A stretch of 43,772 bases of DNA, from positions 1-43,772 of the forward strand of contig JAMWBU010000014.1 in assembly GCA_023819255.1 (NCBI GenBank), given 5' to 3'. The position numbers and the translations under genes are program-made. Shown here one piece after another: positions 1 to 43,772 of this stretch. Source of the stretch: Candidatus Omnitrophota bacterium. GTDB taxonomy: Bacteria; Ratteibacteria; UBA8468; B48-G9; DTJG01. How positions within the stretch are numbered: position 1 is the first letter of the stretch; every line of letters begins with the position of its first letter. The notes beneath the pieces were generated by a model. The model did not search any database, was not told the DNA's origin, and was given only the letters and a program-made list of their open reading frames with translations.

Positions 1-85
1 GCCGGCCTGTCCGCGGCGCTCCTCCAGCGTTAGCGCGCTCGTGCGTGCGGTGCGCTCCTGAGCGGAGGTAAAGCATCTCTATTCC

Positions 86-1911
86 ATGAAGAGAACGATT
101 ACGGCGAAACTAATTTCAATGATATTCCTGTATGCGATGTGCTGCCGGGCGATGGGCCAGAATTGTCCTTTTATCGTGCGCGACGGGCAATCTTTTTCGG
201 TTATTGTTGTTGCCGCCAACGCCACTGCCGAAGAGCTCTTTGCGGCGGAACAACTCCGCAGCACTCTCCGAAGGATGACAGGCGTTGGAATTGAATTACG
301 ACGTGACCACGAGGCTGCTTTTGACCCGCAGAAACTGATTATTTCTGTGGGACTCACTCGTTATCTGACAAAAGCCCTGCGTCAGGAGATGCGGATTGGT
401 GAAAAGCTTTCATCTCTGGATCCATGGAATGACGCATTTGTCATCGCAAAAACACCGGATGTGCTATTTCTGGCAGGACACCGTGACCAGGGAACGATCT
501 TTGCCGTGTTCGAGCTTATGGAAAGCCTTGGCTGCCGGTGGTTCTTTGGCAACGATGCGGGAATTGTGATTCCAACCGATATGAAAACGATCGAAATAGA
601 AGATTGTCACATCATTAAGAAACCGGATTTTGCAATCAGGCGGCAGTACACCTGGTGGGATAACCATCGAGATGCCGCGGATCGAGAATCCGAACGATTC
701 TGGCACCAGGCCAACAAGCTGAGCGAGAAAACATTCAGTGGCGACAGCGGTCATAATATGGGAAGTATTATTTCCCCAAACCTCTACGACGTTCATCCAG
801 AGTACTTCGCCATGGTGAACGGCCAGCGCGTGAAGCCTTCTTCCAGAGCCAACTGGCAACCGTGTCTGTCTAACCCGGGTGTTGTCCGTCTGGCCGTAGA
901 GTGGGCCGAGAAACAGCTCGCGCAGAATCCAGACCTTGATGTTGTCACGTTCGCCCAGAACGACGGGGCAGGGTACTGCGAGTGCCCCGTATGTGCCGCG
1001 ATCGGCAACCATGCGGATGTCTACCTTCATTTTGCCAACCAGGTAGGCCGGGAACTTTTTCCGAAGTATCCGCGAGTGCGCATTCAGATATGGGCCTATT
1101 ACAAAACTGCGGTTGTTCCTCATCTGAAAGCCAACGGCTACGATCGCGATGAAGATCGCGTGCATGTCCAGGTCCACGAGATATACTCGCAGGTGCCTTT
1201 TGATGAATTGTTGGTCGGCTGGTCCAGGGCTACACACCATCTCGGCGCGAACATTGTCTGGACCTGGTCCAACTGGCGATGGGGAACCAACGCGCGGCCC
1301 CATTCACACAGATACAGCCTCGAGCAGTTTCCTCTTTACAAAAATTGCAATGTTGATGCATTAACCCTGCAGGCCCGCGCCGATTGGGCATCCAACGGCG
1401 TGGACAGGTATCTTTTCGCTAAAAGAATGTGGGATGCCGACGCAGACCTTGAAGAACTGATCAGTGACCTTGTCCAGAAGATGTTTCCGTCAGCCGTTGG
1501 AGAGTATTTTAGTCTACTTGATCTGTACGAGGCCAGGGGAAAATTCGAGATTACTCCTGAAAAATTCCTGCGCAGCGGGTTTGCCCTGTTAGAACTAATG
1601 CGCACCCGGATCAGGACTGCGCAGGAGCTTAAACGCTGGCAGTTCTATATTCTCTATTTTCACCAGCAGGTGCTCGAACATTCCATCAATACAGCTCAGG
1701 ACAAAGATGAGAAAATCAAGCTCTACAGAGAAATGGTTGCATTTCTCAAGGGTATCAAGGATCTTGGCGTCCTGGAGTCAAACCAGCTCATTCGCACTCC
1801 GTGCTGGTTGCAGGTAAAGAATCTTGGAGGAGCAGTATCTGACCCATCTTTTCCGGACGTCATAGCCGCAGAAATTTCAGATTCTACGATTGAGGAGATA
1901 TACAAGAGTCA
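86..1911 (+). pseudogene. DUF4838 secreted glycosidase-like protein, 3' end lost at IS110 junction
   Basis: The first ~605 codons encode a secreted protein with a signal peptide (about residues 1-24) and a DUF4838-type architecture: an N-terminal alpha-glucuronidase-like domain, then a large domain with the motif CECPVC after a conserved N/D-D-G-A/G-G region. It is clearly a paralogue of the intact 829-residue gene at 40668-43157, where the same site reads CECEEC. Alignment by eye ends near the paralogue's EEIKKII segment, so roughly 220 C-terminal residues are missing. The frame stays open to 2422, but that tail is antisense to the transposase and is not a real domain. A GGAGGT box lies 17 nt before the ATG, which is long, and no better in-frame start exists. 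The family probably acts on polysaccharides; no substrate can be read. GC content is higher than in the 40-kb paralogue. Confidence 0.8.
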
Positions 1912-1924
1912 ACTATTTAAAATT

Positions 1925-3086
1925 CTAAACAAAAAGTTTATTTTCTTTAAGCAATGCATAAATCACCCGCAAGAGTTTTGTGGAAGTGGCAATAACCGCT
2001 TCGGTATAAGATTTCCCCTCAGACCTTTTTTTGGTGTAATAATCTCTGAAGTAAGGACAACTTCTCTTTACGCAACTACCCATAATGAAAACAATCCTTC
2101 TTGCATGTGCATTGCCCCTCTTGGAAATCTTAAAAGACCCTTTGTAATTACCAGATTGTTTGATAACAGGATCCAGTCCACAAAACCCAATAAGTTTCTT
2201 CCAGCTTTCAAATCTTCCAATATCCACAACCTCGCTTATAAAGTAAATGGCGCTCTCTTTACCTACACCAGAAATAGATGTAAGTATCTCTCTGTTAAAA
2301 ACTCTCTCAGCTATCTGAGAAATAAGATTTCTGATATTTTCAAGATGCATCAAAAGATTATTAAGTGTCTCTATTTTCATCCTCAGCAATTCCTCATAAA
2401 CAACAAACTTATGGGCAATTGAATTGGTCGCCAGTTGATATATCCGACCAGGACTTCTACTGACTTTTCTACCTTTGCCAGAAAGAATCTTTTCTGCCTG
2501 CTTGATAAACTGACTTTCCGAAATTCCCCTTATGCAGGCTGCAGAAGGGAATACCTTGAGAATAGAAATAACTCCACTACTCAAAACAGGTACTTCTCTT
2601 TCTATTTCAGGGAAAACAACCGCAAGAATCCTTCTTATCTCGGCTTTGGTCCTGGCAACCTGTTGAGTAAGTCGCTCTTTCTCTCACCAGATATCTTAAT
2701 TGATACTTTTCATCTCCTGAAATAACATTTGCACTGTCTTTATTAATTTCTACAAACTGACAGATCGCTTTTGCGTCCTTTTTGTCTGTCTTGGTAGGCT
2801 TGTCCGTAATAAACTTAAAAAATTGTTTCATCTTATAGGGATTTACTATGCAACTATTATAGGATTTATTCTGAAGAAAGTAAAAGAGATTTGTATGATA
2901 AACACCCGTGGATTCCATCCCTATAAGAATCTTCCCTTTATACCTGGAAAGCCTTTCTTCCAGTGCATCAAACCCTTCTTTATCCATGCCAAATTTTTCA
3001 TTATCAATCACAAACTTATCATTCTTCACCGCAATACAAAAGCTGCTTTTGCTTACATCTATCCCACAAAAATATTCCAGATTCAT
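1925..3086 (-). pseudogene. IS110-family DEDD recombinase, frameshifted
   Basis: The N-terminal part (3086 down to about 2672) has the RuvC-like DEDD half: CGIDVSK, GMESTGVYH and TDKKDAK carry the expected acidic residues. The C-terminal part (about 2674 down to 1925) has the transposase_20 (IS116/IS110/IS902) domain: SISGVGKESA, then FCGLDP and QSGNYKG..SKRGN, which contains the conserved serine region. The two halves are in different frames. Around 2668-2674 a one-base indel shifts RERAT to a nonsense frame that stops at 2607, whereas the next frame continues L-T-Q-Q-V-A-R-T-K-A-E-I into the C-terminal half. The start has a strong AAGGAGG box at 3092-3098. Unless recoded, the recombinase is inactive. 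Confidence 0.88.
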
Positions 3087-3122
3087 ATCTTTGCCTCCTT
3101 GAAAAATTGTTCGGGACAGGCT

Positions 3123-3196
3123 CTGCTCTCAATCTCAACCTCCTGCGTAAGTTGAGGCCTTCTCCTCAATCAACCTATTCGAGACCAGGAGAGCAG
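3123..3196 (-). ncRNA. Candidate IS110 bridge RNA core
   Basis: The non-coding end upstream of the recombinase contains nested stems. An 8-bp outer stem pairs 3123-3130 (CTGCTCTC) with 3189-3196 (GAGAGCAG). An inner hairpin pairs 3152-3157 (TTGAGG) with 3164-3169 (CCTCAA) around a 6-nt loop. A separate hairpin, GAGC-6 nt-GCTC, is at 3214-3227 near the element tip. IS110 elements are known to express a bridge RNA with target and donor loops from this end. The structure is seen here; the RNA role is inferred from family and position. Confidence 0.5.
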
Positions 3197-3238
3197 AAAA
3201 CATACTCTTTATCGAGCCTTATAGCTCAGGGATGGGGA

Positions 3239-4150
3239 TGTTTTCCTCTACCGGTTTTCATCATTACTGTCCCGCCGCTACGCGTGGCACCCGAGAGTCT
3301 GGAAGAATTTCTTCTTGTCTACGATCACTACCGGGCAGATGTAGAAGCCGGTCGGGTTTCAATCGAGCCGATGATTTACAATGCTCCCGAGGTCAGTGGT
3401 CCTGTCACTGTGGCAGGATGTCGTGCGCTGGCTTTCACTGAGAACCTTGGAGCGCACATCCTGCTGGAGATTTTTGATGAGCATATTAGTTTGCCGATTG
3501 GATCAAAAATAGCCAACCCGACGGACTTGCAGTATGCTAACTACGCTTTTGGTTCACCCAGGACACACCTGTTTCAATATCTCAATGAACGGTGGGTGAA
3601 ACGTTTCTGCGGGTTTGTGGATGAACGCTACCATGCGGTGATTGGGAATCTTGCAAGCAGCTCCTGCGCCGTTGACTTGCAGGCCGGAGTTGAGAAGACG
3701 GCTGCGGCATTGACGGCGGCACTTCAGGGAGCAAGGACATTTACGGGGGCCGGGAACCTGTGTGTTGATGACCTTTTCAGCGGGGTACAACTGGTGCTGG
3801 ACGTGGAGATTGTTAATCATATCAGGGAACTGATTGAAAGTTTTTGTCCTGACCGCAGCATCTCCACCATGAACGGAATGTACCAGGCGATTGTGGATGT
3901 TGCGGAAAAGAATGATATGTTTCTTTCTCACGAGAGTACCGTGCAGCTTTTCAGGAAGATAATGCCTTCATCAGATGTTTTTCACAGGGAGAAGTTGCGC
4001 TCGTGGCAGGCGCATCGGAAAACAGCAAAGGACAGAGCGCGTGCCATAGCACATGAAAGGATAAGAAAGCACGATTTCCATCTCGAGGAAAAACAGATGC
4101 GAGAATTGGCGCGAATAGCGAAACAAGCGAAAAAACACCTCGTCGGCTGA
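3239..4150 (+). pseudogene. MttB-family (COG5598) methyltransferase, N-terminus missing
   Basis: The ~304 codons from the IS edge to the TGA at 4150 match the C-terminal two thirds of trimethylamine methyltransferase (MttB) superfamily proteins. Recognisable blocks are the PPLRV strand, GPVTVAGCRALA, the DLQAGVEKTAAAL helix and GAGNLCVDDLFSGVQLVLDVEIV. These enzymes transfer a methyl group from a quaternary or tertiary amine to a corrinoid protein. No in-frame TAG is present in the retained part, so this looks like a non-pyrrolysine member. The first ~150-200 residues are absent and the frame runs upstream into antisense IS sequence without a credible start. No corrinoid protein gene is next to it. 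The GH42-like remnant begins 12 bp downstream, so the two were probably one operon. Confidence 0.8.
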
Positions 4151-4162
4151 GCGGGTGAAGGG

Positions 4163-5079
4163 ATGCTTGTGGAATTTGGCACCTGGTACCAGATTAACTG
4201 TGAAACCGAAGATGAATGGGAAAGAGATTTCCTGAATGTGAAGGATCTCGGATTCGATTTTGTCGTTCTCTGGAATATCTCTCCTGTGCCGCAGGACCTG
4301 ACAAGAATTGTGCGCTTGCGCGACAAGACTCTGCGGGCAATGGACGCAGTGGAGGCAGCTACGCTTCCTGCGACTGGCAGCGTTTCCGTCGCTGGTTGAG
4401 GAAGCGATATAGCTGTATTGAGAATATGGAGTCGCGGTACAGACAGAAAATTGGTAGCTTTGACAGAGTGAGTCCGCCCCGGTCTCCAGAGGAAGGATTT
4501 CTGCTATGGAACGACTGGATGGAAGCGCGAGCTGATTGGTGCGAGGATTTTGCACATCGAACCTGCCGCGCCTATCGGGCTGTGGATGCCAATCCGGAGC
4601 ACCACCTTGTGTTGAGCGATTTCGACTACTATCTGGAACGGAATTCGTTGCATCACGGAGTGGATTACCGACGACTGATGCTGTATTTTGATCGATTTGA
4701 AATTTATATGGCGGATGATTTTCGGCATGTTCCGACCCGGGCGCTGCTGGGTAATGTGAAGCGCGATGTGGAACGCGGTCGCACGATCGCAGGGAAAAAA
4801 CCTTTTCAGTTCCATCTCTGGATCGCAGATCCCTCAGAGTTCACGCCGATGCGGCAAGGCCTTCTGGAACAACTGGCTGAACGCGCGACAGAGCTTGGCG
4901 CCGATGTTCTGGAATTCTACACCTACAAGGTTCACGACTGGCGCAGTTCAGAGGGTTCTGAGACTTTGATGGATGGACGGCCTGTTTTTGAGGCAATCTC
5001 TCTGAAAGCGAACCCTTCCATGCAGCGGCGCATCCGGCGCCTGATCACCAGGCTTAAGCTTGCGAAAACAGGCAGATGA
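4163..5079 (+). pseudogene. GH42-like glycoside hydrolase remnant, frameshift plus internal deletion
   Basis: From the ATG at 4163 (AAGGG box just before) the protein reads like the start of a GH42/GH-A fold enzyme: FGTWYQIN and LGFDFVVLWN. This frame stops at 4399. From about 4360, another frame carries the later part of the same kind of protein: DWQRFRRWLRKRY, then SFDRVSPPR and LLWNDWMEARADW, which match the region after the barrel acid in GH42-like proteins, and it runs to the TGA at 5079. The segment expected between (most of the first half of the barrel, including the general acid region) is missing. The gene has therefore lost a block of sequence and its frame. The original was probably a cytosolic beta-galactosidase-like enzyme; the specific activity is unknown. 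Confidence 0.65.
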
Positions 5080-5270
5080 TCTCGAGAACCGCGGATAATC
5101 GAATGAAATGTGTGAATATAGTGTGGAATGGTCTCCGCAAATGCCTTCCATTTGCCTGTACCACCCATTTTCTTCTGAATCTTCTTCCTGCAGTTTCTTA
5201 GTATCCAGTATTTGTGCTAAAATTATTGGAGGCATTTGTTAAAAACCAGATTAACAGCCCTTATCTGTGT
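5080..5270. other. Intergenic boundary between GC-rich decayed block and AT-rich chromosome
   Basis: About 190 bp without a supported gene. Base composition falls from GC-rich to AT-rich across it. A minus-strand open frame (5235-4948) crosses it but has no recognisable domain and mostly overlaps the pseudogene in antisense. No repeat or tRNA-like attachment site was seen. Confidence 0.5.
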
Positions 5271-5300
5271 TTGACTTCTTTGCTTTTGCTGGTGTATCAT
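5271..5300 (+). promoter_or_regulatory. Promoter of dapA-accD-folC
   Basis: TTGACT at 5271-5276 and TATCAT at 5295-5300 are 18 bp apart. Transcription would start near 5307, giving a very short leader that contains the AGGAGG box at 5311-5316. It is the first convincing promoter after the GC-rich block. Confidence 0.55.
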
Positions 5301-5320
5301 TATAAGGATCAGGAGGTATT

Positions 5321-6196
5321 ATGTTTCAAGGGTCGATTGTCGCGATAGTAACCCCTTTTAAGGATGGAAGGTTTGACAGGAAAAGATTTAAAGAACTTAT
5401 TGAATTTCAAATTTCCAGTGGAACAGATGCAATAGTTCCTGTTGGCTGCACAGGCGAGGCGGCGACACTGTCTCACGAGGAACATAAAGAGGTCATTCAA
5501 TATACCCTTGAAATAGTCAACAAAAGGGTGCCGGTTATTGCGGGCACTGGTTCCAATTCAACTTCTGAAGCTCTTGAACTAACAGAGTTTGCGCACAGTG
5601 CGGGTTGTGATGCCGCGCTTATCATTACTCCTTATTACAACAAGCCAATGCCTGATGGACTTTACAAACATTACAGAACAATAGCAGAGAATGTTGATAT
5701 GCCTATTATTCTTTACAATGTTCCTTCCAGAACAGGGATTTCAATACTTCCAGAGACAGTGGCGAAGCTTGCTGAGATTAAAAATATAGTTGGAATAAAA
5801 GAGGCAAGCGGAAGTCTGGATCAGGTAAGCAAGATTATCTCGCTTTGCAGGGATGATTTTGTTGTTCTTTCAGGAGACGATTCGCTGACATTGCCGATTA
5901 TGTCTGCTGGTGGAAAAGGAGTGATATCTGTTGCCGCTAATATAATGCCTGGCGATGTGAGCAGGATGGTGCGCGCCGCTTTATCAAATAACTGGAATGA
6001 AGCGCAAAAAATGCATATAAAACTTTTTGATATGTTTAAAGCGCTTTTTATTGAAACAAATCCAATACCCGTGAAGACCTGTCTTTATCTGATGAAAAAG
6101 ATAGACCTTGAACTCAGAATGCCTCTTACTCCACCTTCAGAGGAAAATCTGAAAAAACTTGAAAACATTTTGAAAAGATACGGACTTATAAAGTGA
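5321..6196 (+). CDS. dapA: 4-hydroxy-tetrahydrodipicolinate synthase
   Basis: This 291-residue protein has the full family length. It condenses pyruvate with aspartate semialdehyde in the lysine/diaminopimelate pathway, in the cytoplasm. The Schiff-base lysine is K160 in GIKEASGS, the proton-relay tyrosine is Y132 in LYNVPSRTG, and Y106 lies in ITPYYNKP. The pair of threonines usually found in GTTGE is C43-T44 here (GCTGEA), so the first catalytic-triad hydroxyl is replaced by a thiol. AGGAGG lies 4 nt before the ATG. It heads an operon: accD starts with GTG overlapping the dapA stop by 3 nt. Closely related N-acetylneuraminate lyase-type members cannot be wholly excluded, but the overall motif set favours DapA. 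Confidence 0.9.
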   Translation: MFQGSIVAIVTPFKDGRFDRKRFKELIEFQISSGTDAIVPVGCTGEAATLSHEEHKEVIQYTLEIVNKRVPVIAGTGSNSTSEALELTEFAHSAGCDAALIITPYYNKPMPDGLYKHYRTIAENVDMPIILYNVPSRTGISILPETVAKLAEIKNIVGIKEASGSLDQVSKIISLCRDDFVVLSGDDSLTLPIMSAGGKGVISVAANIMPGDVSRMVRAALSNNWNEAQKMHIKLFDMFKALFIETNPIPVKTCLYLMKKIDLELRMPLTPPSEENLKKLENILKRYGLIK

Positions 6197-7044
6197 TATT
6201 CAGGCACAGAAAAAGATATATTCCAATAACGCCAAAAGAGGCGCCAGATATCAAGAAAGACCTCTGGCAGAAATGTCCTGATTGCAATAAACTGATTTAT
6301 GAAGGCAAACTGAAAGAAAACTTTAAGATATGTCCGCATTGCGGTTATCACTTTCGTCTTACGACAAAAGAGTGGATAAATTTAATTGTTGAGCCAGGAA
6401 CCTTTGAAGAACTTGATGCAAACATAGTTTCTGTGGACCCACTTGAATTCAAAGGTCCAAAAACATACAAAGAAAAACTTGAAGAAGAAAGAAAAAGAAC
6501 CGGACTTAATGAAGCGCTTGTTTATGGAAGGGCTATGATAGGCAAAACGCCTTCAGTTCTTTCAATTCTTGATAGCAACTTTATTATGGGAAGCATGGGT
6601 TCTGTGGTGGGTGAAAAATTTGTCAGGGCGTGTGAACTCGCAATGGTCGAGAAAAAACCCATTGTTTCCATCTGCGGCGGAGGGGGTGGAGCAAGAATGT
6701 ACGAAGGCCTTATTTCCCTGATGCAGATGGTTAAGACCTCGCAGGTTGTGGGAAAACTTAAAAAGACAAAGACGCTTTATATTTCTGTCCTCACAGACCC
6801 GACAATGGGCGGAGTCGCGGCGAGTTTTGCATTTCTCGCAGATATACTTATTGCAGAACCAAAAGCATTGATTGGTTTTGCAGGTCCAAGGGTCATTGAG
6901 CAAACAATCAAACAAAAACTTCCGCATGGCTTTCAAAGATCAGAGTTTCTTTATCAACATGGCATGCTTGACCAGGTTGTGCCAAGAAGTAACCTTAAAC
7001 AAACTCTTACAAAAATTCTCACAATTTTTGCTCCTTCTCAATGA
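6193..7044 (+). CDS. accD: Acetyl-CoA carboxylase carboxyltransferase subunit beta
   Basis: The 283-residue protein has the N-terminal four-cysteine zinc ribbon (CPDC at about residue 29 and CPHC at about 47), which is diagnostic for AccD. This is followed by the crotonase-fold carboxyltransferase domain with GGGGGARMYEG, and the segment LTDPTMGGVAASFA that forms part of the carboxybiotin site. It transfers the carboxyl group from biotin to acetyl-CoA to make malonyl-CoA for fatty acid synthesis, together with AccA. accA is not in this window. The GTG start at 6193 overlaps the dapA TGA, and the accD TGA overlaps the folC ATG, so the three genes are translationally coupled. The accD-folC order is common in bacteria. 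Confidence 0.95.
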   Translation: MIFRHRKRYIPITPKEAPDIKKDLWQKCPDCNKLIYEGKLKENFKICPHCGYHFRLTTKEWINLIVEPGTFEELDANIVSVDPLEFKGPKTYKEKLEEERKRTGLNEALVYGRAMIGKTPSVLSILDSNFIMGSMGSVVGEKFVRACELAMVEKKPIVSICGGGGGARMYEGLISLMQMVKTSQVVGKLKKTKTLYISVLTDPTMGGVAASFAFLADILIAEPKALIGFAGPRVIEQTIKQKLPHGFQRSEFLYQHGMLDQVVPRSNLKQTLTKILTIFAPSQ

Positions 7045-8339
7045 GCGGTTCAGGCCATAAATATCTTGAGAAACTGACTGATTTTGGCATTAAGCTTGGA
7101 CTTGACAAGATGAGGTTTATTCTTTCATCCATTAAAAATCCGCATAAAAAATATAGATCGATTCTTATCGCCGGCACAAACGGAAAGGGTTCAGTTGCCT
7201 GTTTTATTTCAAACTGTTTAAGACAGGCGGGTTATAAAGTTGGCTTATACACAAGCCCGCATCTTATAAGAGTTGAAGAGAGAATCCAGATAAATGGGAA
7301 ACAGGTGTCTTCTGGAGTTTTCAATGAGATGTGTCTTGAATTGAAAAAGTTATGCGATAAACTGCCGGTTGAAATGCAACCAACATATTTTGAAGCCCTG
7401 ACCGTTATTGCTTTTGAATATTTTAAGAGGGAGAAAATAGATGTGTGCGTGTGTGAGGTCGGAATGGGCGGAAGGTTTGATGCAACAAATGTTTTAGAAC
7501 CAGTGCTGGAAATTATAATGCCTGTTTCATACGATCATATGGAGTATCTCGGAAATAGCATTGAAGAGATTGCTTCTGAAAAGGCAGGGATAATAAAGAA
7601 TAATTCAATTGTTGTTTCGGGCAGGCAATTGCCTGAATCATTGAAGGTTATAAAAAGGGTCTGCAGGCAGAAAAATGCAAAAGGGTATTTTTATGGAAAG
7701 GACTTTTCCGCAAGATTAATATTTTCCGACTTTCCACATGAACATAAATTAAATTTTACCGGTATCTCCAGTATTAAAAACATTTCCATAAGGCTCTTTG
7801 GAAGCCATCAAATTCATAACGCAGCAGTAGCAATACAATCCTTGCTTTTACTCAGAAAGAGTGGATTTGACATATCTGATTCTGCAATAATCGAAGGAAT
7901 GAAAAAATCCATCTGGCCCGCAAGATTTCAACCAGTAATGGAAAATCCTCTGGTTATTATTGATGGGGGACATAATCCGGATGGCATCAATTCTCTTAAA
8001 AGAGCACTTAAGCAATATTTTCCAGACACAAAGTTCATTTTTCTGGTTGGCATTCTGAAGGATAAAAAATGGGAAGTTATGTTAAGGATGCTTTCAAAAC
8101 TGGGAGAAAAATTTATTTTCACCACTCCTGATAATCCAAGGAGTGTACCGCCTGAACATCTTGCAGGGAAAATGCATGAATTGACAAAAAAAACTGGTGT
8201 CGAGGTGATTGAGAATGTCCAGCACGCTTTCAAAAGATTGATTGAAATAAAAGGCAGTAGCCCGAGGGTAATCTGCGGTTCTTTGTATCTTGCAGGTGAT
8301 ATACTGAGAATCTGTAAGGCAAAGAAGATCACATTTTAA
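7041..8339 (+). CDS. folC: Bifunctional folylpolyglutamate synthase / dihydrofolate synthase
   Basis: The 432-residue length is typical of the Mur-ligase-like FolC family. The ATP P-loop is GTNGKGS (residues 45-51), followed by SPHLIRVEERIQ, the folate-binding loop. The central motif YDHMEYLG...EIASEKAGI and the C-terminal DGGHNPDG complete the set. It adds glutamate to dihydropteroate or folates with ATP. It is the last gene of the dapA-accD-folC unit, joined by an ATGA overlap. The RsbW-like gene on the other strand ends only 7 bp downstream, with no visible terminator between them. Confidence 0.93.
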   Translation: MSGSGHKYLEKLTDFGIKLGLDKMRFILSSIKNPHKKYRSILIAGTNGKGSVACFISNCLRQAGYKVGLYTSPHLIRVEERIQINGKQVSSGVFNEMCLELKKLCDKLPVEMQPTYFEALTVIAFEYFKREKIDVCVCEVGMGGRFDATNVLEPVLEIIMPVSYDHMEYLGNSIEEIASEKAGIIKNNSIVVSGRQLPESLKVIKRVCRQKNAKGYFYGKDFSARLIFSDFPHEHKLNFTGISSIKNISIRLFGSHQIHNAAVAIQSLLLLRKSGFDISDSAIIEGMKKSIWPARFQPVMENPLVIIDGGHNPDGINSLKRALKQYFPDTKFIFLVGILKDKKWEVMLRMLSKLGEKFIFTTPDNPRSVPPEHLAGKMHELTKKTGVEVIENVQHAFKRLIEIKGSSPRVICGSLYLAGDILRICKAKKITF

Positions 8340-8346
8340 TTTTTCT

Positions 8347-8781
8347 TCATTTCTCACACTTATTTCTTTTTGACCTTCTGAATTTTATGAGCTTTATGAT
8401 ATTGGTGTTGTTTGTTCTTGAATAAACATAGTCGTCGATCATCTCTTTAACAAGATGTATTCCCATTCCGCCAAGGGCTTCTTCCTCTTCTTCTTTTACA
8501 ATTTCTTTGCTGTTCAATTCAATCGGGTTGAAAGGTATGCCTGGTGTTTCTATCGTGACAACAACCTTATCAGGATATGCATCCCATGTTATTTTCAACT
8601 TTCCCATAGAACTATCATACTTTCTGAATTGTATAACATGAGAACATATTTCATCTGTCACAAGAAGCAGCTCCCATGCTTTTCTTGAAGCGAGGCGCGC
8701 CTGTTTGATTTGTTCCTGAAGGAATTCTGAAATGATATTCAGATTTTCAAACATTGGCAGGACAACGATTTCATCGTTCAT
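8347..8781 (-). CDS. RsbW/SpoIIAB-like HATPase protein with degenerate ATP site
   Basis: This 144-residue protein has the size and layout of anti-sigma-factor kinases (HATPase_c_2). The glycine-rich box LGGMGIHLVKEM (about 103-114) is well conserved. The N-box is not: in VTDEICSHVI the Mg-binding asparagine expected four residues after E44 is H48, and the usual following histidine is phenylalanine. The G1 box reads ETPGIPF rather than D-x-G. It may bind a partner (an STAS or sigma protein) without normal kinase activity. The ATG directly follows the stop of the glycosyltransferase gene with no gap, so the two are co-transcribed. No sigma factor or STAS gene is nearby. Confidence 0.75.
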   Translation of the reverse strand: MNDEIVVLPMFENLNIISEFLQEQIKQARLASRKAWELLLVTDEICSHVIQFRKYDSSMGKLKITWDAYPDKVVVTIETPGIPFNPIELNSKEIVKEEEEEALGGMGIHLVKEMIDDYVYSRTNNTNIIKLIKFRRSKRNKCEK

Positions 8782-9969
8782 TCAAACCTTTCTGTTATTA
8801 TGGCAAAAACTTTCTTTTAATATATTAAAATATAATTTTTCAATTTTCGCAAGCATTTTCTCAACTGAAAATTCTTCAAAGACCATTTCCTGGCCGTATC
8901 TGCCCATTTTTTTTGTTTCCTCTTCTGGCTGTTCAATCAAAAACCTCAATTTTTTTTCAAGTATTGCTTCGTTTTTTGCAGGAATAAGGAAACCGTTTAA
9001 TCCATCTCTTATAACTTCTCTCGCGCCATCAATATCAAAAGCGATAACCGGTTTTCCCGCGGCAAGAATTTGAACCACAGCCCTTGGTAATCCTTCCCGC
9101 AAACTTGTGTGAACTCCTATGTCAATTGCAGAAGCAAAATAAGGTATTTTTTCCGGTTCCACAAGTCCTGTAAAATGAACTCTTTTCTGTAGATTTTGCT
9201 GTTTCACAAAAATTTCAAACCTGTCTTTCAATATGCCATCTCCCACGAGAATAAGGTGTGTGTTTGGATAATCACCGGCTATTTTTGCGAAAACCTTTAA
9301 CAGATACTCCTGTCCTTTAAGAGGGAAAAGCCTTCCAATCATTCCAATAAGAATGTCTTGCTTGCCAAGGCCGAGTTTATTTCTTATTCCCTGACTTGAT
9401 TCCAAAGCAACCTTATATTTCTCAATTTCAAAACCGCTTCTTATAACGCAACTTTTTTCTCTTTTTCCTATGCCGTGGCGCAGGTATCTTTCAAGTATAA
9501 CGCTGCTGACAGAAATAAAATAGTCAGTGCAGAAACCTGCAATTTTTTCGCTCATCATATAACAAAATTTCGCAAGAGCGGGCTGATACTGATAAAAACT
9601 GGGACCGTGCAGGGTGTGAATTATTTTTGATTTTCTTGAAAAAATTTTACCGGCGATTCTTCCGATAAAACCTGCCTTTGCGCTGTGGGTGTGTATAATG
9701 TCAAATTTGTGCCTTCTGAAAATCACACCTAATTTGATAAATGCGATGACGTCATACAATGGGTTTATATTTCTCACCAGTTGCGGCACGAAGATAAAAT
9801 TAATTTTATGTTTTTTTACATCGGCTTCCATGCTGCCTTCTGGACCCGTGGAAGGTCCTGATATGAGGAGGACATCATGTTTGCGATTTTTCAAACCAAT
9901 AACGGTTGAGAGAGTGTTTTCCTGAGCTCCGCCAACAATCATCCGTGTAATCACATGGGCAATCTTCAT
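8782..9969 (-). CDS. Glycosyltransferase family 4 (GT-B fold)
   Basis: From M-K-I-A-H-V-I the protein is 395 residues long. It shows the GT4 pattern: an N-terminal VGGAQENT donor-independent fold, HTHSAKAGFIGR, then GMIGRLFPLKGQEYLL and LVGDG, and the C-terminal EGLPRAVVQILAAGKPVIA with the conserved E-x7-E type nucleotide-sugar site. It probably adds a hexose to a lipid- or polymer-linked acceptor at the inner membrane face. The open frame extends to a TTG at 10005, but that TTG lies in the -35 of a good promoter, so the ATG at 9969 is preferred. No ribosome site precedes it, which suggests a leaderless or nearly leaderless message. The RsbW-like gene follows directly. Confidence 0.85.
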   Translation of the reverse strand: MKIAHVITRMIVGGAQENTLSTVIGLKNRKHDVLLISGPSTGPEGSMEADVKKHKINFIFVPQLVRNINPLYDVIAFIKLGVIFRRHKFDIIHTHSAKAGFIGRIAGKIFSRKSKIIHTLHGPSFYQYQPALAKFCYMMSEKIAGFCTDYFISVSSVILERYLRHGIGKREKSCVIRSGFEIEKYKVALESSQGIRNKLGLGKQDILIGMIGRLFPLKGQEYLLKVFAKIAGDYPNTHLILVGDGILKDRFEIFVKQQNLQKRVHFTGLVEPEKIPYFASAIDIGVHTSLREGLPRAVVQILAAGKPVIAFDIDGAREVIRDGLNGFLIPAKNEAILEKKLRFLIEQPEEETKKMGRYGQEMVFEEFSVEKMLAKIEKLYFNILKESFCHNNRKV

Positions 9970-9977
9970 CGCAATAT

Positions 9978-10005
9978 ATTTTATCCGATGTGAAGTAAGT
10001 ATCAA
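9978..10005 (-). promoter_or_regulatory. Promoter of the glycosyltransferase gene, near-leaderless
   Basis: On the minus strand TTGATA (10005-10000) and TAAAAT (9983-9978) are 16 bp apart. The -10 ends only 8 nt before the ATG at 9969, so transcription would start at or next to the start codon. An 11-bp palindrome, GCGTC-A-GACGC, lies just upstream at 10007-10017. Confidence 0.5.
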
Positions 10006-10070
10006 AGCGTCAGACGCGTCATAATAAATTTTTTAAAATATGGTGTCCCGATAGGAAAAACCGTAGAGAA

Positions 10071-10099
10071 TTGATTTTGCCCGTATAAAGGTTTAAAAT
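10071..10099 (+). promoter_or_regulatory. Promoter of the 96-aa zinc/membrane protein gene
   Basis: TTGATT at 10071-10076 and TAAAAT at 10094-10099 are separated by 17 bp. The start would be near 10107, and an AGGAGG box follows at about 10115-10120. Confidence 0.6.
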
Positions 10100-10125
10100 T
10101 CCTGTGGACAAAAAAGGAGGGGAAA

Positions 10126-10416
10126 ATGGCTGATTGTTTTTTTCACACAGGTAGACCTGCAGTAACAAGATGCAAACAATGTGGAAGACCATTGTGTTCA
10201 TCCTGCAGGAAAGTTACAGAACTTGGGATTTTTTGCAGTAATGAATGCGCTGATACAGCGAAGGTTCATGCGGAAAGAATGGCGCAGATTGAACAGCAAA
10301 GAGCTTCTTACCATGGCTCTAAATGGACCTTGATAGCCAGATTCGTCAAGATAATAATCTTCCTTGTTATCTTATTTGCGATTTATAAATTTGTGGCGGT
10401 AAGATTTATTAAGTAA
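10126..10416 (+). CDS. Small B-box-like zinc-binding, C-terminally membrane-anchored protein
   Basis: The 96-residue protein has an N-terminal metal site of B-box/zinc-ribbon type with C4, H7, C16, C19, C24, C27, C37 and C41. This is followed by a charged helix and a single membrane helix at about residues 71-91, with a short basic tail (RFIK). It has no signal peptide, so the zinc domain should face the cytoplasm. An AAGGAGG box and a well-placed promoter support the start. It is a monocistronic unit whose end overlaps the last codons of the convergent hydrolase gene by 8 bp. Similar short proteins often precede larger membrane domains in other genomes; here the protein ends after one helix. 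The function is unknown. Confidence 0.8.
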   Translation: MADCFFHTGRPAVTRCKQCGRPLCSSCRKVTELGIFCSNECADTAKVHAERMAQIEQQRASYHGSKWTLIARFVKIIIFLVILFAIYKFVAVRFIK

Positions 10417-11197
10417 AAAGAGTACTTGCAAAAAACTCTTTTGTTTTTTCCAGCGCCATATTTTCCGCTTCTTCAAAGGCAAAGGTGTGCCCTCCTTTTT
10501 CAGTAATTATCAATTGTTTTGTTTTTGCGCAATAATGAAATGCTTTGAGATACGAAAATGCGTGCATCAAATTTATTACAGAATCGTTTTTAGAGTGAAC
10601 AATAAGGGCATCGCCACTGAAATTCTTTGCCATATCAACAGGATTTATTTTGCTGAGAGAATCAATAAATTCTTTGCTTATTCTCAACCCGAAACCCTGT
10701 AAATATGCAACGTCCTTTTCTTCCAGTGTTTTTTTCAATCTTGCCGTTAAAATCTTTTTTTTAAGGACCTGCGGAAAAGCGACAGGAGACCAGAGGCATA
10801 GCGCCTTCAATTTATATCTGGTGGCTGTCGTTACTGCTGAAATAGCGCCCATTGATAGTCCGAGTATGCCTATTTTATTTTTATCGATAAAAGGTTGTTC
10901 TGAGAGGTATTCAAAGGCGCCGGATGCATCTTGAATTTCTGTTTCAAGTGTCATATCTTCGAAGTAGCCCCAGCTATCTCCAGAACCCATAAAATCGAAC
11001 CTCAAACATACCATTCTTGCGCTGGCGAGATTTCTTGCAAGACGGGTGAAGATGAAATGACTTTCAGACTTGTTTCCAGAAAATCCGTGGCACAGAATAA
11101 CACCAGGGAATTTTTTTTCTGTTTTTTCTTCGACTGGCAGATGCAGAATGCCGGTAAGCGGGTAATTATGCTTCTGGAAAACTACGGGTTTTTCCAT
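10409..11197 (-). CDS. Alpha/beta hydrolase (S33-like serine hydrolase)
   Basis: The 262-residue cytosolic protein has a complete alpha/beta-hydrolase triad. The oxyanion segment is CHGFSGNK, the nucleophile elbow GLSMGA carries Ser, the acid is Asp in VHSKNDSV, and the histidine is in EKGGHTF near the C-terminus. It resembles acyl esterases/peptidases of the prolyl-oligopeptidase-like and S33 types; the substrate cannot be read. An AAGGAG box precedes the ATG. The promoter probably overlaps that of the divergent PL22-like gene, since TATAAT occurs on the minus strand at 11240-11235. Confidence 0.85.
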   Translation of the reverse strand: MEKPVVFQKHNYPLTGILHLPVEEKTEKKFPGVILCHGFSGNKSESHFIFTRLARNLASARMVCLRFDFMGSGDSWGYFEDMTLETEIQDASGAFEYLSEQPFIDKNKIGILGLSMGAISAVTTATRYKLKALCLWSPVAFPQVLKKKILTARLKKTLEEKDVAYLQGFGLRISKEFIDSLSKINPVDMAKNFSGDALIVHSKNDSVINLMHAFSYLKAFHYCAKTKQLIITEKGGHTFAFEEAENMALEKTKEFFASTLFT

Positions 11198-11214
11198 TTT
11201 TTTCTCCTTAAGGA

Positions 11215-11242
11215 TTGACTTAACTGCCGGATTAATTATAAT
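11215..11242 (+). promoter_or_regulatory. Promoter of the PL22-like gene, overlapping a divergent -10
   Basis: TTGACT at 11215-11220 and TATAAT at 11237-11242 are 16 bp apart on the plus strand. The minus strand reads TATAAT at 11240-11235, giving a shared palindromic ATTATAAT for the divergent hydrolase gene. The two promoters should compete. Confidence 0.6.
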
Positions 11243-11281
11243 GTGTTTTTATCGAAAAAAAAATTTCAAAAAGGAAACAAG

Positions 11282-12469
11282 ATGATAAAAAAATGGCAGT
11301 CAGAGGCGTGTGATCTTACACACGATCCGGTAAGCGGCGCTCTGATAACAAGGTTGACATGTTCTGTAATGCACAATATCAACATTTACTGCGAACAGCC
11401 CTATACTTCGCCTGACGGGAAAAAAATAGCATATACCCGTTCATTTGGCCCTGATCCGCGAATCCCACCATACCAGCTGTGTGTTGCAGATATTGAAAAA
11501 CTGAAGGTAATGCTTTTAGAGCCCGAAGTTTCAAGCGTTATGGTCGGAACATCTGCCTGGTCAGGAAAGATCTATTATTTAACACCTGCAAGAGAACTTG
11601 CTATGATTGATATTTCAACCCTTGAAAAGGAAATCATATTGAGTTTTTGGGACCTTCCAGAAGATGTTTGTTTTGATACTGTATCGCCTGATCACAGGTT
11701 TCTCATCTGCACAAGAAGAACCTGTGACACAGGCAGTGAAATCATAAGGGTTGATCTGAAAAATAAAACCTTTGAGACGATATTCAGACATGACGAAATT
11801 TTGAGCCATGTGCAGTTTAATCCAGTTAATGGCAGGGATATTCTTGTTCAGCATAACAGGGGACAGAGAATAAAATCCGATGGAACTCTTCTGGCTTCGC
11901 AGCAGCCAGAGGCATATACCACCCATTTTATTATAGACATTGATGGGAAAAATTTCAGGCAATTGAAAGTGGGCTCACCATATACGGCAGGTTCTACAGG
12001 CCATTCTGGCTGGATTGCTGATACGGAAAAGATCGGGCTCACTGTGAGATGGCCGGCGATGTCTGAAAAAGAACCATCTTTGAGATTCAAACAAATCCAT
12101 GACAGTCGCCATATGCAAGGTAATTTTGTTGTTTTAGGACCTGAAGATGAAAAACCCTTTATTTTTTCTGCGCCTGAACACCTTTTCAATCATGTGAATA
12201 TCTCAAAATGTGGAAAATATTTTATTTGCGATTCATATAAAAACGGAATACCGGGTCCAATTGAGATTGTTGTTGGAAACATAAAAACAGGAAAGTACAG
12301 AACACTTGTTTCAAATTGTGGAGCACAGGGCGGAGGCGCTGCTTGTTCCCATCCTCATCCATATATGACAGCCGATAATAAAAATGTGATTTTTAATGCC
12401 GATCCTTACGGTATATGCCATATACACGCTGCGAGAATTCCGGATGATTTTTTGAAATCCCTTGAATAA
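11282..12469 (+). CDS. PL22-like oligogalacturonate lyase family protein
   Basis: From the ATG at 11282 (AAAGGAAAC upstream) the protein is 395 residues long. It forms a seven-bladed WD40/TolB-like propeller: repeated DGKKIAY, HRFLICT and KYFICDS blade strands. The N-terminal HDPVSGALITRLT and the C-terminal ACSHPHPYMTADNKNVIF-type strand match oligogalacturonide lyases, in which histidines bind the catalytic metal. NHVNIS and TGHSGW supply other candidate histidines. Such enzymes cleave short pectin-derived oligogalacturonides in the cytoplasm; no signal peptide is present here. A TolB-like protein with another activity is possible. It stands alone between its own promoter and a strong terminator. 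Confidence 0.68.
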   Translation: MIKKWQSEACDLTHDPVSGALITRLTCSVMHNINIYCEQPYTSPDGKKIAYTRSFGPDPRIPPYQLCVADIEKLKVMLLEPEVSSVMVGTSAWSGKIYYLTPARELAMIDISTLEKEIILSFWDLPEDVCFDTVSPDHRFLICTRRTCDTGSEIIRVDLKNKTFETIFRHDEILSHVQFNPVNGRDILVQHNRGQRIKSDGTLLASQQPEAYTTHFIIDIDGKNFRQLKVGSPYTAGSTGHSGWIADTEKIGLTVRWPAMSEKEPSLRFKQIHDSRHMQGNFVVLGPEDEKPFIFSAPEHLFNHVNISKCGKYFICDSYKNGIPGPIEIVVGNIKTGKYRTLVSNCGAQGGGAACSHPHPYMTADNKNVIFNADPYGICHIHAARIPDDFLKSLE

Positions 12470-12503
12470 AAAAGGTGGCTGGTTTTTTTCCAGCCACCTT
12501 TTT
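12467..12503. terminator. Bidirectional intrinsic terminator
   Basis: A perfect 9-bp stem, GGTGGCTGG at 12474-12482 and CCAGCCACC at 12490-12498, surrounds a T7 loop. It is flanked by A runs upstream and T runs downstream, so it can stop both the PL22-like gene and the convergent hsp20 gene. Confidence 0.92.
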
Positions 12504-12512
12504 CCATAGTGA

Positions 12513-12947
12513 TTACTCAACATCAATCTTGATTTCTTTTGCTTTTGCCTCTTCTGCTTTCGGGAGCACTATCTCAAGGATACCGTCTTTGCAGGTCGCT
12601 TTTACCTTGTTGCGATCAACTGGTGCAGGAAGATTGAACGATCTTGCGAAGCTTCCTGAAATTCTTTCTCGATAAATATAGTGAGCTTTTTTCTCTTCTT
12701 TTTCCTCCTGCGTTTTGCCGGAGATGGTTATGGTATCGCCGGTCAGAGAAATGTTTATATTTTTCTTGTCAAAGCCAGGCACCTCTGCCTTTATCACAAG
12801 GCTGTCTCCGGTGTCAGTTATATCAACCGCAGGAGTCCACAACTTTTCTCCGTAAAATTCTGTTCTGAATTTATCAAGCACCCTGTCAAATCCGGTCCTT
12901 ATGTCATCCAGCTCTCTGAAAGGATCCCATTTAACCAGTTTCACCAT
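12513..12947 (-). CDS. Hsp20/alpha-crystallin small heat-shock protein
   Basis: From the ATG at 12947 the protein is 144 residues long. It begins MVKLVKWDPFRELDDI, typical for bacterial class A small heat-shock proteins, and has the alpha-crystallin domain at about 40-130 with VPGFDKKNINISL, the hairpin FARSFNLPAPVD, and the A-x-x-x-DGILEIVLPK signature. The C-terminal I-x-I-type motif is IKID. It holds unfolding proteins in the cytoplasm. A GTG three codons earlier is less likely because AAGGAGG at about 12955-12961 is ideally spaced for the ATG. CIRCE is absent. A CTTGAAA followed by CATCTAT upstream is a poor match to a sigma-32 promoter. Confidence 0.93.
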   Translation of the reverse strand: MVKLVKWDPFRELDDIRTGFDRVLDKFRTEFYGEKLWTPAVDITDTGDSLVIKAEVPGFDKKNINISLTGDTITISGKTQEEKEEKKAHYIYRERISGSFARSFNLPAPVDRNKVKATCKDGILEIVLPKAEEAKAKEIKIDVE

Positions 12948-12961
12948 ATTGATCACCTCCT

Positions 12962-13143
12962 TTTTGTTTCTTTCAAAATAATAGATGCTGTATCCTTTTT
13001 TATAGTTTCAAGTTTTGAAAATTTCTGACAGATTTTCATCGATGTGTAAATTCAGGAATTATTGTCGGTTTTTTGTTATGAAATTAAAAAGATAAATTAT
13101 GAAAAACAACTTTCTGCATATCCATAGGAGTGTACACACATTC
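12962..13143. other. Intergenic region between hsp20 and coaC
   Basis: About 180 bp of AT-rich sequence with the hsp20 promoter region at one end. No open frame longer than about 20 codons with a ribosome site, and no clear RNA fold, was seen. Confidence 0.4.
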
Positions 13144-13172
13144 TTGACATAGCTTTATATTACTGGGATAAT
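13144..13172 (+). promoter_or_regulatory. Promoter of the coaC-aminotransferase-rpsP run
   Basis: TTGACA at 13144-13149 and GATAAT at 13167-13172 are 17 bp apart. The predicted start is near 13179, about 30 nt before the ATG at 13210. Gaps downstream are short as far as 20323, so it may drive a long transcript. Confidence 0.72.
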
Positions 13173-13209
13173 ATCAAGGTCCTGAATTTTACTGTCTGAT
13201 GCTACTGTT

Positions 13210-13749
13210 ATGAATAAAAATATTGTTATAGGTGTTTGCGGGTCAATAGCGGTGTATAAGGTTCTGTCTGTAATAAGAATGTTGCAGGATAAGGGCTGGA
13301 ACGTGAAGGTAATTATGACAGAAGCAGCAACAAAATTTATTGCTCCGATGACCTTTGAAACAATCTCAAAAAATCAGGTTTATACAGATATGTTCAAAAG
13401 AGATGCGCAGTGGGATATTTCACATATATCACTGGGTGATTTTGGAAATGTATTGCTTGTTATTCCCGCAACAGCCAACATAATAGGAAAGGTTGCTTCT
13501 GGCATTGCTGATGATTTGCTTTCTTCAACGATTATGGCATCTTCTGGAAAGGTTATTTTTGCTCCTGCGATGAATGTCAGGATGTGGGAAAATCCAATAG
13601 TTCAGGAAAATATCGCAAAACTTAAGAAACTTGGCTATTTTTTTGTTGAACCTGAGGAAGGGAAACTTGCAAACGGCGCAGTGGGAAAAGGAAGGCTTGC
13701 TGACATAGAAAAAATAGTGGACTCAGTGGAAAAGATTTTCCATTCTTGA
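13210..13749 (+). CDS. Phosphopantothenoylcysteine decarboxylase-like flavoprotein (CoaC domain only)
   Basis: The 179-residue protein is a homo-oligomeric flavin-containing Cys decarboxylase (HFCD) family member. It has the FMN-binding start GVCGSIAVYK, the catalytic histidine H72 in SHISL, the substrate clamp PAMNVRMW (119-126) and the GKGRL loop. In the CoaBC family this loop is normally preceded by A-C-G, whose Cys completes the decarboxylase reaction. Here it is A-N-G with N155. The CoaB synthetase half is absent, so it is a stand-alone CoaC or a diverged relative such as an EpiD- or UbiX-like enzyme. CoaC decarboxylates phosphopantothenoylcysteine on the CoA pathway. It opens the long plus-strand run. 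Confidence 0.78.
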   Translation: MNKNIVIGVCGSIAVYKVLSVIRMLQDKGWNVKVIMTEAATKFIAPMTFETISKNQVYTDMFKRDAQWDISHISLGDFGNVLLVIPATANIIGKVASGIADDLLSSTIMASSGKVIFAPAMNVRMWENPIVQENIAKLKKLGYFFVEPEEGKLANGAVGKGRLADIEKIVDSVEKIFHS

Positions 13750-13788
13750 TAAGGCATTAAGTTCACAATAAACCAAACGGAGGTAAAA

Positions 13789-15153
13789 ATGGGTAAGGCA
13801 TATCCCCTTGAGCCAGTAGAAGTTAAGCCGGTAAACACCGGATACAGGAAGATTGCAACAAAAATTCCGGTTCCTGAATCAATGCCAGTTCTTGAAAAGC
13901 TAAGACAGTGGGAACCTCGTTCAATGAGTGGACAACCGCTTGTTGTGTGGCACAGGGCAAAGGGTGTAAATGTTTTTGACGCCTATGGAAATATGTGGCT
14001 TGATTTTTCTTCAGGAGTGCTGGTTACAAATGCGGGGCATGGAAATCCAGCAATCTGTAAAGCGATAAAAGAAATGGCTTCAAGGCCATTTTTGCACAAC
14101 TATTGTTTTCCAAGCGAAATAAGAGCAAACCTTGCCGAGAAAATTGGGAGTCTTGCGCCAGAACCACTTAAAAAGGTATTTATCCTTACTACTGGCGCAG
14201 AAACCATTGAATGCGCGATAAAACTTTCAAGGACAGCAGGCAGACTGATAAGCCCGAATAAAAAAATTGTTGTTTCATTTGAACACGCATTTCATGGAAG
14301 GACGCTTGGTGCGCAGATGGCTGGAGGAATTCCATCTCTTAAGGAATGGATTGGAAATCTGGACCCGGATATGGTTCAGGTGCCGTTTCCCGGAGATCCA
14401 AGACAATCGGATAGAAGTTTTGACCTTTTTATCAATACGCTTAAAGAAAAAGGTGTCAACTTTGACAATATCTGCGCTGTTATATCAGAGACATATCAGG
14501 GGGGGAGCGCTGCCTTTATGCCTGTGGAATACGCAAAAAAATTGAGAGAATTTTGCGATAAGCATAAGGCATTTTTGATTTTTGACGAAGTGCAGGCAGG
14601 TTTTGGAAGAACTGGGACATTGTGGGGATTCCAGCACTATGGAGTTATTCCTGACATTTTCACGCTTGGCAAGGGTATTTCAAGCGGGCTTCCAATTTCC
14701 GCGGTTGTTGGAAAACCAGAAATTATGGACTTATATGAGCCGGGAACAATGACCAGTACCCATACTGGAAATCCTGTTTGCGCTGCGTCCGCAATTGCAA
14801 ATATCGATTACATTATCAAAAAGAATCTGCCACAGCACGCTGAAAAAATGGGAAGGGTTTTTGAAAAGGAACTCAACCGGATAAAGGAAAAACATCCGGT
14901 TGCTGGATTTGTTTGTGGAAAGGGTCTTGTGTGGGCTATAGGGATAGTGAAGCCAGCAACTATGGAACCAGATGGCGATCTTGCCTTCGAAATAGTAAAA
15001 AAATGTGTTGAAAAAGGGCTTTTGCTTTTTGCTCCGGTGGGATTTATGGGGGCCTCTCTAAAAATTGCCCCCCCGCTTGTCATAAAAAAGGATGCCATTA
15101 TCGAAGGTTGCGCTGTGATAGAAGAAGCGATTGCAGAAACATGCCATGGTTAA
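13789..15153 (+). CDS. Class III PLP-dependent aminotransferase
   Basis: The 454-residue protein is a fold-type I class III aminotransferase. Signatures are the glycine-loop TTGAETIECAIK, FDEVQAGFGRTGTLWGF with the cofactor Asp, and TLGKGISSGLPISAV with the PLP lysine. The length and the conserved STHTGNPVCAA block resemble 4-aminobutyrate, ornithine/acetylornithine and related omega-aminotransferases; the amino donor cannot be read. A strong GGAGGT box lies before the ATG, which is 39 nt downstream of the CoaC-like gene. The Gfo/Idh oxidoreductase follows after 12 nt, so amine and alcohol oxidation steps of one pathway may be coupled. Confidence 0.88.
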   Translation: MGKAYPLEPVEVKPVNTGYRKIATKIPVPESMPVLEKLRQWEPRSMSGQPLVVWHRAKGVNVFDAYGNMWLDFSSGVLVTNAGHGNPAICKAIKEMASRPFLHNYCFPSEIRANLAEKIGSLAPEPLKKVFILTTGAETIECAIKLSRTAGRLISPNKKIVVSFEHAFHGRTLGAQMAGGIPSLKEWIGNLDPDMVQVPFPGDPRQSDRSFDLFINTLKEKGVNFDNICAVISETYQGGSAAFMPVEYAKKLREFCDKHKAFLIFDEVQAGFGRTGTLWGFQHYGVIPDIFTLGKGISSGLPISAVVGKPEIMDLYEPGTMTSTHTGNPVCAASAIANIDYIIKKNLPQHAEKMGRVFEKELNRIKEKHPVAGFVCGKGLVWAIGIVKPATMEPDGDLAFEIVKKCVEKGLLLFAPVGFMGASLKIAPPLVIKKDAIIEGCAVIEEAIAETCHG

Positions 15154-15165
15154 AATGGGGTAAGA

Positions 15166-16047
15166 ATGTTAAATCTTGCTGTTATCGGCACAGGAAGATA
15201 CGGTAAGAATATCATAGATGCGTTCAAACAGCTTGAGCGTCAGGGTCTGGCGCAGCTTGTTTCTATCTGCGAAATAAACAGGGATTTGCTCGATCTGCAC
15301 TGTGAAAGGTATCAGGTGAAGGGTTATACTGACTACACAACGATGTTTGAAAAAGAAAAAATAGACGCTGTTGCTATAGCCACTCCTGACCATCTTCACA
15401 GGGAACCATGCGTTTATGCAGCAAAACTTGGTAAACATATTCTTGTAGAAAAGCCGATGGATGTAAGTGTTGAAGGTTGTCTTGAAATTATGGAAACAGC
15501 AAAAAAAAATAATGTTTTAATTCAGGTTGATTTTCACAAAAGATACGATCCGCATCACCAGCAGCTATGTAAGGATGTCAGGTCGGGTAAATTTGGAATA
15601 ATAGAATATGGATATGTGCATATGGAAGACAGGATTGAGGTCCCTTCAAAGTGGTTTTCATCCTGGGCTCATATGTCATCGCCTGTATGGTTTCTTGGCG
15701 TGCATTTTATAGATCTGGTCAGGTGGTGCATCAATTCAAACGGAAAGTGCGCGTACGCGACAGGCCACAAAATAAAATTGAAACAGATGAGAATTGATAC
15801 ATATGATTCGGTGTCCGCAAAGGTTTTGTTTGAAAACGATGTTTCTGGAAAAACTGTTTATAAGGGCTATGGAATTGAAAGTATAAGTGATTTCGTGTAT
15901 AATGTGAGGTACCTGAAAGACGGCGGAGATTTTGGGCAGTTGAAAAAAAATTCAATAAGCGCTTTTGGGGAAGATGGGTTAGAAGTTACAAAAATAGCGG
16001 CAGCTATACACAAAAGTTTGGAGACAGGCGAGCCGGTTTTTATATAA
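15166..16047 (+). CDS. Gfo/Idh/MocA-family NAD(P)-dependent oxidoreductase
   Basis: The 293-residue protein starts with a Rossmann motif, AVIGTGRYGKN, has the family lysine in EKPMDVSVEG (about residue 95) and HFIDLVRW as the catalytic His-Asp-type region. These enzymes oxidise or reduce sugars, inositols and related polyols in the cytoplasm. At 293 residues it is on the short side for the family, which is usually 330-380. It sits 12 nt after the aminotransferase and 11 nt before rpsP, so a catabolic or cell-envelope sugar gene is in the same transcript as ribosomal protein genes. A run of nine A at 15501-15509 is in frame here. Confidence 0.88.
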   Translation: MLNLAVIGTGRYGKNIIDAFKQLERQGLAQLVSICEINRDLLDLHCERYQVKGYTDYTTMFEKEKIDAVAIATPDHLHREPCVYAAKLGKHILVEKPMDVSVEGCLEIMETAKKNNVLIQVDFHKRYDPHHQQLCKDVRSGKFGIIEYGYVHMEDRIEVPSKWFSSWAHMSSPVWFLGVHFIDLVRWCINSNGKCAYATGHKIKLKQMRIDTYDSVSAKVLFENDVSGKTVYKGYGIESISDFVYNVRYLKDGGDFGQLKKNSISAFGEDGLEVTKIAAAIHKSLETGEPVFI

Positions 16048-16058
16048 GGAGATAGAAT

Positions 16059-16319
16059 ATGGCAACCAAAATTCGTCTTGTAAGGAAAGGAAAAAGAAAC
16101 AGACCGTTCTACAATGTGATAGTTGTAAGCGATGAAAAGGATGGGAGAGGAGATGTTATTGAGATACTTGGATATTACGACCCGCTAAGAGAACCACCTG
16201 TTTTTGAGGTGAAGGATGATAGAGTCGTTCACTGGCTAAAACTCGGAGCTCAACCTTCTTCAACAGTAAAGAGTTTTGTGAAAAAAAGAGGTATTCTAAA
16301 CCAGCTTAATGCGGATTGA
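16059..16319 (+). CDS. rpsP: 30S ribosomal protein S16
   Basis: The 86-residue protein has the S16 signature: [13 protein letters not shown] at the start, then the [22 protein letters not shown]-like strands and WLKLGAQPS. It stabilises the 5' domain of the small subunit. AAGGAGA is placed well before the ATG. The stop overlaps the trmD start by 11 nt. The usual rimM gene, and the KH-domain gene often found here, are absent between rpsP and trmD. Confidence 0.97.
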
Positions 16320-17025
16320 CATCATTACGATTTTTCCTGAGATTTTCAGCCCGCTTGACACGAGCATCGTGAAAAGAGCTCGGTCCAGAGGCATAATTAA
16401 ATTGCATCTGTGGAATTTAAGAGATTTTTCAAGGGATAAGCATAAGAAGGTTGATGATGCGCCATATGGGGGCGGGAAGGGAATGGTTCTGGCATGCGAA
16501 CCAATCTTTCTTGCAATAGAAAAGGTTAAAAAGCATAATTCTGAGTCTTTGACAATTTTAACCAGCCCGCAGGGAGAAGTGTTTACTCAAAAAAAGGCTG
16601 AGGATCTTTCAAAAACAAAAGGTCTTATTATCATATGCGGCCATTATGAAGGCGTGGATGAAAGGGTAAGGGCTATTGTGGATTATGAAATTTCAATCGG
16701 TGATTATGTGCTGACCGGAGGCGAGTTGCCCGCGATGGTAATTGTTGATTGCATTGCAAGGTTATTGCCAGGAGTATTGCCTGAAGAAGCGCCTAAATAC
16801 GACTCATTCTCTGACTGTTTGCTTGATTGGCCTTGCTATACAAGACCAGAAGATTTCAGAGGTTTAAAGGTGCCCGAAGTGCTTCTTTCTGGCGATCATG
16901 CCAGGATAAAAGCGTGGAGATTGAAACAATCAATAGAAAGAACAAAACAAAGAAGGCCTGACCTTTACGCAAGATACCTTAAGAAAAAAGGAGGTAAAGA
17001 TGCATCCGAAAGTAGCAGCAATTGA
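16309..17025 (+). CDS. trmD: tRNA (guanine(37)-N1)-methyltransferase
   Basis: The 238-residue SPOUT-class enzyme methylates G37 of tRNAs that read codons starting with C, preventing +1 frameshifts. The start [13 protein letters not shown], the trefoil-knot elements [10 protein letters not shown] and [14 protein letters not shown], and [12 protein letters not shown] are all typical. Its ATG lies inside rpsP (11-nt overlap) and its 3' end overlaps rplS by 26 nt, because the rplS start and AAGGAGG site lie within the last trmD codons. Tight translational coupling is expected. Confidence 0.96.
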
Positions 17026-17332
17026 GTCTGAATTAAAACCCAACAAAGAGATTCCTGAATTCTTTCCTGGAGATGAACTGGAAGTTCACATAAAGGTTCA
17101 GGAGGGAGAAAAAACTCGCACTCAGGTTTTTACCGGTACCTGCATCGCAAAAAAAGGAACGGGTTTAAGAGAAACATTCACGGTTAGAAAGATTTCCTAT
17201 GGAGAGGGAGTAGAAAGAATTTTTCCTGTCTATTCACCAAATATTGTGCGGATCAAACTGCTTAAGTCCAGAAAAGATAATCGTCTTGCGCCAAGGGCAA
17301 AAATGTATTACCTGAGAAAGAAAAAGACATAA
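17000..17332 (+). CDS. rplS: 50S ribosomal protein L19
   Basis: The 110-residue protein has the L19 pattern: [18 protein letters not shown], then [29 protein letters not shown] and the RAKMYYLR tail. L19 sits at the 30S-50S interface. A strong AAGGAGG precedes the ATG at 17000, within trmD. YraN begins 2 nt after the stop. Confidence 0.97.
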
Positions 17333-17334
17333 AA

Positions 17335-17685
17335 ATGGGAAGTGCCAGAGAAAAGGGTTCAGAGGGCGAGGAGATTGCGGTACGATTTTTAAAGGCAAAC
17401 GGATATAGAATACTTGACAGGAATTACAGGACAAAATACGGAGAGATTGACATAGTCGCGCAGAAAAAAAAAGTCATTGTTTTTGTCGAAGTAAAAACAA
17501 GATTATCTAATGAATTCGGCTCTCCCGCAGAAGCGGTTGACGAAAGAAAACTTTCCAGAATTGCAAGCGTCGCAAACCAGTATATTCAAAAAGAAAGGTT
17601 GGATGATTTTTCTTTTAGGTTCGAGATTGTTTCAGTAACAAAACAGAATAATAGCTGGCACTGTGAAATAATCCCGGTGGATTGA
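17335..17685 (+). CDS. yraN: YraN family (UPF0102) endonuclease-like protein
   Basis: The 116-residue protein has the UPF0102 fold related to Holliday-junction resolvases: GEEIAVRFLKANGYRILDRNYR, then GEIDIVAQKKKVIVFVEVKTR, which carries the D and E-x-K metal/nuclease residues, and FGSPAEAVDERK. The cellular role is not settled; it often lies next to rnhB, rplS and comM as here. It starts 2 nt after rplS and ends 3 nt before the YifB gene. It contains an in-frame run of nine A at 17464-17472. Confidence 0.93.
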   Translation: MGSAREKGSEGEEIAVRFLKANGYRILDRNYRTKYGEIDIVAQKKKVIVFVEVKTRLSNEFGSPAEAVDERKLSRIASVANQYIQKERLDDFSFRFEIVSVTKQNNSWHCEIIPVD

Positions 17686-17688
17686 TCG

Positions 17689-19203
17689 ATGCTTTCAAAA
17701 GTTCAGTCGGTTGCTGTCTGGGGTATAGAAGGACATCCTGTAAGTGTTGAAGTAGACATTTCCAGAGGCATTCCGGGCATTTCAATTGTTGGACTTCCTG
17801 ACCAGGCAGTCAAAGAAAGCAAGGACAGAATAAAACCAGCCATAAAAAATTCAGGTTTTGACTTTCCCCAATCAAAAATTACGATAAACCTTGCGCCTGC
17901 GGACCTTAAAAAGGAAGGGTCCTGTTTTGATGTGCCTATTGCGCTTGGAATACTCGCGGCAAAACAGATTATTCCAGTCCAGGCTATTGACGATTTCTAC
18001 TTTGTCGGCGAACTTGCTCTTGATGGTTCAGTCAGGCCAGTGAGCGGGGTCCTTCCAATGGCAATCTTTGTGAAAAGCAAAAGAGGTAAGCTTGTAGTTC
18101 CTTTCTCAAATGCTCTTGAGGCTTCAGTTGTCGGCATTGATGTTTATCCAGTTGGCAGCTTGAAGGAATGCGTTGATTTTCTTTCAGGGAAAAAGGAAAT
18201 ACACCCATTCAAATGTGATAGAGAAAAACTTTTTGCGCAATACAGCAAGTATGAAGTTGACTTCAGGGAAGTAAAAGGGCAGTCTTTAGCAAGAAGGGCA
18301 ATAGAGGTTTCTGTCTCAGGTGGGCACAATATCTTAATGATAGGCCCTCCTGGCGCCGGAAAGAGTATGATTGCAAAGAGGATTCCGACCATATTTCCTT
18401 CTCTTGAGATTGAAGAGGCTATAGAAATAACAAAGATCCACAGTGTTGCTGGAACTCTTGACGGCGGCATTGTTTCAGTAAGACCATTCAGACAGCCTCA
18501 TCACACGATTTCTGATATCGCTCTTATTGGCGGTGGAGCAATACCAAAGCCAGGTGAAATATCTCTCGCCCACAATGGCGTTTTGTTTCTTGATGAGATT
18601 CCTGAATTTCACAGGGATGTTCTTGAAGCACTTCGTCAACCAATGGAGGATGGAAAGGTTGTTATTTCAAGGGCAAAAGGAAGGATAGAATTCCCATCGA
18701 GGTTTTTCCTTGTTGCAGCGATGAATCCATGTCCCTGCGGTTATTATGGCGACAGCCGTATGGCCTGCAGATGCACTACGGCGCAGATCATTAAGTACAG
18801 AAAAAAGATATCAGGGCCTCTTCTTGACAGAATAGATATTCATATAGAAGTTTCAGCGCTTGGTTCAAAACAACTTGTGTCAGATCAGATTTGCGAAGAT
18901 TCTGAAAGCATTCGTAAAAGAATTGAAAAATGCAGAAAGATACAGATTGAAAGATTCAAAGGCACTGGTATTTTTTGCAATGGTCATATGAATACGAAAC
19001 AATTGAAACAATTTTGCGTACTTGACGACGGGTGCAAAAGTTTTCTTCAGCGCGCTCTTGAACAGATGCACCTTTCAGCAAGGGGTTATGACAGGGTTAT
19101 CAAGGTTGCAAGAACCATAGCAGACCTTGAAGAATCAGAACAAATTAATTTGAGCCATATTTCAGAGGCGCTGCAATACAGGAGTTTCGACAGGGAACTC
19201 TGA
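17689..19203 (+). CDS. YifB/ComM family Mg-chelatase-like AAA+ ATPase
   Basis: The 504-residue protein has the complete family layout. An N-terminal Lon-protease-like ChlI domain (about 1-165) contains GIPGISIVGLPDQAVKESKDR. Then come the Walker A GPPGAGKSMIAKR, Walker B FLDEIPEFH, sensor and arginine-finger segments, the cysteine-rich NPCPCGYYGD, and LLDRIDIHIEV. ComM helicases of this family extend branch migration during natural transformation and recombination; whether this organism is transformable is unknown. It follows YraN by 3 nt, a common pairing. Confidence 0.93.
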   Translation: MLSKVQSVAVWGIEGHPVSVEVDISRGIPGISIVGLPDQAVKESKDRIKPAIKNSGFDFPQSKITINLAPADLKKEGSCFDVPIALGILAAKQIIPVQAIDDFYFVGELALDGSVRPVSGVLPMAIFVKSKRGKLVVPFSNALEASVVGIDVYPVGSLKECVDFLSGKKEIHPFKCDREKLFAQYSKYEVDFREVKGQSLARRAIEVSVSGGHNILMIGPPGAGKSMIAKRIPTIFPSLEIEEAIEITKIHSVAGTLDGGIVSVRPFRQPHHTISDIALIGGGAIPKPGEISLAHNGVLFLDEIPEFHRDVLEALRQPMEDGKVVISRAKGRIEFPSRFFLVAAMNPCPCGYYGDSRMACRCTTAQIIKYRKKISGPLLDRIDIHIEVSALGSKQLVSDQICEDSESIRKRIEKCRKIQIERFKGTGIFCNGHMNTKQLKQFCVLDDGCKSFLQRALEQMHLSARGYDRVIKVARTIADLEESEQINLSHISEALQYRSFDREL

Positions 19204-19216
19204 TAGGAAAAAGTTT

Positions 19217-20323
19217 ATGGAAAACAGGATTAAACCAGGAGAAATCGTACTTCAACTTGATCCAACTCCAGAAAATTCAAGGCATAGTGAGGGTAGTTTT
19301 ATTACTTTGAAGTCGGGAAGAATTATTTTTGCCTGGTCAAGATTTACCTCTTCCCATTCTGATTTTGGCGAGGCAGTAGTTGCTGCAAGATATTCTGACG
19401 ATGGTGGAAAAACATGGTCGGACCAAGATAGTATTCTGATACAGAAAGAAGGAACAACAAATGTGATGAGTGTGTCCTTATTAAGAATTCAGAATGGCAA
19501 GATAGCAATTCTTTACCTTCGCAAGGATGGAAGAAAATCCTGTATGCCGTATTTCCGCACAAGCGATGATGAACTTGAAACCCTTTCTGAACCTGTTTCA
19601 ATAGCGTGTGAGCCTGGCTATTATGTTGTAAATAATGACAGAATGATTCAGCTGAAATGTGGCCGCATTATTTTTCCTGCCGCGCTTCACAGATACAGGG
19701 GACCATCTGCTGTTATGCCGGGCGAAGAACCAAAAAGTTTCCTTGCTTCTCCTGGAATAATTCTTTTCTTTTTCAGCGATGATGGCGGCACCCGATGGTG
19801 TGAGTCCCTTACAAATTATTACAGGTGTTTTCCTTCAGGCCATGGACTACAGGAACCAGGAGTCATTGAGTTGAAGGACAAAAGATTATGGTCCTGGACA
19901 AGGCCTGGTGCAGAAGGAAGGCAGTGGGAGTCATTCAGCGACGATCTTGGCCAGACCTGGATTGAACCTGTGCCGTCTCAGTTTGTGACGCCCAGCAGTC
20001 CAATGCAGATTAAGAGGATTCCGCCAACAGGAGATCTTTTTGCGGTATGGAATGATCACAGCAGGATATTTGAAACAAAAAAGCCAGAGCCGATTTCCTG
20101 GGGAAGAACGCCCCTTGTTTGCGCAATAAGCCAGGATGAAGGAAAAACATGGAAGCATCATAAGCTTCTTGAAGATTCTCCGGAGCATGGTTTTTGTTAT
20201 CCTGCGATTCATTTTACAGACGATGCCGTACTGATTTCGTACTGCGCGGGAGGCGCAACAAGCAAAATTCCACTTGATACATTGAGAATTCGCAGGATTC
20301 TGATCAAAGAGCTTTATGAGTGA
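19217..20323 (+). CDS. BNR-repeat sialidase/neuraminidase-like glycosidase
   Basis: The 368-residue protein is a six-bladed beta-propeller with Asp boxes: SDDGGKTWSDQD, SDDGGTRW, FSDDLGQTW and SQDEGKTW. The first strand SEGSFITLKSGRIIFAWSRF is typical of the exo-alpha-sialidase-like family that is abundant in PVC bacteria. The arginine triad of true sialidases cannot be confirmed by eye. No signal peptide is seen, so it would be cytosolic. The start is supported by AGGA about 10 nt upstream. The last codons overlap the DUF72 remnant by 8 nt, showing an original two-gene unit. Confidence 0.82.
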   Translation: MENRIKPGEIVLQLDPTPENSRHSEGSFITLKSGRIIFAWSRFTSSHSDFGEAVVAARYSDDGGKTWSDQDSILIQKEGTTNVMSVSLLRIQNGKIAILYLRKDGRKSCMPYFRTSDDELETLSEPVSIACEPGYYVVNNDRMIQLKCGRIIFPAALHRYRGPSAVMPGEEPKSFLASPGIILFFFSDDGGTRWCESLTNYYRCFPSGHGLQEPGVIELKDKRLWSWTRPGAEGRQWESFSDDLGQTWIEPVPSQFVTPSSPMQIKRIPPTGDLFAVWNDHSRIFETKKPEPISWGRTPLVCAISQDEGKTWKHHKLLEDSPEHGFCYPAIHFTDDAVLISYCAGGATSKIPLDTLRIRRILIKELYE

Positions 20324-20534
20324 AGGTAAAGTTTACATTGGCACCAGCGGCTGGAATTATCGCTTGTGGCAGAAGATATTCTATCCTGAGGACCTTTCTT
20401 CAAGAGATTATCTTAAGTTTTATTCACAGAATTTCAAAACAGTGGAAGTAAATTCTTCCTTTTATCAGTTTCCGAGAAATTCAACATACAGAAGCTGGTA
20501 TTCTCAGGTACCGGATGATTTTGTTTTTTTCTAA
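20316..20534 (+). pseudogene. DUF72 protein, truncated after ~70 residues
   Basis: The first 72 codons match the N-terminus of DUF72 (YecE-like) proteins closely: YIGTSGWNYRLW, FYPEDLSSRDYLKFY and TVEVNSSFYQFPRNSTY, ending PDDFVFF. Full family members have about 230-260 residues and continue FVFSxK. Here coding stops at the T7 run at 20524-20530, exactly where the stop codon of the convergent large gene begins at 20531. No other piece of DUF72 is found in the window. This is a rearrangement breakpoint rather than a point mutation. Confidence 0.85.
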
Positions 20535-23500
20535 AATGATTTGTCGTACTCCAGAATATATTCGGTTGTCCATGTTGTGGCAAGATGCGGGTCGTTTTGC
20601 AAGTACGGGGATTGATAAATCCATTCAAGCGTTGCAAGAGAACCTGACCTCCATAAAAAGAGTTCACATACCCTTGAATCAAAGGTTGCCTTAACAATTT
20701 CACCAGTTATCTTATTTCTTAAAGCACACCAGTTGCCATCAAAGCTCTTAATCTGTGAAACCTCTTTTTTTAGAAAAGGTTCGCTGTCAGGAAAAATTGC
20801 GTTTGCTCTAACATACATGGTTGAAAAATCTTTGAAATTATCGTCCTTAATGATTTTTTCGCTGTCAGGAATTAGATACTCGATGCTATTTGAATATGGT
20901 GTTCCCTTGGACTCTGATGTTTTAATTCCTGCGTTGACAATATGGTGCGAACGATAGGCAAATGGTCGAAATCCAATGCCTTGAACTATTGTGATGTTAA
21001 CTGAAATTTTTGGGTTATTTTTCTCCACAATGTATGTTTTCTTGATCACAAGCCCTGAAAATGGTTCTTCCCTTACATTATATGAAAAAGATATCTTTAC
21101 CGCATTCTGAGTAAACTCTACGCCGGACAGATCAATCTTTTTATCAGTGAGCCACATTGTTATCGGATACACAAAGACATCCCGGCAAATGGCAGATCCT
21201 ATTTGAATCCATTCGTCTTTATTTTTCTTTTCCCATCTTACGACACCTGAATCATTTGTATCTATCAACAATCTTTGAGCCGGGGTTTCTATCGCATAAA
21301 AGTCTTTACCCTCGATCTTTTTTAATCCAGCAGACATATCATAGTGAGATTTCCACTCCATTTTCGATGAATAAAAAGATTGTTTTATTCTTTCTTCTTC
21401 AGAGATTGAATTTGTGTTGTATTTGATTATTGCGCTTTTCGAAAGGTTTTTTGGAATTATCTCAACCAACACATCTGAAAGGGGTTCTATCTTGACTGCT
21501 AAACCTTTTTCCAGTTCTTTTTCTGTAAAAGTCTTTTTTGCTCCATCAACCGACCAGAGAAGGCCATCTATGGCATTGACTACTGAATAATTTCCTTTTT
21601 TTGGCTGTTTTACAGAAATACGCGCGTAACAGGATTCGTTTGGATTATTGTTAACAAGCAAAACACAGTATTTATTTGCTAATTTCCTGACTATGCTATA
21701 CAGATATCCTTCTGCTCCAAATCCGCCAGTAACATTAACCTCATCTTCTACAATCTGTCCTTTGACAATATACGGCTCAATTTTAGCAAGTTTTTTCATT
21801 GCTTCCTTGATGTTTATCATCATTGCGCCATCTGTCATATTCAGGCCTGTCCAGTAACAGATTCTTTTACAACCCAGCATTCCGCAGGCAAGAGTTTGAA
21901 TTCCAACGCGAGATGGCGTCATCAGTTTATTGTAATTACCTATGATGGGAATTACTTCTTTTTTCAATTCTCTTACTGAACGTTCAACTCTCTGGAAGAA
22001 ATCAAGTCCGTCTTCGTAACACATTGGATAATGTATATCTATGAAATCATCGTAAAATCTCAAATCAATACCGTATTCTTTGAAATACTGTTGGTCCGCT
22101 GTTTTTTCAGGCATTGGCATTGAGGCAAGCAGAAATTTACCTTCAGGGTTGATTGAATGAAAAGCCTTAGACATCGCTAAAACTTCCTGCGATCTCTGCC
22201 AGCAACGAAATTTTACCCATTCATTCTGATATTTAGTAAGAATTGTTTTCGGATCCAGGTTTTCATCCTTGATGTTTGAAAAACTGGCGAAATTTTTTAC
22301 GCATACCGGACAAAAACATGTTTTTGTTACCCATCCCTCAATTGGCGCGTATGGCTCATAATCTATAACCCCCCATACATTTTTGTCTTTTATTGATGGA
22401 TCTTTTTCCAGGAAACGTTCAAGGTTTCTTTTATAGATTTTTTCGCCCATTTCAGCCATTGCTGACGAACAAAAATATCTTTCCCATACAACACCTGCTG
22501 CGGTTATGGCAAATGGTGGCTTTTGTTCTCCTGGTTCTGCCTTATATACCTCTGGATAATATGTAAAAACGCTTGTAAGGTCTCTTATTATCTGCCAGTT
22601 AATTCCACTGGCGTAAGGAAGCCTGTCGCCTCCGCAAAATCCAGTGTTTTTCCAGCTTTCAAGCATTGCTAAAGGTAATTTTCCGGAATCTCGGTTTAAG
22701 TCAATTCTTGCAAGTGGATAAGAATACCAGGTGAAAAGACCAATACTTTCAGGTAGTTTCAAATCTTTTACTTCTGGCAGAACTACTATGGGGACAGACA
22801 AGTCTGCGAGAATTTCTTGAGTATCTCCTGTAATTTTAATATTTATATAGAAATTTTCAGGCGCATTTTTCCCGGCTCGCAAAAAGATGCTATTTCCCCA
22901 TGCAGGCCATGAAATTCCATCTGGCACATTTATTGTAAACTGCTGTTTTCCTTCTGTGACTTTTGTTTCAACGGGTTTTAGAAAAATACATTTTCCATCA
23001 GATATTTTATAAAGATACACCTCTATTTCAACATCTTCAGGTACATCTATTTTTAATGTGCATGGCTTTCTATACAAGAATTCGTTTGAATGAAAGGCTA
23101 AGTATCCTGCGGTATTTCGTTCGATGTAGTATGGCTGGTCTTTTTCTTTCCAGGTAAGTGTTCCAGAAAGTCCTGACTTTAAAAATGCGCGGTTATAAGG
23201 AGCTTCTATTGAAGTTTTTTTTTCTCCGGCTCTGCTTCAGTTAAACATGGATTTCTGAACCACGCCTTTCCCGCGCCGCCTTTAACCCCATATACAGCCA
23301 GAATTATTCTTATTCCTTTTATTTCGGATGGATTTTCTGGTGAGATGATTTGTTCTTTCTTTTCCCAGTCCTTTGTCCCTGAGAGTTTTGTCAGGAATCT
23401 TTCTTTTGTAATCTCTTTTCCATTCGCATCTGTCCAGTAGTAATAAACCGCTGCGTTTTTTGATATGTTTTCGGCCTTTATCTCCACGGATAGTTTGTAG

Positions 23501-23769
23501 GTTTTGAAGCCATCGATTCTTACAAAGTTGGATATGGAAGGAACATACTTATCTGTATCTTCTGAAATTTCAACAATATTTGTTTCAGTATCTGGAATGA
23601 CGCGAATCACAGTTCTGTCAAGAAACCAGCTCCATCCATCAGGAATATTATTATTTGAACTGCGCAGTTGATAATTCTGAATGAGATTCCGGATATCTTC
23701 TGATTTCAATAGAGGCAAAAATACTGTCATCATTCCTGTTATAATAAGACCGCATAAGACTTTATTCAT
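20531..23769 (-). CDS. Large secreted glycoside-hydrolase-like protein, split by a frameshift at an A9 run
   Basis: Two minus-strand frames make one gene. The 5' part (23769-23206) has a signal peptide (about 1-23) and a CBM-like jelly-roll domain ending CLTEAEPEKKK. At the run of nine A (plus-strand T9 at 23215-23223) the zero frame stops after two more codons. Reading one extra A continues T-S-I-E-A-P-Y-N-R and stays open, joining without a gap the 848-codon frame that ends at 20531. The long part has a beta-sandwich and then a TIM-barrel-like region with DYEPYAPIEG, CFCPVC and FIDIHYPMCYEDG, followed by C-terminal beta domains. The combined product would be about 1,080 residues. It probably cleaves or binds glycans in the periplasm or outside; the family was not recognised. 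An AGGGAG box precedes the ATG. Confidence 0.72.
23215..23223 (-). other. Slippery A9 tract (A-AAA-AAA) at the frame junction
   Basis: In the minus-strand zero frame the codons are GAG AAA AAA AAA CTT CAA TAG. The tract contains the A-AAA-AAA heptamer known for -1 ribosomal slippage and is long enough for transcriptional slippage. One extra A, or a -1 shift, opens the rest of the gene. Confidence 0.7.
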
Positions 23770-23854
23770 TTTTCTCCCTTTTCTATCTAAACTTTATATG
23801 TTCAATATAGAGTTGGCTTCGATGTCAGCATTTAAGAATTTCTTTGCGCATTTT

Positions 23855-23863
23855 ATTATATCA
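23855..23863 (-). promoter_or_regulatory. Extended -10 promoter of the large secreted protein gene
   Basis: On the minus strand the 9-mer TGATATAAT (23863-23855) is an extended -10 element (TG-n-TATAAT), about 86 bp before the ATG. No good -35 is present. The same 9-mer occurs before two other genes in this window. Confidence 0.5.
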
Positions 23864-23889
23864 CAATCGTTATTCAACCACCTGAATCA

Positions 23890-25131
23890 TCAGATTCTGG
23901 TTTTTAATTTTTTAAAATTTTCAATAATCAAGGAATAACCTTCTGGACCTATTTTTGACCAGGGCCCGCATTCTACCTCGTATATCTGTGTTTTCCATGC
24001 CTGGTCTGTAGCGATATATCCAAGATAACCATTTGCATAACCGACAGGAATTCCCAGAAATGGTTCGCTCATTTTCTTAATCTCTTTACCCAGTTTGCAG
24101 AAAGGTTCTCCGGGAATGCCCACCAGAATTACATTACCTGCTTTTATAATCTGGATTTCTCCTTCGAAAGGTTTATTGCCTTCTTTAACTCTCCATAAAA
24201 CTTCTTCTGCATAGCCATCGCCATGTCTTGCCTTTTTTTCAAGAACCTTTATTTCTTCTTTATCCGGCAACCTTCGAGAAGGAAACAAAACCTTTTTTGA
24301 AATAACTTTCACATCAACAGGCTGTAAGACATAGCCGGTTAGTTGCATCTGATAAAATGTTTTAATTACTTCGCCAGCCAAAGCCATTGCTGTAAAATAA
24401 ACATCAGAAAAAGAACCTGTGGCATTTTTAACAGGATTAATATCCCCGCAGGCGGCCTGAAGAAAAATGCAACCTGTTGTTCTATCTATTATCTCGGGAA
24501 TTTTCTTACACAAAACTCCAACAAAATCCGCTGAAACCATATCCTGCGCCTGAACAATAACCGGATGACAGGGGAAATTTACTATAAATATTTTCCTTTC
24601 ATCCTCTGATTGAAAAACCAGAAGTATCAGTTCATTATCAAGACAATCATCTCTTGTTCTATTACGGGAAATCTTTTCCACCCTGCCCTTACTTGCCATC
24701 AAACATGCAGGAAAAGCATCTTTGACCGCTATTTCGGCTGAAGAAGAAATTTTTTCGAGAAGGTTTTGTAAATATTGCTTTGCGCCTGGATGTTTTCTTA
24801 AAGGTCTGAAATCAAGGGTTTCTGGCGCAGAATGGATATGGTTTGCAGTAACCATAATATTTTTTTCTTTCACGCCGGTTGCCATCGAGATTTTTTTTCT
24901 CATCTTACTGATAAAATTTTTTTCTGGACATAGAGAATTAGAAAACCCTATGGCATCAGCACATACTATGATTGCTTTTGTATCTCCGTCAGAGATATAA
25001 AGAGTTCTGACATAAAGAGGGTCATGAATACCTTTGAAGAAATTATGCCTTTTTGGATAAAATCCGAGATAGGGTATATTCAAAGGAGGCGTAATATCAA
25101 CTTGCCCAAACCCGGCAATAATTTTTTTCAT
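23890..25131 (-). CDS. Neutral/alkaline ceramidase N-terminal domain-like protein
   Basis: The 413-residue protein starts AGFGQVDITPPLNIPYLGFY, the typical opening of the Ceramidase_alk superfamily. It has the metal motif ANHIHSAPE (two His), NFPCHPVIV, and the QAACGDINP segment that bears the nucleophile region. It is shorter than true neutral ceramidases (about 650-780) because the C-terminal immunoglobulin-like domain is missing. No signal peptide is present. Such short, single-domain members are multiplied in PVC and related genomes and may be general amidases or deacylases. It overlaps the DegT gene by 4 nt (ATGA), so the two are coupled. Confidence 0.82.
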   Translation of the reverse strand: MKKIIAGFGQVDITPPLNIPYLGFYPKRHNFFKGIHDPLYVRTLYISDGDTKAIIVCADAIGFSNSLCPEKNFISKMRKKISMATGVKEKNIMVTANHIHSAPETLDFRPLRKHPGAKQYLQNLLEKISSSAEIAVKDAFPACLMASKGRVEKISRNRTRDDCLDNELILLVFQSEDERKIFIVNFPCHPVIVQAQDMVSADFVGVLCKKIPEIIDRTTGCIFLQAACGDINPVKNATGSFSDVYFTAMALAGEVIKTFYQMQLTGYVLQPVDVKVISKKVLFPSRRLPDKEEIKVLEKKARHGDGYAEEVLWRVKEGNKPFEGEIQIIKAGNVILVGIPGEPFCKLGKEIKKMSEPFLGIPVGYANGYLGYIATDQAWKTQIYEVECGPWSKIGPEGYSLIIENFKKLKTRI

Positions 25132-26351
25132 AACAGGTTTTCAGCGACTTTTCTTATGGCCTTACTTATATCTTCTATATCTTTCTCAGAAAAATTCTCG
25201 TGTATTGGAATTGTGATTAACCTGGGTAGCATTTTTTCTGTTACAGGACAATCACCCTGTTTATATTGAATTTTTTTACTGTACCTGTGGCAATCAAAAG
25301 GACAGTGAGAATTTCCATAGGTTTTTTTGTTCCAGAGAGATTCTGCGCACAAAAATATTGGTTTTCCTATATAACCTACATAACAGGGGATTCCTTCGGC
25401 ATTAAGGGCTTTATTGAATCTTATCGGATCATAATCCAGTATTCTTAAGGGATAGGTCCAGTAAGAATGTTTTGCGCCAGGAGTAACTGCTGCCGGACAT
25501 ATCCCTTTGATGTCCTTTATCTTCTCTGTAAGCAAATCTCCAAGTAATCTTCTTTTTTCAACAATCTTTTTTACTTTTTTCAATTGAGCAAGAGCAACTG
25601 CTCCAGTCAATTCATTCATTCTATAATTTGGAGCCAGAAAAAGATATGCCCTTGGTCCAAATCCTGCTCTTGCCCAGCCCTTATCAGCAAAAAACGACAT
25701 TCTTTCTGCAAAATCTTTATTGTTTGTTATGGTGATGCCACCGTCTCCGGTTGTCAGGTGTTTGCTCTGTTGCATAGAAAAACACCCAATATCTCCAATT
25801 GTGCCAGCAAATTTTCCTTTATATGGGGTAAAATACGCCTGACAGCAATCTTCAATAACAAGAAGTTGATGTTTTCTTGCGATTTTCATAATTTTGTCCA
25901 TATCACAAGGATTGCCAAAGAGGTGGACAGGTATAATTGCCTTTGTTCTTTTTGTGATTTTTCTCTCAATGTCCGCCGGGTCGATATTGTAGGTTTCTGG
26001 ATTAATATCAGCAAATACAGGAATTGCGTTTTGATAAAGAATTCCAATAATTGTTCCCAGGTCAGTTACAGGAGATGTGATAATTTCATCGCCAGGGTCT
26101 GGATTCAAAGCTCCAATAGCGATATGCAGGGCGGCTGTTCCAGAGGTAGAAGCGACCGCATACTTAACATTGTAAAGCTGGGCAAATCTTTTTTCCAGTT
26201 TCAGAACCTTATTTCCGCCATATCGAAAAAGGCATTGAGATTTCAACGCGCTTATCACTTCATTAATCTCCTGTTTTCCATATGGCTTTCGCATTGGAAA
26301 TGGCTTTTCTCTTACTGGTTTTCCGCCATTGATAGCTAATTTTTCTTGCAA
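25128..26351 (-). CDS. DegT/DnrJ/EryC1/StrS-family PLP aminotransferase
   Basis: The protein has about 407 residues. It begins LQEKLAINGGKPVR, the common start of this family, then SGTAALHIAIGAL, PVHLFGNPCDMD, EDCCQAYF with the cofactor Asp, and MQQSKHLTTGDGG with the PLP lysine. Members form amino sugars from keto-sugar nucleotides or make scyllo-inosamine-type cyclitols. The open frame reaches an ATG at 26375, but that ATG abuts a good -10 element. The TTG at 26351 has AAGGAG spaced by 6 nt and is preferred. Its coupling to the ceramidase-like amidohydrolase suggests handling of an amino-sugar or aminocyclitol amide; this is inference. Confidence 0.88.
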   Translation of the reverse strand: MQEKLAINGGKPVREKPFPMRKPYGKQEINEVISALKSQCLFRYGGNKVLKLEKRFAQLYNVKYAVASTSGTAALHIAIGALNPDPGDEIITSPVTDLGTIIGILYQNAIPVFADINPETYNIDPADIERKITKRTKAIIPVHLFGNPCDMDKIMKIARKHQLLVIEDCCQAYFTPYKGKFAGTIGDIGCFSMQQSKHLTTGDGGITITNNKDFAERMSFFADKGWARAGFGPRAYLFLAPNYRMNELTGAVALAQLKKVKKIVEKRRLLGDLLTEKIKDIKGICPAAVTPGAKHSYWTYPLRILDYDPIRFNKALNAEGIPCYVGYIGKPIFLCAESLWNKKTYGNSHCPFDCHRYSKKIQYKQGDCPVTEKMLPRLITIPIHENFSEKDIEDISKAIRKVAENLL

Positions 26352-26375
26352 TTCAGTCTCCTTTTCAGACGGCAT

Positions 26376-26384
26376 ATTTTAGCA
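26376..26384 (-). promoter_or_regulatory. Extended -10 promoter of the DegT-ceramidase unit
   Basis: On the minus strand TGC-TAAAAT (26384-26376) is an extended -10. Transcription would begin near 26369, which leaves a short leader containing AAGGAG (26363-26358) and the TTG start at 26351. Confidence 0.5.
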
Positions 26385-26423
26385 TAATACTCGATTTCAA
26401 CATACAGAAATAAAAGCCGTAGA

Positions 26424-26432
26424 TGATATAAT
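26424..26432 (+). promoter_or_regulatory. Extended -10 promoter of the papain-like protease gene
   Basis: TGATATAAT is a perfect extended -10. The predicted start is near 26440, followed by AAGGAGG at about 26458 and the ATG at 26469. It is divergent from, and about 40 bp away from, the DegT promoter. Confidence 0.55.
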
Positions 26433-26468
26433 GATATTTGGGAAAAGAATCTAAAGCAAGGAGGAAAA

Positions 26469-27320
26469 ATGGCAAATTCTTCGTTCGGGTGGATTCCAGA
26501 TCTACCTGATTTCAGGGATTATACCTCAGGTACTGATAAGATAAAATCTATTCTCGGAACAAAAAGGGCAAGGTTCGATATTCCAGAAAGCGTTGATTTG
26601 AGGTTGTGGTGTTCACCCGTGGAAGATCAGGGTAGATTGGGTTCTTGTACTGCCAACGCGGGGGTCGGACTTGTGGAATATTATGAGAGAAAGTGTTTTG
26701 GGAAACATATAGACGCTTCCAGACTTTTTCTCTACAAGGTAACCCGAAACCTGATGAAAGCAAAAGGAGATACAGGCGCATTTTTAAGAACAACAATGGC
26801 AGCATTAGTCCTTTTTGGTGTTCCGCCTGAGGAATACTGGCCTTATACAGATGATGAGAAGGGTTTTGACCTGGAACCGCCAGCATTCTGTTATGCTTTT
26901 GCGTCCAATTATCAAACAATTTCTTATTTCAGGCATGATGGGAAAGGAGTGCGTTTACCTGAAATTCTTCAGAGTGTTAAGAGTTTTCTTGCGCAGGGAC
27001 ATCCTTCCATATTCGGATTCACAGTTTATAGTTCAATTGAACAGGCAGAAAAAGACGGCAGGATCCCATTTCCTTCTGAAGGTGAAAAAGTTTTAGGCGG
27101 CCATGCAGTGATGGCTGTTGGATATGATGACAGAATGGAGATAAAAAACAGATATGGTGTAAAGACAGAGGGCGCGCTATTGATAAGAAATTCATGGGGC
27201 AAAAACTGGGGCGAAGAAGGTTATGGCTGGCTTCCTTATGAGTATGTTTTGCAGGAGCTTGCTATGGATTTCTGGTCTATTTTGAAAAAGGAATGGATAG
27301 ATATCGGGATATTCGGGTAA
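26469..27320 (+). CDS. Papain-like (C1A) cysteine protease, cytosolic
   Basis: The 283-residue protein has the complete papain tetrad: oxyanion Gln and nucleophile Cys in VEDQGRLGSCTANA, His in LGGHAVMAVGYDD and Asn in IRNSWGKNWGEEGYGW. The opening FGWIPDLPDFRDYT is the usual start of bacterial C1A proteins that lack a long inhibitory propeptide. No signal peptide is visible, so the enzyme should stay in the cytoplasm or leave by an unknown route. It is a single-gene unit with its own promoter; the next gene has a separate consensus promoter. Confidence 0.9.
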   Translation: MANSSFGWIPDLPDFRDYTSGTDKIKSILGTKRARFDIPESVDLRLWCSPVEDQGRLGSCTANAGVGLVEYYERKCFGKHIDASRLFLYKVTRNLMKAKGDTGAFLRTTMAALVLFGVPPEEYWPYTDDEKGFDLEPPAFCYAFASNYQTISYFRHDGKGVRLPEILQSVKSFLAQGHPSIFGFTVYSSIEQAEKDGRIPFPSEGEKVLGGHAVMAVGYDDRMEIKNRYGVKTEGALLIRNSWGKNWGEEGYGWLPYEYVLQELAMDFWSILKKEWIDIGIFG

Positions 27321-27334
27321 TTGTGTGGAATTTA

Positions 27335-27363
27335 TTGACAGTTTATTTCGCTCGACTTATAAT
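27335..27363 (+). promoter_or_regulatory. Perfect-consensus sigma-70 promoter of the PEGA gene
   Basis: TTGACA (27335-27340), 17 bp, TATAAT (27358-27363) is an exact consensus promoter. The start should lie near 27370, giving a leader of about 75 nt. Confidence 0.85.
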
Positions 27364-27446
27364 GAAAATGTGAAACAATCAGCAATTTTCTTAAAGCAAG
27401 GTTCCTACCGCATTTCAAAAAACCTTTTTTTATTATAGGGGGTACC

Positions 27447-28472
27447 ATGAATATGTTGAGAAGGGTTTTGTTTTCTGGTTTTGTTGTCTGCATTTTTTGT
27501 GCGGTTATTGCCTTTGCAAAGGAAGGATATCTAAGGGTTGTTAGCAGCCCCTCTGGAGCAGATGTGGAAATTGCAGGCAAGATCGTCGGCAAAACACCTG
27601 GGTTGTTTGTTCTTAAACAAGGAAAGCATGATTACAGGATAAGTTTGGCAGGTTACGAAGTGATTACTGGAACAGTCGAAATTATTGACTACGAGGTTAC
27701 AACATTAGATCTAAATCTTGTTAAGCAGGAACAAAAAATTCCTTCGAAACCTTTGATTACAAAAACTGCCACTGCCAGAGGAAGATTGACAATTATAACC
27801 GACTGGCAGGATGTTACAATTTACTTAAATGGGCACAAAGTCAATGAAGCGCCGCCAGTTACATTAAAAAATGTTCCTGCAGGATTAAACAGTGTGATAC
27901 TTGTCAGCGGTGATTATGCGGATTCTTTTAGCATACTTGTGCAACCAGGAAAAACAAGTGTGCTGAAAAAGAATTTTGAAGAAGACAGGAAGAAATATGA
28001 ATCGCAGGCGGCAATTAATGATGCAATAATTTCTGAGACACCAATCGAAGTTAGGCGAAGTATGTTGCCTGCCAGAGTGGTAGTTTCTCTCAATACATCT
28101 GTTAGCCCGGATTCAAAAAAACAGGATACCCAGATACTTGGAGAAAGCGATCTTGTTGAAATTTCTTTTAAGTGCAGGAAAGCAGATAAAACCGAGTGGA
28201 ACGAAAAAATTCTCCAATCAGGGACAAAGGTTGAAGAATCGTTTGAAATAGAAAAAGGTATCTACGAGATACAATTGACTGCCGTTCATTATAAAGTGCC
28301 CACAGGAATCCTGAATGTACTGCTTACCAAAAAAGAAAAAATCAGGGAATATAAAGAAACCATCAAGAAAGAGATGCAGCCCGACACTCAGTACAGGTAC
28401 ACAATTTCCTATGATGGAAAGGATTTCGGATATAAACTGGAAGAGGCAAAACTTAATACACCGATAAAATAG
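27447..28472 (+). CDS. Secreted PEGA-domain protein
   Basis: The 341-residue protein has a signal peptide (about 1-25, ending AFA) and two PEGA-type beta domains. The first (about 26-95) contains [18 protein letters not shown] and GKTPG; the second (about 112-170) contains [19 protein letters not shown] and [14 protein letters not shown]. The C-terminal 130 residues are beta-rich and not recognised. PEGA domains are thought to bind surface-layer or cell-wall components. AGGGGG before the ATG and a perfect promoter suggest high expression. It is followed immediately by mscL. Confidence 0.85.
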
Positions 28473-28498
28473 GTTTGTTATCAGTACAGGGAGGATGT

Positions 28499-28903
28499 AT
28501 GGGGATGATGAAGGAATTCAGAGAATTTGCGATGAAAGGAAATGTTGTTGATATGGCCATAGGCATCATCATAGGCGCGGCATTCGGCAAGATTGTCTCA
28601 TCTTTAGTTGGTGATATTATAATGCCGCCGATTGGAGCGCTTCTTGGCGGCGTTAATTTTTCGGCTCTTGCCATAACCATAAAGAGTGCTGCAGATAACA
28701 ATCCTGCCGTAGCAATTGGCTACGGAAAATTCATTCAGACGCTTGTGGATTTTCTTATCATTGCGTTCGCTCTGTTTTTTGTCATAAAAACAATGAATTC
28801 TTTGAAAAAAAAGCAGGAAGAAGCGCCACATTCAATACCTGTGCCTTCGAACGAGGAAGTGCTTCTTGCTGAAATAAGGGACCTGCTTAAAACAAAATCT
28901 TGA
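28499..28903 (+). CDS. mscL: Large-conductance mechanosensitive channel
   Basis: The protein is about 134 residues long from [15 protein letters not shown]. The motif [32 protein letters not shown] is the pore-lining first helix, and [15 protein letters not shown] is the second; a charged cytoplasmic helix follows. The pentameric inner-membrane channel opens under osmotic down-shock. The frame extends to a TTG at 28475, but GGGAGG at 28489-28494 points to the ATG at 28499, 28505 or 28508. It begins 26 nt after the PEGA gene. Confidence 0.95.
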
Positions 28904-28927
28904 TTTTTCAGCAAAATCTGGTATTGT
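28900..28927 (+). promoter_or_regulatory. Possible promoter of the OmpA-like gene
   Basis: TTGATT (28900-28905) and TATTGT (28922-28927) are 16 bp apart, and overlap the end of mscL. The leader would be about 50 nt, with AGGAGG just before the ATG at 28987. Confidence 0.35.
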
Positions 28928-28986
28928 ATTGTTAAAACAGTTAAGGGATTTTTTCTGAAACGAGTTTATTTTTACAGGAGGAATTT

Positions 28987-29859
28987 ATGAAAAAGCAAGC
29001 AGTTTTATGGATGCTGGCAGTGGTATATGTTTTCTTCTTTGCAGGAAATATTTATGCTCAGACAGCGTCTCCTGAAAAGATTCTTCCTTCGGAATTTTCC
29101 TGGTATGGCAAGTCAGGCGCGAAAAATCAGCCTGTTTACGATGAAGGAAAGAATGGTTTCTGGTGGAACCCTTCATTAGCGCCAGAAGGAAAGGAAGAAA
29201 CTCAATGGGGAAACAGGGGATATATTTTTGTTGGGCCAAAGAAGCCAAAACCAGTTGATCCTGCCGAAGCAGCGTCTATCAGCGTGAGAAGGCCAGTTGA
29301 AAAATCTTTGCCAGACAAGTGGACAAGTTTCTGCGCGCCGGAGAAGAAAACCGTCTATGTTGATAAGATTGTGGAGAAACCAGTAGAAAAAATCGTTTAT
29401 GTTGATAAGATTGTGGAAAAACCAGTAGAAAAGATTGTAGAAAAACCTGTTGAGAAAATTGTTGAGAAGCCAGTAGAAAAGATTGTTTATGTTGAAAAAC
29501 CAGTTGAAAAGGTTGTTGAGAAACAGAAAAAACTTCCGCTTAATTTAAAAGATGTTTATTTTGCCTGGGATAGCTGGAAACTTTCGCCTGTCGCAGTTAA
29601 AACATTGAAAGAGAATGCCGTAATTCTGCGAGCCAATCCTGATGTGAAGGTCTTGCTTATTGGTTCTGCGTCTCCTGAAGGAGAAACAGAATATAACAGG
29701 AAACTTTCAGAGCGACGCGTTAAGTCTGTTTTTGATTATTTGACATCAAAAGAAAAAATTGCGACTGGTCAGCTGACAACAGAAGCAGAAGGTGAAATTG
29801 ATGTGCCAAAGGACTCATGGCCAATAGCCAGAAGAGTCAAGTTTGTGATAGTTGATTGA
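28987..29859 (+). CDS. OmpA-family envelope protein with EKPVEK repeat stalk
   Basis: The 290-residue protein has a signal peptide (about 1-25, ending YAQ) and a linker. A repeat stalk at about 120-180 is built of EKPVEK units (five copies, two spaced by YVDKIV). The C-terminal OmpA-like domain (about 185-290) contains [32 protein letters not shown] and IARRVKF. The usual peptidoglycan-binding Asp in G-H-T-D is Ser here (G-S-A-S-P-E-G), a variant also common in Bacteroidetes; the LSERR arginine is kept. There is no transmembrane barrel and no lipobox, so it is probably periplasmic and links the wall to another partner by the extended stalk. Confidence 0.88.
29349..29531 (+). repeat. Tandem coding repeat (EKPVEK stalk)
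   Basis: Degenerate 24- to 42-bp units encode VEKPVEKIV, with and without a YVDK insert. The copies differ mostly at synonymous sites, showing selection for the peptide rather than recent duplication. Confidence 0.85.
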
Positions 29860-29892
29860 TGGAATTGAGGCGGAAAAGCTCTCATAATTGAG

Positions 29893-30063
29893 ATGATATT
29901 GAAAAGAGGACTAATTGCCACAATTCTTATTCTAAACCTTCTCTTTTTTTCATCCAGAATTGGCTATTCGCAGGGACTTGCCACAGGGAAACACTTCATT
30001 TTTCAGACAAATTCAGGTGAAACCTATATTATGAAGCCGTACAATAACTTGACACATTTCTAA
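29893..30063 (+). CDS. Short secreted peptide or truncated secreted protein (56 aa)
   Basis: A 56-codon frame starts with a convincing signal peptide (MILKRGLIATILILNLLFF, cleavage near SQG) followed by about 28 residues ending NNLTHF. The ribosome site is weak (GAGGCGG is 15-20 nt upstream). The next promoter -35 (30049) lies within its 3' end. It may be a remnant of a larger secreted gene like the RCC1 protein next to it, or a real micropeptide. No family was recognised. Confidence 0.4.
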   Translation: MILKRGLIATILILNLLFFSSRIGYSQGLATGKHFIFQTNSGETYIMKPYNNLTHF

Positions 30064-30077
30064 ATACGGGATACATT
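30049..30077 (+). promoter_or_regulatory. Promoter of the RCC1 gene
   Basis: TTGACA (30049-30054) and TACATT (30072-30077) are 17 bp apart. The start would be near 30085, with GAGGAGG at about 30125-30130 before the ATG at 30136. Confidence 0.55.
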
Positions 30078-30135
30078 TTAATCAACGCGATGCGCCTTTT
30101 GCGAAAATAAATCTGACATAACAAGAGGAGGCGTG

Positions 30136-30457
30136 ATGAAAAATTTAAGAATCTTTTTGTCATTTTCGTTTTTTTTTGACATTTTCACACACTCCTTTTT
30201 CGCAACAAATGAAAATAGCAGGATGGGGATATCAGGTATATCCTTACATTCCTGAAGGTGTAGAATTCAAAAGTATTTCGGCTGGCACCGCACACAGCCT
30301 TGCTCTTACAAAAGATGGAAAGGTTTACGCGTGGGGAAGAAATGATCTAAGTCCGTGCAATGTTCCTCAGGAGATACAGGGCAAGGTGAAATTTATTTCC
30401 GCTGGTTCCAGGCAAAATATAGCAGTTTTTCAAACAGAAGGTGAAAAGTTAAAGTAA
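30136..30457 (+). CDS. Short secreted RCC1-repeat protein, split by a frameshift at a T9 run
   Basis: The ATG at 30136 has a strong GAGGAGG box and opens a signal peptide (MKNLRIFLSFSFF). A run of nine T (30169-30177) throws the zero frame into a stop after about 40 codons. Dropping one T gives L-T-F-S-H-T-P-F-S-Q as the rest of the signal peptide, then GWGYQVYPYIP and RCC1 strands ISAGTAHSLALTKDG and VYAWGRND, ending at 30457. The repaired protein has 106 residues, barely two RCC1 repeats, so it cannot close a normal seven-bladed propeller. It may be a remnant, or a unit that completes another propeller. Confidence 0.65.
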
Positions 30458-30760
30458 AAAATATTATGATATTTTCAAGGACAGCAATATGCCAATGCTT
30501 TTTATCTTGAAAAGATGGGCAGATACATTTTTTGGTGCTGGCTTACTTTATGGTTTTTATTCAGGTGGTTTATTCTTAATCTCAATTGCCGCAGTGAAAC
30601 ATTTACTATGCCATGGAATATTTTCCTTCTTCTGGCGGAATTATTATGCACGGCCTTTGGTGTGAATCTGACATTGGCATATGATGGAGATATTTTATAT
30701 TTCTGGCCGGGATAAGAAAGTAGAAATATGACGGCCTCAACCTGCAATGCCATAAAAGTG
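30458..30760. other. About 300-bp stretch without a confident gene
   Basis: It contains an AT-only 7-bp inverted repeat at 30458-30475 just after the RCC1 stop, too weak for a clear terminator. It also holds two overlapping short frames with membrane-like composition (30489-30665, 58 aa; 30515-30715, 66 aa). Neither has a good ribosome site or a recognised domain. The extended -10 promoter of the dynamin gene closes the stretch. Confidence 0.45.
30489..30665 (+). CDS. Doubtful small membrane-protein ORF (58 aa)
   Basis: The frame reads MPMLFILKRWADTFFGAGLLYGFYSG and continues through one hydrophobic helix to a basic, aromatic end. The helix boundaries look natural, with positive charges on one side. 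A competing frame at 30515-30715 also has hydrophobic stretches, and no ribosome site supports either. It is listed only because the gap is otherwise empty. Confidence 0.2.
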   Translation: MPMLFILKRWADTFFGAGLLYGFYSGGLFLISIAAVKHLLCHGIFSFFWRNYYARPLV

Positions 30761-30769
30761 TGATATAAT
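30761..30769 (+). promoter_or_regulatory. Extended -10 promoter of the dynamin-like gene
   Basis: TGATATAAT is a perfect extended -10 without a good -35. The start would be near 30776. The leader then holds a GC-rich hairpin, ATGGGG/CCCCAT, at 30787-30800 before the ribosome site at 30841. Confidence 0.5.
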
Positions 30770-30852
30770 TATCATAATAGCAGGGGATGGGGTCCCCCAT
30801 GTTTGCCTTTCTGGCTGATGACTCCTACCAATTTTATTTCAGGAGATTTGAG

Positions 30853-32646
30853 ATGGCTGTAGTTCATTCTGATACACAAAAGAACAATGAATTGGGCCAT
30901 ATTATTGAAACGCTTCTCGATATTCTTGTGGATATGGGAACGGGTTATAAATATCATAGTGACTGCATTGAAGAATTACTGAAGAGGAGCAAACACCAGA
31001 ATTTCTATCTTGCGATAGTTGGACAGGTTAAAAGGGGCAAGAGCACACTTTTGAACGCTCTGGTTGGAGAGGAAATTTTACCCTCTTCAATAATACCGGT
31101 TACGGCAATCCCGACTTTTGTAAAATATGGTTCTAATTTAGGGGTTGATGTATTTTTTTATGATTCAGGCAAAAAACATATTGATGCTGAAAATGTAGAA
31201 GAAGCGAGAAATTTTATCTGTAACTATGTTATGGAGGAAAAAAATCCAGAGAATATAATGAAGGTTTCTTTCGTCGAGGTTTCTGTTCCTGCAAGTATAT
31301 TGAAGGAGAGAGTGGTTTTAATTGACACGCCTGGCATAGGCTCAACCTATCTCCATAACACTGAGACAACGCTCAATTTTATTCCGAAGTGCGACGCGGC
31401 TTTGTTTGTGACATCTGTTGATCCGCTGATTACAGAGGTCGAACTTGAATTTTTAAAACGGCTTTCCAAACATATGAAAAATGTTTGGATTGTTCTAAAT
31501 AAAATAGATTATCTTTCAAATAAGGATCTGATAGTTTGTGAAAAATTTATTCAGAATGTGTTGGAAAAAAATGGTTTTGAAGGAAAAATTTTTCCTGTTT
31601 CCGCAAAAATGGCGATATCCGGTAAAAAGCAAAATAATCAAGAAATTTTAGCGGCAAGCAATATAGATGGCCTCGAAGATTTCATCACAAAGGATATCTT
31701 TTCAAAGAAGAAATATATACTGGAAGAATCTCTTTATATTAAGTTAAAAAACGCAATTTCTGAAGCTCTGACCACGATGGAAATCGAGATTAAATCCCTG
31801 AAAATGCCTGGGCAAGAGCTTGAAGAAAAGCTGAAATTGATTAATCAACAACTCTCGGGGTTTGAAAAAGAAAAAAACATTATACTTGATAGTTTGGAAG
31901 GAGAAAGAAAAAGGTTGCATGAATCACTTGAGGATTATTGCAATGAAGTATCCCAAAAGGCGCGAATATCTTTGCATGGTATAGCAGAAGAAAATTATGG
32001 CAAAGCCAAAGACCCTCACGAATTTTATGAAATTTCGAAAATGTCGATTAGTAAGACAATTATAGAATTTTTTGAAAGTGAAAATGGCAATGCTGTGAGA
32101 TTTTTTGATGCAAAGATAAATGAAATTACTGAATTTTACAACAAAAGAATCAATCAGATGCATAATTTTATAAAACATACAATTTCCAGTGTCTTTGAAG
32201 TTGATTACAACGAAACAGGGAAGGCCTTTGTTTTTGAAATATCCAATCGTCCTTACTGGGTGACGCATATCTGGATGACAGGGTTTAAGCCTTTTGGCGA
32301 AGAATTTCTGGACAATTTCTTAAGTGTTTCCAGAAAAATGAACCGGATTATGACTCGCCTGAAATCTCAGATAGATGAACTTGTAATGAATAATGTTGAA
32401 AATCTTAGATGGCCAATCTTTCAGAGCATAGATCGCTTCTTCATTAAATTCAAGAATTTTTTTGAAAAATACTTTTCTCAGATGCTCAAATCTATAACGG
32501 AGCTTGTCAATAAACTTCAACAGGAAAAACTTGATAGCCAGATGAGGGATCAAGAAATAATCAGAATTGAAGAGAGAAAAAAAATTTTCCAGAAAGCCAT
32601 TATGACAATTGAAAAAAACTTGATAAATAATAAAAATCAGGGATAA
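30853..32646 (+). CDS. Bacterial dynamin-like GTPase
   Basis: From MAVVHSDTQK the protein has 597 residues. The GTPase motifs are G1 GQVKRGKS (57-64), a threonine in the IIPVTAIPT switch I, G3 DTPGIGS (158-164) and G4 NKID (216-219), with SAK as G5. The C-terminal half is long coiled-coil (about 300-370 and 540-597) with a central helical bundle, as in BDLP/DynA-like proteins that remodel membranes. A paddle-like hydrophobic segment may be WVTHIWMTGFKPFG (about 470). The frame is open back to an ATG at 30787, but AGGAGA at 30841-30846, 6 nt before the ATG at 30853, decides the start. It is a single-gene unit; no partner dynamin is adjacent. Confidence 0.85.
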   Translation: MAVVHSDTQKNNELGHIIETLLDILVDMGTGYKYHSDCIEELLKRSKHQNFYLAIVGQVKRGKSTLLNALVGEEILPSSIIPVTAIPTFVKYGSNLGVDVFFYDSGKKHIDAENVEEARNFICNYVMEEKNPENIMKVSFVEVSVPASILKERVVLIDTPGIGSTYLHNTETTLNFIPKCDAALFVTSVDPLITEVELEFLKRLSKHMKNVWIVLNKIDYLSNKDLIVCEKFIQNVLEKNGFEGKIFPVSAKMAISGKKQNNQEILAASNIDGLEDFITKDIFSKKKYILEESLYIKLKNAISEALTTMEIEIKSLKMPGQELEEKLKLINQQLSGFEKEKNIILDSLEGERKRLHESLEDYCNEVSQKARISLHGIAEENYGKAKDPHEFYEISKMSISKTIIEFFESENGNAVRFFDAKINEITEFYNKRINQMHNFIKHTISSVFEVDYNETGKAFVFEISNRPYWVTHIWMTGFKPFGEEFLDNFLSVSRKMNRIMTRLKSQIDELVMNNVENLRWPIFQSIDRFFIKFKNFFEKYFSQMLKSITELVNKLQQEKLDSQMRDQEIIRIEERKKIFQKAIMTIEKNLINNKNQG

Positions 32647-32693
32647 TATAATCAGTCAAAAAAACTTAACAACGCCCACAATGGAGGAGAAAA

Positions 32694-33971
32694 ATGAAGG
32701 TGATAATTTCATCATTAAGCGCAATCGAAATTCTTGATTCACGAGGAAATCCAACAATAAGGGTTTTTTGTTCTCTGAGCAACGGGATTAATGTTTCAAG
32801 TTCTGTTCCATCAGGCGCATCCACTGGCGAGAATGAGGCGGTTGAATTGAGGGATGGAGACAAAAAAAGGTATGGAGGAAAGGGTGTATTGAAGGCGGTC
32901 GAAAATGTAAATAATGTCATAGCACCTAAAATCATTGGTATGGAACCGTTCAGACAGGCTGAAATTGACAGAATTATGATTGAACTTGATGGAACGCCAA
33001 ACAAGGGCAATCTTGGCGCAAACGCAATACTGGGCGTGTCAATGGCTGTGGCAAAGGCAGCAGCGCGGCTTGCGGGTATTCCTCTGTATCTGTATCTCGG
33101 CGGCACAGGAGCAGTTCGTTTGCCTGTTCCGATGATGAATATTCTTAATGGCGGCAAGCATGCTGACAACAGCGTGGATTTTCAGGAATTTATGGTTATG
33201 CCTGCTGGTGCTCCAAATTTTGCGGAAGCTTTGAGATATGGAGCAGAGACATTCCACTCATTGAAAAAAATTCTATCAGAAAAGGGTTATGCAACAGGCG
33301 TTGGAGACGAGGGCGGGTTTGCGCCTGATCTTTCAAGCAATGACCAAGCATGCGAGGTCATTGTAAAGGCGATAGAAAAAGCAGGATATAAACCCGGATT
33401 GGATATTTCCATAGCGTTAGATCCCGCAGCAAGTTCTTTCTATGAAAACGGAGTTTATAATCTTTCTAAGTCAAAGCAGGGGAAAAAGACATCAGATGAA
33501 ATGATAGAATTGTATGAAAACTGGATAAAGAAATATCCGATAGTTTCAATTGAAGATGGTCTTGCTGAAAATGACTGGGAAGGGTTTAGGAAAATGACAG
33601 AAAAACTTGGAAATAAAATACAGATTGTTGGTGATGACCTGTATGTGACAAATACAAAGTTTATTTTACGAGGAATAAAGGAAAAATCCACGAACGCTGT
33701 TTTGATTAAACTTAACCAGATTGGTACAGTGACAGAAACAATAGAGGCGATAAATCTTTGCAGAAAAGCAGGCTGGGGTTATGTAATCTCGCACAGAAGC
33801 GGTGAAACAGAGGATGCCTTTATGGCTGATTTTTCGGTTGCTATGTGCGGCGGTCAGATAAAAACAGGCTCTGCGTGTAGAAGCGAAAGAATCGCAAAGT
33901 ACAATCGGCTTCTTGAGATTGAATGGGAACTCGGGAAAGCAGCGGTTTTTTCAAACCCATTTATTATGTGA
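32694..33971 (+). CDS. eno: Enolase (phosphopyruvate hydratase)
   Basis: The 425-residue protein has the enolase pattern: [12 protein letters not shown], the catalytic loop [15 protein letters not shown], and [14 protein letters not shown] with the catalytic Glu. The Mg ligands are in [20 protein letters not shown] and GDDLYVTN, followed by lysine in LIKLNQIGT and SHRSGETED. It interconverts 2-phosphoglycerate and phosphoenolpyruvate. GGAGGAG precedes the ATG. It lies 47 bp after the dynamin gene; a TATAAT at 32647-32652 may serve a separate promoter, though no well-spaced -35 is seen. Confidence 0.97.
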
Positions 33972-33983
33972 GGTCAATTTTAG

Positions 33984-34400
33984 TTGACTTTGAAACTCTC
34001 AGCAAATCATAAGAGGGCAGTTTCGACAACCCTGACAATGCTTGATGAATTGTTTGTTTTCATTGAAAAATGGGTTGATGGACAATGTTATGCTTCAGTA
34101 CTTTACGAGGAAAAAAATGATCTGAGCCCTTCGCAAAAAAAAACCCTGAAAAAAGAACTTCTGAAATTTCGGCAATACCTCAATGATTTAAAGAATGATA
34201 TGAAAATCGAAAAACAAACACAATCGGCAATCAATGATATATGGAGCCGTGTAAGTGTGTTCAGAGAAAACATAATGGAACTTGAAGCAAGGCATATGAA
34301 AAGATACGGACATATTCCACAGGAGGTTCAGGAATATTTTAATGATATGTCAAAAAAACTTCTTTCCCAGCTCGATAGAATTCTTGAAATAATAAAGTGA
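33984..34400 (+). CDS. Hypothetical all-helical protein (138 aa)
   Basis: The protein is almost wholly alpha-helical and charged, with a start TLTMLDELFVFIEKWVDGQ, heptad-like segments at about 50-75 and 115-138, and no cysteines near each other beyond one at about 40. It starts with TTG at 33984, 12 nt after enolase, with GAGGT upstream. It could bind a partner as a four-helix bundle. No family was recognised. Confidence 0.65.
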   Translation: MTLKLSANHKRAVSTTLTMLDELFVFIEKWVDGQCYASVLYEEKNDLSPSQKKTLKKELLKFRQYLNDLKNDMKIEKQTQSAINDIWSRVSVFRENIMELEARHMKRYGHIPQEVQEYFNDMSKKLLSQLDRILEIIK

Positions 34401-34452
34401 AATAGCTGAGAATTTGTTTTGAGTCTTTTCTTCATTTTATCTTTATAAGTCA

Positions 34453-36528
34453 TCAGAAATTACAATAGCCTTTAGAACAACCCGCAAAATTTTCTCCAAA
34501 CTGGAGCCAATCAATCTCATCGCTGAAATCTTCGCCAAGATAAAGAACCTGCGCAGTTTTACTACCATAACGAAAAACCGTGATTCCTTTGCACTTCAAT
34601 CCATAGGCTGAAGTAAAAATTTTCTTTACATCATTGATGGTTGCCTGTTCAGGCAGGTTTATTGTTTTTGAGACCGCATTGTCTGTGTGTTTTTGAAACG
34701 ATGCTTGCATTAGAAGGTGAAACTCGGGTTTGATTTCAAAAGCAATTCTGAAGGCCTTTTTGATTTTTTCAGGCAACCCTTTGATATTTTGCACAGAACC
34801 GCTTTTGACAATTTCTGCAATGATTTCGCTATCTTTTAGCTTGAGTTCTGACAATTTCTTTTCCCATACGGGATTTATTTCAAAGATGGAACTTCCAGCC
34901 ATTTTTCTGCCATAAGCAATCGCAAAAAATGGTTCTATTCCACTTGAACAACCGGCGATAATGCTGATAGTACCTGTAGGAGCAATTGTTGTTCTTGTGC
35001 AGTTTCTCAAGGCCTTTACATTGTTTCTATAAATGCTTTTTTTGAAATTTGGAAAACTACCCTTTTTTTCTCCGAGTTGCGCAGAATATTCAAAAGCGGT
35101 CCTGTTGATAAATTCCATAATTGTTTCAGCAAGTTCCAAACTTTTTTTGCTTCCATAAGGAATCTCAAGCTCTGCAAGAAGGTCTGCCCATCCCATTATA
35201 CCAAGCCCGATCTTTCTGTTTCCCAGTGTCATTTTTTCAATCTCAGGTAGAAAATATCGATTAACATCAATAACATTATCAAGAAACCTGACCGAAAGCT
35301 TTACGATTTCTTCAAGTTTATTCCAGTTAATCCTTTTTCCATCCAGGACTTTTGTCAGGTTAATTGAACCTAAATTGCAGGATTCATAATTAAGAAGTGG
35401 CTGCTCGCCGCAGGGATTTGTAGCTTCAATGGAACCGAGCTCTGGGGTGGGATTTTTTCTATTTATTTCGTCAATAAAGACAAGCCCCGGGTCTCCTGTT
35501 TCCCATGCTGCCTGGCAGATGATGTCAAATAATTCTCTTGCCGGAATTATTCTGATGGCTTTCTTTGTTCGTGGATTTATCAGTTCAAAGTCCCTGTTTT
35601 TTTTAACGCTTTCCATAAACAGGTCAGTTACCGCGACAGAGATATTGAAATTTGAAAGCTTATTATTCCTTTTTGATGTTACGAAGTCAATGATGTCAGG
35701 GTGGTCCACCCTCATTATTCCCATATTGGCGCCCCTTCTTTTTCCACCCTGCTTCACAATATCTGTTGCCTTATCAAAAATTTCAATAAAGGATACAGGT
35801 CCAGACGCGACCCCCATTGTTGAACGAACAAGGTCTCCTTTAGGTCTGATATTTGAAAAAGAAAATCCTGTTCCTCCACCGCTTTGATGAATAATTGCCA
35901 TATTTTTCAGTGCCTCAAAAATTCCTTCTATTGAATCAACAACAGGAAGCACAAAGCACGCTGAAAGCTGTCCAAGGGCCGTTTTAGCATTCATAAGTGT
36001 GGGCGAATTCGGGAGAAATTCGAGATTAGAAAGCATTGCATAGAATTCTTCGTGGTATTTGTTCCTCTCAGATAAAGTTTTTTCCGCGTCGGCGATATGT
36101 TTTGCCACCCTTTCAAACATTTGCTGCGGAGCTTCAGTAATCTTTCCTGTTTCGTCCCTTAAAAGGTATCTCTTCTTTAGAATGCCGATGGCATTGAGTG
36201 AAAGTTTTAACCTGTCTTCAACGCCTATGATTTTTTTGCTTTCTCTCAATTGTTTTCTCTTTTCTCTATAAAGGATGTATGACCTGGCGACATCTGGAAG
36301 GTTGTTCTTCATCAATATTTCTTCAACGACATCCTGAATATGCTCCACAGATGGACAGGTGTTTTTTTCTTTTTCAAGAAATTTAACCACCTGGTTGCAA
36401 AGTTTCTTCGCAAGGACAGGGGTATCTTTTTTATTTGCTTTGAGACATTTCTGGATAGCGTCAGATATCTTCTGCTTCGAGAATTCTTGAATCTTTCCGT
36501 CTCTTTTTTTTACATACAGGACTTTCAT
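34453..36528 (-). CDS. nrdJ: Class II (adenosylcobalamin-dependent) ribonucleoside-diphosphate reductase
   Basis: The 691-residue protein starts with an ATP-cone (about 1-95: VLYVKKRDGKIQEFSKQKI), the allosteric activity site. The barrel has SACFVLPVVDSIEGIF with the thiyl pair Cys, HQSGGGTGFSFSNIRP, TNPCGEQPLLNYESCNLGSINL with the catalytic Cys/Glu, and APTGTISIIAGCSSGIEP. It is smaller than many NrdJ proteins. It ends in a redox pair, GCSKGYC, instead of a longer zinc-ribbon tail. It makes deoxyribonucleotides with B12 and works with or without oxygen. It lies 46 nt after glmS in the same direction, so the two may share a transcript. Confidence 0.93.
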   Translation of the reverse strand: MKVLYVKKRDGKIQEFSKQKISDAIQKCLKANKKDTPVLAKKLCNQVVKFLEKEKNTCPSVEHIQDVVEEILMKNNLPDVARSYILYREKRKQLRESKKIIGVEDRLKLSLNAIGILKKRYLLRDETGKITEAPQQMFERVAKHIADAEKTLSERNKYHEEFYAMLSNLEFLPNSPTLMNAKTALGQLSACFVLPVVDSIEGIFEALKNMAIIHQSGGGTGFSFSNIRPKGDLVRSTMGVASGPVSFIEIFDKATDIVKQGGKRRGANMGIMRVDHPDIIDFVTSKRNNKLSNFNISVAVTDLFMESVKKNRDFELINPRTKKAIRIIPARELFDIICQAAWETGDPGLVFIDEINRKNPTPELGSIEATNPCGEQPLLNYESCNLGSINLTKVLDGKRINWNKLEEIVKLSVRFLDNVIDVNRYFLPEIEKMTLGNRKIGLGIMGWADLLAELEIPYGSKKSLELAETIMEFINRTAFEYSAQLGEKKGSFPNFKKSIYRNNVKALRNCTRTTIAPTGTISIIAGCSSGIEPFFAIAYGRKMAGSSIFEINPVWEKKLSELKLKDSEIIAEIVKSGSVQNIKGLPEKIKKAFRIAFEIKPEFHLLMQASFQKHTDNAVSKTINLPEQATINDVKKIFTSAYGLKCKGITVFRYGSKTAQVLYLGEDFSDEIDWLQFGENFAGCSKGYCNF

Positions 36529-36574
36529 AGGATTCTGATTTCATTTTACTACAGATGGGGAAAAAATAAAATCT

Positions 36575-38350
36575 TTATTCAACGGTGACTGTTTTTGCAA
36601 GATTTCTTGGTCTATCAACAGGGAGGCCCTTTTTTAATGCGAGAAAATAGGATAAAAGCTGAAAAGGGATAATTGAAGAAACCGGAGATAGGCTTGAAAG
36701 AAAAGGAACATAAATAACATTTTCTGCGATCCTTGTTATTTTCTCACAACTTTTATTAGTAATCACGATCGTTCTTCCGCCCCTGCTTCTTGTTTCTTCT
36801 ATGTTATTCAATATCTTTTCAAATGTCTTATCTTCAGGCGCAATAAAAAATACAGGAGTATTTTCAGAAATAAGCGCTAAGGGACCATGCTTCATTTCAG
36901 AAGCGCAAAGGCCCTCAGCGTGGACATACGCAACTTCTTTGAGTTTTAAAGCCGCTTCCAACGCCACGGGATAACTGATTCCCCTTCCGAGGATAAAAAA
37001 ATCATTCGAATCAACTAAGGTTTTTGCGAGATTTTCTATCGATAAATTTTGCTGAAGAAACTTTTCAACAAAGCAAGAATAGCGGATAATATCTACAAAG
37101 ATTTTATTCATTTCAGAAAAAGAAATCAGGTTTTTATCTACAGCAATTTTCAAACTTAAAATGTAGAGACATAAGATTTGCGCAATAAATGTTTTTGTGG
37201 CGGCGACACTTAATTCAGGACCCGCTCCCATAAAAATATTGTAAGGAGTTAAACGAGTCAATAAGGATCCTTCAACATTTGTAATCACAAGGGTTTTTGT
37301 TCTAATTTTCTCCACCGCAGCAATTGTATCTCTGGTTTCTCCTGACTGTGATAGGGCAATAATTAACGTATTTTTTTTAATGATACCCGGATGATGAACC
37401 AGCTGGGAAGGATATTCCACCCTTGCGTCCATTTCTGAAATTGTTTCAAGATAATATTTCCCAATGAGTGCTGCATGACAAGAACTTCCACAGCCGGTCA
37501 GAACAATTTTCTCCACACCACTGAAAAATTTTTTTTCTGATTCAAAAAAAGAAAGAGTATTTCTGATGGTCGATAACATCGTGGAAGGCTGCTGCAGGAT
37601 TTCTTTCAGGTAGAAATGTTGTGCTGTGATCCTTACTCCCCTTCGAAGGTAGAATGCTTCTGGCGTTCTTTCTTTGCCATTCATATCGAAAAGACATAAT
37701 TCATTAGTAGAAACAATACCCCATTCTTCGTCATTTATCTGAATTGCTGTTGATGCATCCGGTGGAAGACCAATTGCGTCTGATGCAAGATATGCCTCGG
37801 TTTCAGATTTATAAATGACAAGGTTCATGTGCGTTCTCGCAAAATAGATTTTTTCTTCACCGGCGAAAACTGTAGCAATCGCAAAACTTCCTTTCAATTG
37901 CCTGATTGCTAAAAAAAACGCCTCTTTGTTATTTTTTCCCTGACGAAGATAAAATTCAATAAGATGAGGGATAACCTCTGTATCAGTTGAACTGAGAAAC
38001 TTATGAGATATCAGGTTTTTTTTAATTTCACGAAAATTTTCTATAATTCCATTGTGTACAACGGCAATGCGTTTATTGCAATCGAGATGAGGATGCGCGT
38101 TTTCAATGCAAACCTTTCCGTGTGTTGCCCATCTGGTGTGGCCTATTGCGGTTTTTGCATCAATATTTTGCTGATCTAACTTTTCTTCGAGTTTGGATAT
38201 CTTGCCTGTCGCTTTTACAACATTTAATCTTTTTGCGTTTACAAAGGCGACGCCGCAGGAATCATACCCGCGATGTTCAAGATTTCTCAGTATTTCAATG
38301 AGAATTGGACTTGCCTTTTTTCTTCCTGAATATCCAGCGATTCCGCACAT
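36575..38350 (-). CDS. glmS: Glutamine--fructose-6-phosphate aminotransferase (isomerizing)
   Basis: The 591-residue protein begins CGIAGYSG after Met, giving the N-terminal nucleophile Cys. It has the glutaminase motifs HTRWATHGK and STDTEVIPHL. Two SIS domains follow, with TGCGSSCHAALIG, SQSGETRDT and the C-terminal DRPRNLAKTVTVE, whose lysine binds fructose-6-phosphate. It makes glucosamine-6-phosphate, the entry to UDP-GlcNAc. The leader is only 27 nt from the upstream zinc-ribbon gene and has no strong Shine-Dalgarno sequence. No glmS ribozyme was seen, and the short spacing leaves no room for one. Confidence 0.96.
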   Translation of the reverse strand: MCGIAGYSGRKKASPILIEILRNLEHRGYDSCGVAFVNAKRLNVVKATGKISKLEEKLDQQNIDAKTAIGHTRWATHGKVCIENAHPHLDCNKRIAVVHNGIIENFREIKKNLISHKFLSSTDTEVIPHLIEFYLRQGKNNKEAFFLAIRQLKGSFAIATVFAGEEKIYFARTHMNLVIYKSETEAYLASDAIGLPPDASTAIQINDEEWGIVSTNELCLFDMNGKERTPEAFYLRRGVRITAQHFYLKEILQQPSTMLSTIRNTLSFFESEKKFFSGVEKIVLTGCGSSCHAALIGKYYLETISEMDARVEYPSQLVHHPGIIKKNTLIIALSQSGETRDTIAAVEKIRTKTLVITNVEGSLLTRLTPYNIFMGAGPELSVAATKTFIAQILCLYILSLKIAVDKNLISFSEMNKIFVDIIRYSCFVEKFLQQNLSIENLAKTLVDSNDFFILGRGISYPVALEAALKLKEVAYVHAEGLCASEMKHGPLALISENTPVFFIAPEDKTFEKILNNIEETRSRGGRTIVITNKSCEKITRIAENVIYVPFLSSLSPVSSIIPFQLLSYFLALKKGLPVDRPRNLAKTVTVE

Positions 38351-38377
38351 TTTGCAGGTGAAAAAAATTATGGTGTC

Positions 38378-38536
38378 TTATGTTTTGCGTTTTTTCTTTT
38401 TTTCTCGAGGATTGTTTTTATTGAAAGCAGCAGCGCCACACTTTCTGCAAAGAAAAGAGTCATCTTCAGGGAAAAATCCGTAGATTTCGTTTATTGCAAA
38501 ATCTTTCCCACAAAAACAACATTTGATTTTTTGCAT
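38378..38536 (-). CDS. Small zinc-ribbon protein (52 aa)
   Basis: A 52-codon gene encodes two metal-binding knuckles, CCFCG near the start (C6, C7, C9) and CRKCG (C30, C33). Between them lies an acidic patch (FFPEDDSF), and the protein ends in a very basic tail (REKKKKRK). GGGGG/AAAGG lies just before the ATG. It fits in the gap between the DeoR-like gene (10 nt) and glmS (27 nt), which supports a real gene. The basic tail suggests nucleic-acid or ribosome binding; the function is not known. Confidence 0.7.
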   Translation of the reverse strand: MQKIKCCFCGKDFAINEIYGFFPEDDSFLCRKCGAAAFNKNNPREKKKKRKT

Positions 38537-38546
38537 ATTTCCCCCT

Positions 38547-39188
38547 TTACAGAATTTTTGTTTCTATGCCCATTTGTTGTAGTTTCAAAATGTTTTGTTC
38601 AAACGCCTGCTGGTCTTCTTGAACCCTTGTCGTGAGCAAAAGATACTTTTTTCTTTTTTTTATATCAATTCGAACCATTCTTGCTGATCTTGTGATATAG
38701 GTGTCGGTTTTACCGATCTTGGAGCCATCAGCGACAATAATTATTTCCTTTGTTCTTTTTATTAAACTGTCCACCTGGTGCTGTGTTGAGATATTGTCTG
38801 CACTCAGCCCTTTGCTGCTGATTGCGGGCGAGCTGATAATAACCCTTTCTATCTCCGGCATCGGAAGGGTGAGGTTTATGATGGACATATTCTTACTGGA
38901 AAATTCGCCCGCCACAATTCCAACAAAATTGAAAGTAAAAAATTTCTCGTGCTTTGCAAGCCATGTGTTGATAAGTCCAATATTATTTGTCCATATCTTC
39001 AGCGAATAGTTCAGACAATGTCGTGCGATTTCCTCGCCAATATACGAAACTGTTGTGCCTGCTCCAAGAAAAATTGTTTCCCCCGGTGTGATAAGATGTT
39101 TTGCCGCATAGGCCGCGAGCTTCAATTTTTCTTCTTTATTCAAGGTCTTTCTGTATTCAAAGGAAGAGAGAATAATTTTTTCTTTCAT
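38547..39188 (-). CDS. DeoR-type sugar-phosphate sensor domain protein without HTH
   Basis: From the ATG at 39188 (AGGAG box, good spacing) the protein has 213 residues. It aligns with the C-terminal DeoRC sensor domain: NKEEKLKLAAYAAKHLI, then IFLGAGTTVSYIGEEIA, NNIGL, SSKGLSADNIS and IIVADGSKIGK. These are the phosphosugar-binding and oligomerisation signatures. The 50- to 60-residue N-terminal winged helix found in DeoR regulators is missing; the 17 extra codons upstream are not an HTH and lie in the promoter. It may work as a sensor with a separate DNA-binding partner or be an enzyme of the same fold. It heads the glmS-nrdJ unit. Confidence 0.8.
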   Translation of the reverse strand: MKEKIILSSFEYRKTLNKEEKLKLAAYAAKHLITPGETIFLGAGTTVSYIGEEIARHCLNYSLKIWTNNIGLINTWLAKHEKFFTFNFVGIVAGEFSSKNMSIINLTLPMPEIERVIISSPAISSKGLSADNISTQHQVDSLIKRTKEIIIVADGSKIGKTDTYITRSARMVRIDIKKRKKYLLLTTRVQEDQQAFEQNILKLQQMGIETKIL

Positions 39189-39207
39189 AAGCGCTCCTGA
39201 CATTTTA

Positions 39208-39236
39208 TTAAACATTTTGACGGTAAAAATGTTTAA
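39208..39236. promoter_or_regulatory. 29-bp palindromic operator over the DeoR-like/glmS promoter
   Basis: Eleven-base arms TTAAACATTTT (39208-39218) and AAAATGTTTAA (39226-39236) are perfect inverted repeats around a 7-nt spacer, GACGGTA. The site covers the -10 element of the minus-strand promoter, as expected for a repressor. DeoR-family sites often contain TGTTTA-like half sites; the binding protein is not identified. Confidence 0.75.
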
Positions 39237-39258
39237 CATATTTCCAAAAATTTGTCAA
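39230..39258 (-). promoter_or_regulatory. Promoter of the DeoR-like/zinc-ribbon/glmS/nrdJ unit
   Basis: On the minus strand TTGACA (39258-39253) is followed after 17 bp by TAAACA (39235-39230). The -10 lies inside the palindrome. Confidence 0.6.
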
Positions 39259-39353
39259 GTTTGCCTGTCAATTTTTTCCCTGGGGGAGCCAAAAATCAAT
39301 TTGCCAATTTGATTGTCTCATGATAGATTAAATAAGAAAATAAAAGGAGATAT

Positions 39354-40655
39354 ATGGAAAATCTGGCTAAAAAGATTCAAAACAGGACGGCAATAGTGGG
39401 GGTTATCGGATTGGGTTATGTGGGCCTTCCTCTTGCTCTGCGATTCGCAAAGAAAAGGTTTAAGGTCATTGGCTTTGATGTGGATAAAGAAAAAGTTTCT
39501 CTTCTGAATAATGGGAAATCGTACATCTCTCATATAAAGGAAAATGAGATAAAAGAAGCGCTCAATTTTTTTCAAGCAACCTCAGAGATGAAACTTCTTT
39601 CACAACCTGATGCAATCGTTATCTGCGTTCCAACTCCACTTGATGCTCATAACCAGCCCGACCTGACATATATCAAGAATACTGCTTCAGAAATTTCACG
39701 CCGTCTCAGGAAAGGACAATTGATTTCGCTTGAATCAACAACATATCCTGGAACAACAAGGGAAATTCTCGTACCTGAACTTGGAAAATCAGGATTGATG
39801 TCCGGAAAGGATTTTTTTGTTGTTTTTTCGCCTGAAAGGGAAGACCCTGGAAATAAAAATTTTACGGCTGAAAGAGTTCCGAAAATTGTTGGAGGATTAA
39901 CAAACAACTGCCTTAATCTCGGCAGTTTGCTTTATGGCACCATTTTTGAAAAGGTTGTTCCTGTTTCAAGTGTTGAGATAGCAGAATCAGCAAAACTTCT
40001 TGAAAACATCTATCGCAGCGTCAACATTGCTCTTGTTAATGAGCTTAAGGTTCTTTTTGACAGGATGGGAATCAATATCTGGGAGGTTATTGAAGCGGCA
40101 AAAACCAAACCATTCGGATTTCAGGCGTTTTACCCGGGTCCTGGTCTTGGGGGTCATTGCATTCCAATTGATCCTTTTTATCTTACCTGGAAGGCGAGAG
40201 AATATGATTTTCATACAAGGTTTATTGAGCTTGCTGGAGAGATTAATAGTTCTATGCCCTATTATGTTGTAGAAAAACTTATTGATGCTCTTAATGCTCG
40301 TGGCAAGGCCCTTCAAAGAAGCAAAGTTCTTATTATAGGGGTCGCTTATAAAAAGGATATCGACGATGCAAGGGAATCTCCTGGAATAAGGATTATGAAA
40401 ATTCTTGAAGAAAAAAATGTCAGAAAGGTTGACTATTATGATCCTTATATTCCTGAACTTGTCAGATGCAGGCAGATATGTCATCCAATTTTTTCAATAA
40501 AATTCAGCAGATCTACAATTTCAAAGTACGATGCCGTAATCATAGTTACAGACCATTCCTGCATTGATTATAAACTTCTCCTTTCAACCAGCCATCTAAT
40601 CATTGACACAAGAAATGTATACAAAAGAAAGTATAAAAATGTTGTTAAAGCGTAA
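39354..40655 (+). CDS. UDP-sugar 6-dehydrogenase (WbpA/UDP-GlcNAc dehydrogenase-like)
   Basis: The 433-residue protein has the UDP-glucose/GDP-mannose dehydrogenase layout. The N-terminal Rossmann motif is GVIGLGYVGLPLALRF, followed by ESTTYPGTT and SPEREDPGN. GPGLGGHCIPIDPFYL contains the catalytic Cys, and the C-terminal UDP-binding domain has AYKKDIDDARESPG. The PGN and GGHCIPIDPFYL details favour the UDP-N-acetylglucosamine/UDP-N-acetylgalactosamine dehydrogenases (WbpA, WbpO) over Ugd. The product, a uronic acid, would feed envelope polysaccharide. AAGGAG precedes the ATG. It diverges from the operator region that controls glmS, the source of its likely substrate. Confidence 0.9.
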   Translation: MENLAKKIQNRTAIVGVIGLGYVGLPLALRFAKKRFKVIGFDVDKEKVSLLNNGKSYISHIKENEIKEALNFFQATSEMKLLSQPDAIVICVPTPLDAHNQPDLTYIKNTASEISRRLRKGQLISLESTTYPGTTREILVPELGKSGLMSGKDFFVVFSPEREDPGNKNFTAERVPKIVGGLTNNCLNLGSLLYGTIFEKVVPVSSVEIAESAKLLENIYRSVNIALVNELKVLFDRMGINIWEVIEAAKTKPFGFQAFYPGPGLGGHCIPIDPFYLTWKAREYDFHTRFIELAGEINSSMPYYVVEKLIDALNARGKALQRSKVLIIGVAYKKDIDDARESPGIRIMKILEEKNVRKVDYYDPYIPELVRCRQICHPIFSIKFSRSTISKYDAVIIVTDHSCIDYKLLLSTSHLIIDTRNVYKRKYKNVVKA

Positions 40656-40667
40656 AAAGGGGTAAAA

Positions 40668-43157
40668 ATGAAAAAGCTTGTGTGCCTGGTTATGGTGGTT
40701 GCAGTTTTTCTCACAAGTTCTATTCGTGCAGCCGAAAGGTTTCAGATTGCAAAGGCAGGACAGTCTCTTACAGACATTGTGATATCAGAAAGTGCCACAG
40801 AAAGGACAAAGCAGGCTGCCCAGGACCTTGCTGATTATCTTGGAAAAATCGCAAACTGCAAGTTTAAAGTTATCACAGGCGATGGCAAAAAGGGAATAGC
40901 AGTAGGAAGATTTGAAGATTTTCCGCTTCTCGGAATGAAAGAAAAGCCGGATCCAAAGGATATGAAAAAGCGAGAGCTATATGTATTAAGGTCTCATAAG
41001 AATGGAATTTATGTAATTGGTGCGACAGATACAGCGGTTGAGGATGGAGTGTGGGATTTTCTTTATTTACTTGGGTACAGGCAATTTTTTCCACCAGAAA
41101 AATGGGAATATGTACCAAAACAGCAAGACCTTTCTATTACCATAGATAAAGTCGAACTTCCTGATTATTACGCGAGAAGAATATGGTATGGTTATGGTTC
41201 CTGGCCTGAGAACAACAAACTTTACAATCTGTGGTGCAAGAAGAATCGAGCAGTCGTAAGCATAGCTTTAAACACAGGTCATGCCTATGATCACATCATT
41301 TCAAGAAACAAGGCGGAATTTGATAAACATCCTGAATATCTTGGCCTTGTCGGCGGTGAAAGAAAATCATCGAAGTTTTGCATATCAAATCCAGGACTTA
41401 GAAAGCTTGTTGTTGATTACGCAATAAGAACATTTGAGCAGAATCCTGAACTTGACTCAATCTCGATGGATCCAAGTGATGGCGGTGGCTGGTGTGAGTG
41501 TGAAGAGTGCGCAAAAATGGGCAGTATTTCAGACAGGGCATTAACGCTGGCAAATGAAGTTGCAGAAGCGATATCAAAGAAGTTTGGAGATAAATATGTA
41601 GGAATGTATGCATATAATTTCCATTCACCGCCACCAAACATCAGAGTTCATCCAAATGTCATTATCAGTGTCGCAACAGCTTTTATCAAAGGAGGTTATA
41701 CTGTTGAACAGTTAATGGATGGCTGGGCAAAAAAAGGTGCGAAAATAGGAATTCGTGAATATTATGGCGTAAATGTGTGGGATAGAGATCTACCTGGTTC
41801 ACCAAAGGCGTCTGGCGCCAAATCGCTTGCAAAGAGTATTGCGGATTTTCATTCAAAAGGAGCCAGGTTCCTTTCTGCAGAATCAAGTGACAACTGGGGA
41901 CCTAATGGACTTGGTTATTATGTTGCGGCAAGAGTTTTATGGGATGTGGATGAAGCAAAAAAGGTTGATGAGTTAAAAAAGGACTTTTTTGAAAAGATGT
42001 TCGGTCCGGCAAAGGATAAGATGGAAGAATTTTACAACCTTATTGACAGGGATAATAAACCCCTGCTTACAGAGGATCTTATAGGAAGAATGTACAGAAC
42101 ACTTGCTGAGGCAAAGAAAAAGGCGCAGGATCCTTTGATTCAGTCAAGAATCAATGACCTTGTTCTATACACAAGATATGTTGAATTATTCAAAAGATAC
42201 TCAGCGCAATCAGGAGAAGCAAGACAGAAGGCTTTTGAAGATGTGATTAAATTTGCCTATCGTATCAAAGACACCTGTATGGTTCATTCGCTGGCGCTTT
42301 ACAGGGACCTGCCGGGTAGGGACAAAAGCGTAAATGTTCCTGATGATGCAAAATGGAATGTGCCGGAAGGAAAAAATCCCTGGAAGAGTAAAGAGCCATT
42401 TTCAGAAGAAGAAATCAAAAAAATCATTGAAGACGGAATTGCGGGAAACAAACTTGTTGACTTCAAGCCGCTTTCTTTCAGTATGAAACTTGTTCCTTCA
42501 TCAAGGCTTACTAATGCTGTGGATAAACCACAGGACAATCCAATTTTCAGCACGAGAGGGAAAAACCTTTATTACATCTGGATAGAGAAAGAACCAGCAG
42601 AAATAAAACTTAAGGTGACAGGAGGACTGATTTACAACGACAGGGGAGATGTTAGTATACTTCTTTATCCGGCTGAACAGGAGTTTTCAACCTTTATTGA
42701 TAGTGCCAGTGTTAAACCTGACAAACAGGAATATCTTATAACGCTGAAAACAAAATACCAGGGTTTGCACTGGATTGAAGTATCTGATAGAATGGCAGGA
42801 ACAAAGGTTGAATTTTTAGATAAAACACCGTTGACAATTTTTACTTCTCTTGATCAGCAGCCACATTTTACGGGTCGATGGAATTTTGTTTTCTATGTGC
42901 CAAAAGGGACAAAGCTTATTGGCGGGTATGCAACAGGACTGGGCGCGGTTTTGAATTCATCCGGGAAAAAGGTATATTCCTTTCCTGGAACTCAAACATA
43001 TTTCAGCATCCCTGTTGAGCAAGGAGAAGATGGTAAGATATGGAAGATTGAGCAGGCTACTGGAGCCTGTGTTCTTATGACAGTTCCATCCTGTTTTGCA
43101 AGAAACCCGTGGGAACTGATGCTACCAGAAGAAATTGTTGTAAAAGATTCAAAATAA
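40668..43157 (+). CDS. Secreted DUF4838-domain protein (intact)
   Basis: The 829-residue protein has a signal peptide (about 1-22, ending IRAAE). An N-terminal alpha-glucuronidase-like/GH20-like domain (about 25-140) contains ATERTKQAAQDLADYLGKI. The DUF4838 core (about 150-460) has SMDPSDGGGWCECEECAKMG, with a metal- or disulfide-like Cys cluster, and conserved His in ALNTGHAYDH. A helical region to about 600 is followed by a C-terminal beta-sandwich. It is a likely glycosidase or polysaccharide-binding protein of the cell surface. It starts 12 nt after the UDP-sugar dehydrogenase with GGGG in the spacer. Its paralogue at 86-1911 is more GC-rich and truncated. Confidence 0.85.
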   Translation: MKKLVCLVMVVAVFLTSSIRAAERFQIAKAGQSLTDIVISESATERTKQAAQDLADYLGKIANCKFKVITGDGKKGIAVGRFEDFPLLGMKEKPDPKDMKKRELYVLRSHKNGIYVIGATDTAVEDGVWDFLYLLGYRQFFPPEKWEYVPKQQDLSITIDKVELPDYYARRIWYGYGSWPENNKLYNLWCKKNRAVVSIALNTGHAYDHIISRNKAEFDKHPEYLGLVGGERKSSKFCISNPGLRKLVVDYAIRTFEQNPELDSISMDPSDGGGWCECEECAKMGSISDRALTLANEVAEAISKKFGDKYVGMYAYNFHSPPPNIRVHPNVIISVATAFIKGGYTVEQLMDGWAKKGAKIGIREYYGVNVWDRDLPGSPKASGAKSLAKSIADFHSKGARFLSAESSDNWGPNGLGYYVAARVLWDVDEAKKVDELKKDFFEKMFGPAKDKMEEFYNLIDRDNKPLLTEDLIGRMYRTLAEAKKKAQDPLIQSRINDLVLYTRYVELFKRYSAQSGEARQKAFEDVIKFAYRIKDTCMVHSLALYRDLPGRDKSVNVPDDAKWNVPEGKNPWKSKEPFSEEEIKKIIEDGIAGNKLVDFKPLSFSMKLVPSSRLTNAVDKPQDNPIFSTRGKNLYYIWIEKEPAEIKLKVTGGLIYNDRGDVSILLYPAEQEFSTFIDSASVKPDKQEYLITLKTKYQGLHWIEVSDRMAGTKVEFLDKTPLTIFTSLDQQPHFTGRWNFVFYVPKGTKLIGGYATGLGAVLNSSGKKVYSFPGTQTYFSIPVEQGEDGKIWKIEQATGACVLMTVPSCFARNPWELMLPEEIVVKDSK

Positions 43158-43166
43158 GGAGAGATA

Positions 43167-43772
43167 ATGGAAGAGATTGATATTTCAAGAGCGATTGTTG
43201 AGGATTTTACAAGAAATTTCCTTGAAAGTTTAGAACTTGATATAGCGATTGTTGGCGCTGGGCCATCAGGACTGATGTGCGGATATAAACTGGCTCAGGC
43301 AGGCTATAAGGTGGCTGTTTTTGAAAGGCATTTGCGGGCTGGAGGTGGTATGCCTGGTGGTGGTATGATGTTTAACAGCATTGTTATCCAAAAGCAGGTC
43401 ATCAGGATTATGGAAGAACTTGGAATATCAACCCGAAAGTACAACGATGAACTTTTTGTTGCCAGTTCCATAGAAACAATCTCTGCCATCTGTTATAAAG
43501 CAATGAAAAAAGGAGTTAAAATTTTTAATCTGACCAGTGTTGAAGATGTAGTGGTGAGAGAAGAAAGAATCTGCGGGATTGTAATAAATTGGAGTTCAGT
43601 TGTCTGGTCAAAACTTCATGTTGACCCGCTTTCAGTAAAAGCAAAATTTGTTGTTGATGCCACAGGCCATGATGCAGAAATATGCAGGATTGTTGAGAGA
43701 AAAACAGGCAAGAACCTTAATACACCACAAGGTATTGTCTGTGGTGAAAAATCAATGTGGGCAGATAAAGCA
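43167..43772 (+). CDS. Thi4-type thiazole synthase, sulfide-dependent type (partial at window edge)
   Basis: The visible 202 residues match the Thi4/archaeal ribulose-1,5-diphosphate-type thiazole synthase family. The FAD/NAD motif is VGAGPSGL (29-36), then FERHLRAGGGMPGGGM and the late motif KLHVDPLSVKAKFVVDATGHD. In yeast Thi4 the residue before V/M-D-P is Cys205, the single-turnover sulfur donor; here it is His151, as in methanogen enzymes that use free sulfide catalytically. The gene makes the thiazole half of thiamin from NAD, glycine and sulfide. It starts 9 nt after the DUF4838 gene with AAGGAGA, so there is no room for a TPP riboswitch. The 3' end lies outside the window. Confidence 0.9.
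   Translation, partial: MEEIDISRAIVEDFTRNFLESLELDIAIVGAGPSGLMCGYKLAQAGYKVAVFERHLRAGGGMPGGGMMFNSIVIQKQVIRIMEELGISTRKYNDELFVASSIETISAICYKAMKKGVKIFNLTSVEDVVVREERICGIVINWSSVVWSKLHVDPLSVKAKFVVDATGHDAEICRIVERKTGKNLNTPQGIVCGEKSMWADKA

Follow-up and report, generated by a model that had tools for sequence, protein, structure and literature searches.

A DeoR-type sensor domain without its HTH precedes glmS in an uncultured bacterial order and may serve in a feedback circuit

The DeoR family is known for sensor domains that form one half of a repressor, the other half being an HTH, and most of these repressors control sugar breakdown. The stretch of DNA analyzed here, which we call the window, comprises 43,772 nucleotides of a contig from a Candidatus Omnitrophota bacterium (JAMWBU010000014.1) and carries such a sensor domain on its own, in a gene upstream of glmS. 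This arrangement raises the question of what a DeoR sensor might do once separated from its DNA-binding half. A sequence-only reading of the window had suggested a feedback circuit with a split regulator, in which a small basic zinc-ribbon protein encoded next to the sensor would supply DNA binding. Our comparisons with related genomes suggest that the sensor is probably part of a feedback switch that controls the synthesis of cell-wall sugars, and argue against the zinc-ribbon protein as its partner.

The sensor gene, deoRC (38547..39188, minus strand), begins with an ATG at 39188 that is preceded by the Shine-Dalgarno sequence AGGAG (39194..39198, minus strand), and its product is 213 amino acids long. 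A Pfam search with this protein finds the DeoRC domain alone and no HTH (PF00455; residues 17-166, 63.6 bits against a cut-off of 31.8, E 2.8e-17). Another 14 genomes of the order contain close relatives, with a contig-end fragment in the case of G025, and those relatives that carry a name in public databases are MAGs under the labels Omnitrophota, Ratteibacteria or Vermiphilus. The 14 complete sequences, the window's included, start at one alignment column with the same methionine, and the other 13 are 46-86% identical to the window's protein. In contrast, all 10 aligned full-length DeoR paralogs from the phylum, drawn from a sample of 35 genomes only, have an HTH at the front, and relative to these some 55-60 residues are gone. 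Because the 14 members share their start while the 10 paralogs keep the HTH, its loss is, as judged from these alignments, ancestral and uniform. The gene therefore encodes a genuine HTH-less DeoR sensor domain, as had been claimed, and is neither an annotation error nor a MAG accident. The HTH-less clade has also acquired features of its own. It carries LGAGTT where the full-length paralogs have LD[S/T]GTT, a segment inserted around residues 83-90, and a basic segment at residues 160-183 (38640..38711, minus strand; ...TRSARMVRIDIKKRKKY...) that has no counterpart in the paralogs and reaches a local net charge of +4.7 per 15 columns. The mean net charge of the HTH-less proteins is +9.1, compared with +5.2 for the sensor halves of the paralogs (Mann-Whitney p 0.002, with relatedness ignored).

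The predicted structure agrees with the family assignment. An AF2 model built with 24 homologues (pLDDT 85.6) has as its top Foldseek match the sensor C-domain of E. coli DeoR (7l6l, E 6e-10, TM 0.81 by target), which leads by a wide margin over the RpiA enzymes that come next, with TM about 0.45. An earlier model from a shallow alignment (pLDDT 72.5) had given RpiA as the nearest fold, and it was replaced by the deeper one. The codons at 38718..38729 (minus strand) specify D154 to K157, of which D154 and K157 are invariant in 24/24 homologues. In a register taken from the NCBIfam UlaR alignment these two residues match Asp206/Lys209 of UlaR and Asp210/Lys213 of LacR, which bind phosphosugar effectors (PMC10991401). 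By residue equivalence, then, the phosphosugar-binding Asp/Lys pair typical of the DeoR/GlpR family is present. Repressors of that family, for example E. coli DeoR, UlaR, LacR and AgaR, share with DeoRC a C-terminal ISOCOT-fold sensor, a GTT loop and the D-x-x-K effector residues, but DeoRC differs from them in the missing N-terminal HTH, in the altered LGAGTT and in its family-specific inserts. They are also linked to catabolism, whereas DeoRC is linked to biosynthesis, by way of glmS and GNA1-like genes.

In the window, deoRC, the zinc-ribbon gene, glmS (glucosamine-6-phosphate synthase; 36575..38350, TIGR01135 631 bits, cut-off 418) and nrdJ (B12-dependent ribonucleotide reductase; 34453..36528, TIGR02504 705 bits, cut-off 400) form a run on the minus strand in which neighbors are about 10, 27 and 46 bp apart. 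Fourteen loci are informative, in that the contig includes DNA downstream of deoRC, and glmS follows the sensor gene in 12 of them, the exceptions being G016 and G024. Across 28 genomes of the order, 12 have both deoRC and glmS, two have glmS alone, three have deoRC alone and 11 have neither (Fisher p 0.002, with relatedness ignored); the five single-gene genomes include three that are cut by contig ends (G002, G027 and G012). Conservation of the linkage between sensor and glmS across genera and families is thus supported, and the position of the sensor ahead of glmS stands as first described. The same check of gene order was less kind to the neighbors, since nrdJ and a divergent dehydrogenase are linked within the window's genus (g1) only. 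The nrdJ gene does follow glmS on the same strand here, but its inclusion in the unit extends no further than the window's genome (G000) and that of G003. In G024 and G016 the locus consists of an intact sensor gene and a GNAT gene without glmS (L008:2771-4452, L044:6347-7455).

What the sensor might detect is suggested by its companions. The gene beside deoRC alternates between the zinc-ribbon gene (genera g1, g2 and g5) and a GNA1-like GNAT gene (g3, g6 and g7), and both are never found at one locus. The GNAT gene occurs in seven genomes, in 7/7 of them at the deoRC/glmS locus, and the best PDB matches of its product include several GlcN6P N-acetyltransferases. It is present in single copy (L043:7482-7925, L013:8568-9017 and L012:5312-5758, with equivalents in G016, G024, G012 and G027). 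Among 18 genomes searched for GlmU, the best matches are limited to the N-terminal half of the model, and the closest homologues, which were inspected in G000, G001, G016 and G024 (L132 at G000:C64:37790-38534, and L129, L130 and L131), stop after the uridylyltransferase domain and lack the acetyltransferase domain. An apparent in-frame TGA in these homologues is a normal stop. No enzyme for the acetylation step was identified in the window's genus, in which the best GlmU match is likewise confined to the N-terminal half. Because a GNA1-like gene replaces the zinc-ribbon gene in three genera, and because GlmU is matched over its N-terminal half only, an amino-sugar phosphate is the signal most naturally indicated.

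The promoter of deoRC was said to have its -10 inside a perfect 11-bp-armed palindrome, and this description holds. The palindrome, TTAAACATTTTgACgGTaAAAATGTTTAA, spans 29 bp (39208..39236), and 13/14 positions pair when its center is counted. A -35 TTGACA (39253..39258, minus strand) is separated by 17 bp from a -10 TAAACA with an extended TGn (39230..39235, minus strand), the latter lying in the left arm. TAAACA matches TATAAT at 3/6 positions and the promoter is not listed by a consensus scanner, but both hexamers are invariant in the four species of g1, among which identity is 35% upstream of the -35, 100% in the hexamers, 83-86% in the palindrome arms and 56% in the leader. The palindrome itself is kept in two sister species (13 of 14 pairs in G003 and 11 in G001) and has decayed in a third (7 in G004). 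An inverted repeat with 11-bp arms arises in 13/3000 Markov shuffles of the 165-bp intergenic region, and 0.02 29-bp palindromes with at most one mismatch are expected by chance per window. A search for the palindrome elsewhere in the 2.02-Mb genome returned the one exact copy at deoRC. The arm pattern with up to 3 mismatches is likewise expected 0.02 times by chance, and its sole other match has 3 mismatches and is a single sequence that appears twice, where two contig ends overlap. These ends (G000:C2:37225-37378 and G000:C19:1-154) share 154 bp that are 98.7% identical and hold an imperfect operator-like palindrome, and the shared stretch looks like a repeat or an assembly overlap. Transcription is predicted to start near 39223, close to the palindrome center, and the transcript would then contain just the right arm, which makes a site in the DNA more likely than an RNA hairpin. 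No Rfam match to a riboswitch or glmS ribozyme was found over 34000-41000.

Outside g1, G008 and the other genera have a different but equally marked promoter, TTGACAAATTGTAAAACATTTTGTAAAAT, whose -10 stands 7 nt ahead of the ATG. This short distance, seen in the upstream regions L019-L028, implies a leaderless mRNA, and deoRC is therefore apparently transcribed without a leader in these genera. Their upstream regions are 31-36% identical far from the gene and 66-75% identical over positions -40 to -1, and the spacer between -35 and -10 holds an inverted repeat, ACAAATTGTaaaACAATTTGT, whose 9-bp arms are perfect in G008 and degenerate elsewhere. Copies of the element with 0-1 mismatch occur at deoRC only. 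G016, whose locus lacks glmS, retains the hexamers but has a drifted spacer. A regulator of the DeoR/GlpR family has an operator at the promoter that it controls, and the conserved inverted repeats that overlap the deoRC promoter in both groups are candidates for such a site. The cis-element of g1 differs from that in the rest of the order, however, so that one and the same conserved protein need not recognize both.

If these sites are operators, a complete DeoR regulator encoded elsewhere might bind them, which would have spoken against a circuit built on the HTH-less sensor. None was found in the window's genome, which is 93% complete and has one DeoRC domain in total. The lone weak HTH_DeoR match is a 358-aa protein that we read, from its sequence, as a GntR-type HTH joined to a LacI-like sensor. 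Nor does any transcription factor gene consistently adjoin deoRC across the neighborhoods compared.

The reading that we tentatively favor, and to which we give somewhat less than an even chance, is that deoRC encodes an autoregulated amino-sugar-phosphate sensor in a GlcN6P feedback circuit that acts at its own promoter. An order-specific protein derived from DeoR would have lost its HTH and gained family-specific inserts, one of them basic, to become the first gene product of an autoregulated operon supplying glucosamine-6-phosphate. This operon would take the form deoRC-znr-glmS in some genera, whereas in others deoRC would be joined by the GNA1-like gene and, in most cases, by glmS. The sensor would take up an amino-sugar phosphate, GlcN6P or GlcNAc6P, in its conserved DeoR pocket and tune the access of RNA polymerase to its own promoter, where the inverted repeat overlaps the -35/-10 region, most simply through repression by steric block. 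Its contact with DNA might be made by an HTH partner encoded elsewhere, or by the sensor's own basic segment. This reading starts from features that were observed or predicted: the HTH is gone, the predicted fold is that of a DeoR sensor, the pocket residues are conserved, the genes are linked, and a conserved inverted repeat that occurs once in the genome overlaps the core promoter. The feedback circuit first proposed is thus upheld with respect to the sensor-glmS linkage and a palindrome that is conserved and promoter-specific, but we infer its effector and its DNA-binding component. Against the circuit are the two genomes with deoRC and the GNA1-like gene but no glmS, the reduced pairing of the G004 palindrome, the difference in cis-element between g1 and the other genera, and the fact that the neighborhoods compared revealed neither a DNA-binding component nor a consistently adjacent transcription factor gene.

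The DNA-binding component had been sought in the zinc-ribbon protein (38378..38536, minus strand), a 52-aa CxxC-x20-CxxC zinc finger of treble-clef-like type. Its gene adjoins deoRC in 10/10 of the genomes that have it, and the protein is basic in g1 and g2, as a partner on DNA might be. Clear orthologues are restricted to g1, g2 and g5, however, and the protein is acidic in g5 (pI 5.0-5.5). The gene was not found in the genomes of g3, g6 and g7, which keep the sensor and, in the case of g3 and g6, also the promoter element; a marginal match in G024 (E 0.001) lies on a contig other than that of deoRC. The protein has only weak treble-clef-type matches (ClpX-C4, LIM, DUF2175 and DUF4428) and none to a specific DNA-binding family. 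With this distribution, and with its acidic form in g5, it makes a very improbable DNA-binding half. A somewhat better candidate, still a long shot, is the sensor itself, which could contact the promoter through the basic segment TRSxRMxxIDxKxxKKY in replacement of the lost HTH. If true, this would be a new DNA-binding mode, in a one-domain regulator of amino-sugar synthesis derived from DeoR.

Alternatively, the sensor may act on no DNA at all. The strongest rival, unlikely but serious, holds that it works post-translationally, binding GlmS (or the GNA1-like enzyme) and setting the activity of that enzyme in response to an amino-sugar ligand, and that an unrelated, unlinked regulator binds the inverted repeat. 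Such a sensor is co-encoded with its would-be target, needs neither a DNA-binding domain nor a DNA step, and fits the absence of a consistently linked transcription factor. There is also a precedent in the direct control of GlmS by GlmR in Bacillus, which is antagonized by UDP-GlcNAc (PMC7525490). But G016 and G024 keep deoRC without glmS, and the sensor's own promoter is the one place in the genome where the inverted repeat occurs, which is what autoregulation predicts. Were the protein instead a small RpiA/NagB-superfamily enzyme acting on an amino-sugar phosphate, this would fit the co-encoded GlcN6P enzymes and an unusually conserved pocket, and its fold is common to RpiA and glucosamine-6-phosphate deaminase; with DeoR repressors as nearest structure and family, RpiA far behind and the D-x-x-K motif retained, we consider an enzyme improbable. 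The lost HTH might suggest that a full DeoR regulator is decaying here and that the sensor is what remains of it, but this is hardly credible in view of more than 50 invariant residues and intact frames in 14 genomes, the conserved promoter and the family-specific additions. Conservation might also reflect no more than the needs of RNA polymerase at the promoter of an important gene, but this leaves the conserved spacer unexplained.

Our search of the open-access literature found no paper on an HTH-less or stand-alone DeoRC near glmS, and besides the DeoR/GlpR repressors two known systems come close to the proposed autoregulated sensor. GlmR (YvcK) of Bacillus subtilis, as is proposed for DeoRC, responds to a sugar compound and acts on the supply of GlcN6P, but it binds UDP-GlcNAc and acts directly on the enzyme (PMC7525490), and we claim no sequence relation to DeoRC. 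The eukaryotic GNA1-type route to UDP-GlcNAc resembles the loci of g3, g6 and g7 in its GNA1-like acetyltransferase, usually found there with glmS; unlike that route, the bacterial locus is headed by an HTH-less sensor, and its acetyltransferase activity is predicted. A conserved HTH-less DeoRC tied to GlcN6P synthesis and to a promoter element suggests a different control of cell-wall sugar supply, and offers, in an uncultured order, a specific example, open to testing, of a sensor domain that is no longer joined to its DNA-binding half.

On the other side of the promoter, a nucleotide-sugar dehydrogenase gene (39354..40655, plus strand; TIGR03026 412 bits) is divergent from deoRC, as the sequence-only reading had stated, but the UDP-amino-sugar type assigned to it there is tentative, and models of UDP-ManNAc dehydrogenase score below cut-off. 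A search for a link to defence at the locus gave no PADLOC match. Downstream of the dehydrogenase, positions 40668-43157 encode an 829-aa DUF4838 protein that is kept within the genus (G001 and G004).
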